Source: Candidatus Altimarinota bacterium (GTDB taxonomy: Bacteria; Patescibacteriota; Gracilibacteria; JANQMV01). From it: 59,580 bases of DNA. Within the stretch, counting starts at the first letter, position 1. Each line of letters opens with the position of its first letter. The position numbers and the translations under genes were made by a program. Shown here one piece after another: positions 1 through 59,580 of this stretch. The notes beneath the pieces are model-generated. The model was given only the letters and a program-made list of their open reading frames with translations, was not told the DNA's origin and did no database searches. The stretch spans positions 1 through 59,580 of the forward strand of contig JANQMV010000014.1 of NCBI GenBank assembly GCA_028279865.1, read 5' to 3'.

Positions 1-113
1 AAAAAAGTCTGAAATCCAAGCAGTAAATAACGATGCCGAAGGTGTCTAAGATCAAACGTCTTATCAACGTTACGAACACATTATACAATAAAAAACATAA
101 CAATGCAAGTGAA

Positions 114-1196
114 TTACAAACTTTTTTCTAAAAAATTGATTAGTTGCTTGATATTTGTTTGAGTTATCGCTGGGAAATTAGCAATTCTGAAGGCAGAAGG
201 CTTAAGTTTTCCATAACCTTTACCCAAAGTTAAACCTTCTTTTTGGCAAGTTTCATGCAGCTTTGCAATAAAATCCTCAGGAGCGTTAAGAGCAAAAACA
301 GTTTTAGAACGATAATTTTTAGCTTTCACAAAGTGAGTAATAGTATTTTGTTTTTCTAAAAATTGATTAAAGATTGTTTCTTTTTCCAAAGTTAATTTTT
401 CAACTTCTTCTACTCCTCCCAATTTATTCCAACGCTCCATGAGCTGAGCGATTAAAAAAATCTTCAACACATTTGGCGTACACACAGTTTGATATTTGCT
501 TTCCATTTTTTTCCACATATTTGGAAAATTAAAAACACCGCTATAGTTCTTACGCTTTTCCAGAAGTTCTACTGATTTGGCATAAGCTCTCGGAGAAACA
601 AAAATTAGTCCGAGTCCTGCCGGTAGCCCCAAGCATTTTTGAACGGAAAAGCACCAAAGATCAGCATTGTTAAGATCAATTTTGACTCCTCCCGCAGAAG
701 AAGTGATGTCAACAGCCAAAATTGCGTCAGGATTTTTTTCCTTTACTGCCTTAATCTCTTCATCGTTGCACATTACCCCTGTGGAGGTTTCATTATGCGT
801 GATAGTGATAAAGTCACAATCCGCTGGAATCTTTGTACCTTCAAAGTCATTTTGTGTACCCCAAGTGACCTCATCTGTGACAACTTCTTTGTTTAAAGAA
901 GCGGAAATTCTGGAATATAAACCAGAAAAGCTACCATTGATAAAATGAAAAGACTTGTTTTCACAACAGTTTGAAAGGCTAAGTTTCATCGACTCTGTTG
1001 CTGATGTTGTATAGAAAATTTTGTAATCATCGGGTATTTCAAAGTATTGACGTAAGCCTTCGACTGCGCGTTTTGAAATTTCAGAAAATTGAGGACTGCG
1101 GTGCGAAATTTGTAATAAATGTTGATCCAGTGCGAGACGAATATCACTTTTTGTTTCCGGTGTAAGCTGTGATGGTCCCGGGTTGAAGGTGATCAT
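114..1196 (-). CDS. serC: Phosphoserine aminotransferase
   Basis: Class V PLP-dependent aminotransferase that converts 3-phosphohydroxypyruvate and glutamate to phosphoserine, the second step of serine synthesis. The 360-residue protein opens with the family signature FNPGPSQLTPE. The PLP lysine is in SVQKCLGLPAGL, preceded by the cofactor-binding aspartate in AVDITSSAGG. Length is normal for the family. ATG start and TAA stop; no in-frame TGA. It is the last of three minus-strand genes (serB, serA, serC) that complete the phosphorylated serine pathway, so co-transcription is likely although the gaps are 140-160 bp. Assignment to this pathway rests on motif plus neighbours. Confidence 0.9.
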   Translation of the reverse strand: MITFNPGPSQLTPETKSDIRLALDQHLLQISHRSPQFSEISKRAVEGLRQYFEIPDDYKIFYTTSATESMKLSLSNCCENKSFHFINGSFSGLYSRISASLNKEVVTDEVTWGTQNDFEGTKIPADCDFITITHNETSTGVMCNDEEIKAVKEKNPDAILAVDITSSAGGVKIDLNNADLWCFSVQKCLGLPAGLGLIFVSPRAYAKSVELLEKRKNYSGVFNFPNMWKKMESKYQTVCTPNVLKIFLIAQLMERWNKLGGVEEVEKLTLEKETIFNQFLEKQNTITHFVKAKNYRSKTVFALNAPEDFIAKLHETCQKEGLTLGKGYGKLKPSAFRIANFPAITQTNIKQLINFLEKSL

Positions 1197-1275
1197 TTCT
1201 TAGTTGGTTAGTTTGTAGTTTTTTTTAAATTTGTAAATAAGTCAGAGTTAGCAGCAGATGAAAAAGTGCTAGTGT

Positions 1276-1302
1276 GTCATGCTGAGTTTGTCGCAGTATG
1301 AC
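1276..1302. repeat. Short hairpin with GTCAT/ATGAC ends
   Basis: Between serC and serA, GTCATGCTG is followed eight bases later by CAGTATGAC, an inverted repeat with one mismatch. It has the same GTCAT...ATGAC ends as the other dispersed intergenic elements in the window and looks like a minimal copy of that family. Confidence 0.5.
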
Positions 1303-1338
1303 ATTTCTTTATCTTGAAGCTTGTGGCTTGTAGCTGTT

Positions 1339-2256
1339 CTATTCATATCCATAAAAGTCGAAAATACTCTTAATCAAGTCAAACACACAACGCATTTGAG
1401 CTTGGCGAGATGAGGCTCCGATGTGTGGTGAAGCGATAATGTTTGGTAGGGCTTTGAGCTTGTCATTTGCTTCAGGTTCTTGTTCCCAGACGTCGATTGC
1501 AGCTGCGGCAATTTTTCCACTTTCCAGTGCTGTGTAAAGTGCATCTTCGTCAACAACTCCTCCACGCGCACAGTTAATTAAAACGGCTCCGTCCTGCATG
1601 GCTGCAAATTCTGCTGTGCTTAAGAAATGTGTGGTTTCTTTCGTTTTAGGGATATGCAAAGTGAGCAGGTCAATTGCGCCTAAAAATTCGTTTAAATCTG
1701 TTTTTAATTCAACTCCGATTTCTTTCAGTTTTGTTTGATCTGCGTATGGATCATAGCCAAGTACTTCCATTTCAAATGCTTTGGCTAGTTTAGCTACAAT
1801 TTGACCGATGTGTCCCATACCGACAATCCCCAAAGTTTTCCCGTTTAGTTCTTGTCCGAGTAGTTGCGGTTTTGCCCATTCGCCTTTTTTCATGGTTAAA
1901 TCTGCCTCTCTGATATTGCGATATAAACTTAACATTAGTCCAAAAACAAGTTCGGCTACGGCGTTACTGTTTGCGTTTGGCGTGTTAAAAACTTTGACAC
2001 CTTTTGTTTTGGCATATTCCAAGTCTACGTTATCAAGTCCGGCTCCGGCCCTACCGACTACTTCCAATTTTGTAGCTGCATCCATGATTTCCTGATCAAT
2101 TTTGGCGTCACTACGAATTAGGACAACTTCAAAATCAGGGATAATTTCTTTTAGTTCCGCTTGCGACATTCCCGTTTTAATTTTTATTTCAAAGTGTTTT
2201 CTGAGAGCATCAACTCCTGCATCGGCAAGTTTTGCTGTGATAAGTAGTTTTTTCAT
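1339..2256 (-). CDS. serA: D-3-phosphoglycerate dehydrogenase
   Basis: NAD-dependent oxidation of 3-phosphoglycerate, the first committed step of serine synthesis. At 305 residues it is the short form: an N-terminal substrate domain, then the Rossmann nucleotide domain (GIVGMGHIG, about residues 143-151), then the catalytic region NCARGGVVDEDAL with the active-site Arg and the SPHIGASS segment with the active-site His. It ends right after the dehydrogenase fold and so lacks the C-terminal ACT domain that gives serine feedback control in long forms. ATG start, TAG stop. It lies between serB and serC in the same orientation, which favours SerA over other 2-hydroxyacid dehydrogenases. Confidence 0.88.
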   Translation of the reverse strand: MKKLLITAKLADAGVDALRKHFEIKIKTGMSQAELKEIIPDFEVVLIRSDAKIDQEIMDAATKLEVVGRAGAGLDNVDLEYAKTKGVKVFNTPNANSNAVAELVFGLMLSLYRNIREADLTMKKGEWAKPQLLGQELNGKTLGIVGMGHIGQIVAKLAKAFEMEVLGYDPYADQTKLKEIGVELKTDLNEFLGAIDLLTLHIPKTKETTHFLSTAEFAAMQDGAVLINCARGGVVDEDALYTALESGKIAAAAIDVWEQEPEANDKLKALPNIIASPHIGASSRQAQMRCVFDLIKSIFDFYGYE

Positions 2257-2289
2257 GATTTCTTTTGGGGTAATTAATTAAAAGATTTT

Positions 2290-2400
2290 TTTCATTCTCG
2301 CTTGTTCATGCATTCGGGACGGGCTGAGAATCTGTAACTGTTAGTTTTGCTAAATATTAATTCGAACTTTGAGGTTAAAGATTCAGGACAAGGCAAAAAG
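2290..2400. repeat. Dispersed inverted-repeat element (CTTGT / GACAAG type)
   Basis: The serA-serB gap holds a CTTGTTC...GAATCTGTAAC half and a GATTCAGGACAAG...AAAGAC half in opposite sense. The same two halves recur, better preserved, at 45642-45731, and traces of the left half are seen near 22160. No coding potential is seen here. Confidence 0.5.
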
Positions 2401-2413
2401 ACGGGAGAGTTAT

Positions 2414-3100
2414 CTAGAAATTTTCTTTAATAAATTTTAATAAATCTTTGCTTTCGGTGAAGTAGTGCTTAGCTTGCATTTTTATTTTGGGTCTGTGAAT
2501 ATTTCCTCCGAAGCCAAGGAAGTAATCCGCCATGCTATTTTGCCAAGGAATTAAGTCACTAATCCCATCGCCAACGACTACGACAGGACAATTATATTTT
2601 TTCTTTAAACCGTAAATTGTCTGACATTTACCATTGCTCCTGACAAGAGGATTTTTTTGATCAACATCATTGACAAAACCATTTGATCCAAATGAGTATG
2701 TATTGCCCAAACAATTTTCTTCAGGGATGTTTAGTTTTTTAGCCACAGGGAGGATGCAATCCAAAAAACCTCCGCTAATAATAAAGATAACATGTCCTTG
2801 TTTTTGTAACCAAGCAATTATTTTTTCCATACCCGGCGTAATTTCCTCTACAATTTTTGTTTTAAATTGCTGTACATCACCACGTTTTAATTCTGCTAAA
2901 GCAAGTCTGCGCTTAATGGATTCTTTCAAGTTAATTTCGCCTTCCATGCCTAAATTCGTAATTTCTTCAATTTTGGGAATAATTGAATCTTTTCCTTTTT
3001 TTCTCAATCCTGCAATCAATAATTCATCAAGTGACTCAATTTTGACCAAAGTTGAATCAAAATCAAAAACAAACAGATGTTTTAAAAAAGTGCCTTCCAT
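2414..3100 (-). CDS. serB: Phosphoserine phosphatase-like HAD hydrolase
   Basis: HAD-superfamily phosphatase of 228 residues, predicted to hydrolyse phosphoserine to serine. Motif I is FDFDSTLVKIESLDEL near residue 12, with the nucleophile and acid aspartates of DxDxT; the glutamate that follows in ESLDEL matches the SerB substrate pocket. Motif II is IISGG and motif III/IV is VVVGDGISDLIP. Length fits a SerB without an ACT domain. It is the first gene of a serB-serA-serC series on the minus strand. Homoserine kinase-type or other HAD activity cannot be excluded from sequence alone, but the location makes SerB the best call. TAG stop. Confidence 0.82.
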   Translation of the reverse strand: MEGTFLKHLFVFDFDSTLVKIESLDELLIAGLRKKGKDSIIPKIEEITNLGMEGEINLKESIKRRLALAELKRGDVQQFKTKIVEEITPGMEKIIAWLQKQGHVIFIISGGFLDCILPVAKKLNIPEENCLGNTYSFGSNGFVNDVDQKNPLVRSNGKCQTIYGLKKKYNCPVVVVGDGISDLIPWQNSMADYFLGFGGNIHRPKIKMQAKHYFTESKDLLKFIKENF

Positions 3101-3363
3101 GATTTTTTGATTAAATGTGCCACTATTTTAATTCGTTATTTTAAATTCAACAATATTAACTTATTAAGGTAAAAAAAATCTTTTAATAAAACTAAAAATC
3201 ATTTTAAAATATGTTGAACCATTCTCAACATTGTCTTTACATCGAAGATGTTTGTTCGATTCAGAAATCACAAAAACAGACTCTTGAATTCCAGGTAAAA
3301 AAAGCTTGTAAAATGATTAACTTCTAGAGATACTGATCGAAATAAATTTATAATTAATCAAAT
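3101..3363. other. AT-rich divergent intergenic region
   Basis: The 263 bases between divergent serB and the MFS gene must contain both promoters. I see no open frame, no tRNA and no strong hairpin. Confidence 0.4.
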
Positions 3364-4512
3364 ATGAACCTAGCAAAAATAAAAAAAGGAATTTTAATGC
3401 ACACTTTCTTAGGTAATTTTGATAGAGGTGTTATTTTTATTTTTCTTTCTTTTCACATCTGGGAAAAAACTCAAAGCATGCTGACAGTCGCTCTGGCATT
3501 TATTATTCCCGCATTTGTGGACACGATTGCGGATTACTATTTTTCCTCTCTGAGTGATAAAAAAAACCGCGTTAAATTTATAATTTTGGGTAATATCGGG
3601 TCCGCAATTTTTTTAAGTTGCTATGGATTAGTAGATGAGATACTGATTCTCTACATTTTTATTTTTTTAAAATCACTTTTCTCGAAAATTTATGAAAGTT
3701 CTTTGCTGCCATACAAGCGTGAAATTATTCCGGAAAAAAGTTTTAAAGAATTTATTTCAAAAGAAAATCTGCTAGCTAGTACCGGGGCATCAATCGGAGG
3801 TTTTTCACTTATGTTTTTGTATGTTTTTACGCAAAATATTCCTCTAATTTTTATTATCTCCGGATTAATTGAACTGATCTCTACGCTCTTTTTGTTTAAT
3901 TTAAAAAACACTAAACAATTATTACGTAAAGAAAAAGAAGAAAAGGTTGATGAGCGAATTTTCAAAATTTTAATGTTAATTTATTCTATTGAAGCCTTTG
4001 GCATTGCTCTGCTTGTGAATCGTTTTATTATCTTTCTCAATGAGACGCATAGTTTACCGATTGATCAAGTGGGTATCGTCTTTTTTGTTGTATACGGAAT
4101 TTCTAATATGATTGCAGCTTATACATATAGTCTTTTTAGAAAAATTTCCTTAAAAACAATGCTAGTGTTTACATTTGCGTTCCAAGCTTTTCTATTAATC
4201 TTTTTGATGAATATTCAAAGTATAATTTGGGTAATCGCATTATGGTTTATTTTTGAATTAGCTTCTAATATTGCGCTTATTTATTCTGACGATCGAGTCA
4301 ATAAAACTCTTTTCACCAATATTGGCAAGCGTCTTTCCAAATTTCGTATTAGTGTTTCTATTGCGAGTATCTTAGGTCAAGTCATAATTAGTTTTATTTG
4401 GGATAAAATCGGCATTGGTATGAGTTTTTATTTTTCTTCTACTGTGCTTTTTATGTTAACAATTTATCTCATTTCAATCAAACTCAAGCCCGTTGAGCTT
4501 TTGCGTAAATAG
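3364..4512 (+). CDS. MFS-type permease (382 aa)
   Basis: Polytopic membrane protein with about ten to twelve hydrophobic segments spread over its 382 residues and short charged loops such as SDKKNRVKF after the second or third helix, which resembles the MFS loop 2-3 signature (basic motif after a DxxSDKKxR stretch). The substrate is not predictable. It reads divergently from serB and ends 60 bp before the tRNA-Asn gene on the other strand. ATG start, TAG stop, no TGA codons. A second, longer MFS-like protein occurs at 39330-40919, but the two are not obviously close paralogues. Confidence 0.7.
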   Translation: MNLAKIKKGILMHTFLGNFDRGVIFIFLSFHIWEKTQSMLTVALAFIIPAFVDTIADYYFSSLSDKKNRVKFIILGNIGSAIFLSCYGLVDEILILYIFIFLKSLFSKIYESSLLPYKREIIPEKSFKEFISKENLLASTGASIGGFSLMFLYVFTQNIPLIFIISGLIELISTLFLFNLKNTKQLLRKEKEEKVDERIFKILMLIYSIEAFGIALLVNRFIIFLNETHSLPIDQVGIVFFVVYGISNMIAAYTYSLFRKISLKTMLVFTFAFQAFLLIFLMNIQSIIWVIALWFIFELASNIALIYSDDRVNKTLFTNIGKRLSKFRISVSIASILGQVIISFIWDKIGIGMSFYFSSTVLFMLTIYLISIKLKPVELLRK

Positions 4513-4571
4513 CTATTTCATAAAATCAAAAAAATCCTAAAAATTAGAATTCAGTTAATTCGATTTAATTT

Positions 4572-4646
4572 TGGCTCCCCCGACTGGATTCGAACCAGTG
4601 ACCCTTCGGTTAACAGCCGAATGCTCTACCACTGAGCTACAGGGGA
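4572..4646 (-). tRNA. tRNA-Asn (anticodon GTT)
   Basis: Read on the minus strand, the sequence folds as a full cloverleaf: acceptor stem TCCCCTG pairs with CGGGGGA, D-arm GCTCAGTGGTAGAGC, anticodon loop CTGTTAA with anticodon GTT, and T-arm CTGGTTCGAATCCAG. The 3' CCA is encoded in the DNA after discriminator G. It sits between two convergent protein genes and is the only tRNA I can find here; in particular no tRNA-Gly with anticodon TCA is present. Confidence 0.95.
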
Positions 4647-4659
4647 TTAATATTTGATT

Positions 4660-5823
4660 TTAAGTCTTTCTAAACTTAAAAATTTCTCTCCCGACTATCT
4701 GATCTTTACGATCATAAATCAAAGATCCACGCCTTGCTTCACTTAAAGCGACGGCACTATAACCTAGGTCTTTAATTTTTTCAAGTACATTTTCTAAAAA
4801 AATATATTTTCCTCGATCCTTAAAACAAGGCAGACAAATCACAACAGAGCTCCCCTCTTTTAACACAGACTTTAGATTGACAAAGAGGTGCTCGTACAAA
4901 TCTTCCAAAAAAGCAATCTCCTTCTTTAAAATTTTCTGATGTGGCAAGGACTTCTTTGGCTTACCCAAATACCCCTCACAAACCACCGCATTAACTTCAA
5001 TTTTTTCCTTCAATTTATCCATAACATCATGCACAAAAGTCTGATAATTTTGCGGAAGTTCAAACTGTTTGGAAAGCCACCATAAATTCTGATTAGCTCC
5101 TTCCACGTTTTCTTTTTTGATATCCGAACCGATTACACTTAAGCCTTGTAGCAAACCTTCCATCAAGACAGTTCCGCTTCCGCAGAAAGGATCCCAAATA
5201 ATTTCTCCTTTCTTTACTTCAGAAAAATTAATTAAAATTTGTGCCAGCTTAGGAGGCAACATTCCCATATGCGCATCACGAAAAGGCTTCTGATAATCCC
5301 TCAAGCTATATTTATCAATGTCCTGAACTGCCTCAGTCTCAGCAACCAGATAAGAATCCTCTGTTTTAGCTAAAATAATTTCACACCCTTTCCCTTTCAA
5401 AAAGCCTTCACCAATCACCGCTGGCAAAGAAGTGTTTTTTAAGTTTTTATTAATGAAGCGTCCCCCTTTTCCTTCTTTACGCAGAGCTTTTTTAACACCA
5501 AGCAGATAGGTAGCCAAATTTCTGAGAGGAAAATTTAGCACATTAATTCCAAATTTTATTTTTTTGTTTTCAGGGTATTTATTAATTAAAAAATTTGTAA
5601 TTATTGCAATCATTTCTTTTTCACCACATTTTTTGATTACTTTACCAATTTTAATTGTTCCTCCAAGACGATTAATTTTTAATTTTGTGTCAATCTCTTT
5701 TTCGCTTTCCAGTACTAAAAAGCTTGAAGAATATTCAGCTATTTTGTTACTTTGAAAAACGGTTTTGATTTCTTGAGTTGAGATTTTAAATTTTCTGCCG
5801 AGTACAAAAAGATACTGATTCAT
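4660..5823 (-). CDS. TRM11/TrmG10-like RNA methyltransferase
   Basis: SAM-dependent methyltransferase of 387 residues with a THUMP-like N-terminal half (about 1-170) and a Rossmann methylase C-terminal half. The SAM motif is DPFCGSGTVLMEGLLQG near residue 206, typical of the Trm11/Trm-G10/RlmL class that makes N2-methylguanosine in tRNA or rRNA. The catalytic motif IV expected as D/N-PPY reads EGYLGKP here, a divergent form, so the exact target base is uncertain. The gene ends 13 bp before tRNA-Asn on the same strand. ATG start, TAA stop. Confidence 0.72.
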   Translation of the reverse strand: MNQYLFVLGRKFKISTQEIKTVFQSNKIAEYSSSFLVLESEKEIDTKLKINRLGGTIKIGKVIKKCGEKEMIAIITNFLINKYPENKKIKFGINVLNFPLRNLATYLLGVKKALRKEGKGGRFINKNLKNTSLPAVIGEGFLKGKGCEIILAKTEDSYLVAETEAVQDIDKYSLRDYQKPFRDAHMGMLPPKLAQILINFSEVKKGEIIWDPFCGSGTVLMEGLLQGLSVIGSDIKKENVEGANQNLWWLSKQFELPQNYQTFVHDVMDKLKEKIEVNAVVCEGYLGKPKKSLPHQKILKKEIAFLEDLYEHLFVNLKSVLKEGSSVVICLPCFKDRGKYIFLENVLEKIKDLGYSAVALSEARRGSLIYDRKDQIVGREIFKFRKT

Positions 5824-5848
5824 TTTTTAAATTTAAAAATTTATTTTT

Positions 5849-6319
5849 ATGTTTGCCTCAAAAACCTTAGAACAAATCAATTTATTTATCGCCTCACTTT
5901 GTATTCTTATTGTAGGGATACTCATCGGTAAATATCAAGAAAGAATCTTATTTAATAAAGAAAAATCACAAATCATCCATCTCAAAGAAGATTTAAATCA
6001 AGGCGTACCGAGTATCAAAATTTTAGGCTTAAAAGATGGAGAATTGGTCGGTGAAATTAGTGACAAAACTATTCGCCTAACTACAGAAAAAGAAATTGCT
6101 TTATTTGACGATGATTTAAATTTCACCTTAAAGTTTAATGATATTTTGCGTAAGGATTTGCTTTTTCATGTACCTGAAAATATGAACTATATTGCAAGTC
6201 GTAAAGGTAAGAAATTTTATAACATCTATGACAGTTCTGCCAAAAAAATTGCTCCGCAAAATCGTATCTTTTTTCAAACGAGGGCAGCTGCTTTTGCAGA
6301 AGGATACATTAAGGACTAA
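5849..6319 (+). CDS. Membrane-anchored protein with Ada-like zinc-site fold, cysteines lost
   Basis: A 156-residue protein with one N-terminal membrane segment (about residues 9-27, LFIASLCILIVGILIG) and a C-terminal block reading YIASRKGKKFYNIYDSSAKKI ... NRIFFQTRAAAFAEGY. That pattern resembles the small domain found in Ada and in thermonuclease-type CPR proteins (ASKxGxKYY...C...KI...N.i.F.t..eA...GY), but the expected cysteine position is Tyr-Asp. The function is unknown. It is divergent from the methylase gene, 25 bp away, and runs towards ilvN. TAA stop. Confidence 0.5.
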   Translation: MFASKTLEQINLFIASLCILIVGILIGKYQERILFNKEKSQIIHLKEDLNQGVPSIKILGLKDGELVGEISDKTIRLTTEKEIALFDDDLNFTLKFNDILRKDLLFHVPENMNYIASRKGKKFYNIYDSSAKKIAPQNRIFFQTRAAAFAEGYIKD

Positions 6320-6448
6320 GAAATGTCATAATTTAACAAATAAATAAACCCTTTGCTTTTTTTGAAAAGCTTTGCTTTAAAATTGATTTGTTTTTATAAT
6401 GACTGTTGTAATTTGATTGATTAAATTAGCCGTTGAAAAACTTAGCAT

Positions 6449-6961
6449 ATGGATAAAAATGTACAAATCTTAGTCGCCTTAGTAGAAGACCATCCGGGCG
6501 TTTTACATCGAATTTCTTCTCTTTTTAGTCGTAGACGTTTTAACATCATTAGTCTTTCCATTGGTCAAACAGAGCGGAAAGGAATTTCTCGTATGACCGT
6601 TGTGGTTGATTCTAGTTCTACAAATGTTGAGCAGGTTACCAAGCAAATGTACAAGATTGTCAACGTACTCAAAGTCTCAAATGTCACTAAAGATGCTACT
6701 GTTATTCGTGAAACAGCATTGATTAAAATTAGTGCGACCAAATCCACGCGTACAGAAATTTTACAAATAGTGGAAATTTTTAGAGGTAAAGTTGTGGACG
6801 TAACACTTGATTCTCTCATTGTTGAAATGAGTAGTAAACCTGACAAAATTAACTCTTTTGTTGATTTGGTCTCTTCTTTCGGGATTAAGGAATTGGTCAG
6901 AACAGGGGCGACAATTATGAATCGTGGAAAATCAGGAGAAGTCAAAGTAAAGAAAAAATAA
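6449..6961 (+). CDS. ilvN: Acetolactate synthase regulatory subunit
   Basis: Small ACT-domain subunit that gives valine feedback control to acetohydroxyacid synthase, the first common enzyme of branched-chain amino-acid synthesis. The 170-residue length is usual for IlvN/IlvH. The N-terminal ACT core reads LVALVEDHPGVLHRISSLF with the RRRFNI and SLSIGQTE segments that bind the effector, followed by the C-terminal half (ETALIKISA...). The catalytic subunit is not adjacent; ilvC lies 20 kb away at 26841. It converges with prfB, the two stop codons being 1 bp apart. ATG start, TAA stop. Confidence 0.92.
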   Translation: MDKNVQILVALVEDHPGVLHRISSLFSRRRFNIISLSIGQTERKGISRMTVVVDSSSTNVEQVTKQMYKIVNVLKVSNVTKDATVIRETALIKISATKSTRTEILQIVEIFRGKVVDVTLDSLIVEMSSKPDKINSFVDLVSSFGIKELVRTGATIMNRGKSGEVKVKKK

Positions 6962-6962
6962 C

Positions 6963-8055
6963 TTATTTTATTGTTTGCTTTTCGAGCCAGCTTTCAATAA
7001 ACAAGCCAATCTCTCCATCCAAGACTTTGTCGGCTTGGGATGTCTCTGTTTCTGTGCGGTGATCTTTTACCATTTTATAGGGATGCAAAACATAAGAACG
7101 AATTTGATTTCCCCAAGCAGCTGATTGATGTTCACCTTTTAGTTCGGCATGTTTGGCTTCGTCTTCTTTTTGTTTTTGCTCAAGCAAACGTGCTTGTAAA
7201 ATTTGTATTGCCTGCTCACGGTTTTGTGCTTGAGACCTTTCATTTTGACATTGCACAACGAGATTGGTTGGTAAATGAGTGACGCGTACTGCAGAATCAG
7301 TTGTGTTGACGTGTTGTCCTCCTGCTCCGGAAGCACGAAATGTATCAATCTTTAAATCTTTCGGATCAATCTTAACCTCATCAGTTTTCGCAACTTCAGG
7401 ATAAATTTCTATTAAAGCGAAAGAAGTTTGTCTTAAATTTTTCGCATTAAAGGGAGAGAGTCTTACTAGGCGATGTACGCCTTTTTCTGCCTTAAGATAC
7501 CCATAAACGAGCTCACCTTTGACACTTAATAAGCAGCTTTTAATGCCGGCTTCTTGGCCGGTTTGCTTGTCAATGATGCTGTTTTTCCAGCCTTTTTTTT
7601 CAAAAAATCGCAAATACATTCTCAGCAACATTTCCGCCCAGTCTTGAGCATCTGTCCCACCGGTTCCGGCTGTAATATTTACAATAGCATTGGAATTATC
7701 ATATTTTTTATTCAAAAAAAGCTCTAAATGAGCTTTTTTATATAATTTTGCTAATTTGTGATAACCATTCTCAATTTCAGCAAACTCATTGGAATTTTCT
7801 TCAATGATTTCACTGAGCTCAATTAAATCTTGAACTTCCTTCACTAAATTTTTCCAAAGTTCAATTTTTTTTTGTTTGGCAGTTATGCTCTGTAAGGTTT
7901 GTTGAGCTTTTTGATTATTGTTCCAGAAATTTGTTTCTTTCGTAAAAACTTCAAGAGCTTGAATTTCTTGCTCTAATTTAGCAAAGTCAAACATAGTCCT
8001 TATCGCGATTTATTTTATCGCCCAAGGAGTTAAGTTTTTGTAAAAAATCCTGCAT
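6963..8055 (-). CDS. prfB: Peptide chain release factor 2, with probable +1 programmed frameshift
   Basis: RF2 normally ends translation at UAA and UGA. The open frame from 7994 (343 aa) starts MFDFAKLE, but homology begins earlier: an upstream frame from ATG 8055 (MQDFLQKLNSLGDKINRDKDYV) meets TGA at 7989-7987, and a +1 shift after GTT joins it to DFAKLEQEI, aligning with the classical RF2 N-terminus. The codon-recognition motif SPF is present (about residues 180-182 of the 343-aa frame), as is the catalytic GAGGQHVN. The loop after SPF reads NAKNLRQTSF where E. coli and Bacillus have D-S-G/S-G-R-R-H-T-S-F, so the conserved His is Gln (codon 7428-7430). Retaining RF2 where TGA means glycine is unexpected. 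Whether the RQTSF variant is CPR-wide cannot be judged here. Confidence 0.9.
7986..8001 (-). promoter_or_regulatory. RF2-type +1 frameshift site (AAGGA..TAT GTT TGA C)
   Basis: On the coding strand the site reads AAGGACTATGTTTGAC. The E. coli prfB site is AGGGGGTATCTTTGAC, the same length with an internal Shine-Dalgarno-like purine run, TAT, a slippery NTT codon and TGAC. Here the slippery codon is GTT rather than CTT. The purine run is only two bases from the ATG at 7994, too close for normal initiation but right for stimulating a frameshift. If TGA were simply read as glycine, the zero frame would give V-G-L-C and stop at TAA. Confidence 0.72.
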
Positions 8056-8181
8056 AAAAAAATGAAATTGAAATTTAACTAAAGCAGAATTGAATGTAGC
8101 AAAGATAAGAATGATTTTAAAGTAAAATCAGCTTGATAAAAAATTGCCAAAAAGGGTAAGTCATGTTAATCTCAAAATTGG

Positions 8182-8210
8182 TTGATTTTTAACCTGATTT
8201 GAGTTAAAAT
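8182..8210 (+). promoter_or_regulatory. Probable sigma-70-type promoter of the pilus operon
   Basis: TTGATT (8182-8187), a 17-base spacer and TAAAAT (8205-8210) lie 24 bases before the ATG of the PilN-like gene. No Shine-Dalgarno sequence is seen before that ATG, as for most genes in this window. Confidence 0.5.
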
Positions 8211-8233
8211 AGACTGATTTTAAAACAAAAAAA

Positions 8234-10135
8234 ATGCCAAAACAAAATGAAAAAGAACAAAAAGATGGCTTAAAGGAAACAGAATCAAAGAAGAACCTTT
8301 TTGGAGGTTTTTTTGCTGGTTCTTCAAAAAAAGAAGAAAATAAAGTTTCTCCAGAAAATAAAAATAAAGATATCGCAACAAAAAAAGAGCAAGAAGTAAT
8401 GCCTAAAGGCAGTAGTTTAATTGATAAAATGAATGCAAAAAAAGAAAAAAAAGCTTTCTTTGGGTCACTTTTCAAGAGAAAGAAAAAGGTAAATCAAGAG
8501 GAAACGTCTAAAAAATCATTAAAACAAAAAACTGATAAAAACCCTTTTACTTCGGAAGTTAAAAAACCTTCCAAACCTGAAAAGAAGGGCTTGCTCGGAT
8601 CTTTTTTTAAGGCGCAAAAAAAAGAGAAAAAAGAAGATAGGAAAAAAACAGAACAAGCTTTACCGGCAAAAAAGGTTGAAAAAAAAGCTTTCTTTGGGTC
8701 ACTTTTCAAGAGAAAGAAAAAGGTAAATCAAGAGGAAACGTCTAAAAAATCACCTAAATTAGAAAAGAGGCAAGAGGATGAGCCAAAAGTTTTGAAACCA
8801 AAAAAGGAAGAAAAGAAGAACAAGAGCCCAAAGAATTCATTTTTAACTGGTTTGTTTAAAAGCAAACAAGAAAAATCCACAGATAAACTTAATAAAAAAG
8901 AAAAAGCTAAAGATAAAACTGCGACAGATCCAAAATTTGTAAATAAAGAAACAGAAAAAAAAGCTAACAATGTCGCACAAACTCAAAAGAAGAAAAAGAA
9001 CTCTTTTTTCTCATTTTTTTCTGATTTCTCTAATCAAGAAAAAGAAATAAAAAAAGTGAATAAATTAGACGCAAAAGCAACAAAAGAGGCGCAAGTTGAT
9101 AAAGCTAATGTAGTAAAAGTTATTGAGCAAGAGGATGTGAAGAAAGGGGCTGCTTCGGAAAAAACAGTGAAACAAAAAGATCAAAAAGACTTAAAAGAAG
9201 AAAAACCTGAAATTGCAAAAACACCAGATTCACCAAAAAGTTTGTTGTCCAGCTTATTCCAACAATCAGATAAGGAAAAAGCTGAAAAAAAATTAGACCA
9301 AACCCCTCAAAAGAAAAAAGATGTAGATCAAGATAATAAGAAAAACTTATTTGTTGACTTATTCCCTCAGGAAGCCAAAAAAAATAAAGATGATTCTCTA
9401 ATTGAAACAATTGTTGAACAGTCAGAGCAAACTACTTCTATTTTAGGGCAAAAATTAAAGGAAAAGCGTGATAAATTAGGGAAAAAAGAAGCAAGCACAT
9501 CCATTAAGGAAAAGAAAAACGACGCACTCTTCTTTTCATACATAGCTTTGACACTTAGTTTTGCAATACCTTTAGTTATTTACACTTACTTTTTTTACCA
9601 GACGACTACGGAAAGTAAGTTATTAGATATCTTGAATGTTCAAAACATAGGTATGCAACATAAAGAAAAAGAGGCAGAGCGTGATGCTTTGGCTAAACAA
9701 GTCGCTGACACAAAAAAAGCGATTTTAAAGCTTGATGAGACTTCGAAACAGGCATTACTTGAGAAAACGATTCAACAAATCAAAGACCAAACTAATGATT
9801 GGCTTTTGGTAATGGATCATATTGATGAAGTCACTAATCAAGGTGTACGCTATAATGACCTACTCAAACGTGTGGTTTATGATTCTTTCAATTTTAACGG
9901 ACAAGAGAATGAAATCACATTAAACGCGAGTGTTTTTGATCCCAACAAGCAAGTTTTTGCCTTGGCAACTGCCTTGATTGATGCTGTAAATGAGTCAGTT
10001 TATTTTGAAGGTTCTGAGAACAGAAATTTTTCCAAATCTATCAGTGATGAAGGAGCGGAGATGTCGCTTACAATGAATTTTAAATACATGCCCGAAAATG
10101 AACGTGAAAATTTAACTACTGTTTTAGAAAAATAA
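8234..10135 (+). CDS. PilN-like pilus assembly protein with a long Lys-rich N-terminal extension
   Basis: A 633-residue protein. Residues 1 to about 425 are extremely lysine-rich and low in complexity, with recurring K-x-FFxSxF blocks (FFAGSSKKEE, FFGSLFKRKKK, FLTGLFKSKQ, FFSFFSDFSN, LLSSLFQQSD). One membrane helix follows near 432-455 (YIALTLSFAIPLVIYTYFF), then a coiled coil and a small C-terminal domain. Size, topology and position directly before PilO- and PilB-like genes make the C-terminal third PilN-like, the inner-membrane alignment complex of type IV pili; ordinary PilN is about 200 residues. The extension may bind an acidic partner or nucleic acid, which is inference. It contains a 75-bp exact duplication. 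TAA stop. Confidence 0.62.
   Translation: MPKQNEKEQKDGLKETESKKNLFGGFFAGSSKKEENKVSPENKNKDIATKKEQEVMPKGSSLIDKMNAKKEKKAFFGSLFKRKKKVNQEETSKKSLKQKTDKNPFTSEVKKPSKPEKKGLLGSFFKAQKKEKKEDRKKTEQALPAKKVEKKAFFGSLFKRKKKVNQEETSKKSPKLEKRQEDEPKVLKPKKEEKKNKSPKNSFLTGLFKSKQEKSTDKLNKKEKAKDKTATDPKFVNKETEKKANNVAQTQKKKKNSFFSFFSDFSNQEKEIKKVNKLDAKATKEAQVDKANVVKVIEQEDVKKGAASEKTVKQKDQKDLKEEKPEIAKTPDSPKSLLSSLFQQSDKEKAEKKLDQTPQKKKDVDQDNKKNLFVDLFPQEAKKNKDDSLIETIVEQSEQTTSILGQKLKEKRDKLGKKEASTSIKEKKNDALFFSYIALTLSFAIPLVIYTYFFYQTTTESKLLDILNVQNIGMQHKEKEAERDALAKQVADTKKAILKLDETSKQALLEKTIQQIKDQTNDWLLVMDHIDEVTNQGVRYNDLLKRVVYDSFNFNGQENEITLNASVFDPNKQVFALATALIDAVNESVYFEGSENRNFSKSISDEGAEMSLTMNFKYMPENERENLTTVLEK
8444..8518 (+). repeat. 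75-bp exact duplication, copy 1
   Basis: Identical to 8678-8752 and in the same reading frame; encodes FFGSLFKRKKK plus flanks within the Lys-rich extension. Synonymous positions are also identical, so the duplication is recent. Confidence 0.9.
8678..8752 (+). repeat. 75-bp exact duplication, copy 2
   Basis: Second copy of the 8444-8518 sequence, 234 bp downstream and in frame, so each unit adds 78 codons when the interval is included. Confidence 0.9.
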
Positions 10136-10137
10136 TT

Positions 10138-10905
10138 ATGCTAGAAAAAAAGCAAAAACAAGAAAAAAAAGGGATTCAAGAATTTGATTGGAAAAAATTT
10201 ACTAAAACTCCAAAATTTAATTTTGGTTTAGCTGCCTTCTTTTTCATTCTATTGATTGGTTTGCTCGCATTTCCCAAATATAGTGAATTTGTTAAAAAGA
10301 AAGCTGATTTAAAAAAAATTTTTGCAGAAATAGAAGGAGACAACGCCAGCGGGCAATTTTTTGGACTAAAAGGAGAGCTTAAAAAAGTTGAGGCAGAGTA
10401 TAAGGAAACAAAACAAAATGTGGATAATTTAAATGCGGAAAAACAGGCTACGTTAGACTTTGTTTTTCCGGAGGCGGAAAAAATCAATTTTATAACCCAG
10501 CTTTTAGAACGTTATGCGATTGATCATGACACGTCTCAAGAACCCTTCGAACTAACAAGTATCAGCTTTGCCAAACCAAGAACGCAAACAAATACAAAGC
10601 CTAAGCCGGGAGAAAAACCCAAAGTACCGACACCGGTTGCTTACTTACCCGTGCAAATAAACCTTCCGATTAAAGCTAGTGAAAAGAACTTTGAAGATTT
10701 TATTCAATTTATTCAGCGATCCGGCTCATTAGAACAAGATGACTTTTATGGTAAAGAAATACCGGTTCCCCTTATGACGATTGAGTCTTTGAATTTTACT
10801 TATTCGGAAAACCCAGAAAGATTGAGCCAGCAGCTCGTAAATGCAAATTTTATTTTAAATACTTATATTCATTTAGATAATAAAAATGTCAGCACTACAA
10901 AATAA
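10138..10905 (+). CDS. PilO-like pilus assembly protein
   Basis: A 255-residue bitopic membrane protein: a Lys-rich cytoplasmic start, one transmembrane helix at about 28-47 (LAAFFFILLIGLLAF), a coiled coil (about 50-105), then a globular domain with a Pro-rich loop (PKPGEKPKVPTPVAY). This is the PilO layout, and the place between PilN-like and PilB genes is standard for type IV pilus operons. The start ATG lies 2 bp after the preceding stop, and its 3' end overlaps the pilB start by 20 bp, implying translational coupling. There are no in-frame TGA codons although its neighbour pilB has five. Assignment is by topology and synteny rather than strong sequence motifs. Confidence 0.68.
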   Translation: MLEKKQKQEKKGIQEFDWKKFTKTPKFNFGLAAFFFILLIGLLAFPKYSEFVKKKADLKKIFAEIEGDNASGQFFGLKGELKKVEAEYKETKQNVDNLNAEKQATLDFVFPEAEKINFITQLLERYAIDHDTSQEPFELTSISFAKPRTQTNTKPKPGEKPKVPTPVAYLPVQINLPIKASEKNFEDFIQFIQRSGSLEQDDFYGKEIPVPLMTIESLNFTYSENPERLSQQLVNANFILNTYIHLDNKNVSTTK

Positions 10906-12130
10906 ACTTCAAACAGCAGTTGTTTCCTGAAATATTCCTCAGATTGTCATGAGTTGTATTTCTCTTGCTCTTGATACATGAGCAAGTGATATTCACATTG
11001 AGCCGGAAAAAGAAGTTGTCAGAATTCGCTTTAGAGTAGATGGAACATTATCTCAAATTATTGAATATCCTTCCAATATCCACCCTGCGATTGTTTCGCG
11101 TGTTAAAATTATGTCAAATTTGAAAATTGATGAACAGCGTATCCCACAGGACGGAAGAACACAGGTTGTCACAGAAGATAACAAAGAAATTGACTTACGT
11201 GTCTCAACTTTACCGACAGTTAATTGAGAAAAAATTTGTACACGTTTACAAGATAAAAACAAAGAAATTCCAAAATTTGAACAATTGGGTATTCAGGGCA
11301 AATCACTCAATCACATCCAAGAAACTCTCTCTTATCCTAATGGTATTTTTCTGGTTACCGGTCCGACCGGTTCAGGTAAAACAACGACACTGTACTCAAG
11401 CTTGAATGTTTTAAATGAAATTGATGTCAATATTATGACGATTGAGGATCCGGTTGAATATCAAATGGATTGATTAAACCAAAGCCAGGTTCATCCAGAA
11501 ATCGACTATTCATTTGCCCTTGGTTTGAGAACCGCTTTGCGCCAAGACCCCGATATTATTATGGTAGGTGAAATTCGTGATCAAGAAACAATTGAAATTG
11601 CAATTCGTGCGGCATTGACGGGACATTTCGTACTTTCTACGATTCATACCAACAGTGCCACAAGTACTCTAACGCGTATTTTGGACATGGGTGTAAAACC
11701 ATTTTTAATTACTTCTTCAATTCGCACAATTTTAGCGCAGCGTCTTGTCAGAAGGATTTGTAGTGATTGTAAGGAAGAATATACTCCTGAAAAAAAAGAA
11801 ATTGAAACATTGGAAAGTGTTTTTAAAAATGTAAACCCCGATGCAGTAGAATCATTTGATTTAACACAAATACAAAACACCAAGCTTTATAAAGGCACAG
11901 GGTGTGAGAAATGTGGTAATTCCGGATTTAAAGGAAGAGTGGGGCTTTATGAAATTATGCGTATGAATAGGGAGATTACCGAAGCTGTTTTAGCGTGAAG
12001 AAATGAAACGGAGATCGAAGAAGTTGCTGTCAAAAATGGTATGATTCTTTTACAACAAGATGGTTGTATCAAAGCAATGCTTGGTGCGACGACTTTGGAG
12101 GAGGTTTTTAGGGTTACTAGAAGCTATTAG
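10886..12130 (+). CDS. pilB: Type IV pilus assembly ATPase PilB/GspE (five TGA codons read as Gly)
   Basis: Hexameric secretion ATPase that drives pilus extension, 414 residues. It lacks the usual N-terminal N1 domain and starts near the N2 domain (ASDIHIEP). Walker A GPTGSGKTT, Asp box IEDPVEY, Walker B DPDIIMVGEIRD, His box STIHTN, and a zinc-type CxxC pair (CSDC...CEKC) are all present. The frame is broken in the standard code by TGA at 10928, 10979, 11225, 11471 and 11996; at least four are glycines conserved in the family (DT-G-ASDIH, TVN-G-EK, QMD-G-LNQ, VLA-G-RNE), while GGN codons are used elsewhere in the same gene. This gene is the strongest evidence for UGA = glycine. TAG stop. Confidence 0.93.
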
Positions 12131-12138
12131 AAAAGATT

Positions 12139-12873
12139 ATGAAGCAATTTGAGCAAGATCAATGAATAGATAACATTAGGAAACCAGAAGTAATTATTAC
12201 CCCTGAGGATTACTGAAGATGGGGTGAAGAAAAAAAGATACAAGCCGAAAAAGATGCAAAAAGTGAAAACGCAGCTAGGCAAAAGGACCATAAGGAATCT
12301 CTTAGAATAAAATGCATGTTAAATCGTTCAGTAAAACTAGAACAAATTAAAAAGCACTTAGTCGAATATTATGCGATTGAAGATACTAAAGTTTTAGACA
12401 GATTAGGTTATATTGAAGCAATAAATTTACCACCACAACATCAAAAAAGCTTCGATTTTTTGAACAATGAAAGACTTGCAGGTACAATGATTGTTGTTGT
12501 ACCTGATGATTTATGGTTCAAAGGAGAACAACCATCAGAGTCAAATGCAGAAGGAGATGTTATTTTGTTTAAACAAAGTTATTTTGAAAGTGCAGATAAT
12601 ATTGCCTGGATGACGCATGAATTGGCTCATTGTCAGAAATATAAAAATGCCCCTGAGCAATACGAACAGGATTCTCAAACATATGCTTTTCAAGATATTG
12701 TGGGCGAATACGCATACCCCAATAACATAGTTGAAAGATACACATTTACGAAACAGTTTGAATTTTTGAAGCAAGAAGGTTTGTCTAGAGAAGAAATTTT
12801 TGAAATGATTAAAAAAGAGTACGAAGAGAGTGATTTGCCTTTTTTTGAAAGATTGTTGGATGAAATTTTTTAA
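12139..12873 (+). CDS. Hypothetical protein with HELAH zincin-like motif (two TGA codons)
   Basis: Starts 8 bp after pilB and is probably in the same operon. The full 244-residue reading needs TGA at 12163 and 12214 to be read as sense; in the standard code only the segment from 12316 is visible. The N-terminal 60 residues are charged and probably helical. The C-terminal part carries WMTHELAHCQKYK, an HExxH zinc-binding site, with acidic residues downstream (EQYEQDSQTYAF) that might supply a third ligand. It could be a small metalloprotease or a non-catalytic zinc protein; I do not recognise the family. It has no signal peptide or membrane segment, so it is probably cytoplasmic. TAA stop. Confidence 0.65.
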
Positions 12874-12968
12874 GTTCTCTGACTCCTTAAACAAAAGGAG
12901 CAACTCAGAGAGATCGCTCCCACTTAATGTTTAAGATTCTCGCTTTCGTAAGAATGACATGTTTTTTT

Positions 12969-14099
12969 TTAGCTCCAAAGTTTCTCAAAAAAACCTTGCT
13001 CAGTCGGTTTAATTTTTAAACCGGCTTCTTTGGTAAGTTCTCCATAAAGCTCTTTTTCTTTGGCAGAAAGTTTTTTGGGAATATTAACAACTATTTTTAC
13101 ATAATGGTCTCCCTTTCCACCGGTATTCATTTTAGGTACACCACGACCTTTTAGTTTTAAAATTTTTTCACTCTGTGTGCCTGCAGGTATTTTTAGAGTA
13201 ACTTCACCATAAATAGTTTTTACTTTAATTTCATCCCCTAATGTTGCTTGGAGTAAATGGATATTTTGTGATGTGTAAATATCATCTCCTTCACGCTTAA
13301 ACTCGTTACTTGGTGTGACAGTGATGTGTAAATACAGGTCACCATAAGGTCCGCCCTTGCTTCCCGCTTCACCTTTGCCACTCATACGTAATACAGCTCC
13401 ATCATTAATTCCGGCAGGAATTTTTACTTTAATTTTACTGACTTTTTGTTCGGAACCGGATCCTCCACATTTGTTACACTTTTTCTCTGGTGTTTTACCT
13501 TCACCATGACAATCAGGACAAACACGACTTGTTTGGATGCTGCCTAAAGGTGTACGTTGAATTTGAGTGATCTGTCCTGTACCTTTACAGGTTGAACAAG
13601 TATTAATTTTTGTACCGGGTTCTGCACCATTACCGGCGCAATGTTCACATTTTTCCTTTTTATTCAGTTTAATTTCTTTTTCTGTGTTAGTGATTGATTC
13701 TTCGAAAGAAAGTGTAATCACCATTTCCAAATCAGCACCTTTTTGCGGACCTGTTCTCCTTGTGTGTTGCCTGCCCCCACCGAAGAATGTATCAAAAATA
13801 TCACCAAATCCACCAAAGTTTGCACCTTCAAACTGACTGGAATCAAAACCTCCAAATCCACCAAAACCTCCTTGACCTCCTCCTCCGACGCCAGCTTTTC
13901 CAAATTGATCATAAGCAGATCTTTTTTGTTTATCACTTAAGACTTCATAGGCTTCAGAAATTTCTTTAAATTTTTTTTCTGCTTCTTTGTTGTTTTTATT
14001 GACGTCGGGATGATATTTTTGTGCAAGTTTACGATAAGATCTTTTAATCTCTGTGTCTGTTGCACTTTTATCTACACCGAGTATTTTGTAGTAATCCAT
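12969..14099 (-). CDS. dnaJ: Chaperone protein DnaJ
   Basis: Hsp40 co-chaperone that stimulates DnaK ATPase and delivers substrates. All domains are in order over 376 residues: J domain with the HPD tripeptide (about 31-33), Gly/Phe region, four CxxCxGxG zinc repeats ([32 protein letters not shown]) and two C-terminal beta domains. The Gly-rich linker uses only GGN codons and no TGA, which shows how unevenly TGA is used in this genome. It converges with the HELAH gene. No grpE or dnaK is adjacent and I see no CIRCE operator upstream. ATG start, TAA stop. Confidence 0.97.
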
Positions 14100-14127
14100 T
14101 GTATTTCAAGTTGGTTAAACAGTATTT

Positions 14128-14233
14128 GTCATTCTGAATATCGCTTTTTTAAAAGTAACATTGTGCGGGGTGAAGAACCTCTGGTCGTTGGTGGTAGAGA
14201 TCCTTCGTCGTCGTAACTCCTCCTCAGGATGAC
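14128..14233. repeat. Dispersed inverted-repeat element (GTCATTCTGA...CTCAGGATGAC)
   Basis: Starts GTCATTCTGA and ends CTCCTCAGGATGAC, with GATCCTTCGTCG inside, so the two ends are an imperfect inverted repeat. It fills most of the 298-bp gap upstream of dnaJ and shares end sequences with copies at 52066 and 54129. Confidence 0.65.
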
Positions 14234-14397
14234 AATTTGGAACTTTAGTTTACTTTTTTAGCGGGGGGCATTCTAGCACTCAGGCAAAAAGAGTGCAAAC
14301 TAAAAAAGAACATAATAGATTAAAAATAGCTTTATAAAAATGTAAAAATACTCTATACTGAAAAACAAATTTAAATATAAAAATTATTTTACTTAAA

Positions 14398-14781
14398 ATG
14401 AAAATCAAACACTGTGAATGAAAAGAACGTGGCGAAGCTGATGAATTTCTATTAAAAAACTATCCAAATCAAGAGCAGCTTGCTTCTGCCAGTTGAGATG
14501 ATTTTCAGTATGGCGTTTTTGTCGATCAAACTGATTCAGAGATATAAGGTGTTATAACTTTTACTGAAGAAGATAAAATAGGGGCTTTAGGAGTGGTCTG
14601 CGTAAAACCGGAAAAGAGAAAAGAGTGAATTTGAACAAGTTTAATTAGACATGCAATTGCGCAAGTCAGGAATAAAGTAAGTTGAATTCATGCTTTTTGT
14701 ATCAATGGTGATTCTGCGAGAATTCTTGAAAAGGAAGGCTTTGTGTTGAGCCCTTATGGCTTTCATCAGCTTGAAGAATAA
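14398..14781 (+). pseudogene. GNAT N-acetyltransferase, in-frame TAA (five TGA read as Gly)
   Basis: Read with TGA as glycine, the frame gives a compact GNAT acetyltransferase of about 127 codons. Motif A reads VCVKPEKRKEGIGTSLIRHA, where both glycines of the acetyl-CoA loop are TGA (14626, 14632); other TGA codons are at 14419, 14494 and 14683. A C-terminal ARILEKEGF segment matches the family end. However, a TAA interrupts the frame at 14545-14547, just before the strand GVITF. Everything on both sides remains in frame, so this is a point nonsense mutation or a base-call error in an otherwise intact gene. It converges with the DUF4012 gene. Substrate unknown. Confidence 0.72.
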
Positions 14782-14810
14782 AACCTTTCATTTTTTTAAC
14801 TAATTTGGTT

Positions 14811-16499
14811 CTACTTATCAAACCTCTGTACCGCAGTGATAACTTTTTCCTCTCCGGAAAGGTAATTACCGGCTTTGTCTTGTAAGTTTTTGATTGTAAT
14901 TTTGTATCTTTCAAGAGGTTGATCACTAATTCCTTCCGTATAGATTCTAATAATTTTATCTCCATCATACTCTACTTTTTTAATCTTCACTTCGTCATTG
15001 TTTTGATTAATCTGATTGTTGTCTCTTATTTCAAAATTGGATTTATCATTTGCATTTAATGGACTTAATTTTTCATTAAACACGATCGCCAGTTGGTTTA
15101 GATCATCAAATTTTTGTTCATAAATTAATGGCGGGGTCGTATCTGGTAAAAGTGTGACAATAAAATTTTCATCGTTGATTAATTTTTTCTGATAAAAAGA
15201 TCGATTTTCCCTGATGTCAAAGTCCGGAGAATCAAAACTCATGTCTCCCGGAACTTTGAGTACAACATTGTAATCCACCTCAGCACCACTTTGTTTATAC
15301 AAGTTTAAAAAATATTTATCTTTGTTAATAACATGAGGAGGCAAATCGTAGCTAAATGAAATTATTTCTGATTCTCCCGGCTCAATGAAAATATTTTGAC
15401 CGACTACCTGAAAGTTATTTTCGTTGCTTACCTTTTGATTATTTGTTTTTTTGTAGCTGGCATTTTGGGGAATGTAAACTCTTAAATATCCTTTTAACCT
15501 ATCACTGACCAAATTGTAATCTCCGTGGTGTGTGAATGTGATTTGCAGGTTGGCTTGTGGAGCTTGGTTTTCTTGAAATGTAACAGTGTAATCTACTTTT
15601 TTGTCTACATATCGATCGGCTTTTTTCCCACCTAAATTAGCAAAAACAACGCCTAAATTATCTGTATTTAAGTTGCCCAGATAATTTCCAGCCCATTTTT
15701 TTTGTTGAATTTTTTTCTCTAGTTTTTGATTAGCAAACCAAAGTTGGATTTCTTTTTCTAATAAAGCTTGATCCAATGTTTGAGCAACAGTCGGAAGATT
15801 AAAGATACTTTTTTTAATCAAACTTGAGGCGAGATCTTTTAAAACATTTTTACGGTTGCCTAGAGATTCTTCATCGTGTTTATCAATATTTTTAGTTTCG
15901 TATTCAAGAAAATGGAACAAGTTATTTTGAGTTATTTCTTGATCGTTTATTTTGAAGGGAGAAAGCTCTTCAACAATATTTTCTACTACGGAATAATTTA
16001 CACTCACTACTCCGTCAAATTCTGTCTTTGGGTAAACTTTTTGATAAAAAGAAATTAAATTCTGTGCGCTTTGTGAGAAATCGGGGTTCCAGTTTGCATC
16101 GCGAAAAGTATGTCCTTCGTACCAGGGATCAGCAAGAAGTTCTCCTAATGGCTCGGGTGGATCAATGTATTCATGTCCGCCTATTTTAAATGAATCCTCG
16201 ATTTTAAAATCGGTGGGAATAAAGAAGCGAAATTTCAAAATGCCGTAAGCAGAAATAAAACCTCCTGTAGGGCGTAACTCATATTGATTCTGTAAAATGA
16301 CCAAGTAGTTTTTATTTAATCCTGCAATTGAAAAATAATTTCCTATAAAAAAGCGTAAATTTCCTAAGGCAATAAACAAATAAAGAATTCCAATTAAAAT
16401 TAAGCCTAATAAAGCCTTAATCGCCCAATTTGCAGGGAGTAATTCAAACGCGCTTTTTTTATGCCAATTGATTAGTTTTTTTCGTCTAAATAATTTCAT
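14811..16499 (-). CDS. DUF4012-type membrane protein
   Basis: A 562-residue protein with an N-terminal membrane helix (about 28-48) and a large extracytoplasmic part. It carries the DUF4012 hallmarks: ELRPTGGFISAYG near residue 80, a PPEPLGELL segment, and RDANWNPDFSQSA near residue 135. This family is common in CPR and Gram-positive bacteria, has LytR/CpsA-like relatives and is thought to act at the cell envelope, but no activity is established. The C-terminal segment from about 465 looks like an Ig-like domain (FNEKLSPLNANDKSNFEI...YKITIKNLQDKAGN). ATG start, TAG stop. Confidence 0.82.
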   Translation of the reverse strand: MKLFRRKKLINWHKKSAFELLPANWAIKALLGLILIGILYLFIALGNLRFFIGNYFSIAGLNKNYLVILQNQYELRPTGGFISAYGILKFRFFIPTDFKIEDSFKIGGHEYIDPPEPLGELLADPWYEGHTFRDANWNPDFSQSAQNLISFYQKVYPKTEFDGVVSVNYSVVENIVEELSPFKINDQEITQNNLFHFLEYETKNIDKHDEESLGNRKNVLKDLASSLIKKSIFNLPTVAQTLDQALLEKEIQLWFANQKLEKKIQQKKWAGNYLGNLNTDNLGVVFANLGGKKADRYVDKKVDYTVTFQENQAPQANLQITFTHHGDYNLVSDRLKGYLRVYIPQNASYKKTNNQKVSNENNFQVVGQNIFIEPGESEIISFSYDLPPHVINKDKYFLNLYKQSGAEVDYNVVLKVPGDMSFDSPDFDIRENRSFYQKKLINDENFIVTLLPDTTPPLIYEQKFDDLNQLAIVFNEKLSPLNANDKSNFEIRDNNQINQNNDEVKIKKVEYDGDKIIRIYTEGISDQPLERYKITIKNLQDKAGNYLSGEEKVITAVQRFDK

Positions 16500-16622
16500 G
16501 ATTTTACATTGAAATGCTTGCAGAAAGTAAAATAGCAGATAGGAAAAATTTTAAAAAGCATTAAAGCCTTTCTTTACGCTAGGTAAAAGTTACATTTTTG
16601 TATGTGAGTTTATGAAAAACAT

Positions 16623-16652
16623 TTGATTAGTTTAGTTAAACAGGCTTATAAT
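16623..16652 (+). promoter_or_regulatory. Probable promoter of the Cys-rich secreted protein
   Basis: TTGATT (16623-16628), an 18-base spacer and a perfect TATAAT (16647-16652) end 31 bases before the TTG start codon at 16684. Confidence 0.5.
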
Positions 16653-16683
16653 TCCTACTGAAAATCTTAAAACAAACTAAAAA

Positions 16684-17589
16684 TTGCAAGAGAGTAAAAG
16701 AACCAATTTGAGCTATTCAAGTTTTTCCATTTTTTTTGGTGTTTTTTTATCTTTCGTGATTTTTATCTCCAGTGTTCTTGCAATTGATAAATGGGATGAA
16801 GGTTATGATGTTGATAATAAAACCACCGAGCCGGTTAGGGTTACTTCCTCCCAAGACTGCCATATAGTAGATAATGACAATGATGCTAACGACTATTTTG
16901 TTCCCACTAAAAGTCAAAACGAGTGGAACAACTTGACTTCAAACTTACCAAATAATGTCAGCGTCCGAAGTCCCAGTTGGACCCCAGCGAGAAGTTCGAA
17001 GTGTAATGGAGAGCCCCTGACACAAACGAATGAGTGTGGTCAAACTTATACGACAACAGGAACAAATTGCTGTTCGCATTACTCTTCTGGTTGTTTTTCT
17101 AACGATGTGTATTGGTACGATGCCTGCAATCAACGAGAAGGAATGAAGGAAGACTGCGGAGCTGCGGGTTGTATTGATGGGAGTTGCTGTGTTGCTTCCA
17201 GCTGGTCACCTGCGCTAAGTAGTGTTTGCAGTGGAGAATCTTTCCGGCAGACCAGTAATTGTGGGACAACGCGAAACGCAATAGGGACGAAGAGTTGTTG
17301 TGTACCAAATGTGGGGCATCGTTGTTCCTATATTCCTAATCATGTATATTATTGTAAGGGAACAGCAATTTGTACAAACGCCACACAACCTGGACAAGAA
17401 ACTGGTTGTTCAAACACTGATCATACATGGAGCCATCAAGATCTTACAGGAAAAACTACATATTCTAGTGGGCATATGTTTTTCCATGGACCATGCCGTG
17501 GATCATGTTCAGAATGGTCAAGTACTTGGGCTAGTTGTGTGTATAGAGTTGGTACTGTCCAATGTGACGGAACTTGTCGTTATTATTAG
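16684..17589 (+). CDS. Secreted Cys-rich repeat protein
   Basis: A 301-residue predicted exported protein starting at TTG; an in-frame TAA ends at 16680 and there is no ATG before residue 150. The N-terminus is a signal peptide (hydrophobic FSIFFGVFLSFVIFISSVLA, likely cleaved after VLA). The mature part has about 28 cysteines and repeated modules of the form SWTPARSSKCNGEP..C....CC and SWSPALSSVCSGES..C....SCC, then a third partial one (EWSSTWASC). The spacing suggests disulfide-stabilised small repeats, possibly adhesive. The Trp-Ser-Pro pattern recalls thrombospondin-like repeats, but I do not assign a family. Monocistronic between DUF4012 and tpiA; TAG stop. Confidence 0.72.
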   Translation: MQESKRTNLSYSSFSIFFGVFLSFVIFISSVLAIDKWDEGYDVDNKTTEPVRVTSSQDCHIVDNDNDANDYFVPTKSQNEWNNLTSNLPNNVSVRSPSWTPARSSKCNGEPLTQTNECGQTYTTTGTNCCSHYSSGCFSNDVYWYDACNQREGMKEDCGAAGCIDGSCCVASSWSPALSSVCSGESFRQTSNCGTTRNAIGTKSCCVPNVGHRCSYIPNHVYYCKGTAICTNATQPGQETGCSNTDHTWSHQDLTGKTTYSSGHMFFHGPCRGSCSEWSSTWASCVYRVGTVQCDGTCRYY

Positions 17590-17720
17590 AATTTTGATAA
17601 AAGTTCTAACAGAAGCTTACAGAAGAAAAATTAAAAAATTGAAGATACATTTATAAAACCTTGTTTATTTAACAAAGGCAGTTAAAATTGAACAGAAAGA
17701 TATTTAATAAAAACTTAATT

Positions 17721-18383
17721 ATGCAACTTCCCTTAATTTTAACAAATTTTAAAACTTACCAAACAGCTACAGGATCAGCAGCTTTAGATTTGGCAAAAAA
17801 ACATGAATCTGTTGCAAAAACAACAGGTCAAAACGTAGCAGTAGCTGTCCAAGCATTCGATTTGGCAAACATTGCACAAAATGTAGATATTCCTGTTTTT
17901 GCCCAGCACATTGACACAGCGACGTATGGAAGTTTTACCGGTTGGAACATGGCAGAAGCGGCAAAAGCAGCTGGTGCATATGGAACAATTTTAAATCATT
18001 CCGAGCACAGAATTTCTTTTGATATATTGGAAAAATCAATTGAACGTGCCAAAGAAGTTGGTCTAAAAACAGTCGTATGTGCGGAAACAGCTCAGGAAGC
18101 GGCTGAAATTATGCAAAAATTTAATCCTGATTTAGTGGCGGTTGAACCACCTGAATTAATCGGTGGAGACATTTCTGTTTCTACAGCAAATCCGGAAATT
18201 ATCAGTGATTCTGTGGATTTAATTGGAGAAGGAAAAGTTTTAACCGGTGCCGGGATTAAAAATGGAGAAGATGTAAGAATTGCAGTAGAGCTTGGCTCAG
18301 TAGGAGTTTTACTTGCTTCAGGGATTACGAAGTCTGACGATCCGGAGAAAGTTTTGGAGGATTTGGTCTCTGGTTTAAAGTAA
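17721..18383 (+). CDS. tpiA: Triosephosphate isomerase, archaeal-type
   Basis: Interconverts dihydroxyacetone phosphate and glyceraldehyde 3-phosphate. The protein is 220 residues from ATG 17721 (an in-frame TTG at 17688 is less likely). It matches the short archaeal form rather than the roughly 250-residue bacterial form: N-terminal TNFKTYQTATG, QHIDTATYGSFTGWNMAEAAK, the electrophile His in NHSEHR, the catalytic Glu in VAVEPPELIGG and the phosphate loop in LTGAGIKNGEDV and LLASGI. No other glycolytic genes are adjacent. TAA stop. Confidence 0.9.
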   Translation: MQLPLILTNFKTYQTATGSAALDLAKKHESVAKTTGQNVAVAVQAFDLANIAQNVDIPVFAQHIDTATYGSFTGWNMAEAAKAAGAYGTILNHSEHRISFDILEKSIERAKEVGLKTVVCAETAQEAAEIMQKFNPDLVAVEPPELIGGDISVSTANPEIISDSVDLIGEGKVLTGAGIKNGEDVRIAVELGSVGVLLASGITKSDDPEKVLEDLVSGLK

Positions 18384-18393
18384 TAATAAAATC

Positions 18394-18503
18394 GCTTCAT
18401 TTCGACTGAAAGTAGTGAATGGAGAAATCTCCTTAATGTATAAAAATTTCTCCACTCCGTCTGCTTCAGCTAAAGCTTTGCAGAACTACGGTCGAAATGA
18501 CGC
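18394..18503. repeat. Dispersed inverted-repeat element (TCATTTCGACTGAA...GGTCGAAATGACGC)
   Basis: Between tpiA and trpG. The outer ends TCATTTCGACTGAA and GGTCGAAATGA are complementary, with an inner pair GGAGAAATCTCC/AATTTCTCCACTCC. It belongs to the same family as 24172-24392 and 50748-51000. Confidence 0.7.
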
Positions 18504-18524
18504 AAAAAAAACATCTAAAGTCTA

Positions 18525-19109
18525 ATGCCTAATTTAAAAACTCTCATCATCGACAATTACGATTCGTTTGTTTATAACCTTGTTCAGTATATTGGAGAGC
18601 AAGGAGGGAATCCTGTGGTTTATCGTAATGACAAAATTACCTTGGAGGAAATTGAAAAAATTAGCCCGACACATATTGTTATCTCTCCGGGACCGGGAAA
18701 TCCAACCGATCCGCATTATTTTGGTGTGTGTAGCCAAGTGATTTTGAAATACGGGAAAAAAAAACCTGTTTTAGGAGTGTGTTTAGGACATCAGGGGATT
18801 TGTGCGGTTTTTGGCGGCAAGGTGGTGAAGGCCCCTGAAATTATGCATGGCAAAACAAGCCGAATTTCACATACTGGCAAAAGTGTTTTTAAAGGAATTC
18901 AAAATCCTTTGGAAGGAATGCGTTATCATTCTTTAATTGGTGAAAAAGAAAGTTTACCGGAATGTTTAGCAATTACTGCGGAAACGGAAGATGGTTTAAT
19001 TATGGGGGTACAACACAAAGAATATCCGATTCACGGCATTCAATTTCACCCTGAGTCGATTGGGACGAAGGAGGGAAAAAAAATAATTAAGAATTTTTTA
19101 AGTTTTTAA
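18525..19109 (+). CDS. Glutamine amidotransferase, anthranilate/aminodeoxychorismate synthase component II
   Basis: Class I glutaminase subunit (194 residues) that supplies ammonia to TrpE or PabB. The motifs are IIDNYDSFVYNLVQY at the N-terminus, the oxyanion segment SPGPGNP, the nucleophile Cys in GVCLGHQG, and the His-Glu pair in GIQFHPESIGT, so the catalytic triad is complete. TrpG and PabA cannot be told apart by sequence; folE and folK elsewhere in the window favour a folate role, but no pabB or trpE is adjacent. The TAA stop overlaps the ATG of ftsW (TAATG), so the two are translationally coupled. Confidence 0.86.
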   Translation: MPNLKTLIIDNYDSFVYNLVQYIGEQGGNPVVYRNDKITLEEIEKISPTHIVISPGPGNPTDPHYFGVCSQVILKYGKKKPVLGVCLGHQGICAVFGGKVVKAPEIMHGKTSRISHTGKSVFKGIQNPLEGMRYHSLIGEKESLPECLAITAETEDGLIMGVQHKEYPIHGIQFHPESIGTKEGKKIIKNFLSF

Positions 19110-20305
19110 TGAGACCCAGACAAGGCATCGACACAATTCTAGCGGCATGTATTTTTGGATTAGTGGTTTTTGGCTTGATTGTCATTTCAAGTGTAAGTGT
19201 TTTTGAATCTTATCAAATCACTTCCATCATGGTGAAAAAAGGGCTTCGCGAGGCTCCCAGTAATGATTTTTACTTATGGAAACACGTGACACGTGTTTTT
19301 TTGGCCATTCCTCTTTGGATCATTTCAATTTATATTCCCTATAAGTGGTGGCGTAAAATTGCCTTACCGCTGTTTGCCTTAAGTTTGATTCTTATGATTC
19401 TTCTTTTTTTGCCGGGAATCGGAGCGAATTATGGAACAGCAACATCATGGATTAGTCTTAAAGGTTTACCTTCCATTCAGCCTGCTGAATTTGCCAAATT
19501 GGGTTTGATTCTATACTTGGCAATTTGGATGGAAAAAAAGGAGCAAGAAGTCGAGACTTTTCAGCATGGCTTTTTGCCTTTTGTAATTTTAATGTCAACA
19601 GTTGTTGTTTTGCTGGCTTTACAGCCTGATTTCGGCTCAGTTTTAGTAATTACCACAATTGCAGCTTCTATGTTCTTTGTGGCAGGAGGCAATATTCTGC
19701 ATTTAATTTTGGGTGGTTTTTTAGCTTCTCTAATGGCTTGGCCAATTATCCTAAGTAAGGATTATATTAAAAATCGTTTTTTGGCTTTTATAAATCCTGA
19801 AATTGATCCACTTAACGTTGGTTTTCAAATCAAGCAAGCCTTGATTGCAATTGGCAGTGGAGGGCTTTTTGGAGTGGGCTTTGGCCAGTCAATGCAAAAA
19901 TTCGGTTATTTGCCAGAAGTTCAGGGTGATACAGTTTTTTCTGCGGCTGCGGAAGAACTTGGTTTTATGCGCATTGCAGTTATTGTTGGAGTTTACTTAG
20001 TAATTGCCTACAGAGGATACAAAATTGCCAATCACGCACCCGATCGTTTTTCTATGTTGGTTGCTACAGGGATTACAAGCTGGATGGTCTTTCAAGCTTT
20101 TATCAATATTGGGGTAAATATCGCAATTTTACCTTTGACGGGAATTACATTACCATTTATTAGCTATGGAGGATCTTCATTAATAATGACTTTAGTTGCT
20201 ACAGGAATTTTACTCAATATTTCTAAATATGTTCAAGAAGGGACCAATTTTAATTACCGGAGGAGGGTCAGGAGGACATATGACACCTCTACTTACCGTC
20301 GCTAA
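19109..20305 (+). CDS. ftsW: FtsW/RodA-family peptidoglycan glycosyltransferase
   Basis: SEDS-family lipid II polymerase, 398 residues with about ten membrane helices. The family landmarks are present: SWISLKGLPSIQPAEFAKLG, LQPDFGSVLVI, GVGFGQSMQKFGYLPEVQGD (the essential extracytoplasmic loop with Asp), FSAAAEELGF, and the C-terminal LPLTGITLPFISYGGSS. Its coupling to murG argues for the division enzyme FtsW rather than RodA. The last 77 bp overlap the murG start in another frame, so the Arg-rich tail (YRRRVRRTYDTSTYRR) is encoded by DNA that also encodes the MurG N-terminus. ATG start, TAA stop. Confidence 0.88.
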   Translation: MRPRQGIDTILAACIFGLVVFGLIVISSVSVFESYQITSIMVKKGLREAPSNDFYLWKHVTRVFLAIPLWIISIYIPYKWWRKIALPLFALSLILMILLFLPGIGANYGTATSWISLKGLPSIQPAEFAKLGLILYLAIWMEKKEQEVETFQHGFLPFVILMSTVVVLLALQPDFGSVLVITTIAASMFFVAGGNILHLILGGFLASLMAWPIILSKDYIKNRFLAFINPEIDPLNVGFQIKQALIAIGSGGLFGVGFGQSMQKFGYLPEVQGDTVFSAAAEELGFMRIAVIVGVYLVIAYRGYKIANHAPDRFSMLVATGITSWMVFQAFINIGVNIAILPLTGITLPFISYGGSSLIMTLVATGILLNISKYVQEGTNFNYRRRVRRTYDTSTYRR

Positions 20306-21308
20306 AGAATTACAAAAAAAACATAAAAAATTAAGGATTGTTTATGTTGGTTCAGGTAATGCTTTAGAGCAAAAATTATTGCAAGCAACGGATTTTGACT
20401 ATAGGAAAATCTCGACAGGAAAATTAAGGCGCTATTTTTCACTGCAAAATTTTACTGATTTTTTTAAGTTTTTAAGAGGAATTTTGCAGTCTTATAAAAT
20501 AATAAAAAAAGAACAACCCAAATTGGTTTTTTCCAAAGGAGGCTATGTAAGCTTGCCTGTTTGCATTGCTGCGTATTTGCGAAAAGTACCTATTATAATG
20601 CATGAAAGTGATACTGTAATGGGACTTGCGAATCGTTTGATTGCCAAAACTGCCAAAAGGATTTGCATGACTTTTGATCTTAAACCTAAAAAAGATAAAT
20701 TTAAATATGTTTTAACAGGATCTCCCGTACGTAAAGAAATTTTACAAGGTAAAAAAAAGAAGGCATTAGAATCTTTAAACTTTGACAAGAAAAAACCAGT
20801 CTTATTAGTTATGGGAGGTAGTCAGGGGGCTGGCTTCATTAATGATGTGATTTATAACAATTTAGATGAAATTTTAGAAACATTTCAGATAATACATATT
20901 TGCGGAAGAGGAAAAAAGAAATTAATTAAGAAAGTTGGCTATGTAAATTTTGAATATGTTCAGGACGAATTAGCAGATTATTATGCACTAGCAAATTTAA
21001 TTATTTCTCGTGGAGGAGCAAGTTCAATGGCAGAAATTAGCGCACTGCAAAAACCGAATATTTTAATTCCCTTACCTTCGTCTGCCAACAATCATCAGTA
21101 CATCAATGCCAAATACTTTGAAGAAAAAGGAGCATCAATTTTATTACAACAGAAGGAAATAACAAAAGATAAATTTTTAGAAATTTTAACTAATTTTTGG
21201 CAAAATAAGGAGAAGCAAAAAGAGATGCAAATTAATTTGGAAAAAGTTTATAATCCGAATGCTTTGGAGGAAATTGTAAGTGTTCTGAACTATGATTTGA
21301 ATGATTAG
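20229..21308 (+). CDS. murG: UDP-GlcNAc transferase MurG
   Basis: Adds GlcNAc to lipid I to make lipid II at the inner face of the membrane. About 359 residues from ATG 20229; the frame is open 11 codons further upstream, but the 20229 start puts MFKKGPILITGGGSGGHMTP at the N-terminus as in the family. The first glycine-rich loop TGGGSGGH and the later GGSQGAGF and RGGASSMAEISAL (UDP-GlcNAc binding) are intact. It starts inside the 3' end of ftsW, giving a 77-bp overlap that implies tight coupling. Other dcw-cluster genes (murC, ftsQ) are not adjacent. TAG stop. Confidence 0.92.
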   Translation: MFKKGPILITGGGSGGHMTPLLTVAKELQKKHKKLRIVYVGSGNALEQKLLQATDFDYRKISTGKLRRYFSLQNFTDFFKFLRGILQSYKIIKKEQPKLVFSKGGYVSLPVCIAAYLRKVPIIMHESDTVMGLANRLIAKTAKRICMTFDLKPKKDKFKYVLTGSPVRKEILQGKKKKALESLNFDKKKPVLLVMGGSQGAGFINDVIYNNLDEILETFQIIHICGRGKKKLIKKVGYVNFEYVQDELADYYALANLIISRGGASSMAEISALQKPNILIPLPSSANNHQYINAKYFEEKGASILLQQKEITKDKFLEILTNFWQNKEKQKEMQINLEKVYNPNALEEIVSVLNYDLND

Positions 21309-21353
21309 ATGAATACTATGATTTTTGAGCTAACTCTGGTCTGATATGAGTGT

Positions 21354-21458
21354 GTCATTCCTGCGAAGGCAGGAATCTTTCGTAGGAATTGTTTGAATAG
21401 AAACAGTTTGTTGAGTTATTTTTCCAGAATAGAGATCCCGTATCAAGTACGGGATGAC
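21354..21458. repeat. Two-hairpin dispersed repeat (CCTGCGAAGGCAGG; CCCGTATCAAGTACGGG)
   Basis: Starts GTCATTCCTGCG and ends GTACGGGATGAC. It contains two internal palindromes, CCTGCGAAGGCAGG and CCCGTATCAAGTACGGG. It lies in the gap between murG and recR and has the shared GTCAT...ATGAC ends. Confidence 0.65.
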
Positions 21459-21523
21459 AATTATTTGAGAGATGTTATAAATAAATCAAGGTTTGTAATT
21501 TAAAATTTAATAATTAAAAACAA

Positions 21524-22117
21524 GTGCTACCAAAAGCCGTACAAAGAGTGATTGAACAATTCGGGCGCTTACCGGGCGTGGGTCAAAAAACTGCAGAAAG
21601 ACTAACTTTTTATTTGCTTAAACAACATTCTCAAAAATTAGAAGATTTTGGTGATGCAGTAAAAACCTTGCGTCAAAATTTGGTTTTTTGTAAAAAATGT
21701 CACAATTTATCCGAAACAGAAAATTGCATTATTTGTGAAAATCCGAAAAGAGACACTTCGGTGATTTGCGTTGTAGAGGAAGTTTTAGATATTATGGCCT
21801 TTGAAAAAACAGGTGATTTCAATGGACTTTATCATGTTTTGCAAGGTGTAATTTCTCCTGTAAATGGTATCAGTCCTCAAGATTTAACAATCGATGCATT
21901 GCATAAGCGTGTGGAAAATCAGAACATTCAAGAAGTTATTTTAGCAACAAATCCAACCATTGAAGGCGAAGCAACAGCTCTTTATATCTCAAAGTTATTA
22001 CATCCGCTCGAAGTAAAAATTACAAGAATTGCCAGAGGTTTGCCGACGGGAAGTGATTTGGAATATGCAGATCGTTTGACGCTTTCACGGTCTCTGCAGG
22101 GGAGACAGGATTATTAA
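21524..22117 (+). CDS. recR: Recombination mediator RecR
   Basis: RecF-pathway DNA repair protein, 197 residues, standard length. It begins LPKAVQRVIEQFGRLPGVGQKTAERL with the helix-hairpin-helix, then the zinc site CKKCHNLSETENCIIC, the Toprim domain (VICVVEEVLDIMAFEKTG...LATNPTIEGEATALYI) and the C-terminal RIARGLPTGSDLEYAD. The start is GTG at 21524. TAA stop. No dnaX or YbaB partner is adjacent. Confidence 0.95.
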   Translation: MLPKAVQRVIEQFGRLPGVGQKTAERLTFYLLKQHSQKLEDFGDAVKTLRQNLVFCKKCHNLSETENCIICENPKRDTSVICVVEEVLDIMAFEKTGDFNGLYHVLQGVISPVNGISPQDLTIDALHKRVENQNIQEVILATNPTIEGEATALYISKLLHPLEVKITRIARGLPTGSDLEYADRLTLSRSLQGRQDY

Positions 22118-22347
22118 AAAAAATTATTAGGCTAATTTTTTCCTAACGGTCTTTTTCGCTTGTCGGTAACCTTGAGCTATTTTGCATAAATTAAACAAAA
22201 ACAAAGCTGAATTTTGCAGATTCAAAATAGACCAGCAAAACCGGACAATTCTATAAACTTAGATAAACACAGAAAAAACTCTAGTTAAATTATTAAAATC
22301 ACGTATAATAATATTTGTCGTTCTTTTCTAATTTTAATCTTTACATT

Positions 22348-23673
22348 ATGTCTGAGGAAATCCAGAAGAAACCAAAACTACAAGCCCCAAAGGGAGTTCA
22401 TGATATTTTACCGGAAGATCATCAATATTTTACGATGATTAAAAAAGTGGTGAGACATCGTGCGAGACAAAGTGGTTTTCGAAGGATCAGTACGCCGATT
22501 TTTGAAAATACTGATGTTTTTGCGAGAGGCATCGGAGATGCAACAGATATTGTGGAAAAGGAGATGTTTTCTTTTTCAAGTAAAGATGGCAAAAGAAGTT
22601 ATAGTCTCAAACCGGAAAGTACTGCTGGCGTTGTGCGTGCTTACCTTGAACATGGAATGGCTAGCTTACCTCAGCCTGTAGAGCTTTATTACATTGAACC
22701 ACATTTTCGCTATGATAAGCCTCAAAAAGGGCGTTATCGACAGTTTCATCAATTAGGCTTTGAAATTATTGGAGAATCCGATGCTGCGCTAGATGTTCAA
22801 GTGATCAATTTGGCTCATAAAATTAACCAAGACTTAGAAATTTCTGATTTGCTGACATTACAAATTAATTCTATTGGATGTAAGAAATGTCGTGGGCAAT
22901 ATATTGAAGATCTAAAGAATTTTTATTATGGAAAAGAAAGAAGCTTATGCTTTGATTGTAAAGATAGGCTGGAAAAAAATCCCCTTCGTTTGCTTGATTG
23001 CAAGGAAGAAGATTGCCAAATTTTAGCTAAAATGGCGCCAAAAATGGATAAAGCGTTGTGTTCTGATTGCCAAGATTACCATAAAGATGTCAAAGAATTT
23101 TTGGAAGAATTAAAAATTCCTTATGTTGAAAACCCAAGCTTGGTACGTGGTTTGGATTATTATAATCGTACTGTTTTTGAATTTTGGAGTAAGGCAGAAG
23201 GCTCACAAAATGCGACAGGAGGAGGAGGGCGTTATGATGGTTTAGTGGAAATTATGGGAGGACCGGAAACTCCTGCAGTCGGCTATGCCGCAGGCGTGGA
23301 AAGACTGATAAGTTATATGAAAGAAAAAGGAATTAAACCGATTCACAAGGATAAAATTCAGGTTTTTGTTGCTCAGCTCGGCATGGTTGCGAAGAAAAAA
23401 TCTTTAGCTTTGGTTAATGATTTGCGTGATTTAGGAATTCATGTTCTTGGTGCGCACGGTAAGGGTTCAATCAAAGCACAAATGCGCATGGCCGATCGTT
23501 TCGATGCGGATTGGACTTTATTGATGGGACAAATTGAGGTACAAGAAGGTACAGTTATTATTCGTGATATGAAAAAAGGCAGTCAGGAAATAGTTCCTTT
23601 TGAAGGTATTATGGATGAAATGATAAAAAGGATTGGTGCGGAAAATTTAGATACGACTACGATTTGGGAGTAA
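22348..23673 (+). CDS. hisS: Histidyl-tRNA synthetase
   Basis: Class II aminoacyl-tRNA synthetase that charges tRNA-His. From ATG 22348 it is 441 residues; an in-frame TTG 33 bp upstream is unlikely. It starts with KLQAPKGVHDILPEDHQYF (motif 1 region), has motif 2 YYIEPHFRYDKPQKGRYRQFHQ, the HisA signature LVRGLDYYNRTVFEFW, motif 3 GGGGRYDGL...AAGVERL, and the anticodon-binding domain. A Cys-rich insertion (CKKC, CFDC, CSDC) in the middle recalls the zinc-type insertion seen in some HisRS. TAA stop. Confidence 0.94.
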   Translation: MSEEIQKKPKLQAPKGVHDILPEDHQYFTMIKKVVRHRARQSGFRRISTPIFENTDVFARGIGDATDIVEKEMFSFSSKDGKRSYSLKPESTAGVVRAYLEHGMASLPQPVELYYIEPHFRYDKPQKGRYRQFHQLGFEIIGESDAALDVQVINLAHKINQDLEISDLLTLQINSIGCKKCRGQYIEDLKNFYYGKERSLCFDCKDRLEKNPLRLLDCKEEDCQILAKMAPKMDKALCSDCQDYHKDVKEFLEELKIPYVENPSLVRGLDYYNRTVFEFWSKAEGSQNATGGGGRYDGLVEIMGGPETPAVGYAAGVERLISYMKEKGIKPIHKDKIQVFVAQLGMVAKKKSLALVNDLRDLGIHVLGAHGKGSIKAQMRMADRFDADWTLLMGQIEVQEGTVIIRDMKKGSQEIVPFEGIMDEMIKRIGAENLDTTTIWE

Positions 23674-23726
23674 TTCTTTTTTAAGTAAAAAATAAGCAAA
23701 ATCTTTAAGTTTTAACTGACTAAACG

Positions 23727-24149
23727 ATGGATTGTGACTTAACTAAAATCAAAGAAATAATTTTAGACATTAAAATTAAAGGAATTGGTGGGCTTTCTCC
23801 ACAGGAAGCCGCAGGTCATCTGGTCTGTTTAAAAAGTTATAAATCCGAGGATGAACAATTGATGCGAGAAGTTGCAGAGCTTGTTTTTCAGCTTGAAGGA
23901 CAAGCAAAAATAAACATGAGTGACTATAAGGATCGTCAAAAGCGACAACAAATTGTAGATTTGATTTTACGTTTAGACAGGAAAACGCGTGATCTCTTTG
24001 TAGAAAAAGGACTGGATACAATTGTTTTGGTTCAAGATAAAAAAATGAAATCTTATCTCGAAGAAATTCAGCTGATTTTGGAATCAATGGATAAAAAGCC
24101 TAATCTGGCAGAAGTCGTCGATATGTTTAAAGGACCTGATTTGTTTTAA
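23727..24149 (+). CDS. Hypothetical soluble alpha-helical protein
   Basis: A 140-residue protein with no recognised motif. It is predicted mostly helical, acidic and basic residues alternate, and it has no signal peptide or membrane segment. Starts 54 bp after hisS in the same direction and may share its transcript. ATG start, TAA stop. I do not recognise a family. Confidence 0.6.
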   Translation: MDCDLTKIKEIILDIKIKGIGGLSPQEAAGHLVCLKSYKSEDEQLMREVAELVFQLEGQAKINMSDYKDRQKRQQIVDLILRLDRKTRDLFVEKGLDTIVLVQDKKMKSYLEEIQLILESMDKKPNLAEVVDMFKGPDLF

Positions 24150-24171
24150 ATTTTGATTATTTATCGCAATT

Positions 24172-24392
24172 GCGTCATTTCGACTGAAGCGATTTATAAG
24201 TTTAGTTAGTAAATTTTAGATTTGTAAATTTATTAATTACTAGTTAGAGCGGAATGGAGAAATCTTTATGTTGAGTTAACATTTATTGTGGTAGTTACAT
24301 TTAAGATTACTCCACTTCGGTTGTGTTTCAAATAAATGACAAATTGTTGTTGGAGTCTTATAAATATGAAATCGTTTCGGTCGAAATGACGC
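24172..24392. repeat. Dispersed inverted-repeat element (GCGTCATTTCGACTGAAG...CGGTCGAAATGACGC)
   Basis: Ends GCGTCATTTCGAC and GTCGAAATGACGC are perfectly complementary over 13 bases. The inside contains GGAATGGAGAAATC and ACTCCACTTCGG. It occupies most of the 273-bp gap before the glycosyltransferase gene. Larger relative of the copy at 18394. Confidence 0.75.
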
Positions 24393-24422
24393 AGAATGAT
24401 TTTTGTAACCAAATAAAACTTA

Positions 24423-25523
24423 ATGCCCAAAGTTGCGATTGTACATGAAATGTTGGTGAAGCTCGGGGGAGCGGAGCGTGTTTTGAAGGTACTTACACAA
24501 ATGTTTCCGGAAGCTCCGGTTTACACACTTTTTTATGATCAAAAAAAATGTGGAAATGAGTTTGCAGATACAGAAGTTAGAACCAGTTTTTTGCAAAAAT
24601 ACGTAAACTGGAAATTTCCTTATCAATTTTTAATTCGTAAAATGCCTCTTGCAATTGAGAGTTTTGATTTCTCAGATTATGATTTGGTGATTTCAAGTAG
24701 CTCGGCTTTTGCGCATGGAATTGTGACAAATTTGGAAACAAAACATCTGTGCTATTGCCACTCCCCGATGCGCTATGCGTGGGATTATACAAATGAGTAC
24801 AAAAAAGAAAAAGGAGGCAAACTAAAACAATTTCTAATTTCCTGGTTGCTGCACAAAGTCAGGATGTGGGATCAGATTGCCGCAAATCGGGTTGATCAAT
24901 ATATTGCGAATTCCACCAATGTTCAAAAAAGAATTCAGAAATACTACCGCATGAATTCTCAAGTAATTTATCCTCCGGTCAAACTTGAGCGTTTTAAAGT
25001 AAAGAAAGAACGTCAAAATTACTATTTAATAGTTTCTGCTCTAAGCGGGTTTAAAAGAATTGACTTGGCGATTAAAGCTTTTAATCAGCTTGGTGAAAAG
25101 CTAATTGTTATTGGTGATGGACAAGAGAGGAAAAATTTAGAAAAAATTGGCGATGACAATATTGAATTCAAAGGTCGTTTGCCTGACGATGAAGTAACAA
25201 AATATATGCAAAATTGTAAAGCGTTAATTTTTCCGGGTGAAGAAGATTTTGGAATCACGCCTGTAGAAGCGATGGCTTGTGGAAAGCCCGTCTTGGGTTA
25301 TGGAAAAGGAGGATTACTGGAAACAGTTCTTTCTGGAAAAACCGGTGAGTTTTTCGATAAACTAACAGTAGAATCTTTTATAAAGGGTTTTGAAAAGTTG
25401 AATAAAAATTACCTCAAGTATGATGCTAACGAAATTCGTAAACAGGCGGAGAAGTTTTCGGAGGGGAGGTTTAGGGAGGAAATAATGAAGTCAGTCAGCA
25501 AGGCATCACCCTGAGCGAAGTAA
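24423..25523 (+). CDS. Group 1 (GT4) glycosyltransferase
   Basis: GT-B fold retaining glycosyltransferase. The N-terminus KVAIVHEMLVKLGGAERVL is the acceptor-side start typical of GT4 mannosyl/galactosyl-transferases; the donor-side half has GDGQERKNLE, PGEEDFGITPVEAMACGKPVLGY and GGLLETV with the conserved E-x7-E. Likely role in surface polysaccharide or glycolipid assembly; sugar unknown. In the standard code it ends at TGA 25512; with TGA as glycine the end is S-P-G-A-K with TAA at 25521-25523. This tail and stop come from a dispersed repeat (25503-25561), so the natural C-terminus has probably been replaced by repeat sequence. Confidence 0.85.
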
Positions 25524-25561
25524 ATTATGACAAAGTCAAAGTAACGAAGTCGAAGGATGAC
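25503..25561. repeat. Dispersed repeat overlapping the end of the glycosyltransferase gene
   Basis: CATCACCCTGAGCGAAG at the left and GAAGTCGAAGGATGAC at the right are the two ends of the GTCATCCTGAG-type element. The left half supplies the last codons and stop of the preceding gene. Confidence 0.6.
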
Positions 25562-25585
25562 ACCCCCATATTTTAACTAAATTCT

Positions 25586-26647
25586 ATGCAACATCTTTGG
25601 AAAATATTGTACGGAGTATTTCTAGTCGCAGTAATTGGATTTACGGCAAGCTTAGATGGAATTAAACAAAATATTCCTAATGAAAATGGTGAGGTAAAGA
25701 TAGAATATTTAGAAGGTCAAATTGTTGATTTGCAAGATAATTTTTTTACAGTTATTCAGAAGGATGGTAAAGAAATTTACTTTGAAGCTGATCCTGATTT
25801 TTTGTTTAATCCTTATGAAACTGGTGACATTGTTACGATTTATAAAATGGATCAAGCGGGAGAGATTGTCTATGATATTGTGGATTATGTGCATCTGGAT
25901 GGGATTTTTTTCTTTTTTGTTTGCTTCTTTGTAATCACTATTTGGATAGCAAAGCGTAAAGGTTTTTTCTCAATAGTGAGCATGCTTGTCTCGACCAGTT
26001 TATTTTATTTCCTTTTTTTAAAAGGAATTCAAGCAGGATATTCACCAGCTGTTGCTTGTCTTCTCTTCGTTTTTGCCGTAACAGTTTTAACCATTCCGTT
26101 GATTCATGGATTTAATCGTAAAAGCGGAAGTAGTTTGATTGCAATTAGTTTGGGCTTTGTGATGAGTTTTTTTATCAGTATTTTATTTAAAAATTTAGTT
26201 AGGCTCGGAAATGTTCCATCTGAATCTTTGAGAAATTTATCTTTTCAATTGCCGGAAATCAATATCGGAGAAATTCTCTTGGTCATACTTTTTCTTGGCG
26301 CAGTGGGTGCTTTGATAGACGTGGCAGTGACTATCAGTTCTGCTATTTTTGAAGCGGCGCATGAACAGAAAAAAATTAGTTTTAAAACAAGTTTTAAGCT
26401 TGGCATGGAAGTTGGTAAAGATATTTTAGGAAGTATGATTAATACACTTTTACTTGCCTATCTTGCTTCATCTATACCGTTTTTCATACTACTGACACAT
26501 GCAAAATCAAGTACGCTGTCTGATCTTTTAAACTACGATTTTGTGGCTTTAGAAGTGACGAGAACTTTAATTGGTGCAATGTCGCTAGTTTTGTTGGTAC
26601 CGTTGGCGGCGGTGATTTCGAGTTGGATGTTGAGTAAGCAAAAGTAA
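25586..26647 (+). CDS. YibE/F-like membrane protein
   Basis: A 353-residue polytopic membrane protein. An N-terminal helix is followed by an OB-like extracytoplasmic domain (about 25-105, YLEGQIVDLQDNFF), then roughly seven membrane helices. The segment GALIDVAVTISSAIFEAAHE near residue 245 is the YibE/F-family signature. The family is widespread in Firmicutes and CPR; the function is not established, with transport suggested. The gene follows the glycosyltransferase. TAA stop. Confidence 0.8.
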   Translation: MQHLWKILYGVFLVAVIGFTASLDGIKQNIPNENGEVKIEYLEGQIVDLQDNFFTVIQKDGKEIYFEADPDFLFNPYETGDIVTIYKMDQAGEIVYDIVDYVHLDGIFFFFVCFFVITIWIAKRKGFFSIVSMLVSTSLFYFLFLKGIQAGYSPAVACLLFVFAVTVLTIPLIHGFNRKSGSSLIAISLGFVMSFFISILFKNLVRLGNVPSESLRNLSFQLPEINIGEILLVILFLGAVGALIDVAVTISSAIFEAAHEQKKISFKTSFKLGMEVGKDILGSMINTLLLAYLASSIPFFILLTHAKSSTLSDLLNYDFVALEVTRTLIGAMSLVLLVPLAAVISSWMLSKQK

Positions 26648-26676
26648 TCAATCTGTCTCGCGAGAATAGTAAAAAG

Positions 26677-26770
26677 GAAGGCGATCCCGTATTGCGGGGC
26701 CGCCTTCTAAACTAAACAAAATCGAGGCTGGATTCCCGATTCTTCCGTTACTAACAGGTAAATCGGGAAT
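26677..26770. repeat. Two-hairpin dispersed repeat downstream of the YibE/F gene
   Basis: The first hairpin has arms GAAGGCG and CGCCTTC around ATCCCGTATTGCGGGG; the second has arms ATTCCCGATT and AATCGGGAAT. It lies between two convergent genes (YibE/F and ilvC) and could also act as a bidirectional terminator, though there is no clear T-run. Confidence 0.6.
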
Positions 26771-26840
26771 GACAAACACAAAAAAACACCACAGCAAGCC
26801 GTAGTGTTTTTATCTAAAAGCTAGTGGCTAATAGCTAATT

Positions 26841-27827
26841 TTATTTTTTCTCAAACAGTTTTCTGATCTCTGCTCCACATTTTTCAATTGGATGATTTTT
26901 CTCTTCTTCTCTCCATTTATTCATATTTTGCATTCCGTTTTTATATTCATTGAGCCATTCTTCCGCAAATTTTCCAGTTTGAATACTTTTCAATTGATCG
27001 CGCATGATGTTTTTCATCTCTTCATTATTCACTTTTGGCTCAAAACTTCTTCCTCCATATTCAGCTGTATTGGAAACCACATGATACATGTGACCAATAC
27101 CACCTTCATACATCAAATCAACAATCAGTTTTAGCTCATGCAGACATTCGAAGTAAGCCATTTCCGGTGGATAACCAGCTTCAGTTAAGACTTCAAAACC
27201 AGCCTTAACCAAACCAGCGGCTCCGCCACAAAGTACCGCTTGTTCTCCGAATAAATCTTCCTCAGCTTCTTGCTTAAATGTACATTCCATTACACCGGCT
27301 TTGGTAAACTTCATCGCCGCAGACATTGCTAGCGCAATTTCTTTGGCTTTTCCTGAAGCATCTTGTTCAACCGCAATTAAAGCAGGGACACCAAAACCTT
27401 CTTTAAATCTTTTATATTCTTCTGTTCCGGGAGATTTTGGTGCAACCATGATGACATCAATATCATGAGCCGGTTTAATTTTATCGAAAACGATATTGAA
27501 ACCATGCGAAAAAGAAAGCACTGCTCCAGCTTTGAGATTTGGTTCAATTTCTTTTTCATAAATTTCTGCTTGAATTTCGTCTGGAATCAAAATATGAATA
27601 ATATCAGCTTGAGCAACAGCATCAGCAATCGCAGCTACTTCCAGCCCGTCTGCTTGTACAAGACTCCATGATTCTCCACTATCTCTCACGCCGACAACAA
27701 CATTTACTCCTGACTCGTGTAGCATTCTGGATTGCGCACGACCTTGCGCACCATAACCGATTACGGCAATAGTTTTACCATTTAAAAGAGAGGCATCAGC
27801 ATCAGCTTCATAATACAATTTGACCAT
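26841..27827 (-). CDS. ilvC: Ketol-acid reductoisomerase (NADP+)
   Basis: Class I KARI of 328 residues, catalysing the second common step of valine, leucine and isoleucine synthesis. The dinucleotide fold is AVIGYGAQGRAQS, and the cofactor-specificity loop VGVRDSGESW has Arg and Ser positions fitting NADPH. The catalytic knotted domain holds the metal ligands in EEDLFGEQAVLCGG and the CLHELKLIVDLMYEGG helix. With ilvN at 6449, it indicates a branched-chain pathway scattered across the genome. ATG start, TAA stop, no TGA codons. Confidence 0.94.
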   Translation of the reverse strand: MVKLYYEADADASLLNGKTIAVIGYGAQGRAQSRMLHESGVNVVVGVRDSGESWSLVQADGLEVAAIADAVAQADIIHILIPDEIQAEIYEKEIEPNLKAGAVLSFSHGFNIVFDKIKPAHDIDVIMVAPKSPGTEEYKRFKEGFGVPALIAVEQDASGKAKEIALAMSAAMKFTKAGVMECTFKQEAEEDLFGEQAVLCGGAAGLVKAGFEVLTEAGYPPEMAYFECLHELKLIVDLMYEGGIGHMYHVVSNTAEYGGRSFEPKVNNEEMKNIMRDQLKSIQTGKFAEEWLNEYKNGMQNMNKWREEEKNHPIEKCGAEIRKLFEKK

Positions 27828-27927
27828 TTTTAGTATAATTAAAAAACTAAAATAACAGAGGCATTTTAAGTCTTGTTCAAAATAATCGCAAACCTTTTTA
27901 CTGAATTTTTATCAAGAAAAAAAGAAC

Positions 27928-29817
27928 CTATTTATTTGTAATCTCAAGAATTTTTTGAGTAATCAAATACTGTTTTTCTACCGGCAAGAGTTTTTTAATT
28001 TCTGTCAAAGTTGCAATTTGTTTTTTATTATTTGGAATCTTTTTTAGTAAACTGAGCATCTGATTATTTTGACCTCTTTGAGTTTTATAAATATTCACTT
28101 TATTGATAAATTCTTGAGCACGTGTTTTTGGGTCATCTTTTTGCACAGTAACAATGTGCTTTTTTAATGGTTTTTTGGGTTGAGGTGTTAGTTTGTTAAT
28201 TTCTTGGATTGTATTTTGGTGAATGGTGTCAACAAGTGAAGCTAATTTGTCTGATTCGGCAGATTTCACATCTTCTTTTAAGGCTTGTAAAATCTGTAAT
28301 TCTTCTGTTTTTTGTAAAATAAAAGTTTTTTTGTGTTCTGCAACAATTGCTCCTGTTGAATTTAAGATTGAAGTTTGATTTTGACTAATACTGACGAGTA
28401 AATTTTCTGCAAGCTCAGGCGTGCCGTTTTCAAATAAATCTTGTGCTTCAAAAAGTTTTTCAGCTGTTCTTTTGATTAAAACGGACTCAGGTTGGTCTGT
28501 TATTTGTAGTTCTAATTCTCTTAAGAGCTCTTTGATTTTATACTCCTGAGTTCCTGGGAGAACAGTTGTATAATCATTTTGCATTTCGGCTAAAGCTTTT
28601 TCTAACTGCGGCTTTAGAGCTGTTTCATTTTTGGCTTCTTGAAACAAATTTTTAAATTCTTCTAAAATAACATTACTTTCAGAATATTCAGCCTTAGCGC
28701 TCAAGGCAGCAGCTTGTCTAAACTTTTTTGTAATTTTTTCTAATTTTTCTGTGGACTGATCCGGGTTTGTAATTACGTTTTTAGCTTCTTCCAATCCTTT
28801 TTTAACTGGATAAAGGGGAGAATTTGGCAAAATTCCTGCAGCCGCAATGATTTTTTCTTCGCGTTTTTTTTCAAGGTTGTCTAGGTGTATTTTGTCTTTT
28901 TCCTTATTTTCCGTGAACCAGTCATTGGTATACTCATTTTCAATAGGCTTGATTTGTGCTGTTTGAGCGACAGTTTTTTCACTTGAAACTTTTACTTCAA
29001 CTTTATATCCTCCCGCAACTTTTGTCTTTGCAACGACACTATTTGCTTCTGATTGTAAAATTTTCACATCTATCAAATGATCAACGACATTGATAGATGT
29101 CGGCTGATTTGTACCTGCTAAAATATCGAAAGTCGCATTCTTGGTTGAAACAGAACTGTTGTGTGTATTCACGGTAAAATCAGAGCTGTTAGACACGGCT
29201 TGAATGACTTTATTCCAAGTTCTACCATTTTTTAGCTTTAACTCGATTTTTTCATCCAAGCTTTCCTTAAAAAAGTCTGTAATCGTGAGTTCGGTGTTGT
29301 TTGCTAGTCTTGTGACCGAACTATCAAAAAAATGAATTTCTACAATATCATCATGGTCTGTTTGGATTGTATCTCCAATATTGAGTTCTTGTAATTGTTG
29401 TGCCATTTTCCAGTTTTGACCGAGAGGTTTGATAATAGGGTCCCCGTTAGTAATGACAAGATAAACGGAATTAGAGGCTTCTACTGTTTGAGGAGTGTAG
29501 ACCGAAAAACTAAAAATACTGACAAATAAAATTCCAAAAGAGGTCGCCAAAGAAAAGAATTTTTTATTCAACAAAAATCTTCTTACCCATTGAGGAACGA
29601 AGCTTGTGGGGCGAGCAATCTTACTTAAAAGGCGCTCTTTGGACATAATCTGAAAAGTATCTGCAGGATGTATCTTTTGGAAATCATACAAAACATCCTC
29701 TAGCCAAGAAGATTTCTCTTGCCTGATACGTAGCATCAAACGTTTTTTAGCTTGTTTCCTAAAATCTTTGCTAGGGGTAAGTTTGCCTATTTGTTTAAAT
29801 TCTAAAGATTTCTTCAA
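27928..29817 (-). CDS. FecR-like / DUF5667 membrane protein, probable partner of the sigma factor
   Basis: A 629-residue single-pass protein. The N-terminal cytoplasmic segment is about 100 residues long, one membrane helix lies near 92-112 (FFSLATSFGILFVSIFSF), then a FecR-type beta domain follows (about 130-250, DIVEIHFFDSSVTRLANNTEL) and a long helical DUF5667-like region with AAAGILPNSPLYPVKKGLEE near residue 325. The gene lies 150 bp downstream of an ECF sigma-factor gene on the same strand. The layout (cytoplasmic N-terminus, membrane helix, sensor outside) suits an anti-sigma regulator, but a canonical zinc anti-sigma motif is not seen. TAG stop. Confidence 0.72.
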   Translation of the reverse strand: MKKSLEFKQIGKLTPSKDFRKQAKKRLMLRIRQEKSSWLEDVLYDFQKIHPADTFQIMSKERLLSKIARPTSFVPQWVRRFLLNKKFFSLATSFGILFVSIFSFSVYTPQTVEASNSVYLVITNGDPIIKPLGQNWKMAQQLQELNIGDTIQTDHDDIVEIHFFDSSVTRLANNTELTITDFFKESLDEKIELKLKNGRTWNKVIQAVSNSSDFTVNTHNSSVSTKNATFDILAGTNQPTSINVVDHLIDVKILQSEANSVVAKTKVAGGYKVEVKVSSEKTVAQTAQIKPIENEYTNDWFTENKEKDKIHLDNLEKKREEKIIAAAGILPNSPLYPVKKGLEEAKNVITNPDQSTEKLEKITKKFRQAAALSAKAEYSESNVILEEFKNLFQEAKNETALKPQLEKALAEMQNDYTTVLPGTQEYKIKELLRELELQITDQPESVLIKRTAEKLFEAQDLFENGTPELAENLLVSISQNQTSILNSTGAIVAEHKKTFILQKTEELQILQALKEDVKSAESDKLASLVDTIHQNTIQEINKLTPQPKKPLKKHIVTVQKDDPKTRAQEFINKVNIYKTQRGQNNQMLSLLKKIPNNKKQIATLTEIKKLLPVEKQYLITQKILEITNK

Positions 29818-29969
29818 TTTTTAGATAAAAATAACAGCATTAATTAAAACGTATCTTATGCTAATTTGTTTCACTTTTTCTATATAAATTGACCTAAAAT
29901 AAAAAGTGACGCAGTTCATAAATTTAGAGCTCAAAAAAAAACTGCTCTTTTGCGCTTTTTTATCTCAGC

Positions 29970-30533
29970 TTAGACCAGTTTTTCCAACCCCTTGCCTTTT
30001 AAAATTGTTTGCAACTTATTCAGCCCTCGTGAAAGTAAAACACGCACAGCTGTTTCGCTTTTTTCCATTGTCTTTGAAATTTCTTGATTTGACAAGTCGT
30101 TAATATACTTGAGGATGATTGCCTGTGCTTGGTTTTCCGGCAAGCCCCTTAGTGCAATTTGTACTTCTTTTTGAATCAATTGTTTTTCAATTAAGTTTTG
30201 CGGAGCATTTTCTTGCTTATGATCTTGCCAAGTGTCGTCCAGCGCAAGTACTTCTTTGTTTTTTCGATAAAAATCAACGACTTCATTATGTGCGATCCGA
30301 AAAACCCAAGCGGAAAAAGGCACACCCTTATTTTTGTATTTTTTTAAATTTTTCCAAACCTTAAAAAAGACATCCTCAGTCAAATCTTCAGCGATTTCCA
30401 CTGAAGGTGTTTTAAAATAAATATAACGATAAATCTGATCGATTAATTGATCGTATATCATCCCAAAGGCTGTTTGATCTCCTTGCTGAGCTTGTTCAAC
30501 AAGGGCATTTATTTGTATTTGTTTTGAATTCAT
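29970..30533 (-). CDS. ECF-type RNA polymerase sigma factor
   Basis: Group 4 sigma factor of 187 residues with only regions 2 and 4. Region 2 contains YRYIYFKTPSVEIAEDLTEDVFFKVW and FSAWVFRIAHNEVVDFYRK; region 4 contains LRGLPENQAQAIILKYINDLSNQEIS and SETAVRVLLSRGLNKL, the -35-reading helix-turn-helix. The neighbouring FecR-like membrane protein (27928-29817) is its likely regulator, and the PP2C-like protein upstream may belong to the same envelope-sensing group. ATG start, TAA stop. The target promoters are unknown. Confidence 0.9.
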   Translation of the reverse strand: MNSKQIQINALVEQAQQGDQTAFGMIYDQLIDQIYRYIYFKTPSVEIAEDLTEDVFFKVWKNLKKYKNKGVPFSAWVFRIAHNEVVDFYRKNKEVLALDDTWQDHKQENAPQNLIEKQLIQKEVQIALRGLPENQAQAIILKYINDLSNQEISKTMEKSETAVRVLLSRGLNKLQTILKGKGLEKLV

Positions 30534-30664
30534 TTCTCTTTTTATTCCTAGTATTTTCCCTTATAACATTATTTCCACCTTTTTCCTAATAAAAATTTTT
30601 TAAATTAGGCAAATTTGAGTTGTTCAATTTTTTACCTTAATCTCCGTTCTACTTTTTTCAATTT

Positions 30665-32527
30665 CTAAAGACCAATTTCATAAATCTTATCCTTCCCAAG
30701 AGCAAAAAGCTTCTGTTCGTTTTGTTCTACATAAATATCTACGATTTGTCCAACTCCTTCCAAAATAATTTGTCTTTGATAATCTCCTCTGCCATTGGAA
30801 AGTTTCCTAACCACCAAAATACTGTTTTTTTGAGAATTAAGTAGATAAATATAATTTTGATCAGGCAGGGTAAAAATCTTATTTACATTTTCTGCATCTT
30901 CTGCATTAATATTATCAATATTAAATTCTTGGCGATTACCACGATAAAGCTTGATAATTTCCCCTCCTTCACTTAGGACGAAAATATTACCGTCAATTGC
31001 CAAGTCCAGTGCCTTGGAAAGGTCGGCATCCAAGTTATATTCTTTTGCTCCGTCATAACTGTTTTTGCGTCTCTCATATTTCCAAATTTGATTATCTTGA
31101 GGAGCAAGTAAGTATAAAAATTTGCTATAAACAGCAATTGCATTTGATTTTTTCCACATTTCGTCGCTGGTTTCTCCCAGACTAAATTGACCATCATTAA
31201 ATTCCAAAATTTTGTTTGATTCTGTCAAAAATATAATTAGATCTTTACTTGACATTGCCGTTGCTGCAGTAATTTTCTCAGAATCACTGACAGTGAGAGG
31301 ATCCTCTATTTGGTCTAAAATTGTTTCATAAAGCGCATTGTATTCGTATGCAAATAACTTACCGCCCAATTCAGCCATACCAAGTAAATTGATACTTGTT
31401 CTTTTGGTGCTTAAATCGGCAAGAATTTTCGGATTGCTAATCCGTTGAATATTATTTACTTGGTCACGTAATTCTTTGACCTTATCTAAGATCTGTACAG
31501 ATTCGGTGCGAAAATATCCTTCATTTAAAATTTGTACAACACGTCCTTCCACTTTTCCCAAAATTGCGTTGGCACTTTCTTTGTCTTCCATTAACGCTAA
31601 TTTTTCCGCACGTTTTAACTCCTCTGCGGAATTGTTAATGGCAATATTGTATTCGGCATATTTTTCTTTATCCAAATTGTCAGAAAAAGCTAATGTAACA
31701 CCAATAATCAAGATAATTAAAAAAGCTGCCAGTGCTGCGACAATAGAAAAACTTTCTACTTTTTCCGGATCCTTACCCATCTTAACCGCAATCCATTTTA
31801 CAAAACTGTCAAAATAAGCTTTGATTTTTTGCATAGGTTCTTTTTTGAGCATTTCTCGTTTTTTTTCAGGACTTGCTTCAATCCCGCCAAAAACACTCCT
31901 CTTAAAAAATGCAGCTGTGACAGCTAAGGAGTTTGCATCCTGCGTACTACTATTGATTTCTGCGAGAGCTTCGGGAATGTTTTGCTTAAAAATATCCGTA
32001 ATTTGCTGAGCTGTGAGATAACGTAAAAGCCGGCGAGATGTGAAAACAAGTGTGTCATTCATCGCGATTTCTCCGCTTGCAATATTCATAAAAACATCAC
32101 TGTCTTCATCTTTTCTAACGGACAGACCTTCGCTAACCACCGTAAGTTTATTATTTCTGATCAGATAAGTCTCCGCATCTCCGCTTTGAGTCAGATGCAG
32201 GCTTTGATTGTCCTGAATGGCAATGATTGCATTGATTTTACAAAAAGTCTGATCTTCATTTTTTTCTTTTAGGTTTTTGAGGAGCAGATTGATTTCTTTT
32301 AAAGTTTCTTCAAAACGCTCATAAATATCTTTTTGTGAGCGGTCAAAAAAAATGTCCTCAAAACTAATTTGAATAATACGTTTGACAGACTCTGCCTCGG
32401 TTCCTTCACCGATAATTTCCAAATTTAGCCAAACTTTCTCTGTAAAATTATCACGCTCCAAGGTAATAAGATCATGATAGTGGTTTTCGCTAGGTCTTAC
32501 AAGTGTATCTGAGATGATGTTAAACAT
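30665..32527 (-). CDS. Membrane protein with PP2C-like N-terminus and beta-propeller-like C-terminus
   Basis: A 620-residue protein. Residues 1-220 resemble a PP2C/SpoIIE-type fold (NAIIAIQDNQSLHLTQSGDAETYLIRNNKL, then DTLVFTSRRLLRYL), but the paired metal-binding aspartates are not obvious, so it may be an inactive phosphatase. A basic stretch and one membrane helix follow (about 262-285, IVAALAAFLIILIIGVTLAF), then a coiled coil (290-380) and a C-terminal set of short beta repeats resembling a propeller. It is probably a bitopic sensor linking outside to inside. The next gene downstream on the same strand is the ECF sigma factor. TAG stop. Confidence 0.6.
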   Translation of the reverse strand: MFNIISDTLVRPSENHYHDLITLERDNFTEKVWLNLEIIGEGTEAESVKRIIQISFEDIFFDRSQKDIYERFEETLKEINLLLKNLKEKNEDQTFCKINAIIAIQDNQSLHLTQSGDAETYLIRNNKLTVVSEGLSVRKDEDSDVFMNIASGEIAMNDTLVFTSRRLLRYLTAQQITDIFKQNIPEALAEINSSTQDANSLAVTAAFFKRSVFGGIEASPEKKREMLKKEPMQKIKAYFDSFVKWIAVKMGKDPEKVESFSIVAALAAFLIILIIGVTLAFSDNLDKEKYAEYNIAINNSAEELKRAEKLALMEDKESANAILGKVEGRVVQILNEGYFRTESVQILDKVKELRDQVNNIQRISNPKILADLSTKRTSINLLGMAELGGKLFAYEYNALYETILDQIEDPLTVSDSEKITAATAMSSKDLIIFLTESNKILEFNDGQFSLGETSDEMWKKSNAIAVYSKFLYLLAPQDNQIWKYERRKNSYDGAKEYNLDADLSKALDLAIDGNIFVLSEGGEIIKLYRGNRQEFNIDNINAEDAENVNKIFTLPDQNYIYLLNSQKNSILVVRKLSNGRGDYQRQIILEGVGQIVDIYVEQNEQKLFALGKDKIYEIGL

Positions 32528-32703
32528 ATTTTCAAAATTTAATTGTTTTTATTTCTAGCGTGAAGCGTACCATTACTTTTCCCTAATTTCAATTGCTTTT
32601 TTAGAATTTTTCTGCTAGAATTACCTGATATTTTGGAAGATCTATGAAGTTAGCTTTTAAATTTCGAAAGCAATATTAACTTTTTATAGCTTAAAAACCC
32701 TGA

Positions 32704-33030
32704 ATGAACTTAGCAAAAGTAGAAAAATTAAAGGCAATGATTCAACAAGCGGAATTTTTAGAAGAAGCAACAAAAATGTTGTTTTTGGAAAAGTTGCCAT
32801 ACCTAAATGAAAAGAAACTCGTTGATTTGTATGAAGTTTTTGAACATGATTTGGAGAAAAGGAATAAATTGAAAAAAAGAAAAGTGGAAATTCTAAAAAA
32901 TTATAAAGTGAAAATTAAAAGTATCTACCAAAAGGCGAAACACCTTGTCGTTTCAATGAAGGAGAAAGCTGTTGCAAAGATTGATGAAAGAGAGCTAAAC
33001 ACCTTGGATCATGAACTCAATAACCTCTAA
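32704..33030 (+). CDS. Small coiled-coil protein, type A copy 1 of the 32.7-36.3 kb cassette
   Basis: A 108-residue, Lys/Glu-rich, almost entirely helical protein. The N-terminal third reads MIQQAEFLEE...FLEKLPYLNEKKLVDLYEVFE, matching position by position the related protein at 34189 (IERLPNLDEEQLKDLLAVLE). It precedes a larger UGA-containing gene by 10 bp, and the second type A gene also precedes a UGA-containing gene. I do not recognise a family; a chaperone or adaptor for the larger partner is inference. TAA stop, no TGA codons. Confidence 0.65.
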   Translation: MNLAKVEKLKAMIQQAEFLEEATKMLFLEKLPYLNEKKLVDLYEVFEHDLEKRNKLKKRKVEILKNYKVKIKSIYQKAKHLVVSMKEKAVAKIDERELNTLDHELNNL

Positions 33031-33040
33031 TTAAGAATTT

Positions 33041-34159
33041 ATGCCAGCCAAAGGAGAGACACCACCGGTGGATTACAGTATGGATAATTTAAAAGATGTT
33101 TTTGATCTTGAATTCCAAGCTTCAGATGCAACTACTTTGGAGGAGGAGGTTGATCAAAAGCTCTTAGCCTGATTAGAAGCAGATTTAGATAAAGACATTG
33201 CTCGTAATTTAAATTCTGCGGAAAAATCAGAATTAAAAAAAATAAAAGAAGAATTAACACCATTGATTTTACAGGCAAATGATTTGTGGGATACGAGCCA
33301 AGAAGGTTTTCAGAAATTAAAAGAAGAGACAGGAAAGCTTAATGCTGACACGAGGACAGCTTTGATGAAGATTATTATGCCTCTTATAGAAAATCACGAA
33401 GGTTTACAGCTGTTAATGAAAAAATCTGCAGAAAGAGATCGCTACAATCTGGATTATCAAAATTTAGAGCAAATATCGAAAAATGCTGATAAAAAAATCG
33501 ACTCTGCCTTAGAGCAAAAGATGGGCAAAATGGGGAAGTTTCTTAACTTTCTTGGTCAAAAATTTTTGGGTATGTCTGTCAAAGATATGCTTAAAGATCC
33601 GGATTCTCCTTATGGAGATTTACTGCGCGGAATTTTTGAAATCAACGTTGATGAAAAGGATTTAAGAAAAGCAAAAAATCCTTTTGAAGAAAAGTTCAAA
33701 GAAAAACAAAAAGAATTGGAAAAAACTCTTGAAGAGGGAGATTTGGCTAAGATTGAAGGAATGGAGGTGTTAAAAGAAGAAGATAAAGAGGCAAGTACGA
33801 TTTTGAAATCAATGCGGAAATACTCGATATGTGATGGTTTGAAGCTAAATACTTATTCTAAGGAAGAGCAAACGATGCAACTTAAGGCACAAAACTGGAA
33901 TCAAGTTATCTTTCTGCGCAAATTTATTCCACATGCGACGATTCCTGAGCAGTTTAGTGATTTTACAAATAAATACTCGGATTACCTGCCCGATGACTTA
34001 CTATCAGCAAAAAACTCTGAATATAAACCTGCGGAAAAAAAAGATTTTCCCGATATTGCGAATGTGACCAGCGAAGGTTTTGATATTACGATTGGTTGGC
34101 AAAGTGCAAAAAATGTTTTTAACGCAATTGATGATTGACTGAAGGATAAAGAGAAATAA
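33041..34159 (+). CDS. Hypothetical helical protein, type B copy 1 (two TGA codons)
   Basis: With TGA as glycine the frame runs ATG 33041 to TAA 34159, 372 residues; TGA codons are at 33170 and 34136. The protein is charged and mainly helical with no signal peptide. A glycine/hydrophobic stretch near residues 160-185 (GKMGKFLNFLGQKFLGMS) may be an amphipathic helix, and the C-terminal 130 residues look globular (FLRKFIPHATIPEQFSDF). It is tightly spaced after the type A gene. No recognised family. In the standard code the first 43 and last 7 codons would be lost. Confidence 0.7.
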
Positions 34160-34188
34160 CAAGAAACAAGGTAAGTTAATTTTAATCT

Positions 34189-34512
34189 ATGCAAGAACTT
34201 CTTGATAAAATCATCGAATTAATCCAAAACAAGCAAATTGGAACACGTGAAAAGTCCGAATGGATTGAAAGATTACCGAATTTGGACGAGGAACAACTGA
34301 AGGATTTATTGGCTGTCTTAGAAGCACAAACAAATAAGGAAATGGATATTTTAGAGCAGAAAAATATTATTAAATTAGAAGCACAAACACGGGAGCTGGA
34401 AGATCTAACGGAAAAAGGAATAAAGCTAATTTATCAAAGAGGAGAAGAAGTAAGCAGACAAGATGAAGTATCAGAAAGAGAAGCAGCTATTGCAGAGTTA
34501 CAAGCATTATAA
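34189..34512 (+). CDS. Small coiled-coil protein, type A copy 2
   Basis: A 107-residue helical, Glu/Lys-rich protein related to the one at 32704: both have LIQ-x(n)-LPxLxExxLxxLxxVxE in the first half, then a long charged helix. It lies 29 bp after the first type B gene and 28 bp before the second. No TGA codons; TAA stop. The repeated A-B-A-B order is the main clue that A and B proteins work in pairs. Confidence 0.68.
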   Translation: MQELLDKIIELIQNKQIGTREKSEWIERLPNLDEEQLKDLLAVLEAQTNKEMDILEQKNIIKLEAQTRELEDLTEKGIKLIYQRGEEVSRQDEVSEREAAIAELQAL

Positions 34513-34540
34513 ATATTAGATTTTAATTTATAAATTTAGG

Positions 34541-36343
34541 ATGCAGTTGTGGAATTTACAATTAGGTTTAGAACAAGATACGCAGTTTTTTGGAGAAAAA
34601 AGAGCGATCTTCTGAATGGAACAAGCTGCCGATTTTGCTGTGAGGCAAGCAGAAAAAATTCAACTGGCAGAAGGAGAAAAACAAGATTCAGAAAAAAATC
34701 CGGAAGAAGCAAAACAAAAAGCTGAGGAGATTACGGCTAACTTAAAGAGAAGTTTGGTTGAAAACGTAAGAACAGCTGCGCAAATAGGCTGAATTGATTC
34801 AAGCAAACTTTTTTGAGTAATAGACAGTGAAATTGGTCCGCAATTTCAAGAAAAGCTGGATGCTCAGGGGCTTAGATTAAACATTTTGACGCTAATTGCA
34901 AATCTTCGAGCTGATTTGAAAGATGGCGATTTGGATCAGGATTATGATTCGACGGAAGATTATAAGGCGATCTTGACTGATAAGGAAAAAGGTCGTGTTA
35001 CTCTGAGTATTAGCGATGCGATTAGAGGTAAGCAAAATATCGAATGAATTGGTGAAGTTCAATTTAGTGATGAAATTTTGAACGAACTCCTGAATGCCGT
35101 TATGGAAAATAAAACAGATCCTGCGCAAAAAGATGCGGACTATCTAAAACAACAGTTTGAAAAAAGTGATTCTCCGGAATCAAAAATACTTGTGAGAGGT
35201 TATGCCGAAATTGTTAATAAGTATGAAGTAAAGCAAGAAGAAAAAGCTTTGATTCAGGATACTATCAATTCATTAGAGCCCCCTTATAACCGTCTTTCTG
35301 GAAATGAAAACTTAAAAAACTTAATTTCGCGCAATTTTGATATCAATAAAAATGAAATGGGTGATGTTATTTTATTTGATCACAAAAATTCAGCTGAAAA
35401 AATTAATAATCCTGCCGAAGCTATTCAAAAATTCTTAGACCAACAAATCCCTGAAATTAAAGATTTAGCAAAAGAAGATTGAGAATTACCAGTAGATTTG
35501 CTTAAACAAATTGAGCAAAAAGATAGCTTACAAAAACAATCTATCGATGCAATTAGGGCTCAATTACAAGCTGCAAAAGAGTACGATGAATCATCTGAAA
35601 ATAAAATGACTTTTGGTAATTTAATCAAAACAATTGCAGAATGGATTAGCGCTATTTCTTCAGGAAATTTTGACAAACTTGGTGGACTGACCAAAGGAGT
35701 TAAATTAACTGAAACGGAAAGCGAAACATATAAATTTGATATGGTGTATGATGCGGAAAAGGAAAAACCTAGCTCAGACGAAGTGCGTGGCTATCTAAAA
35801 GGAAGGACACTCACAATCAACGAATGAACAGATAATGAGCAAGATGTAGAGATTACTGATCCGAGAAAACAGATCAAAAATATTGAAATCAATGCAGATT
35901 GAAAAATTTCCTTTACTGCAAAAGAGTTAGTCGATCCGGGAGAAGTTGAACAAAAATCAGAAAAACCGGAAAAAACTGCTAAAAAACTAGAGATGGAAGA
36001 TTTAACAGGAGAAGTTGCAAAAGAAACATTACAAAAGATTAATACTGGAGAAGCTGCCACATTAGGAACAATTTGAGACAAGCCTCTGCAAATACAAAGT
36101 TTTGATGGGCTTCAATTTGATACATTAAATTGAGTGGAGAATAAACTTCAGCTTGGTTCTGGTGATTTAGGGCAAGCTTTCCTTGATTTAAAATTAGATG
36201 AAAGCTGAGAACTAGTCGTAAAACCAGAAGTTGTCAGTATTTTTAACAATAAATTTGATGAAAATGTAGCCGTTGAAGCAGAAGGGAATTTAATTAAATT
36301 AAAAAAGATTGAAAACAAAGATAAGAAAAATCCGGAATTATAA
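34541..36343 (+). CDS. Hypothetical large protein, type B copy 2 (ten TGA codons)
   Basis: A 600-residue frame from ATG 34541 to TAA 36343 with ten TGA codons, the highest number in the window. Contexts such as NAD-G-KISF, DES-G-ELVV and GTI-G-DKPL are typical turn glycines. The N-terminal 400 residues are helical, with an amphipathic segment near 350-375 (FGNLIKTIAEWISAISSGNF); the C-terminal 200 are beta-rich. There is no signal peptide and no recognised family. In the standard code it falls into many short fragments and would be missed. It lies 75 bp upstream of the hydrogenase genes, but a functional link is not evident. Confidence 0.78.
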
Positions 36344-36418
36344 ATTGGATATTTTTAACCAGATTTATTTGCAGTTGGTTTTTGTATTTCATATAATTAG
36401 CTAAAATAAAAAGTAGAA

Positions 36419-37423
36419 ATGGACATTATTCGAAAAATCACAAAAGCAAATTTATGCGGTCGTGGCGGAGCAGCTTTTCCTACGGCAAAAAAGTGGAAAA
36501 TGGTGAAAGAAGCAAAAGGTGAAAAAAAATACGTAATTGCCAATGGCTCGGAAGGAGAGCCGGGGGTTTTTAAAGACACCTACATTGTAGAAAAATACCC
36601 GGAAAAATTAATTAAAGGAGTGCTTTTGGCAATGGAAGCTGTGGGAGCACAGAATGCTTATCTCTACTTAAGGGCTGACTTGTACGAAAAACATAAAAAA
36701 AACCTCAGAGAAATTATTCAGGAAAAGATCCTTCGACAAGCTCAGAACGACACGATAAAAATCACTGTTTTTCGTGAAGACGGTAAATACTTAAATGGAG
36801 AAGAAACAACTTTATTAAACTCAATCGAAAGAAAAAGAAGTGAACCGCGCTATAAACCTCCTTATCCGACCGAATGTGGTTTATGGGGATGCCCGACATT
36901 GGTGAATAATGTCGAAACCTTCTATCAAGTAGCACAAATTGCCGATGATAATTATAAAAACCAACGTTTTTATTCCATCAGCGGTAAAGTGCAAAATGAA
37001 GGCGTTTTTGAATTGGAGGTAGATTTAACAGTTGATCAGGTTCTAAAAAAAACTAAAAACTATCCCGAAAGAGCATTCTTCGTACAAACCGGAGGAGGTG
37101 CTCATGGATTTATTTATACAAAAGACGAATGTAAAAACGCCCTTCTGCAAGGTGCGGGAGCTTTAGTCGTACATGATTATCAAGAGGATCCTCTGGAAAT
37201 TTTAAAATTTTGGACAGAATTTTTTCTTTTACGAAATTGTGGACAGTGCATACCTTGTCGCGAAGGTTTTTATCGGATTAATCAACTTTTGAAACAAGAC
37301 GAAATTGACTACGAACTGATCAAAGAAATTTTATATGTCATGGCAGACGCGAGTTATTGCGGATTAGGACAGTTTGCGCCAGAAGGGTACTTGGATTTTA
37401 TTAAAAAGATCTTGAAAAGGTAG
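36419..37423 (+). CDS. hydB: [FeFe]-hydrogenase flavoprotein subunit, NuoF-like
   Basis: FMN- and NAD-binding subunit of a bifurcating or NAD-linked hydrogenase, 334 residues. The NADH/FMN region starts LCGRGGAAFPTAKKWKMVKEA, followed by ANGSEGEPGVFKDTYIVEKYP; the SLBB-type middle leads to the 4Fe-4S site CGQCIPCREGFYRI near residue 275, plus a later Cys in YCGLGQFAPEG. It lacks the N-terminal 2Fe-2S and C-terminal ferredoxin extensions of long HydB. A 27-bp dispersed repeat (36727-36753) is built into the frame and encodes ILRQAQNDT. No NuoE-like hydC gene is adjacent. TAG stop; hydA begins 125 bp later. Confidence 0.86.
   Translation: MDIIRKITKANLCGRGGAAFPTAKKWKMVKEAKGEKKYVIANGSEGEPGVFKDTYIVEKYPEKLIKGVLLAMEAVGAQNAYLYLRADLYEKHKKNLREIIQEKILRQAQNDTIKITVFREDGKYLNGEETTLLNSIERKRSEPRYKPPYPTECGLWGCPTLVNNVETFYQVAQIADDNYKNQRFYSISGKVQNEGVFELEVDLTVDQVLKKTKNYPERAFFVQTGGGAHGFIYTKDECKNALLQGAGALVVHDYQEDPLEILKFWTEFFLLRNCGQCIPCREGFYRINQLLKQDEIDYELIKEILYVMADASYCGLGQFAPEGYLDFIKKILKR
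36727..36753. repeat. Half of a dispersed repeat inside hydB
   Basis: GATCCTTCGACAAGCTCAGAACGACAC matches the GGATCCTTCGACTACGCTCAGGATGAC end of the intergenic element at 54129-54262. Here it is in frame in a coding gene. Confidence 0.6.
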
Positions 37424-37430
37424 TTACTTT

Positions 37431-37451
37431 CCCCTCTTTACCAAGGAGGGG
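37431..37451. repeat. Hairpin CCCCTC...GAGGGG between hydB and hydA
   Basis: A 6-bp stem with a nine-base loop, followed by GCAGGGCGAG. The same CCCCTC-type motif recurs at 40933-41048, 49397-49441 and inside the miaA fusion gene. Confidence 0.5.
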
Positions 37452-37547
37452 CAGGGCGAGCTTTTTCAATTCAGCACAATACTTCTTCCAGCCTCTACCG
37501 CATTGCGGAAAATGAGAGGAACAAAAAAAATAACAACTAATAAAAAA

Positions 37548-39320
37548 ATGCCAAAAATCAATGTACAAATTAACGGCAAAAGATATACAACAGAAAAGGA
37601 GGTAAGCATTCTTAAGTTTTGTCAGGAAATTGGTGTTGAAATTCCGACCTTATGCTTTCACCCCGACATCAAATTTCATGCAAATTGTAAACTTTGTGTT
37701 GTTGAAATCGAGGGATGGCCAAGACTCAATCCTGCTTGTGCGATCAAGTTACAAGAAGGAATGAAAATTCAAACCGATACAGACAGAGTTCACAGAACAC
37801 GTCGGATGATTTTGCAGTATGTTTTTGGAGAACATGTTACGGACTGTAAAGACTGTTTGCGTAGCAACAACTGCAAATTACGCAAATATGCGAAGCAATA
37901 CAAAGTGGAAAAACCCATTTTTAAACCGCGCAAAAAAAATCGTCCACTCTATACTTGCGGAAATACAATTACTTTTGATACACGAAAATGTATCGAATGT
38001 CGAAACTGTATTGATGTTTGTCGTAAGCAAGGGATCGGTTTTATCAATTTAGAAAGAAAAGGATATCGATCGACAGTCAAACCACACGATGAACCTAAAA
38101 ACGACTGCATTTACTGTGGACAATGTATTAATCACTGCCCTGTAGGAGCAATTCACAGTCGTAAAGAATTTGATTGTGTGATGGATGAAATTAAAAATAA
38201 AGATAAAATTGTGGTTTGCCAAATTGCCCCTTCTATTCGGGTCAGTATCGGTGAAGAATTTGGTATTCCTCATGGTCAGATTATGACAGGTCAACTCGTT
38301 GCTGGCGTCAAAAAACTCGGTTTTGACAAAGTTTTTGATGTGCAAACAGGAGCTGATTTTACAACAATCGAGGAAGCTAAAGAATTTGTAGACAGGCTGC
38401 AAAACAACAAAATTTTACCAATGTTTACAACTTGCTGCCCGGCTTGGTACAAATATGTAGAGCAAAAACATCCCGAATTAATTCCGAATTGTACCACAGC
38501 GCGTTCTCCCAACATGATGAACGGAGCAATTATTAAAGAGTATTATAGTAAATTAATAAACGTACCTCGTGAAAAAATTTGTGTAGTTGCGGTAATGCCC
38601 TGTACCGCCAAGAAGTTTGAAGTAGAGCGCAGGGAGCTTGATATAGACGGAGTTCCCCCTGTTGATTATGTTATTACCACTCGGGAACTAGCTCATATGA
38701 TGAGGCTGAGCCGAATTGATTTGAGTAAAATTAATGAGGAGAATTTTGATAGTCCCATCGGTGAGTCAACCGGAGCATCCGCTATTTATGGAGCTAGCGG
38801 TGGTGTGATGGAGTCAGCCTTGCGCACAGCTTATTTCTTAGCAACAGGCAAAGAGTTAAAAGATGTGAATTTTAAACAAGTTCGGGGCAGTTTGAAAGGG
38901 ATCAAGCGAGCGACTGTTGAGATTGAAGGCACAGAATTACGTGTTGCTGTGGTAAATGGCCTCGGGAATACAGAAGAAATTATTGCTGAAATAAAGCAAG
39001 ATCCGGAAGCTTACCATTACATAGAAGTAATGACCTGCCCGGGAGGCTGTATTGCAGGAGGGGGACAACCATTACCTGTCAATGATGAGATTCGGAAAAA
39101 AAGAGCAGAAGCTCTATATCAAATTGATACAAAGAAAAAAATTCGCGTCGCGCATCAGAATCCGGAAGTAAAAAAAGTATATCAAGATTTTTTTGATAAA
39201 TCTCCCGGATTGGCACATCGGATTTTGCATACACATTATGAGCCTCGTTCAAAATCGGAAGTAGAAATGTATACTTGCCCGATTATGAAAAAATTTACTA
39301 AGAAAAATTCTAATTTATAA
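37548..39320 (+). CDS. hydA: [FeFe]-hydrogenase catalytic subunit
   Basis: Group A [FeFe]-hydrogenase that reduces protons or oxidises H2. From ATG 37548 it is 590 residues; an in-frame ATG at 37512 and a TTG at 37503 are possible alternatives. In order: 2Fe-2S domain (CFHPDIKFHANCKLC), His-Cys3 4Fe-4S site (HVTDCKDCLRSNNC), two 4Fe-4S motifs (CIECRNCIDVC; CIYCGQCINHCP), then the H-cluster motifs TTCCPAWY (L1), MPCTAKKFE (L2) and MTCPGGCIAGGGQP (L3), and a C-terminal small-subunit domain. All H-cluster cysteines are present. L1 and L3 have Thr where Ser/Ala are common. With hydB it suggests fermentative H2 metabolism. TAA stop. Confidence 0.95.
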   Translation: MPKINVQINGKRYTTEKEVSILKFCQEIGVEIPTLCFHPDIKFHANCKLCVVEIEGWPRLNPACAIKLQEGMKIQTDTDRVHRTRRMILQYVFGEHVTDCKDCLRSNNCKLRKYAKQYKVEKPIFKPRKKNRPLYTCGNTITFDTRKCIECRNCIDVCRKQGIGFINLERKGYRSTVKPHDEPKNDCIYCGQCINHCPVGAIHSRKEFDCVMDEIKNKDKIVVCQIAPSIRVSIGEEFGIPHGQIMTGQLVAGVKKLGFDKVFDVQTGADFTTIEEAKEFVDRLQNNKILPMFTTCCPAWYKYVEQKHPELIPNCTTARSPNMMNGAIIKEYYSKLINVPREKICVVAVMPCTAKKFEVERRELDIDGVPPVDYVITTRELAHMMRLSRIDLSKINEENFDSPIGESTGASAIYGASGGVMESALRTAYFLATGKELKDVNFKQVRGSLKGIKRATVEIEGTELRVAVVNGLGNTEEIIAEIKQDPEAYHYIEVMTCPGGCIAGGGQPLPVNDEIRKKRAEALYQIDTKKKIRVAHQNPEVKKVYQDFFDKSPGLAHRILHTHYEPRSKSEVEMYTCPIMKKFTKKNSNL

Positions 39321-39329
39321 AAATAATAA

Positions 39330-40919
39330 ATGAAAGTACCAGCATTCATATCACAAAAAACAACAATCAAAACAGAAAAAATGTGGCAATTTTATGTCTC
39401 TATTGCTTTATGGGCGGTTGTCTATACGACGATGAATGTTTCTATTGTTATCTTTTTGGAACAACAATTTGGTTCTTATTTATTGGCAGGCTTGGCAATC
39501 GCAACAGGCAATTTTTTCTCAATGTTTTTTGATATCCCTTTCAATTATCTGCAAAAAATTTTTACCGCAAGAAAGCTTTTTCTTGCTTCAATTATAAGCG
39601 TGACTTTTTCAATAGCACTTTTTATCTTTTTGCTTTTGACTGTAGATTCTGCTTTTTTCAAAGTGACCTACCTCTTCATCGCAACAATTATTTTTAGTGT
39701 TAGTTATGATCTTTACAACATCACAGTGACTTCCTATGTCATGGCAGAATCATCTCCATCACAATATGGTCAAAATTTGTCTTACAAGCAACTTGCTCAA
39801 GCTGTTGGCTTAGTTGGTGGTTTGGTGATTAGTGCTGTTTTGATTTTTATGGCTAATCTTGTTCAATCTACAGCCGAGTTTGCCGGTGCAGAGATAGATC
39901 ACACGCCTTTTTTAGCAGCGACATCATTAGTCTTATTGTTTTTATTCTGTTTGCTAATAGTGCTTTTTATTTTTGCATTATATGTTTTTGACAAAGAAGA
40001 TGTTGATTTAAAATTTACAAATATTTTAGAAGAGTTTCCCAGTAATTTATCTGCAGGCTTTCGTTCAAGTGCAATTAAAACAATTGATTTGGTTGAAAAT
40101 AATTTGGAAAAACTAAAAAAGCAACTCGAACCAAATCAAGTTTATATGGAAAGTACGAAGCAGAAAAAAAGCTTTTTATGGCAAGAAATCAAAGAAGAGT
40201 TAGCTACTAACGTTAAATCAATTATTGCGATTTTTAGTTCAAAAAATAAAAATTACTCATTGATTTGGGGGACAGTTGTGATGACAATTTTCAGCTTTTG
40301 GGATACGTATTTGGTAACTTTTCAGCCTGCTTTTATGAATGAAGTTATGCAAAAGCAACAAGGAGAAATTTGGTCGATTTTGCCCGGTAATATTGTTTTT
40401 TTAATTATCCTGCTGCCGGCTTTCTTTCTTTTGGCGCCTTTCGCAAAGCTTGGTGATAAATATGGGAAAGATTTTTTTGTTATGTTCGGGATGTTTCTTA
40501 CCTCAATTTCTTGTTTAATCATGGGATTAATTAACCTAAATATGTTTATTTGGGTTATTATTGCCGGTTGGGGATTGGCAATGGGTTATGCGGGAGCAAT
40601 GTCTTGTGTAAAAGCTTCTTTTGCTGTCAAATTCAACGAATACATTGCTGTCTATAAAAAAAATAACACAATTGACTCCAATGCATCGGCAGGTCCAATG
40701 ATGATGGTAGAAAATTTTGGTAATATTATTGGTCCGCTTATCGGTGGTGCTGTCATTAGTCTGATGAGTTTTCAAGTTTTTTTCATTCTGTTTGGAACAA
40801 TGTTGGGAGTGCTGACATTTTTTTCTTTTCTAAAATTTGAACAAATTACAGCTCCACCTTATGTTTTCCCAGATGAAAAAGATGGAGGGAAAGAGAAAAA
40901 TTCTGTTGAAAAATCTTAG
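39330..40919 (+). CDS. MFS-type transporter (529 aa)
   Basis: A 529-residue membrane protein with about twelve hydrophobic helices in two halves, separated by a charged cytoplasmic loop of roughly 90 residues (about 225-310: EDVDLKFTNILEEF ... LEPNQVYMES). The loop before helix 9 carries LAPFAKLGDKYGKDFF, an MFS-type basic motif. It starts 9 bp after hydA and may be co-transcribed. The substrate is unknown. ATG start, TAG stop, no TGA codons. Confidence 0.75.
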   Translation: MKVPAFISQKTTIKTEKMWQFYVSIALWAVVYTTMNVSIVIFLEQQFGSYLLAGLAIATGNFFSMFFDIPFNYLQKIFTARKLFLASIISVTFSIALFIFLLLTVDSAFFKVTYLFIATIIFSVSYDLYNITVTSYVMAESSPSQYGQNLSYKQLAQAVGLVGGLVISAVLIFMANLVQSTAEFAGAEIDHTPFLAATSLVLLFLFCLLIVLFIFALYVFDKEDVDLKFTNILEEFPSNLSAGFRSSAIKTIDLVENNLEKLKKQLEPNQVYMESTKQKKSFLWQEIKEELATNVKSIIAIFSSKNKNYSLIWGTVVMTIFSFWDTYLVTFQPAFMNEVMQKQQGEIWSILPGNIVFLIILLPAFFLLAPFAKLGDKYGKDFFVMFGMFLTSISCLIMGLINLNMFIWVIIAGWGLAMGYAGAMSCVKASFAVKFNEYIAVYKKNNTIDSNASAGPMMMVENFGNIIGPLIGGAVISLMSFQVFFILFGTMLGVLTFFSFLKFEQITAPPYVFPDEKDGGKEKNSVEKS

Positions 40920-40932
40920 ACGATAAATAGTT

Positions 40933-41048
40933 CCTCCCCTTTTTCTGGGGAGGTTAGGATGGGTAGACAATATTAAACCAAACTAATTTTTTGCAACTTA
41001 AGCACTTTACCCCTCTCAATCTCCCCTAAAACACTAAAAGGGGAGAAG
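40933..41048. repeat. CCTCCCC/GGGGAGG dispersed repeat pair
   Basis: A hairpin CCTCCCC-TTTTTCT-GGGGAGG at 40933-40953 is followed by AAGCACTTTACCCCTCTC and CCCCTAAAACACTAAAAGGGG up to the end of dapB. The right half is the reverse complement of 49397-49441. It lies between convergent genes and could double as a terminator. Confidence 0.6.
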
Positions 41049-41050
41049 TT

Positions 41051-41788
41051 TTAAAACTGCATCCAGTCCTCTGCCTTAAAAAAACCTTGTTTGCCATGTA
41101 GCCACTCTGCTGCAACCAAACTTCCCAAAGCAAATCCTGCTCGATTTCGAGCGGTGTGTTTGAGTTCGATTGTGTCTGCTGAAGAATCAAAACCGACGAC
41201 ATGTGTTCCGGGAATATCGCCTCCACGAATTGTAGAAAGGTGTAGTTCTGAGTTTTTAATTTTTTCTTCCGGTCTGTCTAAGACCAGCTTGTTCTTACGC
41301 TCAATTTTGTCTAACAAAATTTCTCCGATTGAAAGTGCCGTTCCTGAAGGGGCGTCTTTTTTTCTATTATGATGCATTTCATAGCTATAGATATCATAGT
41401 CTTCAAATTCATTCATAACTTGTGCAGCTTGTTTTACAAGCTTAAAGAAAATATTTACGCCTAGGGAAAAATTAGAGGCATGCAAAAATCCGATTTGTTT
41501 TTCTGTAACAATTTGTTTTACTTCTTCAATGCGATCCAGCCATCCGGTTGTTGCCATAACAATATTTTTGCCTTCGTTGGCAATTTGTTTAATATTCTCA
41601 ACAGCGACTTCCGGATGTGTGAAATCAATACAAACGTCTACGTCTTTTAAACTCTCTGCGTTGATTTCCTGAAAATCCGCTTCAGGATTTTTTGAGTCAA
41701 TCAGACTTTTTATGTTGAAATTTTTTTCTTGCGCAACCTTGTGGACAATTTGTCCCATTTTGCCATAGCCGATTAGTGCGATGTTCAT
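41051..41788 (-). CDS. dapB: 4-hydroxy-tetrahydrodipicolinate reductase
   Basis: NAD(P)H-dependent reductase of the diaminopimelate/lysine pathway, 245 residues. The nucleotide-binding start is ALIGYGKMG, the catalytic segment is EMHHNRKKDAPSGTA (His and Lys active-site residues), and the substrate loop is RGGDIPGTHVVGF. Length is normal. Together with asd (51028), it indicates diaminopimelate synthesis for peptidoglycan. ATG start, TAA stop. No dapA or dapD is adjacent. Confidence 0.94.
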   Translation of the reverse strand: MNIALIGYGKMGQIVHKVAQEKNFNIKSLIDSKNPEADFQEINAESLKDVDVCIDFTHPEVAVENIKQIANEGKNIVMATTGWLDRIEEVKQIVTEKQIGFLHASNFSLGVNIFFKLVKQAAQVMNEFEDYDIYSYEMHHNRKKDAPSGTALSIGEILLDKIERKNKLVLDRPEEKIKNSELHLSTIRGGDIPGTHVVGFDSSADTIELKHTARNRAGFALGSLVAAEWLHGKQGFFKAEDWMQF

Positions 41789-41860
41789 AATTTCAAAATC
41801 AATAGATACTTTATTTTTTTCGCTACTTACTTTATAATGTAAAGACTTATTTTTAACAAC

Positions 41861-42286
41861 ATGGAAACATTCGGACGTAGAATCGAAACGGCAGAAAGAA
41901 TTAGGCTTACTCCAGAAAGCGTACCCAATGCAGTTGATAGTTTACTAGACAACGAATCAATTTTAAACGACCTGTTATCAAAAATACAGGTAAAAGAGGA
42001 ATGGAAGGAAAGTTTGATGGAAGATGATGGAACAAATAATCATGCGCCATGGAAAAGGTTAGGAATTTTTTTAGTAAATGAAAAGACTTTTTCTAGCGAT
42101 ACTGCAGAAATATTAAGAAAAAATGATGTAGATATTTATGAAGACGAACCTGTTCTTGAGCTACATTTGCCTCCGCAAAGCCTTAATATAAGAGATATTT
42201 TTGATTCCCTTGTTAGAATTTGTGAATACATTGAACACAATTTACCCAAAAGAAACATGCCAGAATATATTTACGGAATTTGCTAG
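41861..42286 (+). CDS. Hypothetical protein, possibly the 5' part of a frameshifted gene
   Basis: A 141-residue soluble protein starting at ATG 41861, with a TATAAT at 41833-41838 as a possible -10 box. It is acidic, without signal peptide or known motif. It ends PEYIYGIC with TAG at 42284-42286, while another frame is open from 42280 (LLETYKSS...KKFAIED). Because the next frame begins exactly here and continues with similar composition, one gene with a single-base frameshift is plausible. Otherwise they are two overlapping genes. Confidence 0.5.
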   Translation: METFGRRIETAERIRLTPESVPNAVDSLLDNESILNDLLSKIQVKEEWKESLMEDDGTNNHAPWKRLGIFLVNEKTFSSDTAEILRKNDVDIYEDEPVLELHLPPQSLNIRDIFDSLVRICEYIEHNLPKRNMPEYIYGIC

Positions 42287-42480
42287 AAACATATAAATCT
42301 TCTAAAGATCCTCGTAGACAAATGATTGCAAAAAAGTTTGCAATTGAAGATATTCAACTCTGCTATTTAACAATGGATGATTTTATGGATAAAATTCAAC
42401 GTCATTCTAACTATCCAATGGCAAAAATAAGAAATTCAGCAAGGTCTAAAATAAAACTAATTGGAGTTAAGCGAAGTTAA
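42280..42480 (+). CDS. Hypothetical protein, possibly the 3' part of the preceding gene
   Basis: A 66-codon frame starting at TTG 42280 inside the previous gene and ending TAA. The content (KFAIEDIQLCYLTMDDFM, Lys-rich C-terminus) looks like the end of a soluble protein. There is no ribosome-binding site and no ATG before DFM, which favours continuation of the 41861 frame over an independent gene. Confidence 0.4.
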   Translation: MLETYKSSKDPRRQMIAKKFAIEDIQLCYLTMDDFMDKIQRHSNYPMAKIRNSARSKIKLIGVKRS

Positions 42481-42595
42481 TTTTTTTTAGACAGAGCATT
42501 AAACTAAAGCGTACTGCTTTTTACTGATTAACTTTGTAAGATTCTTAACAAATGCTAAACTGAGTTTAACTACCACTTTTTTAGACCTAAAAAAC

Positions 42596-43519
42596 ATGCT
42601 CAAAACAAGAGCAAAATACATTAAAGGAAAGCCGTTTTGGTATCTTCTTAAAGATGTTAGGGTTGGCAAAAAAAATAAAAAAATCCAAGTTTACTTAGGA
42701 AAAAATATACCTAAAAATCTAGAAGATAAATACACTGAATTGAAGCAGAAAGAGATTAACCTAGTTCCTGAACTGGTTAAACAAAATTTTACTCTGGAAG
42801 CACAAATACCTGCTAAAGAGCTTGAAAAAGTCGAAATTCTTAGAATAGAAAGAGGATATGCTCTTTTGAACTTATCTCTAAAGAAAAGAGAAATTTTTTG
42901 GCGTCAATTCGCTATACAATTTATTTTTGAGTCTAACGCAATCGAAGGGAGCCACTTATCCCAAAGCGAAGTTCAATCTATTTTGCGTAGAAAATATGTC
43001 AAGAAATCCCTAGATCGCAAGGAAGTTCAAGAAGTAAAAAATTCAATTAAAGCCTTTGACCTGATTCGCAGTAATGAGTTTAGACTAAACCAGCGTTCAA
43101 TTATAAACTTACACAAGTTACTTGTAGGCGGATTAGGCATTGAAACCGGGTACAAAAAAAAGAAAATTATCGTCAATAACAAAGAAACAACTCCTCCGGG
43201 AGAGGTGCGCCTTCATATGAAAATACTTTTGGAATGGTGGAAAGAGCAAAAAAAAATAAAAAGGCATCCGCTTTTTGTTGCAGCTGACTTTCATCAAAAA
43301 TTTGAATCTATTCATCCTTTTATAGACGGCAACGGTCGCATAGGACGCTTGCTTTTTATTTGGATGCTTTTACAGTCAAGATACGACCTGATTTTGTTTA
43401 CAAACAGCAATCGCCAAAAATATTTCAACGCTTTAAGCCAAGCTGATGAAGGCAGAGTGCAAAAATGGTATTGGTACTGCTTGGATGTTTACAAAAAAAC
43501 AATGCAGATTTTTATTTGA
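42596..43519 (+). CDS. Fic-domain protein (AMPylase-like), ending at TGA
   Basis: A 307-residue protein. The N-terminal 75 residues are basic; a helical region carries SNAIEG, matching the class II inhibitory helix (S/T)xxxE(G/N) that blocks the active site, and the Fic core motif HPFIDGNGRIGRL is complete, including the catalytic His and phosphate-binding residues. Predicted to transfer AMP or a similar group to a protein hydroxyl. It is the only recognisable gene here that would end in TGA (43517-43519); read as glycine, the frame continues 64 further codons to TAA 43714, antisense to the end of the M23 peptidase gene. Recent acquisition from a standard-code donor is one explanation. Confidence 0.85.
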   Translation: MLKTRAKYIKGKPFWYLLKDVRVGKKNKKIQVYLGKNIPKNLEDKYTELKQKEINLVPELVKQNFTLEAQIPAKELEKVEILRIERGYALLNLSLKKREIFWRQFAIQFIFESNAIEGSHLSQSEVQSILRRKYVKKSLDRKEVQEVKNSIKAFDLIRSNEFRLNQRSIINLHKLLVGGLGIETGYKKKKIIVNNKETTPPGEVRLHMKILLEWWKEQKKIKRHPLFVAADFHQKFESIHPFIDGNGRIGRLLFIWMLLQSRYDLILFTNSNRQKYFNALSQADEGRVQKWYWYCLDVYKKTMQIFI

Positions 43520-44573
43520 TGTACAAAAGAGGATTTACTTTGCGTCCGTTGATACGTAATTCAAAATGAACGTGAATTCCTGTTGCTCCATAAACTCTAC
43601 CGGTATTTCCCATCCAAGCGATTGTCTGACCTTGGGTTACCGTATCACCCACCTTTACGTACAGTGCTGAATTATGAGCATATAAAGTCTGCCTGCCATT
43701 ACCATGATCAATAATAATCATATTTCCATAACCTCCGTTATAGCCTCCTTGAGATTTTGTCACGATACCGTTTGCAGCTGCAAGAATAGGACCTTTATTT
43801 CTATTACCAATATCAATCGCATAATGACCACGACGATAATATTGTGTAATTTTACCTGAAGCTGGTTTAATAATTGTATTGCTAATTGTTCCGTTATATT
43901 TTGCACCTGAAATTGTTCCGTACCCCGCACCCCTATAATTTGAAGAGCTACTTCCACGAGAAGCGATATAACGTGGAACAACTTTCACACCACCTGGAAC
44001 AATGATTGTTTCTCCGATTGTTACTTTTTCATCATTCAGTTTATTTTGTGCAACAATTTTCTCTTTTTGTACTTTGTAGGTCTTGGCAATACTTGCTGCT
44101 GTTTCTCCTTTTTTGACTTTGTGTAAAACACCGTCAACAGGCAGAATTGTTAAAATAGTTCCCGTTTTCAGCCTGTTTAAATTAGCAATATTGTTATTGT
44201 CTGTAATTGTTTTTGTTTTGATGTCAAATTTACTGGCAATTTCCGAAAGTGTGTCACCGTGCTTTACTTCGTATTCAATCGCATTTGCAAATTTAGTACG
44301 GTCACTTTTTTCTGTGATTAAAGAAGGCTTCAATAAAAATCCCTCTTCTGCAAAAAGTAAATCATTTGAAGTGTATTCAAACATTTCCGGCATAGTTTCA
44401 TCATAATTTGCATATGAAGAATATGATGGAAAAGTAGAGTAAATTAACAAAAATGTAATTGCAAAAAGACTCGTTTTTGCAGCAAAACGAGAGGCTGAAA
44501 GGTGAAATGTTTTGGTTAAATCAATGTTTTTTTTCTCCTTTTCACTAGTTTCTTTTGGCTTACTAAAAAACAA
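43512..44573 (-). CDS. LysM/M23 peptidoglycan endopeptidase
   Basis: A 353-residue exported protein: N-terminal membrane/signal segment (about 34-51), two LysM domains (YEVKHGDTLSEIASKFDI and HKVKKGETAASIAKTY) that bind peptidoglycan, and a C-terminal M23 metallopeptidase domain with HYAIDIGN and HVHFEL as zinc and catalytic motifs. It probably trims or cross-link-cleaves the cell wall. The start at 44573 is TTG; the frame stays open upstream with a basic, plausible extension (YRARKARHKKLKQKQ) but has no ATG, GTG or TTG, so the true start is uncertain. TAA stop. Confidence 0.9.
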   Translation of the reverse strand: MFFSKPKETSEKEKKNIDLTKTFHLSASRFAAKTSLFAITFLLIYSTFPSYSSYANYDETMPEMFEYTSNDLLFAEEGFLLKPSLITEKSDRTKFANAIEYEVKHGDTLSEIASKFDIKTKTITDNNNIANLNRLKTGTILTILPVDGVLHKVKKGETAASIAKTYKVQKEKIVAQNKLNDEKVTIGETIIVPGGVKVVPRYIASRGSSSSNYRGAGYGTISGAKYNGTISNTIIKPASGKITQYYRRGHYAIDIGNRNKGPILAAANGIVTKSQGGYNGGYGNMIIIDHGNGRQTLYAHNSALYVKVGDTVTQGQTIAWMGNTGRVYGATGIHVHFELRINGRKVNPLLYIK

Positions 44574-44751
44574 TTTCCATAAACCACTATGGTTGGAATA
44601 TTGCTTTTGCTTTAGCTTTTTATGCCGTGCTTTTCTGGCTCTGTAGTTGATTTTGGTATTTATTTTTTTAGTTACTTAAAAAATAAAATTACACCTCGTC
44701 TGCAGAAATTTACCACCTCATTCTGATTTAATCAAGCGATTTTAACTTTAC

Positions 44752-45612
44752 TTAAGCAGCAGATTGTAGGTAGTTGAAAATTGTTCGAGTGTCTTTATAG
44801 CGATTTTTACTACCTAAGATAATAATTAGAATATCATTACCATTGACTTCCACTAAGGTAATTAAACATTGTCCTGCAAGATCAGTTGTTCCTGTTTTTA
44901 GCCCTTTTGCTCCAAAAGAATTATCCAAGAGCCTGTTTGTATTGACTAACTGATGCTCAATTTTACCATTGACTGAAAAAATACTTGTTTCTCTGATTGA
45001 AACAATTCTGCGCACAAAATCGTTTTTGAGAATATGTTTTGCAATGAGAGCTAAATCTTCCGTTGTAGAATAGTTGTTCTCGTCATCCAAACCTGCCGGG
45101 TCTAAAAAATTAGAGTTTTTTAATCCAAGATAAAGTGCTTTGCGATTCATTTTTTTACTAAATTCTTCTAAACTTCCCGCATTAAATTTAGCAAGCTCAT
45201 AAGCAGCATCATTGCCTGATTGAATCAGCATTCCTTTCAGTAAACTCTCAACAGTGATGTTCTCACCTCCATAAAGCCACATACGTGAACCAATGGTCTC
45301 ATTTATATCTGAAGAAATTGTGACAATTTCATTTAGCTCATGTTCTTCCAAAATAATCAGAGCGGTCATCAATTTAACCAAACTTGCAATGGGGAGTTTT
45401 TTTGTAGGACTATTTTTGTACAAAGATATTTGAGTGTCCAAATCGACTGCCAGAGCACTTTTTGCAGAAAGCGTTTTGCCTTCATCTGCGAAATTTGAGG
45501 AAACAACCTGAAAGTTATTAACTTGTGTTAATTCATTATTTTCAACGAAACCGGAAGTTGAAAATTGCGGAGTGCCGGAAATGAGGATGAGGAGTACGAG
45601 TGCGCGAAACAC
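44752..45612 (-). CDS. D-alanyl-D-alanine carboxypeptidase (PBP5 type)
   Basis: Serine peptidase S11 family, 286 residues, removing the terminal D-Ala of peptidoglycan stem peptides. A signal peptide is at the start (FRALVLLILISGTPQ). The three active-site motifs are SLVK (SxxK) in PIASLVKLMTAL, SGN in IQSGNDAAYELA, and KTG in GLKTGTTDLAGQ. The enzyme is short and lacks the C-terminal beta domain and membrane anchor of E. coli PBP5. Start is GTG at 45612. The M23 peptidase gene follows on the same strand. TAA stop. Confidence 0.92.
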   Translation of the reverse strand: MFRALVLLILISGTPQFSTSGFVENNELTQVNNFQVVSSNFADEGKTLSAKSALAVDLDTQISLYKNSPTKKLPIASLVKLMTALIILEEHELNEIVTISSDINETIGSRMWLYGGENITVESLLKGMLIQSGNDAAYELAKFNAGSLEEFSKKMNRKALYLGLKNSNFLDPAGLDDENNYSTTEDLALIAKHILKNDFVRRIVSIRETSIFSVNGKIEHQLVNTNRLLDNSFGAKGLKTGTTDLAGQCLITLVEVNGNDILIIILGSKNRYKDTRTIFNYLQSAA

Positions 45613-45641
45613 AGTTTATAAATTATGTATAAATTTAACGT

Positions 45642-45731
45642 CATTCCCGCTTGTCGGGAATCTGTAACCTTGAGGTAAGCTTAATTTTTAACTAACCTTT
45701 TGGCTCAAGATTCTGGACAAGCCAGAAAGAC
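45642..45731. repeat. Dispersed inverted-repeat element (GTCATTCCCGCTTGTCGGGAATCTG...)
   Basis: Starts GTCATTCCCGCTTGTCGGGAATC, itself a hairpin (TTCCCG/CGGGAA), and ends CAAGATTCTGGACAAGCCAGAAAGAC. Shares both halves with 2290-2400. It fills the gap upstream of the carboxypeptidase gene. Confidence 0.65.
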
Positions 45732-45734
45732 AAA

Positions 45735-46655
45735 TTAATTGATGATGCTTAAGCTCATATCCAGAGCAATTGCGGAATGAGTTAAAAATCCACAGGAAAT
45801 CACCTCAATATTTTCTAATTTTCTAAATTCAGCTAAATTATCTTGATTGATCCCGCCTGAAATTTCAATGAAAATTTGCGATTCGATTTTTTTAATTTCT
45901 GCGGCGGTTTTTTCAATCTCCGCTGGTTGAAAATTATCCAGCATGATGACAACAGGCTTTTTTTGAGGTTTTCTTGCAAATAATTCTTTGATGATTTCGG
46001 CACATTTGACTGCTTCTGCATGTGACTCAACTTCAATTTCTATGAAAGCTCCTCGCTTTTTGGCATACCAGGCTTTTTCCAGAATTTCTTTATGATCAGC
46101 AAGTTTTAAATGATTTTCTTTGATTAAAATTGCATGCCAAAGTCCGAGACGATGTGCTGCTCCTCCTCCGACAACAATAGCTTTTTTGTCAAGTAATCCC
46201 CAGAGTGTCTTGCGCGTTCCGGCAAGCAAAATATTTTCTGAAATTTTAAGAGTGTTTTGATTGGTCAAACTTGCGATTCCACTCATTCTTTGCAAAAGAT
46301 TCAGTACGACTCGCTCTGTTTTTAAAATATTTTTGGCTTTACCTTTCAGTCTAATGACAACATCTCCTTGAGTAATTTTGTCCCCGTCTTTTTTGTAATC
46401 CAAAACGATAATTTTATTTTTTTTCAAAAACCATTTTGCTTCTTCCATCCCCGCCAAAAGCCCATCTGCCTTTGCTTTGATTTCGGCTTCAATTACTTTT
46501 TCTCGATTTTTCCCAAGCAGTTTTACAGTTAAATCGCCTGTTCCAAAAGTATCTTTTTTAAGCTCGTCCATAGTGTGCTTATGCACAGTTTGATTGTAGA
46601 TCGTGCTGCGACCGAGGGTGAGGAATTTTTTGTTGATGTAGACCTGTTTTAGCAT
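45735..46655 (-). CDS. nadC: Nicotinate-nucleotide pyrophosphorylase (carboxylating)
   Basis: Quinolinate phosphoribosyltransferase, 306 residues, making nicotinate mononucleotide for NAD synthesis. Family motifs: GTGDLT near the N-terminus, ERVVLNLLQRMSGIASLT, AGTRKT, KAIVVGGGAAHRLGLWHAILIK, and a C-terminal ISGGINQDNLAEF. The usual TRKTxPGLR is TRKTLWGLLDK, a deviation seen in some NadC/ModD relatives, so a ModD-like role cannot be fully excluded, but NadC is more likely. No nadA or nadB is adjacent. TAA stop. Confidence 0.85.
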   Translation of the reverse strand: MLKQVYINKKFLTLGRSTIYNQTVHKHTMDELKKDTFGTGDLTVKLLGKNREKVIEAEIKAKADGLLAGMEEAKWFLKKNKIIVLDYKKDGDKITQGDVVIRLKGKAKNILKTERVVLNLLQRMSGIASLTNQNTLKISENILLAGTRKTLWGLLDKKAIVVGGGAAHRLGLWHAILIKENHLKLADHKEILEKAWYAKKRGAFIEIEVESHAEAVKCAEIIKELFARKPQKKPVVIMLDNFQPAEIEKTAAEIKKIESQIFIEISGGINQDNLAEFRKLENIEVISCGFLTHSAIALDMSLSIIN

Positions 46656-46665
46656 TGTTGTTTTG

Positions 46666-46992
46666 TTAAGCGGGAATTAACTGATGATCAAAGTAATTTT
46701 TTGCCCTTTTTTGAACTTGTTTGAATTTTGCTCTGATTTTAGGACGAGCATTATGAAGATCATAGCTTTTTTGCAAAGACAGCCATGTATCCGCAGATAT
46801 ATTCAAGGCTCCTTCTAACAAAAACGCAACCTCGGGAGTAATGGATTTTTTGCCATTAATAATTTCATTAATGGTTTTGAGAGGTTTTTTTAAAATTTGC
46901 GCTAAGGCTGTTTGGGTTAGATGCCGTTCTTGTAATTCTTCCAAAAGGTATTCTCCCGGGTGAAAAATGACGGCTGGTTTGAATTTTTGCAT
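46666..46992 (-). CDS. higA: HigA-type antitoxin
   Basis: A 108-residue XRE-family protein with HPGEYLLEELQERHLTQTALAQIL, the VapI/HigA signature, and a helix-turn-helix continuing through KTINEIINGKKSITPEVAFLLE. It lies 11 bp downstream of a HigB/RelE toxin gene; toxin-first order is typical of higBA. It should bind the toxin and repress the operon. TAA stop. Confidence 0.86.
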   Translation of the reverse strand: MQKFKPAVIFHPGEYLLEELQERHLTQTALAQILKKPLKTINEIINGKKSITPEVAFLLEGALNISADTWLSLQKSYDLHNARPKIRAKFKQVQKRAKNYFDHQLIPA

Positions 46993-47003
46993 AAAGCTTT
47001 AAA

Positions 47004-47297
47004 TTATTGGTAATGTTTGGAAATTTCACTAATAATGATTATTTTAATTTTTCCATCCTTTTGAATTGAAAAAAGGAGGCGGAATTGATTGTTTAGTCTG
47101 ATTGAATATTGATTGGCTTTACTTTTAAGCTTTTCAAAATGCAAGCTTTTAAAATTACGTAAATCATTCTCATCTTTTGCTTCCTGAATAAGGGTAACTT
47201 TTTTGATATAACTCCGAATTAAACCTTTGGAATACTTACGGCTTTGACCTGTTGTGTAAATATCCAGCAACTCTTTTTGAGCAAAAGTGATTGGCAT
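47004..47297 (-). CDS. higB: HigB/RelE-family toxin
   Basis: A 97-residue RelE/ParE-superfamily protein, predicted ribosome-dependent mRNA interferase. It has the short basic fold with NQYSIRLNNQFRLLFSIQ and the C-terminal KIKIIIISEISKHY strand-histidine end typical of HigB. It is the first gene of the toxin-antitoxin pair. An AT-rich palindrome-like TTTAACACTTAGTGTTAATA just upstream (about 47307-47326) may be the operator. TAA stop. Confidence 0.84.
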   Translation of the reverse strand: MPITFAQKELLDIYTTGQSRKYSKGLIRSYIKKVTLIQEAKDENDLRNFKSLHFEKLKSKANQYSIRLNNQFRLLFSIQKDGKIKIIIISEISKHYQ

Positions 47298-47470
47298 ATT
47301 TATACTTTAACACTTAGTGTTAATATTTTAAGGCGAAACAGAGAACAAGTCAAATCAAAATAAATATATCTTTCTTGCTGAAGGTGGAGATTCTTTGTAG
47401 TATACATTTAGCTGTGCTTAGAGGTTTTTTCTGGAATCAATTTTGGCGGTTTATGCTAATGAGTTCTTTT

Positions 47471-47515
47471 GATTCCGCTTAGCGGGAAGATTTCGTAAAC
47501 TCCGCTCAGAATGAC
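47471..47515. repeat. Short dispersed repeat (CCGCTTAGCGG; CTCCGCTCAGAATGACGG)
   Basis: A palindrome TTCCGCTTAGCGGGAA is followed by CTCAGAATGACGG, a degenerate copy of the intergenic element seen at 54846. The rest of the 265-bp gap between higB and the fusion gene shows no open frame. Confidence 0.5.
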
Positions 47516-47562
47516 GGAATAAATTCTAAAGCCTAAAGTCTATTTTTCTAAAGCCTATTTCT

Positions 47563-49395
47563 ATGTTCAAACGCACCAAAGACATCAAAGTTTCTCCGAT
47601 TAAACAAATTGAATTAGCTGCAGCAAGAATTCCGGGAAGTGTGAGTTTGGCGCAGGGAATTCCGAGTTTTGATACGCCGGACCCGATTAAGGAATTTGCG
47701 AAACAAAAAATTGATGAGGGTAAGTGTGCGAAGTATTCTTTGACAATTGGATTGCCGGAATTACTTGAATCGGTTTCCGAAGCACTTGCGGAAGAAGGAA
47801 TGGTTTATGATCCATGGACGGAAATTATTGCAACGTGCGGATCAATTGAAGCGATTACGGCTTCAATTATGGCGCTTACTGATCCGGGAGATGAAGTTTT
47901 AATTCCATCACCGACCTACACTTCTTACCAAGAAGCGATTAAGGTTGCCGGTTGTAAACCGGGGTTTTTTCCGTTAAACGAAGAAAAGAATTTTGATTTA
48001 GACGTGGATTCTCTTTCAAAATATATCACCAAGAAAACAAAGATAATTTTTTACTGTAATCCGAATAATCCGACCGGAACCATTTACTCTAAAGAACAAC
48101 AATTAAAACTAGCTGATTTTGCTGAAAAAAATGATATTTATATTTTGACGGATGAGGTTTATAAGGATTTTATTTACACGGATGAGCCGTATTTCACCTT
48201 GGCACAAATTCCGGAATTACGTAAAAGAGTGATTCGCATTTTTTCTTTTTCCAAGGCTTATGCGATGACAGGATGGCGCATTGGCTTTGTACATTCTGAC
48301 GCAAGTTTGATTTCGGAAATTTTGAAAATCCATGACTCAATGGTGACTTGTGCTCCGGTGGTTTCACAGTATGCAGGAATCGCAGCACTGGATCATGCGC
48401 AAGATTATATTGAACAGTTTAAAAACGAATTCCTTTGGCGTCGAAATCGTACGATTGATCTTCTGGATCAACTGCCCCATGTGTTTGATTATCAAAAACC
48501 GAATTCTTCTTACTTTGTTTTTCCGCGTGTGAAAGACACGATTAAGCATGCGGATGATTCGTGGAAATTGGCTTATGATATTTTGGAAAAAGCGAAAGTT
48601 GCGTTAGTGCCGGGAGTGGCATTTGGTCCGACGGGAGAATCACATTTACGCATTTCGTTTGGTTATTCGCGGGATGCGATTGAAACATCTTTCAAAAGAT
48701 TAAATCAATATTTTGATCCTGTTGAAAAACAAATTCAGGTGGAAAAAACAGTTCCAACTAAAAAATCAAAACCGGCTTGGTTGAAAAGGTTGGGGACGAG
48801 TTTTCTGAGGATGTGTGCAAAATTATATTTATTCCGCACAAGACCAAAGGTTGTTGTAATTGTCGGAAGTACGGGTAAAACTGCTGTGAAAAGGAAATTG
48901 GAAAACTTGTTGGAAAAAAACTACACAGTACGCTCAAATCCAAAATCTTTTAACACGGAAATCGGAACAATTTTGTCAGTACTGGATTTAGAATGGAAAG
49001 AAGAGAAGAGTAAATTAAAATTATTCTTCAAAGCATTTGCAAGAATTTTTACTTTGCCAAAACAGGAGTATTTGATTTTAGAATTAGGAGTCTCGCAAAG
49101 TGGTGATATGAAAGATCATTTAAAGTTAATTAAACCAAATAAAATTATTCTCACAAATATTGAGCCAAGCTTTACGAGTGATAATGAGTATTTAGAAATT
49201 ATGGAAGAGGAGATTGGTTTATTACTCAGAAATTTTCCTGATGTTTCAATTATTTCAAATGACAAAGATGAACGTTTGAATAAATTACTCGGAAAAGAAA
49301 CAAAATCGGCAGGTTCAATTTCAATTGAAAAATTATCCAGTGAAGAATTGGCGGAGAGTTTGGTTGGTCAAGTTCAGAAAGAATGGAGTTTGTAG
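47563..49395 (+). CDS. Fusion: PLP aminotransferase (class I) + Mur-ligase-type ATPase domain
   Basis: A 610-residue protein with two parts in one frame. Residues 1-390 form a complete fold-type I aminotransferase: SLAQGIPSFDTP, NPNNPTGTIY, TDEVYKDFIY and the PLP lysine in SFSKAYAMTGWRIGF, most like aspartate/alanine aminotransferases. Residues 404-610 contain VIVGSTGKTAVKRKLENLL (P-loop near 434-440), SFNTEIGTILSVLDL, and LILELGVSQSGDM...NKIILTNIEPSF, resembling the N-terminal/central part of MurF-type Mur ligases but without the C-terminal ligand domain. It may couple amino-acid supply (for example D- or L-Ala) to an envelope ligation; this is inference. TAG stop. Confidence 0.82.
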   Translation: MFKRTKDIKVSPIKQIELAAARIPGSVSLAQGIPSFDTPDPIKEFAKQKIDEGKCAKYSLTIGLPELLESVSEALAEEGMVYDPWTEIIATCGSIEAITASIMALTDPGDEVLIPSPTYTSYQEAIKVAGCKPGFFPLNEEKNFDLDVDSLSKYITKKTKIIFYCNPNNPTGTIYSKEQQLKLADFAEKNDIYILTDEVYKDFIYTDEPYFTLAQIPELRKRVIRIFSFSKAYAMTGWRIGFVHSDASLISEILKIHDSMVTCAPVVSQYAGIAALDHAQDYIEQFKNEFLWRRNRTIDLLDQLPHVFDYQKPNSSYFVFPRVKDTIKHADDSWKLAYDILEKAKVALVPGVAFGPTGESHLRISFGYSRDAIETSFKRLNQYFDPVEKQIQVEKTVPTKKSKPAWLKRLGTSFLRMCAKLYLFRTRPKVVVIVGSTGKTAVKRKLENLLEKNYTVRSNPKSFNTEIGTILSVLDLEWKEEKSKLKLFFKAFARIFTLPKQEYLILELGVSQSGDMKDHLKLIKPNKIILTNIEPSFTSDNEYLEIMEEEIGLLLRNFPDVSIISNDKDERLNKLLGKETKSAGSISIEKLSSEELAESLVGQVQKEWSL

Positions 49396-49396
49396 C

Positions 49397-49441
49397 TGCT
49401 TCTCTCCTTTTGGGGGAGACTGAGAGGGGTAAAAGTGCTTA
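49397..49441. repeat. Dispersed CTCTCC/GGGGAG repeat
   Basis: CTTCTCTCCTTTTGGGGGAGACTGAGAGGGGTAAAAGTGCTT, reverse-complement relative of 41001-41048. It lies between the aminotransferase fusion and the DUF559-MiaA gene. Confidence 0.6.
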
Positions 49442-49456
49442 ATAATCCGCACCAAC

Positions 49457-50737
49457 ATGCAATTTATATTTAATAATCCAAAGTTAAAAGAAAAACGTAA
49501 AACTTTACGTAAAAAATCAACAAAATCAGAAAAAATATTCTGGAGCAAAATAAGAGGTAAACAAATTCAAGGCTTAAAGTTTAGAAGACAATACTCAATT
49601 GGAAATTATATTGTTGATTTTGTTTGTATTGAAAAAAAACTTGTAATTGAAATTGATGGAGACAGTCACTTTATTGGTGATGCAAAAAAATATGATAAAG
49701 AACGTAGTAATTTTATTGAATCAAAGGGATTTAAGGTATTACGTTTTACAAATGAAGAAGTGCAAAAAAATACAATGGGGTGTTTGGAGAGGTTGGTTAC
49801 TTCCCTTGAAAGTACCCCTCCTAGCCTCCCCTATGAGGAGAGGGACAGCTACAGTAAGGCTCAAAAAAAAGTTAAAAATTTTCTTAAAACAGCCAAAAAG
49901 CCTTTGGTGGTAATTGTTGGTTCAACGGCGAGTGGTAAGACGAGTTTGAGTATAAAAATTGCCAAAGAATTTGATGGTGAAATTATTTCGGCTGACTCAC
50001 GTCAGATTTTTCGCAAACTTGATCTTGGAACGGCCAAAGTAAAAGAATTAGAAATGGAAGGAATCTCACACTATGGAATTGATATTCGAGAGCCTGATGA
50101 ATCTTTTACAGTGGCTGAGTTTAAAGAGTATGCGGAGGAAAAAATTACGGATATTTTAAAAAGAAAAAAGCTGCCGATTATGGCAGGTGGAACAGGACTG
50201 TATGTAAATGCGGTAACTCAGGATTTTTCAATTCCACGTGTTCCGGCTGATTGGAAATTGCGTGCGAGATTAGAAAAATTATCAACCAAAGATTTGCATA
50301 AAAAATTGAAAGAATTAGATCCGGAGGAAGCAGAAAAAATTCATCCGAATAATCGGCGTTATGTCATCAGAGCAATTGAAATTGCCAAAACAACGAAGCA
50401 GAAAAAATCGGAAATTATGCAAAAGCAGACATCAGAATATGATGTATTAATTTTAGGTGTGGATGTGGAGCGTGAGGTTTTGTATGACAGAATTAATAAG
50501 CGTGTAGATCAAATGTTTGAGGAAGGATTTGTGGAAGAGGTGCAAAGTTTAATTACAGAAGAGTATGATTTTAAATCACAAGCTTTTAATAGTGTGGGGT
50601 ATCCTGAAGTGAAGGCGATGTTAGACGGAGAATTCACTGAAGATGAAGCCAAAGAATTGATGAAGAAAAACACGAGAAATTATGCGAAACGGCAGTTGAC
50701 TTGGTGGAGAGGGGATGAGCAGGTGGTTTGGGTATAA
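49457..50737 (+). CDS. miaA: Fusion: DUF559 endonuclease-like domain + tRNA dimethylallyltransferase MiaA
   Basis: A 426-residue protein. Residues 1-115 are a DUF559/Vsr-like nuclease domain (KFRRQYSIGNYIVDFVCIEK, IEIDGDSHF, LRFTNEEV) with the D...E-x-D core intact. Residues 150-426 are MiaA: P-loop VGSTASGKTSLS near 154-162, DSRQIFRKLDLGTAK, AGGTGLYVNAV and FSIPRVPADW. MiaA adds the isopentenyl group to A37 of tRNAs. The linker (about 112-135, LESTPPSLPYEERDSYS) is encoded by a copy of the dispersed CCCCTC repeat, so the fusion probably arose when that repeat lost its stops. No internal ATG precedes the MiaA part. TAA stop. Confidence 0.84.
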   Translation: MQFIFNNPKLKEKRKTLRKKSTKSEKIFWSKIRGKQIQGLKFRRQYSIGNYIVDFVCIEKKLVIEIDGDSHFIGDAKKYDKERSNFIESKGFKVLRFTNEEVQKNTMGCLERLVTSLESTPPSLPYEERDSYSKAQKKVKNFLKTAKKPLVVIVGSTASGKTSLSIKIAKEFDGEIISADSRQIFRKLDLGTAKVKELEMEGISHYGIDIREPDESFTVAEFKEYAEEKITDILKRKKLPIMAGGTGLYVNAVTQDFSIPRVPADWKLRARLEKLSTKDLHKKLKELDPEEAEKIHPNNRRYVIRAIEIAKTTKQKKSEIMQKQTSEYDVLILGVDVEREVLYDRINKRVDQMFEEGFVEEVQSLITEEYDFKSQAFNSVGYPEVKAMLDGEFTEDEAKELMKKNTRNYAKRQLTWWRGDEQVVWV

Positions 50738-50747
50738 TTAAAATTCT

Positions 50748-51000
50748 GTCATTTCGACCGAAGCGATTAGTGCTTTGGTTGATTAATTTGTAAGTTTAAG
50801 AATTTGTAAATCACAATTGTGAGCGTAGTGGAGAAATCTCTTTAAGTTAATTAATTCATAAACCGATGTTTTGCTTTTTTGCTGTTTTAACAAAACTTGG
50901 CTGAAAGGGATCTCTCTATTTCGTTTTTGTTGATTGAAAATTTTGTAAAAATTACGTTTTTTCCTAAATAAAACGAAAAAGCCACTTCAGTCGAGATGAC
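50748..51000. repeat. Dispersed inverted-repeat element (GTCATTTCGACCGAAG...CAGTCGAGATGAC)
   Basis: Occupies nearly all of the 290-bp gap between convergent miaA and asd. The outer ends GTCATTTCGACCG and CAGTCGAGATGAC are complementary with few mismatches; GTGGAGAAATCTC is inside. Same family as 18394 and 24172. Confidence 0.72.
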
Positions 51001-51027
51001 ATTTTCGTTATTTTCTATAATAATTTT

Positions 51028-52020
51028 TTAAACCAAACACTCCGCAATCTGAACAGCATTCAATGCTGCTCCTTTCAAGATTTGATCTCCGCAGACGAAG
51101 AAGTCAATGCCGTTTTTATCGAAGACCAAGCTTTGGCGAATACGTCCTGCTTCTACGTCAAATTGTTTGGTTGCGGTAAGTGGCATGGGGTATTCCAATT
51201 CATCAGGATTATCGACCACTTTTACGCCCGGAGCTTTTGCTAAAATTTCACGAGCTTGTTCAGGCGTGATTTCTTTTTCTGTTTCGATGGTGACTGATTC
51301 TGCATGTGCGCGGAAAGTTGGAATTCTAACGGCTGTACATGAAATTAACATATCTTCTTCTCCGAAAATTTTACGTGTTTCCCAAGTTACTTTCATTTCT
51401 TCTTTGGTATATCCGTTTTCTTGGAATTTGTCGATTTGAGGGATTAAGTTAAATGGGATCGGATGTGCGAATTTTTCATTTGTTACTTCTTTACCTTCAA
51501 GATAATTTTTGGTTTGTTCTTCTAATTCTGCCATGGCTGGTGCTCCTCCTCCTGAGGTCGCTTGATAGGTAGAAACGATTGTTTTTTTGACATTGAATTC
51601 TCTGTGAATGGGGTAAAGTGCTACTGCCAAGATCAAAGTTGTACAGTTAGGATTAGCAATGAGCTTTGCTCCTTTGGCTTTGTTTGCGTTGATTTCCGGT
51701 ACGACTAGTGGAATATTTTCTTCGTATCTGAAGGCGGATGAGTTATCAATTACGATTGCTTTTCCTTCGGCGATTTGTGGTCCGTACTGCTTGGCGAAAT
51801 CTCCGGAAACCGCCATGAGGACGATGTCTAAATTTTTCGCTTTTTCTAATTCAAATTCCTCTACTTCAATTTCTCCGAGTGATGTTTCAAATTTTTTACC
51901 GGCACTTCTGGATGAGGCAAAAAGGTGAAGTTCGTTCATAGGAAAATTTCTTTCTCCCAAAACGCGGATCATTTCTTGTCCGACTGCTCCGGTGCATCCG
52001 ATAATTCCGACTGAATACAT
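51028..52020 (-). CDS. asd: Aspartate-semialdehyde dehydrogenase
   Basis: NADPH-dependent reduction of aspartyl phosphate to the semialdehyde at the branch to lysine/DAP, threonine and methionine. 330 residues. The nucleotide loop is GCTGAVGQEM, the active-site Cys lies in ANPNCTTLIL, the next conserved block reads ATSGGGAPAMAEL where many bacterial enzymes have SGAG, and the acid/base His is in RIPTFRAHAES. With dapB it supports diaminopimelate synthesis. No lysC adjacent. ATG start, TAA stop. Confidence 0.93.
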   Translation of the reverse strand: MYSVGIIGCTGAVGQEMIRVLGERNFPMNELHLFASSRSAGKKFETSLGEIEVEEFELEKAKNLDIVLMAVSGDFAKQYGPQIAEGKAIVIDNSSAFRYEENIPLVVPEINANKAKGAKLIANPNCTTLILAVALYPIHREFNVKKTIVSTYQATSGGGAPAMAELEEQTKNYLEGKEVTNEKFAHPIPFNLIPQIDKFQENGYTKEEMKVTWETRKIFGEEDMLISCTAVRIPTFRAHAESVTIETEKEITPEQAREILAKAPGVKVVDNPDELEYPMPLTATKQFDVEAGRIRQSLVFDKNGIDFFVCGDQILKGAALNAVQIAECLV

Positions 52021-52065
52021 AGTTTTTTGAGTTTAAAGTGTAAAGTAAAAAGTTTAAAGTAGTTT

Positions 52066-52165
52066 GTCATTCTGAGGAGCGTAGCGACGAAAAATCTCTT
52101 GCGGTTGGCTTGAGAGATTCTTCCCCTGCGCATTAGTATTTTTGATAGAGAGAGGTCAGGATGAC
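52066..52165. repeat. Dispersed inverted-repeat element (GTCATTCTGAGGAGCG...GGTCAGGATGAC)
   Basis: Ends GTCATTCTGA and TCAGGATGAC are complementary apart from wobble; the inner pair is AAATCTCTTG/GAGAGATTC. It lies upstream of asd and shares ends with the copies at 14128 and 54129. Confidence 0.68.
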
Positions 52166-52183
52166 AAAAAAATCGCAGCTATT

Positions 52184-52282
52184 CTATACTGTGTAAACAA
52201 CATATGTCACTGCCAGTGCTGTTATCATTCCCAAGATAAAGAAGACGATGTCTCTTGCAAGCCGGCGACCGAAAAAGTGCAT
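52184..52282 (-). CDS. Small membrane protein (32 aa)
   Basis: A short frame between mutS and asd: ATG at 52282, TAG at 52184. It encodes a basic start (MHFFGRRLARD) and one hydrophobic helix (IVFFILGMITALAVTYVVYTV), a positive-inside single-span peptide. The coding-like composition within an otherwise repeat-filled gap supports a real gene, but nothing else can be said about its role. Confidence 0.5.
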   Translation of the reverse strand: MHFFGRRLARDIVFFILGMITALAVTYVVYTV

Positions 52283-52334
52283 GTTTGTTTAATTAGGTAG
52301 GGCGATTTTATTAGATTTATTTTTTGAATGCAAA

Positions 52335-53519
52335 TTAAATCTTTTCCTTAATTTTCTGAATCAAGTCACTCTCCAATTTTTTCAAAATCTTCTTAATCTC
52401 CTGAGACTTCTTCAAACTTTCCCGAAGCGCAATTAAGTCACGCGCATTTCCACGATTACAACTCAAACGCGCTAGAATCCTTTCTAAATCTAAAACTTCT
52501 TTTAAAGCATTTGTGATTTTTTCACGGACTTCTTCATTATTCAAAAGTTCTTCTACGGCATCTAAGCGATCCTCAATTTGTACTTGACCAATCAGTGGCT
52601 GCAAAATCCATCTTTTTAATTTTCGACTTCCCATTGAAGTCTTGGTCTCATCAATTAAATTCAAAAGCGAGCCATCTTTTTTTCCTTCACGCAGAGTACA
52701 AAAAAGTTCCAAATTGCGAATCGTGGATTCATCCAGAGGTAAAAATTTTTCGGGATTAAACTTTTTAATTGTTGAAATATGTTTCAGGTCGGTTTTTTGA
52801 GTTTCCTGAAAATAAGTTAAAAGTTGATTGGTTGCTTGAATTGCCAGAGGCATTTTTTCGATTCCAAAAGAATGTAATTTTTTAACTGCAAAAAAATCAC
52901 AAATATTTTCTTTAGCGTTTTTTTGTAAAGGATAATAATAAATATTCTCGATTAAATTTTTTAACTCTTCCACCGAAAAAGTTTTCTCCGGCATGATGAC
53001 TTCCTTTGGTGAAATTCTATAAAGTTCTTTTTTTAAATTTTGAATTCCCTCCAGCTCAGTTACATAAAAATCTCCGGTTGAAAGATCTGCAAAAGCAATT
53101 CCAAAAAAATTATTTTTTTCGATTAGGGCAAGGGTGAAGTTATTGATATCCTGCTCTAAAACCTGATCGGAAAAAGTCGTTCCCGGAGTAATAATCCGTA
53201 CCACCTTTCTCTCCACAATTCCCGGTAATTTAGGATCACTGGTTTGCTCACAGATGGCAACTTTTTCACCGGCTTTGGTTAACTTGGCAACATAGTTTTC
53301 CGCACTGTGATAGGGTACTCCGCACATCGGGATGGGGTTGTCCGTTTTTTTGTGACGTGCGGTCAAAGTAATTCCCAAAATCTTACTGGCTTTGATCGCA
53401 TCATCACCAAACATTTCATAAAAATCACCCATACGAAAAAACAAAATGCTGTCCTTATGTTCAGCTTTGACTTCATTGTATTGCCGTTGCATGGGGGTGA
53501 GTTTTTTTGCTTTTGCCAT
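52335..53519 (-). CDS. mutS: MutS, truncated before the ATPase domain
   Basis: DNA mismatch recognition protein, but only 394 residues against about 850. The mismatch-binding domain is intact (TPMQRQYNEVK, then MGDFYEMFGDDA with the Phe-x-Glu wedge), the connector domain follows, and the lever/core domain starts (LDESTIRNLELF; KRWILQPL) before the frame ends at TAA inside the lever region (LSCNRGNARDLIALRE). The clamp and the whole C-terminal ATPase/HTH part are absent, and no remnant lies downstream. It could be inactivated, or the other half may be encoded elsewhere as a split MutS. ATG start. Confidence 0.88.
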   Translation of the reverse strand: MAKAKKLTPMQRQYNEVKAEHKDSILFFRMGDFYEMFGDDAIKASKILGITLTARHKKTDNPIPMCGVPYHSAENYVAKLTKAGEKVAICEQTSDPKLPGIVERKVVRIITPGTTFSDQVLEQDINNFTLALIEKNNFFGIAFADLSTGDFYVTELEGIQNLKKELYRISPKEVIMPEKTFSVEELKNLIENIYYYPLQKNAKENICDFFAVKKLHSFGIEKMPLAIQATNQLLTYFQETQKTDLKHISTIKKFNPEKFLPLDESTIRNLELFCTLREGKKDGSLLNLIDETKTSMGSRKLKRWILQPLIGQVQIEDRLDAVEELLNNEEVREKITNALKEVLDLERILARLSCNRGNARDLIALRESLKKSQEIKKILKKLESDLIQKIKEKI

Positions 53520-53593
53520 TTGTTGACTTTAATGAATGCTGAGGTATTTTTGCAAAAAAAGGTAGATTTGTCATCTTTTCGTTTTGAATAATA

Positions 53594-53629
53594 ATATGAA
53601 GGCGACGTTACGTAACGTCGCCTTCATAT
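53594..53629. repeat. 36-bp perfect palindrome at the 3' end of folK
   Basis: The 36 bases centred on ACGT read identically on both strands (outer ATATGAAGGCGACG, inner TTACGTAA). It includes the folK stop codon and the last codons of the gene. It can form an 18-bp stem in RNA; no clear T-run follows on either strand. Confidence 0.85.
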
Positions 53630-54084
53630 ATTATTGCTACTTTATTGAGCATTTGCTTAACGGTCATTCCCGAAACCGGATGCACAAAATCCGGTGCAAT
53701 TTGATTTAATGGTTCCAGAATAAATCTTCTTTCGGGAATATATGGATGCGGAATGATCAAATTTTCTGCATTTAAGATAAAATCATCGTAAAATAAAATA
53801 TCAATATCAATTGTGCGTTCTCCCCATTTCTCTTTTCTCATGCGTCCTAATTTATTTTCAATCTCCTGACATTTTTTAAGTAAATCCTGAGGCGATAATT
53901 TCGTTTTTAGCAAAAGAACCTGATTCAAAAAATCAGCCTGATCTGTTTTGCCCCAAGCGGGTGTTTCAATTACAGAAGAAGTTTTTTTGATTTTGCCAAG
54001 CTCTTTTAAAGAGATTCTTGCTTTTTCGAGATATTTTTTTCTATCTTCAATATTTGAGCCGAGGGAGAGGAATGCTTGGTGGAT
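53608..54084 (-). CDS. folK: 2-amino-4-hydroxy-6-hydroxymethyldihydropteridine pyrophosphokinase, non-canonical start
   Basis: Folate-pathway HPPK. The complete family sequence is in one frame: FLSLGSNIEDRKKYLE at the N-terminus, ETPAWGKTDQADFLNQV, RKEKWGERTIDIDILFYDD (metal-binding aspartates) and IPHPYIPERRF. The length of about 158 residues is right only if translation begins near 54084-54087, where the codons are ATC or ATA; no ATG, GTG or TTG lies between the upstream in-frame TAA and the LGSN motif. The first ATG (53928) would drop the N-terminal third. folE is 190 bp upstream on the same strand. The stop lies inside a 36-bp palindrome. Confidence 0.8.
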   Translation of the reverse strand: MHQAFLSLGSNIEDRKKYLEKARISLKELGKIKKTSSVIETPAWGKTDQADFLNQVLLLKTKLSPQDLLKKCQEIENKLGRMRKEKWGERTIDIDILFYDDFILNAENLIIPHPYIPERRFILEPLNQIAPDFVHPVSGMTVKQMLNKVAIIYEGDVT

Positions 54085-54128
54085 TATATATTTTAAATTA
54101 TAAATTAGAAATTAAGAAAAATCATAGC

Positions 54129-54262
54129 GTCATCCTGAAGGAGCGATAGCGATTTGAAGGATCTTTCGAAGAGATAATAATTCATTTTACCGCAATAATG
54201 AGATACTTTTGGTTTATGCAAAATAAGGTAACACCGGATCCTTCGACTACGCTCAGGATGAC
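54129..54262. repeat. Dispersed inverted-repeat element (GTCATCCTGAAGGAGCG...CTACGCTCAGGATGAC)
   Basis: Ends GTCATCCTGA and TCAGGATGAC are perfectly complementary; the inner GAAGGATC and GGATCCTTC are also paired. Located between folE and folK. The right half is the closest match to the repeat inside hydB. Confidence 0.75.
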
Positions 54263-54272
54263 GGTTGGTGAT

Positions 54273-54824
54273 TTACTTCTGGTAAGCGAGGCTCAAAAAT
54301 TCACTTCTGGTATCTTGTTTTGTTTTGAAAATTCCGCGTAATGCTGATGTCATTACAGATGCTCCTTGTTTCTCAATTCCGCGTGACATCATGCAGAGAT
54401 GTTTGGCTGTTGCGACAACACCGACTCCTTTTGGATTGAGATATTTAATCATTGCGTCGGCAATTTGATCGGTCATGCGTTCCTGATTTTGTAATCTTCT
54501 GGAGAATACTTCAACTAGTCTGGGCATCTTGGAAATCCCAATAATTTTATCATTAGGGATGTAGCCGATGGTGACAGTTCCAAAAAACGGCAACATGTGG
54601 TGTTCGCACATGGAATAAAATTCAATATTACGTGTGATGATCATTTCATCATAATTTTCTCCTTCAAATGTGGTAATTAATTTTTGGGGATCTAAATTAT
54701 AACCTTGAAAGAGATGTGCGTATGCTTTTGTGACTCTTTCAGGTGTTCTTTGAAGTCCTTCGCGGTTGGGATTTTCTCCGATGAGTTTGAGGATTTCGGT
54801 GATGTGTTGAGAGATATTGTGCAT
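54273..54824 (-). CDS. folE: GTP cyclohydrolase I
   Basis: First enzyme of folate/pterin synthesis, converting GTP to 7,8-dihydroneopterin triphosphate. 183 residues, normal length. Motifs are [16 protein letters not shown], the zinc/catalytic [33 protein letters not shown], and HLCMMSRGI, with Cys and His zinc ligands present. It is followed on the same strand by folK. ATG start, TAA stop. Confidence 0.95.
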
Positions 54825-54845
54825 GATTTCAAGAAGTTATTAATT

Positions 54846-54992
54846 GTCATTCTTGTCCCGCTTAGCGGGAAGAATTTTCGTTCAAAGATAATCGTACCGC
54901 CTTATGAATTCTTTAATTCGTTTAAGGTAGCAGATCCTCGGATATTTCATTTTATATATTTTTATCAAAGTTGATGAAATTCCAAGGATGAC
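54846..54992. repeat. Degenerate dispersed repeat (GTCATTCTTGTCCCGCTTAGCGGGAAG...CCAAGGATGAC)
   Basis: Begins GTCATTCTTG, contains the palindrome CCCGCTTAGCGGG and ends CCAAGGATGACAAG. Lies between the orphan GMP-synthase domain and folE. Confidence 0.55.
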
Positions 54993-55007
54993 AAGAAGGA
55001 GAAGGGG

Positions 55008-55556
55008 CTATTCCCATTCAATCGTTCCCGGCGGTTTGTTTGTTATGTCAAAAAAAACGCAAGAAATTCCGGGTAGCTCCAAGAGCTCTTCGGTAATTTC
55101 TGCAAGTAATTCAAATGGAATATGGGAGAAAGATGCGGTCATGGCTTCCTGGCTATCAACGGGTCTTAAGACGATTGCTTCGTCTGTACCATTATTTGTA
55201 ATTGGCAAAAGAACTACCGGGAATTGCCAGATTTTTTCAATTAAACCGGCGTCACTCACTTTGTCATGCACAATTTTATCAGCGAGTTGCAGTGTTTTTA
55301 CTCTTTCTTTGCTTATCTCCGTTTGTATTGATGCGAACTCTTGTTTTTCGTTGGGTGACAGAGCAATCAAGACTCGATTTACTTCGGCAAATCGATTGGT
55401 AATTTGTGTGGCAATTTTATTAAGTTCTTTCCAGTTTTTCGGGTAATCAAAAAGTACTGCAGGGTGTCTGTAACTTCTGGCGTCTCCTTGGACTCCGACA
55501 GATTTGATTGGTAAGATTTGAGTTTTGATGATTTTAAAATTAATAAACAAAATCAA
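55008..55556 (-). CDS. Orphan C-terminal domain of GMP synthase
   Basis: A 182-residue frame matching only the C-terminal dimerisation domain of GuaA: LPIKSVGVQGDARSYRHPAVL, LPITNNGTDEAIVLRPVDSQEAMTA and the C-terminal DITNKPPGTIEWE. The glutaminase and ATP-pyrophosphatase parts are absent, and the preceding DNA shows no remnant. The start is a TTG (55556); the frame is open further upstream without an ATG. It may be a gene remnant or a stand-alone regulatory copy. The conserved C-terminus suggests it was under selection until recently. TAG stop. Confidence 0.78.
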   Translation of the reverse strand: MILFINFKIIKTQILPIKSVGVQGDARSYRHPAVLFDYPKNWKELNKIATQITNRFAEVNRVLIALSPNEKQEFASIQTEISKERVKTLQLADKIVHDKVSDAGLIEKIWQFPVVLLPITNNGTDEAIVLRPVDSQEAMTASFSHIPFELLAEITEELLELPGISCVFFDITNKPPGTIEWE

Positions 55557-55819
55557 TTTTATTTTAATCGTTTCTGCTTTTTTGTCTATGTTTGTCTTGC
55601 TGCGCTTTTGATTTTACAAAAGTTTTTAAAAAAGTGGAAATTATGTATAATTGATCGGCTAACAAAAAAAGAAATAAAAATACTTGACAAGTGTGCATAA
55701 AACTTATACGATGCACCACTTTTCTGATTTATTTGTTTTGCTTTTTTTGTGAATAAAAGGGGCAAGTTACAGAATTTAAGTCTGATGAGTAATCTAATTT
55801 AAGCCTTTATATTTATCTT
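55557..55819. other. Divergent regulatory region before the giant surface protein
   Basis: About 260 bp without a supported gene. It contains the promoter at 55684-55712 and then a leader of about 100 bases with no recognisable riboswitch. Confidence 0.4.
55684..55712 (+). promoter_or_regulatory. Strong sigma-70-type promoter
   Basis: A perfect TTGACA (55684-55689), a 17-base spacer and TACGAT (55707-55712). It lies about 108 bases upstream of the ATG of the giant gene and is the best consensus promoter in the window. Confidence 0.7.
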
Positions 55820-58800
55820 ATGAAATTATATAACTTGCAAGCAGTTTTATTTGCTAAGCAGAATTTAAATGGTGAAAGTCGAACTGTTTTAAAAAATGGA
55901 ACATTAGAACAAGATGTTTCTAGTCTTGATATTCAGGAGCAGGAAAATGTGCAAAAATACCTGACTCTGTTTGATGTCTGGAAAAACGCCAAAATAAATT
56001 TGGCTGAGGCAAAAAAAAACGGGGCAGATGATCAAGAATGTAAAGAATTATCAGAGAAAGAAGCTGCAGCCAGTAAAGATTTAACACTTTTTGTACGTCA
56101 AAACAAATTAAGTAAATTGATTGTTAAACTGGGAGCGCAATGGCAAGGAACAGTGGAAGAAATTCAGACTTTTTTAGCAGAGAATGAAGGCAGTAATGCA
56201 TTTAAAGAAACTCTGAGCTTTGTCGGTGAGCCGACAGATGTCAGTGTTGACGCTGAAAACCTGCTTATTACCGGAAAAGGCTTAAAAGCAGTAGAAGAGG
56301 TAAGGGAATTGATGGAAGACAAACTTGAGGGATTAGAAACCTTCTTAGTTTCAAAACGTAAAGCAAAATCTCTTTATAAAAAATATGGCATAGTTCTTCC
56401 TACCATAGAGATTGCAAAAGCAGAACCGGAAAAAACGGCAGAGATTCTAAACGTATTAAATAACAACAAAGCATCGGTTAAAACACTTAATTGGGAAAAA
56501 CTGGAAAAAGCTGTTGTTTCTGAGAGAGTTTACAAGCAGACAATTGAAAAATTAACTCCTCTGGTTGAAGTCGCAAATTCTGGATCAGCAGAACTAAAGA
56601 TTTTGTATTACAAGCTTTATCGTTTGAGGGCGCAGCAAGGAGAAACCTCTAATAAGTTTAGTCTAAAAATTAATGCAGATGCGATAGAATCTCTGGAAGA
56701 ACAAATCGAACTAGTTTCGCAAAAAACTAAAAACGCTGTACAAAAAATTAATCAAATTGTTGCAAAAGTTGCTCCTGAGTTGCTTGAAAAAGCTAATACA
56801 GCAGCTGAGTTTCAAAAATTTATTAAGCAGACAATTTTGCCTTTGGCTCAAGATGTTGAATCTAAAAGAAAAACTCCTGCAGAAACACTAGAAGCTATCG
56901 GGGATATTCAAGAGGTTTTAACAACTTTTCAGTCGGAAATATTTTATTTTGATTTTAAAAATGTTGTTTCTGAAATTGCGATGTCTGTAAATGGAGGAAA
57001 CAAAAGCTACCGCGAGGCTATGGTAGAAATTACACAAATTGCCCAAAGCTCAAGATTTACGAGATCTGAGATGAAAACGATTATAAATGAATCAGATTTT
57101 ATTCCACTGATGTCTGAGCATGTTGGTATTCAGGATTTGCAGACTTATGCCACCCCCCAACAACATGTGCAGGCGGAAGTGGATGCAATTTTTAGTAATG
57201 CACCTCAAGCTTTAGGGGTGAAGAATTCTCTGGCAATAAGGGAGGAAATGAAGATGACAAAACTATTTGAAGGTATTGATCAGGCGATTAAGCAGGTTGA
57301 AAAGCTTGCTAAAGAAGCTATGACTCAAACTAATGCTGAGAGCAATAAAGGAGAAAATGGCTGGGGCGGAGTTTCTGCTATCAAAGTTGCGAGCTGTTTG
57401 CTTGTGGCTTCTTTAGCTGCGGTTGCATACACGACACCTTCTTCTGCGGAAGAACATGATACCAATTCAATAGATGGTGATTTTAGTCCTGATTCAGTTG
57501 ATGACACTTTGGGGCAAGTTTTGTCCGGCAAACAGGTTCCAAGTTCTGTGGCAGAGTTTACATTGCTTAAAAATGAAAATGGACCTCAAATTTCTCTTAG
57601 TGCTAGTGAATCCGGAGGATCAGCTTCGCTTAAAAGTGATGGCTTCTTGGCAAGTGTAGGACTAAGTAAGGATATGTTTAGCAGTGAAGTTCAAAAAGAA
57701 TGGGGAGCACGTGATTGGTTGTTTGAAGTTAGTACTGGTGCGTTATATAAGTTAAAAGAACTTGGTGATAATGAATTAGCACTTGAAGGGGCGGCTTCAT
57801 TGACGAAGCTTTTTGCCTATATGGAGGCAACGGATGATTATAAAGCTGGTTTCAAAGCTTCTGGTTTAATTGATTCAGATAATGTACAGAGGGGTAATTT
57901 AACTGTTGGAGGATTCTTGCCTAATGATTTAGGTGAGATGCGTGTGACGTACCAAATTTTACAAAAACTAATTCAAGAAAAATTTGAATTAAGTGGTAGT
58001 GTTGAAGATGATTTTGTGCAACACTCAGTAGCGGTTGACTTTGTAAAACACTTTACTGGGATTGTAAAAGAACTTGGTCTTCAGTTCGGTTATCACAAAG
58101 TAGATGGAAAAACTTTTTACCAAGGAATATATGAGGAAGACAATACAACCCATTATCAATTAAATGAACAATGGGCTGGACTTGGAGGTTTTGAAAAATG
58201 GGGGGCAGACTTAAAACTTGTTTTTGGTAAAAACTTTGATTCAGAAAAATTTGTTAAAGGAATTAAGCTTGAACTTACAGCCGGTGTTGAGCGTATTGAT
58301 TATGAAGCAATCTTAGATCAAGCAGGTCGAAGTGAAACAGACCCAACTCTTGGAGCTGGGTTTACTTTCCGTACAGATGCGTGTGACTTAAAAATTTCTG
58401 GTAAAGGTTCAAAGGCAACAAGAAGAGGAGGGGAGATTCGTCTTTCTGATCCATCAGGTGAATTCTCTGTATATGCAGCGGGGACTAATTATGCAACAGG
58501 GCAACAGGATTCTGGCGAAGTTGCTTTTGAATACAGAAAAGGTGTAAGCATTGAAGATCCCTCTGATTTGTTACCTTGGAACTGGGTAAAAATGTTTAAA
58601 GGGAAAGGTAAAAAGACACAAAGACCAAAACTTATTCCTGACCAAAAACCAGATGGTTACAAATATGTTGGTGATTTTGGAGGACATGTAATTGAAACTA
58701 AGACCTTTGAAGCAGCTCTAACACCACGTGAACAATTAAGGAGAGTTATTGACCTAATTCGAGAGGCTTTGGATGCTGGGGTTACTCTTGATAAGGCAGA

Positions 58801-59580
58801 TCTTACTCTAACAGTTGACGCTGTCCCAAGCCTCACAGCAATTAAAAATGTTAAAAGTAGTGTCATAGACGCAACACCAGCATTTAGTTTAAGTGGTGAT
58901 AATCTAATTATTGAAATCGGTGACTTACCAGCAGTTGATCAAACAATCTGGATAATTTTACAAGAAGCAGGAGGAGCTCTTACTTTAGTTAAAGTTGTTA
59001 CAGAAAAAGGTTCTGTAATTGTGAAGAGTGTTGACTTTATGTCAGGTTACGCAAATCAAGGAGATGTTGATGATGTGATTAATGGTGTGACGGATATTAA
59101 CAAAGTTCCCCTCGCAGCAACAGATTTTAGTTATGGCGCATCAATAGACGGTAGTGCAAAGACTTTCGATTGGCGAGCTCTTTCCGGAGCAGTTGCCGGA
59201 GATACAATTGTACTCAAGACAGATGGAAGTAAGGGGGCATATACTATCTCAGGAGATAATATGACTTTTACTCCTGATGCGAATCAAGCAGGTTCAGATA
59301 GCGGAGTATTTACAATATCGAATGCTTCTGGTTCTAAAAAGGATATTACCGTAACAGTAAATGGAATTGATACGGTAGAGTCACCAGCAATAGACTTTAC
59401 TTATGGTACATCAATAGTAAATAGTGCGAAAACGTTCGACTGGCGAGTTCTTTCCGGAGCAGATGCCGGAGATACAATTGCACTCAAGACAGATGGAAGT
59501 AAGGGATCATATACTATCTCAGGAGACAATATGACTTTTACCCCTAGTGTTAATCAATCAGGTTCAGATGTCGGAGTATT
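55820..59580 (+). CDS. Giant repeat protein, probably surface-located; truncated by the window edge
   Basis: An uninterrupted frame of at least 1,253 codons from ATG 55820, with no stop and no TGA codon before the edge. Residues 1 to about 510 are charged, helical and without a signal peptide. A hydrophobic helix at about 520-538 (IKVASCLLVASLAAVAY) followed by TPSSAEE looks like a membrane anchor or internal export signal. Residues 560-960 are rich in alternating beta strands and glycine. A linker follows, then near-identical 90-residue tandem repeats begin at about residue 1102 (DFSYGASIDGSAKTFDWRAL). It is likely an adhesin or stalk-like surface protein, possibly for host attachment; this is inference. 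Confidence 0.8.
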   Translation, partial: MKLYNLQAVLFAKQNLNGESRTVLKNGTLEQDVSSLDIQEQENVQKYLTLFDVWKNAKINLAEAKKNGADDQECKELSEKEAAASKDLTLFVRQNKLSKLIVKLGAQWQGTVEEIQTFLAENEGSNAFKETLSFVGEPTDVSVDAENLLITGKGLKAVEEVRELMEDKLEGLETFLVSKRKAKSLYKKYGIVLPTIEIAKAEPEKTAEILNVLNNNKASVKTLNWEKLEKAVVSERVYKQTIEKLTPLVEVANSGSAELKILYYKLYRLRAQQGETSNKFSLKINADAIESLEEQIELVSQKTKNAVQKINQIVAKVAPELLEKANTAAEFQKFIKQTILPLAQDVESKRKTPAETLEAIGDIQEVLTTFQSEIFYFDFKNVVSEIAMSVNGGNKSYREAMVEITQIAQSSRFTRSEMKTIINESDFIPLMSEHVGIQDLQTYATPQQHVQAEVDAIFSNAPQALGVKNSLAIREEMKMTKLFEGIDQAIKQVEKLAKEAMTQTNAESNKGENGWGGVSAIKVASCLLVASLAAVAYTTPSSAEEHDTNSIDGDFSPDSVDDTLGQVLSGKQVPSSVAEFTLLKNENGPQISLSASESGGSASLKSDGFLASVGLSKDMFSSEVQKEWGARDWLFEVSTGALYKLKELGDNELALEGAASLTKLFAYMEATDDYKAGFKASGLIDSDNVQRGNLTVGGFLPNDLGEMRVTYQILQKLIQEKFELSGSVEDDFVQHSVAVDFVKHFTGIVKELGLQFGYHKVDGKTFYQGIYEEDNTTHYQLNEQWAGLGGFEKWGADLKLVFGKNFDSEKFVKGIKLELTAGVERIDYEAILDQAGRSETDPTLGAGFTFRTDACDLKISGKGSKATRRGGEIRLSDPSGEFSVYAAGTNYATGQQDSGEVAFEYRKGVSIEDPSDLLPWNWVKMFKGKGKKTQRPKLIPDQKPDGYKYVGDFGGHVIETKTFEAALTPREQLRRVIDLIREALDAGVTLDKADLTLTVDAVPSLTAIKNVKSSVIDATPAFSLSGDNLIIEIGDLPAVDQTIWIILQEAGGALTLVKVVTEKGSVIVKSVDFMSGYANQGDVDDVINGVTDINKVPLAATDFSYGASIDGSAKTFDWRALSGAVAGDTIVLKTDGSKGAYTISGDNMTFTPDANQAGSDSGVFTISNASGSKKDITVTVNGIDTVESPAIDFTYGTSIVNSAKTFDWRVLSGADAGDTIALKTDGSKGSYTISGDNMTFTPSVNQSGSDVGV
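59123..59580 (+). repeat. Tandem 270-bp (90-aa) repeats in the giant gene
   Basis: Unit 1 runs 59123-59392 and unit 2 begins at 59393 and is cut by the window edge. Both carry TFDWR-x-LSGA-x-AGDTI, LKTDGSKG-x-YTISGDNMTFTP and NQ-x-GSD-x-GV. The DNA is highly similar, so the array is young or homogenised; more units probably follow. Confidence 0.92.

What the first reader, a model, noticed from the sequence alone, without database searches (positions are those of the whole stretch)
32704..36343. A-B-A-B cassette of coiled-coil and UGA-containing proteins of unknown family
Two small related helical proteins (107-108 aa) each precede a larger protein (372 and 600 aa) that is only visible with TGA as sense. 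Spacing is 10-29 bp throughout, so this is one operon. Standard gene callers would report only fragments, so the cassette may be undescribed. The repeated small-large pairing suggests chaperone-effector or adaptor-partner pairs.
Basis: partly seen in the sequence, partly recalled or inferred. Interest (0 to 1): 0.58.

Follow-up and report, generated by a model that had tools for sequence, protein, structure and literature searches.

The report
UGA-glycine genes beside a release factor

Summary
The A-B-A-B cassette is real and at the stated coordinates. B1 and B2 need UGA as sense, and UGA means glycine here: conserved PilB and VirB4 UGA sites in the same genome are glycine in every ortholog examined, one PilT UGA lies in the Walker A motif, and a tRNA(UCA) has glycine identity elements. 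A1 and A2 are too diverged for pairwise BLAST but belong to one helical family, present across the class. B1 and B2 are orphans.

The main result lies outside the cassette. The window also carries an intact prfB (RF2), with its SPF and GGQ motifs and the UGA-dependent +1 frameshift leader. None of the 25 relatives in the UGA-using families has prfB above cut-off. No UGA stop was clearly seen. Sense UGA is strongly clumped: many in pilus, secretion and surface-protein genes and in B genes, none in 169 of 217 sampled genes. Two-gene trees place the genome with standard-code, RF2-bearing Peregrinibacteria-type families and reject grouping it with the main UGA=Gly families.

Best reading: a separate, incomplete UGA-to-glycine reassignment with RF2 retained. 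The cassette is a lineage-specific pair of UGA-rich proteins with small helical partners; a chaperone/effector role is plausible but untested.

The parts
32704..33030 (+). A1, 108-aa helical protein, divergent member of a class-wide family
   Evidence: profile of relatives ranks it 8th distinct hit of 5154 ORFs but at E 0.19; alignment
33041..34159 (+). B1, 372-aa mostly helical orphan protein, UGA codons at residues 44 and 366
   Evidence: no family; relatives: 1 of 98, weak and inside a SecA-like ORF
34189..34512 (+). A2, 107-aa helical protein, same family as A1, C-terminus AELQAL
   Evidence: E 0.0055
34541..36343 (+). B2, 600-aa orphan protein with 10 UGA codons
   Evidence: no homolog in 98 relatives, viral contigs or plasmids
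6963..7994 (-). prfB: release factor 2 main frame, with SPF and GGQ motifs
   Evidence: TIGR00020 464 bits, cut-off 370; sequence
7987..8055 (-). prfB leader: 22-codon zero-frame ORF ending in UGA-C, +1 frameshift site
   Evidence: same arrangement in 6 of 6 f10 relatives examined
10886..12130 (+). PilB/T2SSE-like pilus ATPase with 5 UGA codons
   Evidence: Pfam T2SSE 3.6e-131 over 15-409; UGA sites 114 and 196 are Gly in 49 of 49 orthologs
12139..12873 (+). 244-aa ORF with 2 UGA codons directly after PilB; HELAH motif seen by eye

Best explanation
The cassette is an operon of two small helical proteins (A1, A2), each followed by a larger lineage-specific protein (B1, B2) in which UGA is read as glycine. 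It lies in a genome that is part-way through, or stably held part-way through, a UGA stop-to-glycine reassignment that arose separately from the main code-25 clade. SHOWN from sequence: UGA sits at conserved glycines; a tRNA(UCA) with glycine identity elements exists; UGA was not clearly found as a stop; an intact RF2 gene with its UGA-dependent +1 frameshift leader is present on the same contig; UGA sense codons are concentrated in pilus, secretion, surface and B genes. INFERRED: tRNA-Gly(UCA) and RF2 compete at each UGA, so a UGA-rich message is translated in full only when the tRNA outcompetes RF2, and genes that must not be truncated have kept UGA out. Because RF2's own synthesis needs a +1 shift at a UGA, glycine incorporation there would lower RF2 and favour the glycine state. 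INFERRED, weaker: A proteins are dedicated small partners (chaperone, adaptor or docking protein) for B proteins, which belong to the cell-surface/secretion programme.
For: UGA=Gly: PilB UGA sites 114 and 196 are Gly in 29 of 29 standard-code and 20 of 20 UGA-using-family orthologs; sites 15, 32 and 371 are Gly in 22, 12 and 4 of the 29. VirB4 UGA259 is Gly in 29 of 29; UGA16 had no aligned residue. A PilT UGA falls on the first Gly of Walker A. tRNA(UCA); it has G1:C72, C2:G71, G3:C70, U73, the rule stated for Gly tRNA(UCA) in PMC8629427 (passages). RF2; over the family cut-off in 67 of 73 relatives outside families f11/f12/f14/f22 and in 0 of 25 inside them. VirB4 carries UGA in 24 of those 25 and in 0 of the 68 others with a match; among the 99 genomes only this one combines RF2 with UGA-bearing VirB4. 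Frameshift leader also in 6 of 6 f10 relatives. Stops: coding segments end in TAA 153, TAG 61 (5 open), with 3 ambiguous TGA cases of 281; f10 relatives 10 TGA of 87. Distribution: 297 UGA among 5823 glycine codons in 217 segments; zero-UGA genes 169 observed, 78 expected; codon usage of UGA genes is native; among 27 genes with relatives in hand, 9 of 9 pilus/T4SS genes and 1 of 18 others carry UGA at equal median identity, 41 and 42%. Placement: RpoB+PilB, AU p 0.0017 against joining f11+f14+f22. A-B recurrence.
Against: RpoB alone does not reject joining this genome to f11+f14+f22 (p 0.066). The concatenated tree used LG+G4 without the mixture model and flagged long branches for G011 and G022. 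One MAG, no transcript or protein data; the tRNA lies on another contig (C1, 7.3 kb). In fully recoded family f22, four of five RpoB sequences also hold 0-3 UGA, so clumped use does not need RF2. RF2 may be kept only for UAA. Some surface or pilin-like genes carry no UGA. Nothing tests the A-B partnership.
Confidence: 0.6

Rival explanations
1. Complete UGA=Gly reassignment (ordinary code 25 in practice): RF2 is a leftover kept for UAA, and UGA is simply rarer in conserved, highly expressed genes.
For: No clear UGA stops; in f22, which lacks prfB over the cut-off, four of five RpoB sequences hold 0-3 UGA.
Against: RF2 keeps SPF and the UGA frameshift sensor; RF2 is otherwise missing from all 25 genomes of the UGA-using families; at equal conservation UGA is in 9 of 9 pilus/T4SS genes and 1 of 18 others.
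Confidence: 0.3
2. UGA is still a stop, and UGA-bearing genes are pseudogenes or products of occasional readthrough.
For: Intact RF2.
Against: 37 segments of 150 codons or more with 2 or more UGA but open to TAA/TAG, native codon usage, UGA at invariant glycines, a tRNA(UCA), no clear UGA stops.
Confidence: 0.04
3. UGA genes were acquired from a code-25 organism, or the bin mixes two organisms.
For: Several UGA-rich genes are lineage-specific surface proteins; MAG assembly.
Against: UGA-bearing PilB and prfB share one contig, as PilB and prfB do in f10 relatives; PilB groups with standard-code families, joining the UGA-using families is rejected at p 5.8e-7; GC3 and codon score match native genes; contamination 0.16%.
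Confidence: 0.06
4. A and B are unrelated neighbours: A is a structural coiled-coil family unrelated in function to B.
For: In relatives the A family is mostly a stand-alone gene next to unrelated genes such as greA or a tRNA synthetase; no A or B6 homolog near VirB4 in 29 relatives beyond one A hit at E 0.92.
Against: In this genome A genes sit directly next to UGA-rich B genes at four loci.
Confidence: 0.35

Closest known systems
Genetic code 25 (UGA=Gly) of Absconditabacteria/SR1 and Gracilibacteria BD1-5 (class JAEDAM01)
   Same: UGA at conserved glycines; tRNA(UCA) with glycine identity elements; UGA absent as a clear stop
   Different: RF2 retained with its UGA frameshift leader; UGA in a subset of genes; placed with standard-code Peregrinibacteria-type families
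prfB programmed +1 frameshift autoregulation (described for E. coli; recalled)
   Same: Short leader ORF ending in UGA-C with RF2 continuing in the +1 frame
   Different: Here the sensor UGA coexists with a tRNA that reads UGA, so glycine insertion becomes a third outcome
Stop-codon recoding used to time gene expression in phages (recalled; search listing only)
   Same: A gene subset depends on a recoded stop codon
   Different: Chromosomal pilus, secretion and surface genes of a bacterium, not phage genes; timing not shown
Secretion chaperone-effector gene pairs (recalled)
   Same: Small helical protein encoded next to a larger partner, here near VirB4, VirD4-like and pilus genes
   Different: No sequence similarity to a known chaperone family found; no secretion or binding data

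Membership tests
Code-25 clade (Absconditabacteria + Gracilibacteria BD1-5) | UGA decoded as glycine | tested here: met
   conserved sites are Gly (sequence inference, no proteomics)
Code-25 clade (Absconditabacteria + Gracilibacteria BD1-5) | tRNA(UCA) with glycine identity elements | tested here: met
   rule from PMC8629427
Code-25 clade (Absconditabacteria + Gracilibacteria BD1-5) | prfB (RF2) absent | tested here: not met
   464 bits; 0 of 25 relatives of families f11/f12/f14/f22 over cut-off; PMC6851277 says no prfB in any available BD1-5 genome (passages)
Code-25 clade (Absconditabacteria + Gracilibacteria BD1-5) | Phylogenetic place inside the clade | tested here: not met
   PilB AU p 5.8e-7, RpoB+PilB p 0.0017; RpoB alone 0.066, not rejected
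prfB +1 frameshift genes | Leader ORF ending at UGA with RF2 in the +1 frame | tested here: met
Class-wide A family | Helical hairpin motif (E.K/R..W...LP.M/L...Q...L..IL..E) recognised by an independent profile | tested here: met
   A2 E 0.0055, A1 only E 0.19, judged by rank
Class-wide A family | C-terminal LLxxLxxL-type tail | tested here: inconclusive
   By the pattern tried, 8 of 16 aligned members end in it (A2, A3 yes; A1, A4, A5 no); 16 of 5154 ORFs overall
Secretion chaperone-effector pairs | A binds B; B is exported | not testable with these tools
   single-sequence models at pLDDT 45 and 39
Selenocysteine tRNA (ARAGORN label) | Sec-type tRNA with long acceptor arm | tested here: not met
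   7-bp acceptor, 77 nt, only the general tRNA family RF00005 at threshold

The most novel reading that the evidence does not exclude
The genome holds a UGA-gated translation programme: pilus, secretion, surface and A-B cassette genes are made in full only when tRNA-Gly(UCA) outcompetes RF2. The UGA in the prfB leader closes a double-negative loop (tRNA reads the sensor as glycine, less RF2 is made, UGA is read as glycine more often), so the genetic code itself would act as a switch between a housekeeping state and an attachment or predation state.
Probability: 0.15. Interest if true: 0.96.

Novelty: new variant of a known kind. Interest (0 to 1): 0.74.

Why it matters
Codon reassignment is usually seen only after it is complete. 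In the sources read, UGA=Gly is confined to one lineage with a single origin (PMC13293708, passages), BD1-5 genomes lack prfB (PMC6851277, passages), and two RF2-bearing genomes labelled Gracilibacteria lacked the tRNA (PMC8629427, passages). A genome with both the glycine tRNA and a UGA-reading release factor is the intermediate that ambiguous-decoding models call for, and it makes the order of events testable. For annotation, the UGA genes, including pilus ATPases, VirB4 and the A-B cassette, are broken by standard gene calling.

Tried and rejected
Pfam, PHROGs and PDB searches of A1, B1, A2, B2 gave only sub-threshold hits (PDB for B1 and B2 only). B1 and B2 were sought in viral contigs and B2 in plasmids: none. 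B1's single weak hit (G083, E 1.5e-4) falls in the helical part of a SecA-like ORF and is taken as chance. AlphaFold models of B1 and B2 were too poor to search by fold. Horizontal transfer of PilB from a code-25 donor was rejected by tree and synteny. Selenocysteine rejected. A conserved A-B6-VirB4 cassette in relatives was not found (29 loci, best A hit E 0.92). A first Fisher table for pilus genes was miscounted (10 and 17 genes); the corrected count is 9 and 18. The Fisher test on stop codons used 0 of 235 from ORFs that are TAA/TAG-bounded by construction, so I rely instead.

Full report
OBSERVATION. B1 carries 2 and B2 10 in-frame UGA codons; standard translation leaves pieces. Long openness to TAA/TAG and native coding scores rule out chance. 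No transcription start was established; promoter-like matches were fewer than in shuffles.

WHAT UGA MEANS HERE. The window's PilB-like ATPase (10886-12130) has five UGA codons. Sites 114 and 196 are glycine in all 49 orthologs examined (29 standard-code, 20 from the UGA-using families f11, f12, f14, f22); sites 15, 32 and 371 are glycine in 22, 12 and 4 of the 29 standard-code ones. VirB4 elsewhere in the genome has UGA at a site that is glycine in 29 of 29 relatives; its other UGA has no aligned residue. In PilT a UGA takes the first glycine of the Walker A motif. Of 37 tRNA matches in the genome, one has anticodon UCA. ARAGORN calls it SeC, but it has a 7-bp acceptor arm, 77 nt, and G1:C72, C2:G71, G3:C70, U73, the rule used for glycine tRNA(UCA) in PMC8629427 (passages).

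THE RELEASE FACTOR. The same window holds prfB (6963-7994, minus strand): 464 bits against a cut-off of 370, with the motif SPF (recalled as RF2's stop-recognition motif) and GGQ. A 22-codon leader ORF (8055-7987) ends in UGA-C exactly where the RF2 frame continues in +1, the classic prfB frameshift arrangement (recalled). The same arrangement is in 6 of 6 f10 relatives read. Read as glycine, the leader would run only two codons further to TAA. Across 98 relatives, prfB passes the cut-off in 67 of 73 outside f11/f12/f14/f22 and in 0 of 25 inside; VirB4 carries UGA in 24 of those 25 and in 0 of the 68 others with a match (counted from the printed rows). This genome alone of the 99 has both.

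HOW UGA IS USED. I read 355,538 bases of this genome (window plus 16 stretches, some chosen because they hold pilus, VirB4 or A genes): 281 coding segments by a codon score trained on UGA-free genes. Segments end in TAA (153) or TAG (61) with 5 open, counting those whose coding end lies within 12 codons of the stop; three have a UGA just after the coding end and a TAA/TAG within 15 codons, so I saw no clear UGA stop. f10 relatives use TGA for 10 of 87 stops. Of 217 segments of at least 150 codons, 48 contain UGA and 37 at least two; 169 have none where 78 are expected if UGA were spread evenly over glycine codons. In the ten stretches not chosen for a target gene (L087-L096), 21 of 113 segments carry UGA. 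UGA genes share codon usage and GC3 with the rest. UGA-bearing genes checked include T2SSE, T2SSF, T4SS pilins, a VirD4-like coupling protein, cNMP-binding proteins, TrkA/TrkH, a C92 amidase and large PKD, cohesin, dockerin, laminin-G, TSP3 and F5/8C proteins. Twenty random UGA-free genes gave mostly metabolism, translation, division, repair and transport families and no pilus, T4SS or adhesive-repeat family. Among 27 genes with relatives in hand, 9 of 9 pilus/T4SS genes carry UGA against 1 of 18 others (p 2e-6), at equal median identity (41 and 42%), so conservation alone does not explain it; the relatives in hand had been fetched mainly through pilus, VirB4, RpoB, RF2 and A-family searches. 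Against a strict rule: some surface or pilin-like genes have no UGA, and fully recoded f22 also keeps UGA rare in four of five RpoB sequences.

PLACEMENT. All 98 relatives offered are only of the same class. The best named PilB relatives include Candidatus Peregrinibacteria. The RpoB tree puts the genome next to f10 (SH-aLRT 91; an earlier tree with fewer rows put it next to f15 and f2, 88); PilB with f2/f15/f17/f12 (81). Holding it together with the UGA-using families is rejected by PilB (p 5.8e-7, f12 included) and by RpoB+PilB (p 0.0017 without f12, 0.0007 with it; 45 genomes, 1074 columns, LG+G4), but not by RpoB alone (p 0.066). Joining it with G011 alone is also rejected (p 0.0009). So a separate origin of UGA=Gly is likely, not proven.

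THE CASSETTE. A genes lie beside UGA-rich genes at four loci: C59 (A1-B1-A2-B2), C34 (A3-B3; B3 763 codons, 19 UGA), C44 (A6-B6-A4; B6 997 codons, 23 UGA; VirB4 follows after about 195 bp), C25 (PilB-like - A5-B5-PilC-pilins; B5 8 UGA). An HMM from ten relatives' proteins ranks this genome's A proteins as its top eight distinct hits among 5154 ORFs, though A1 itself scores only E 0.19. The A profile reaches 81 of 99 genomes at E 0.01, partly by weak coiled-coil matches; inspected hits share a helical hairpin motif and many a leucine-rich C-terminal tail, usually as stand-alone genes. B2 has no homolog in 98 relatives, B1 one weak, probably chance, hit. C34 also encodes a VirD4-like protein and a C92 amidase, and B3 has a weak Lnb_N match, which fits, but does not show, a secreted-effector role.

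CONCLUSION. The cassette is an undescribed, lineage-specific operon in a genome whose genetic code looks intermediate. The mechanism I favour is competition between tRNA-Gly(UCA) and RF2 at UGA, with UGA tolerated or used in the surface and secretion gene set. The feedback through the prfB leader is a hypothesis from anatomy. No paper describing RF2 together with UGA=Gly in bacteria was found by the searches (open-licence PMC papers only); papers were seen as listings or found passages, not read whole.

Noticed in passing
G011 (family f12): PilB locus L195, RpoB locus L229: 33 of 35 PilB and 70 of 72 RpoB glycine codons are UGA, prfB is absent, yet it groups with RF2-bearing G022 in both trees; one clade of all UGA-using families is rejected at p 0.029 (long branches). 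Possibly another origin of UGA=Gly.
   Followed up: partly
G000:C53:17178-17254 (L042): tRNA-like gene with an abnormal, enlarged anticodon loop that ARAGORN cannot assign (reads ttaa); 57 bits for Rfam tRNA.
   Followed up: no
L083:2272-4380, window 24423-25523, L033:581-1396: LigA-, glycosyltransferase- and DapF-like genes whose only UGA lies within a few codons of the final TAA/TAG; may be relics of old UGA stops with a back-up stop.
   Followed up: partly
L088:7122-16981: UGA-rich cluster with dockerin- and cohesin-domain proteins side by side, a cellulosome-like pairing.
   Followed up: no
L084:15777-17189: 470-aa protein with a C-terminal C92 permuted papain-like amidase domain and 7 UGA, convergent with A3-B3 and near a VirD4-like gene: candidate secreted hydrolase.
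   Followed up: no
window 12139-12873: UGA-bearing 244-aa ORF right after PilB with a HELAH zinc-protease-like motif (by eye), no Pfam family.
   Followed up: no
window 36419-39320: NuoF-like and FeFe-hydrogenase-like genes directly downstream of B2, without internal UGA from a plausible start.
   Followed up: no
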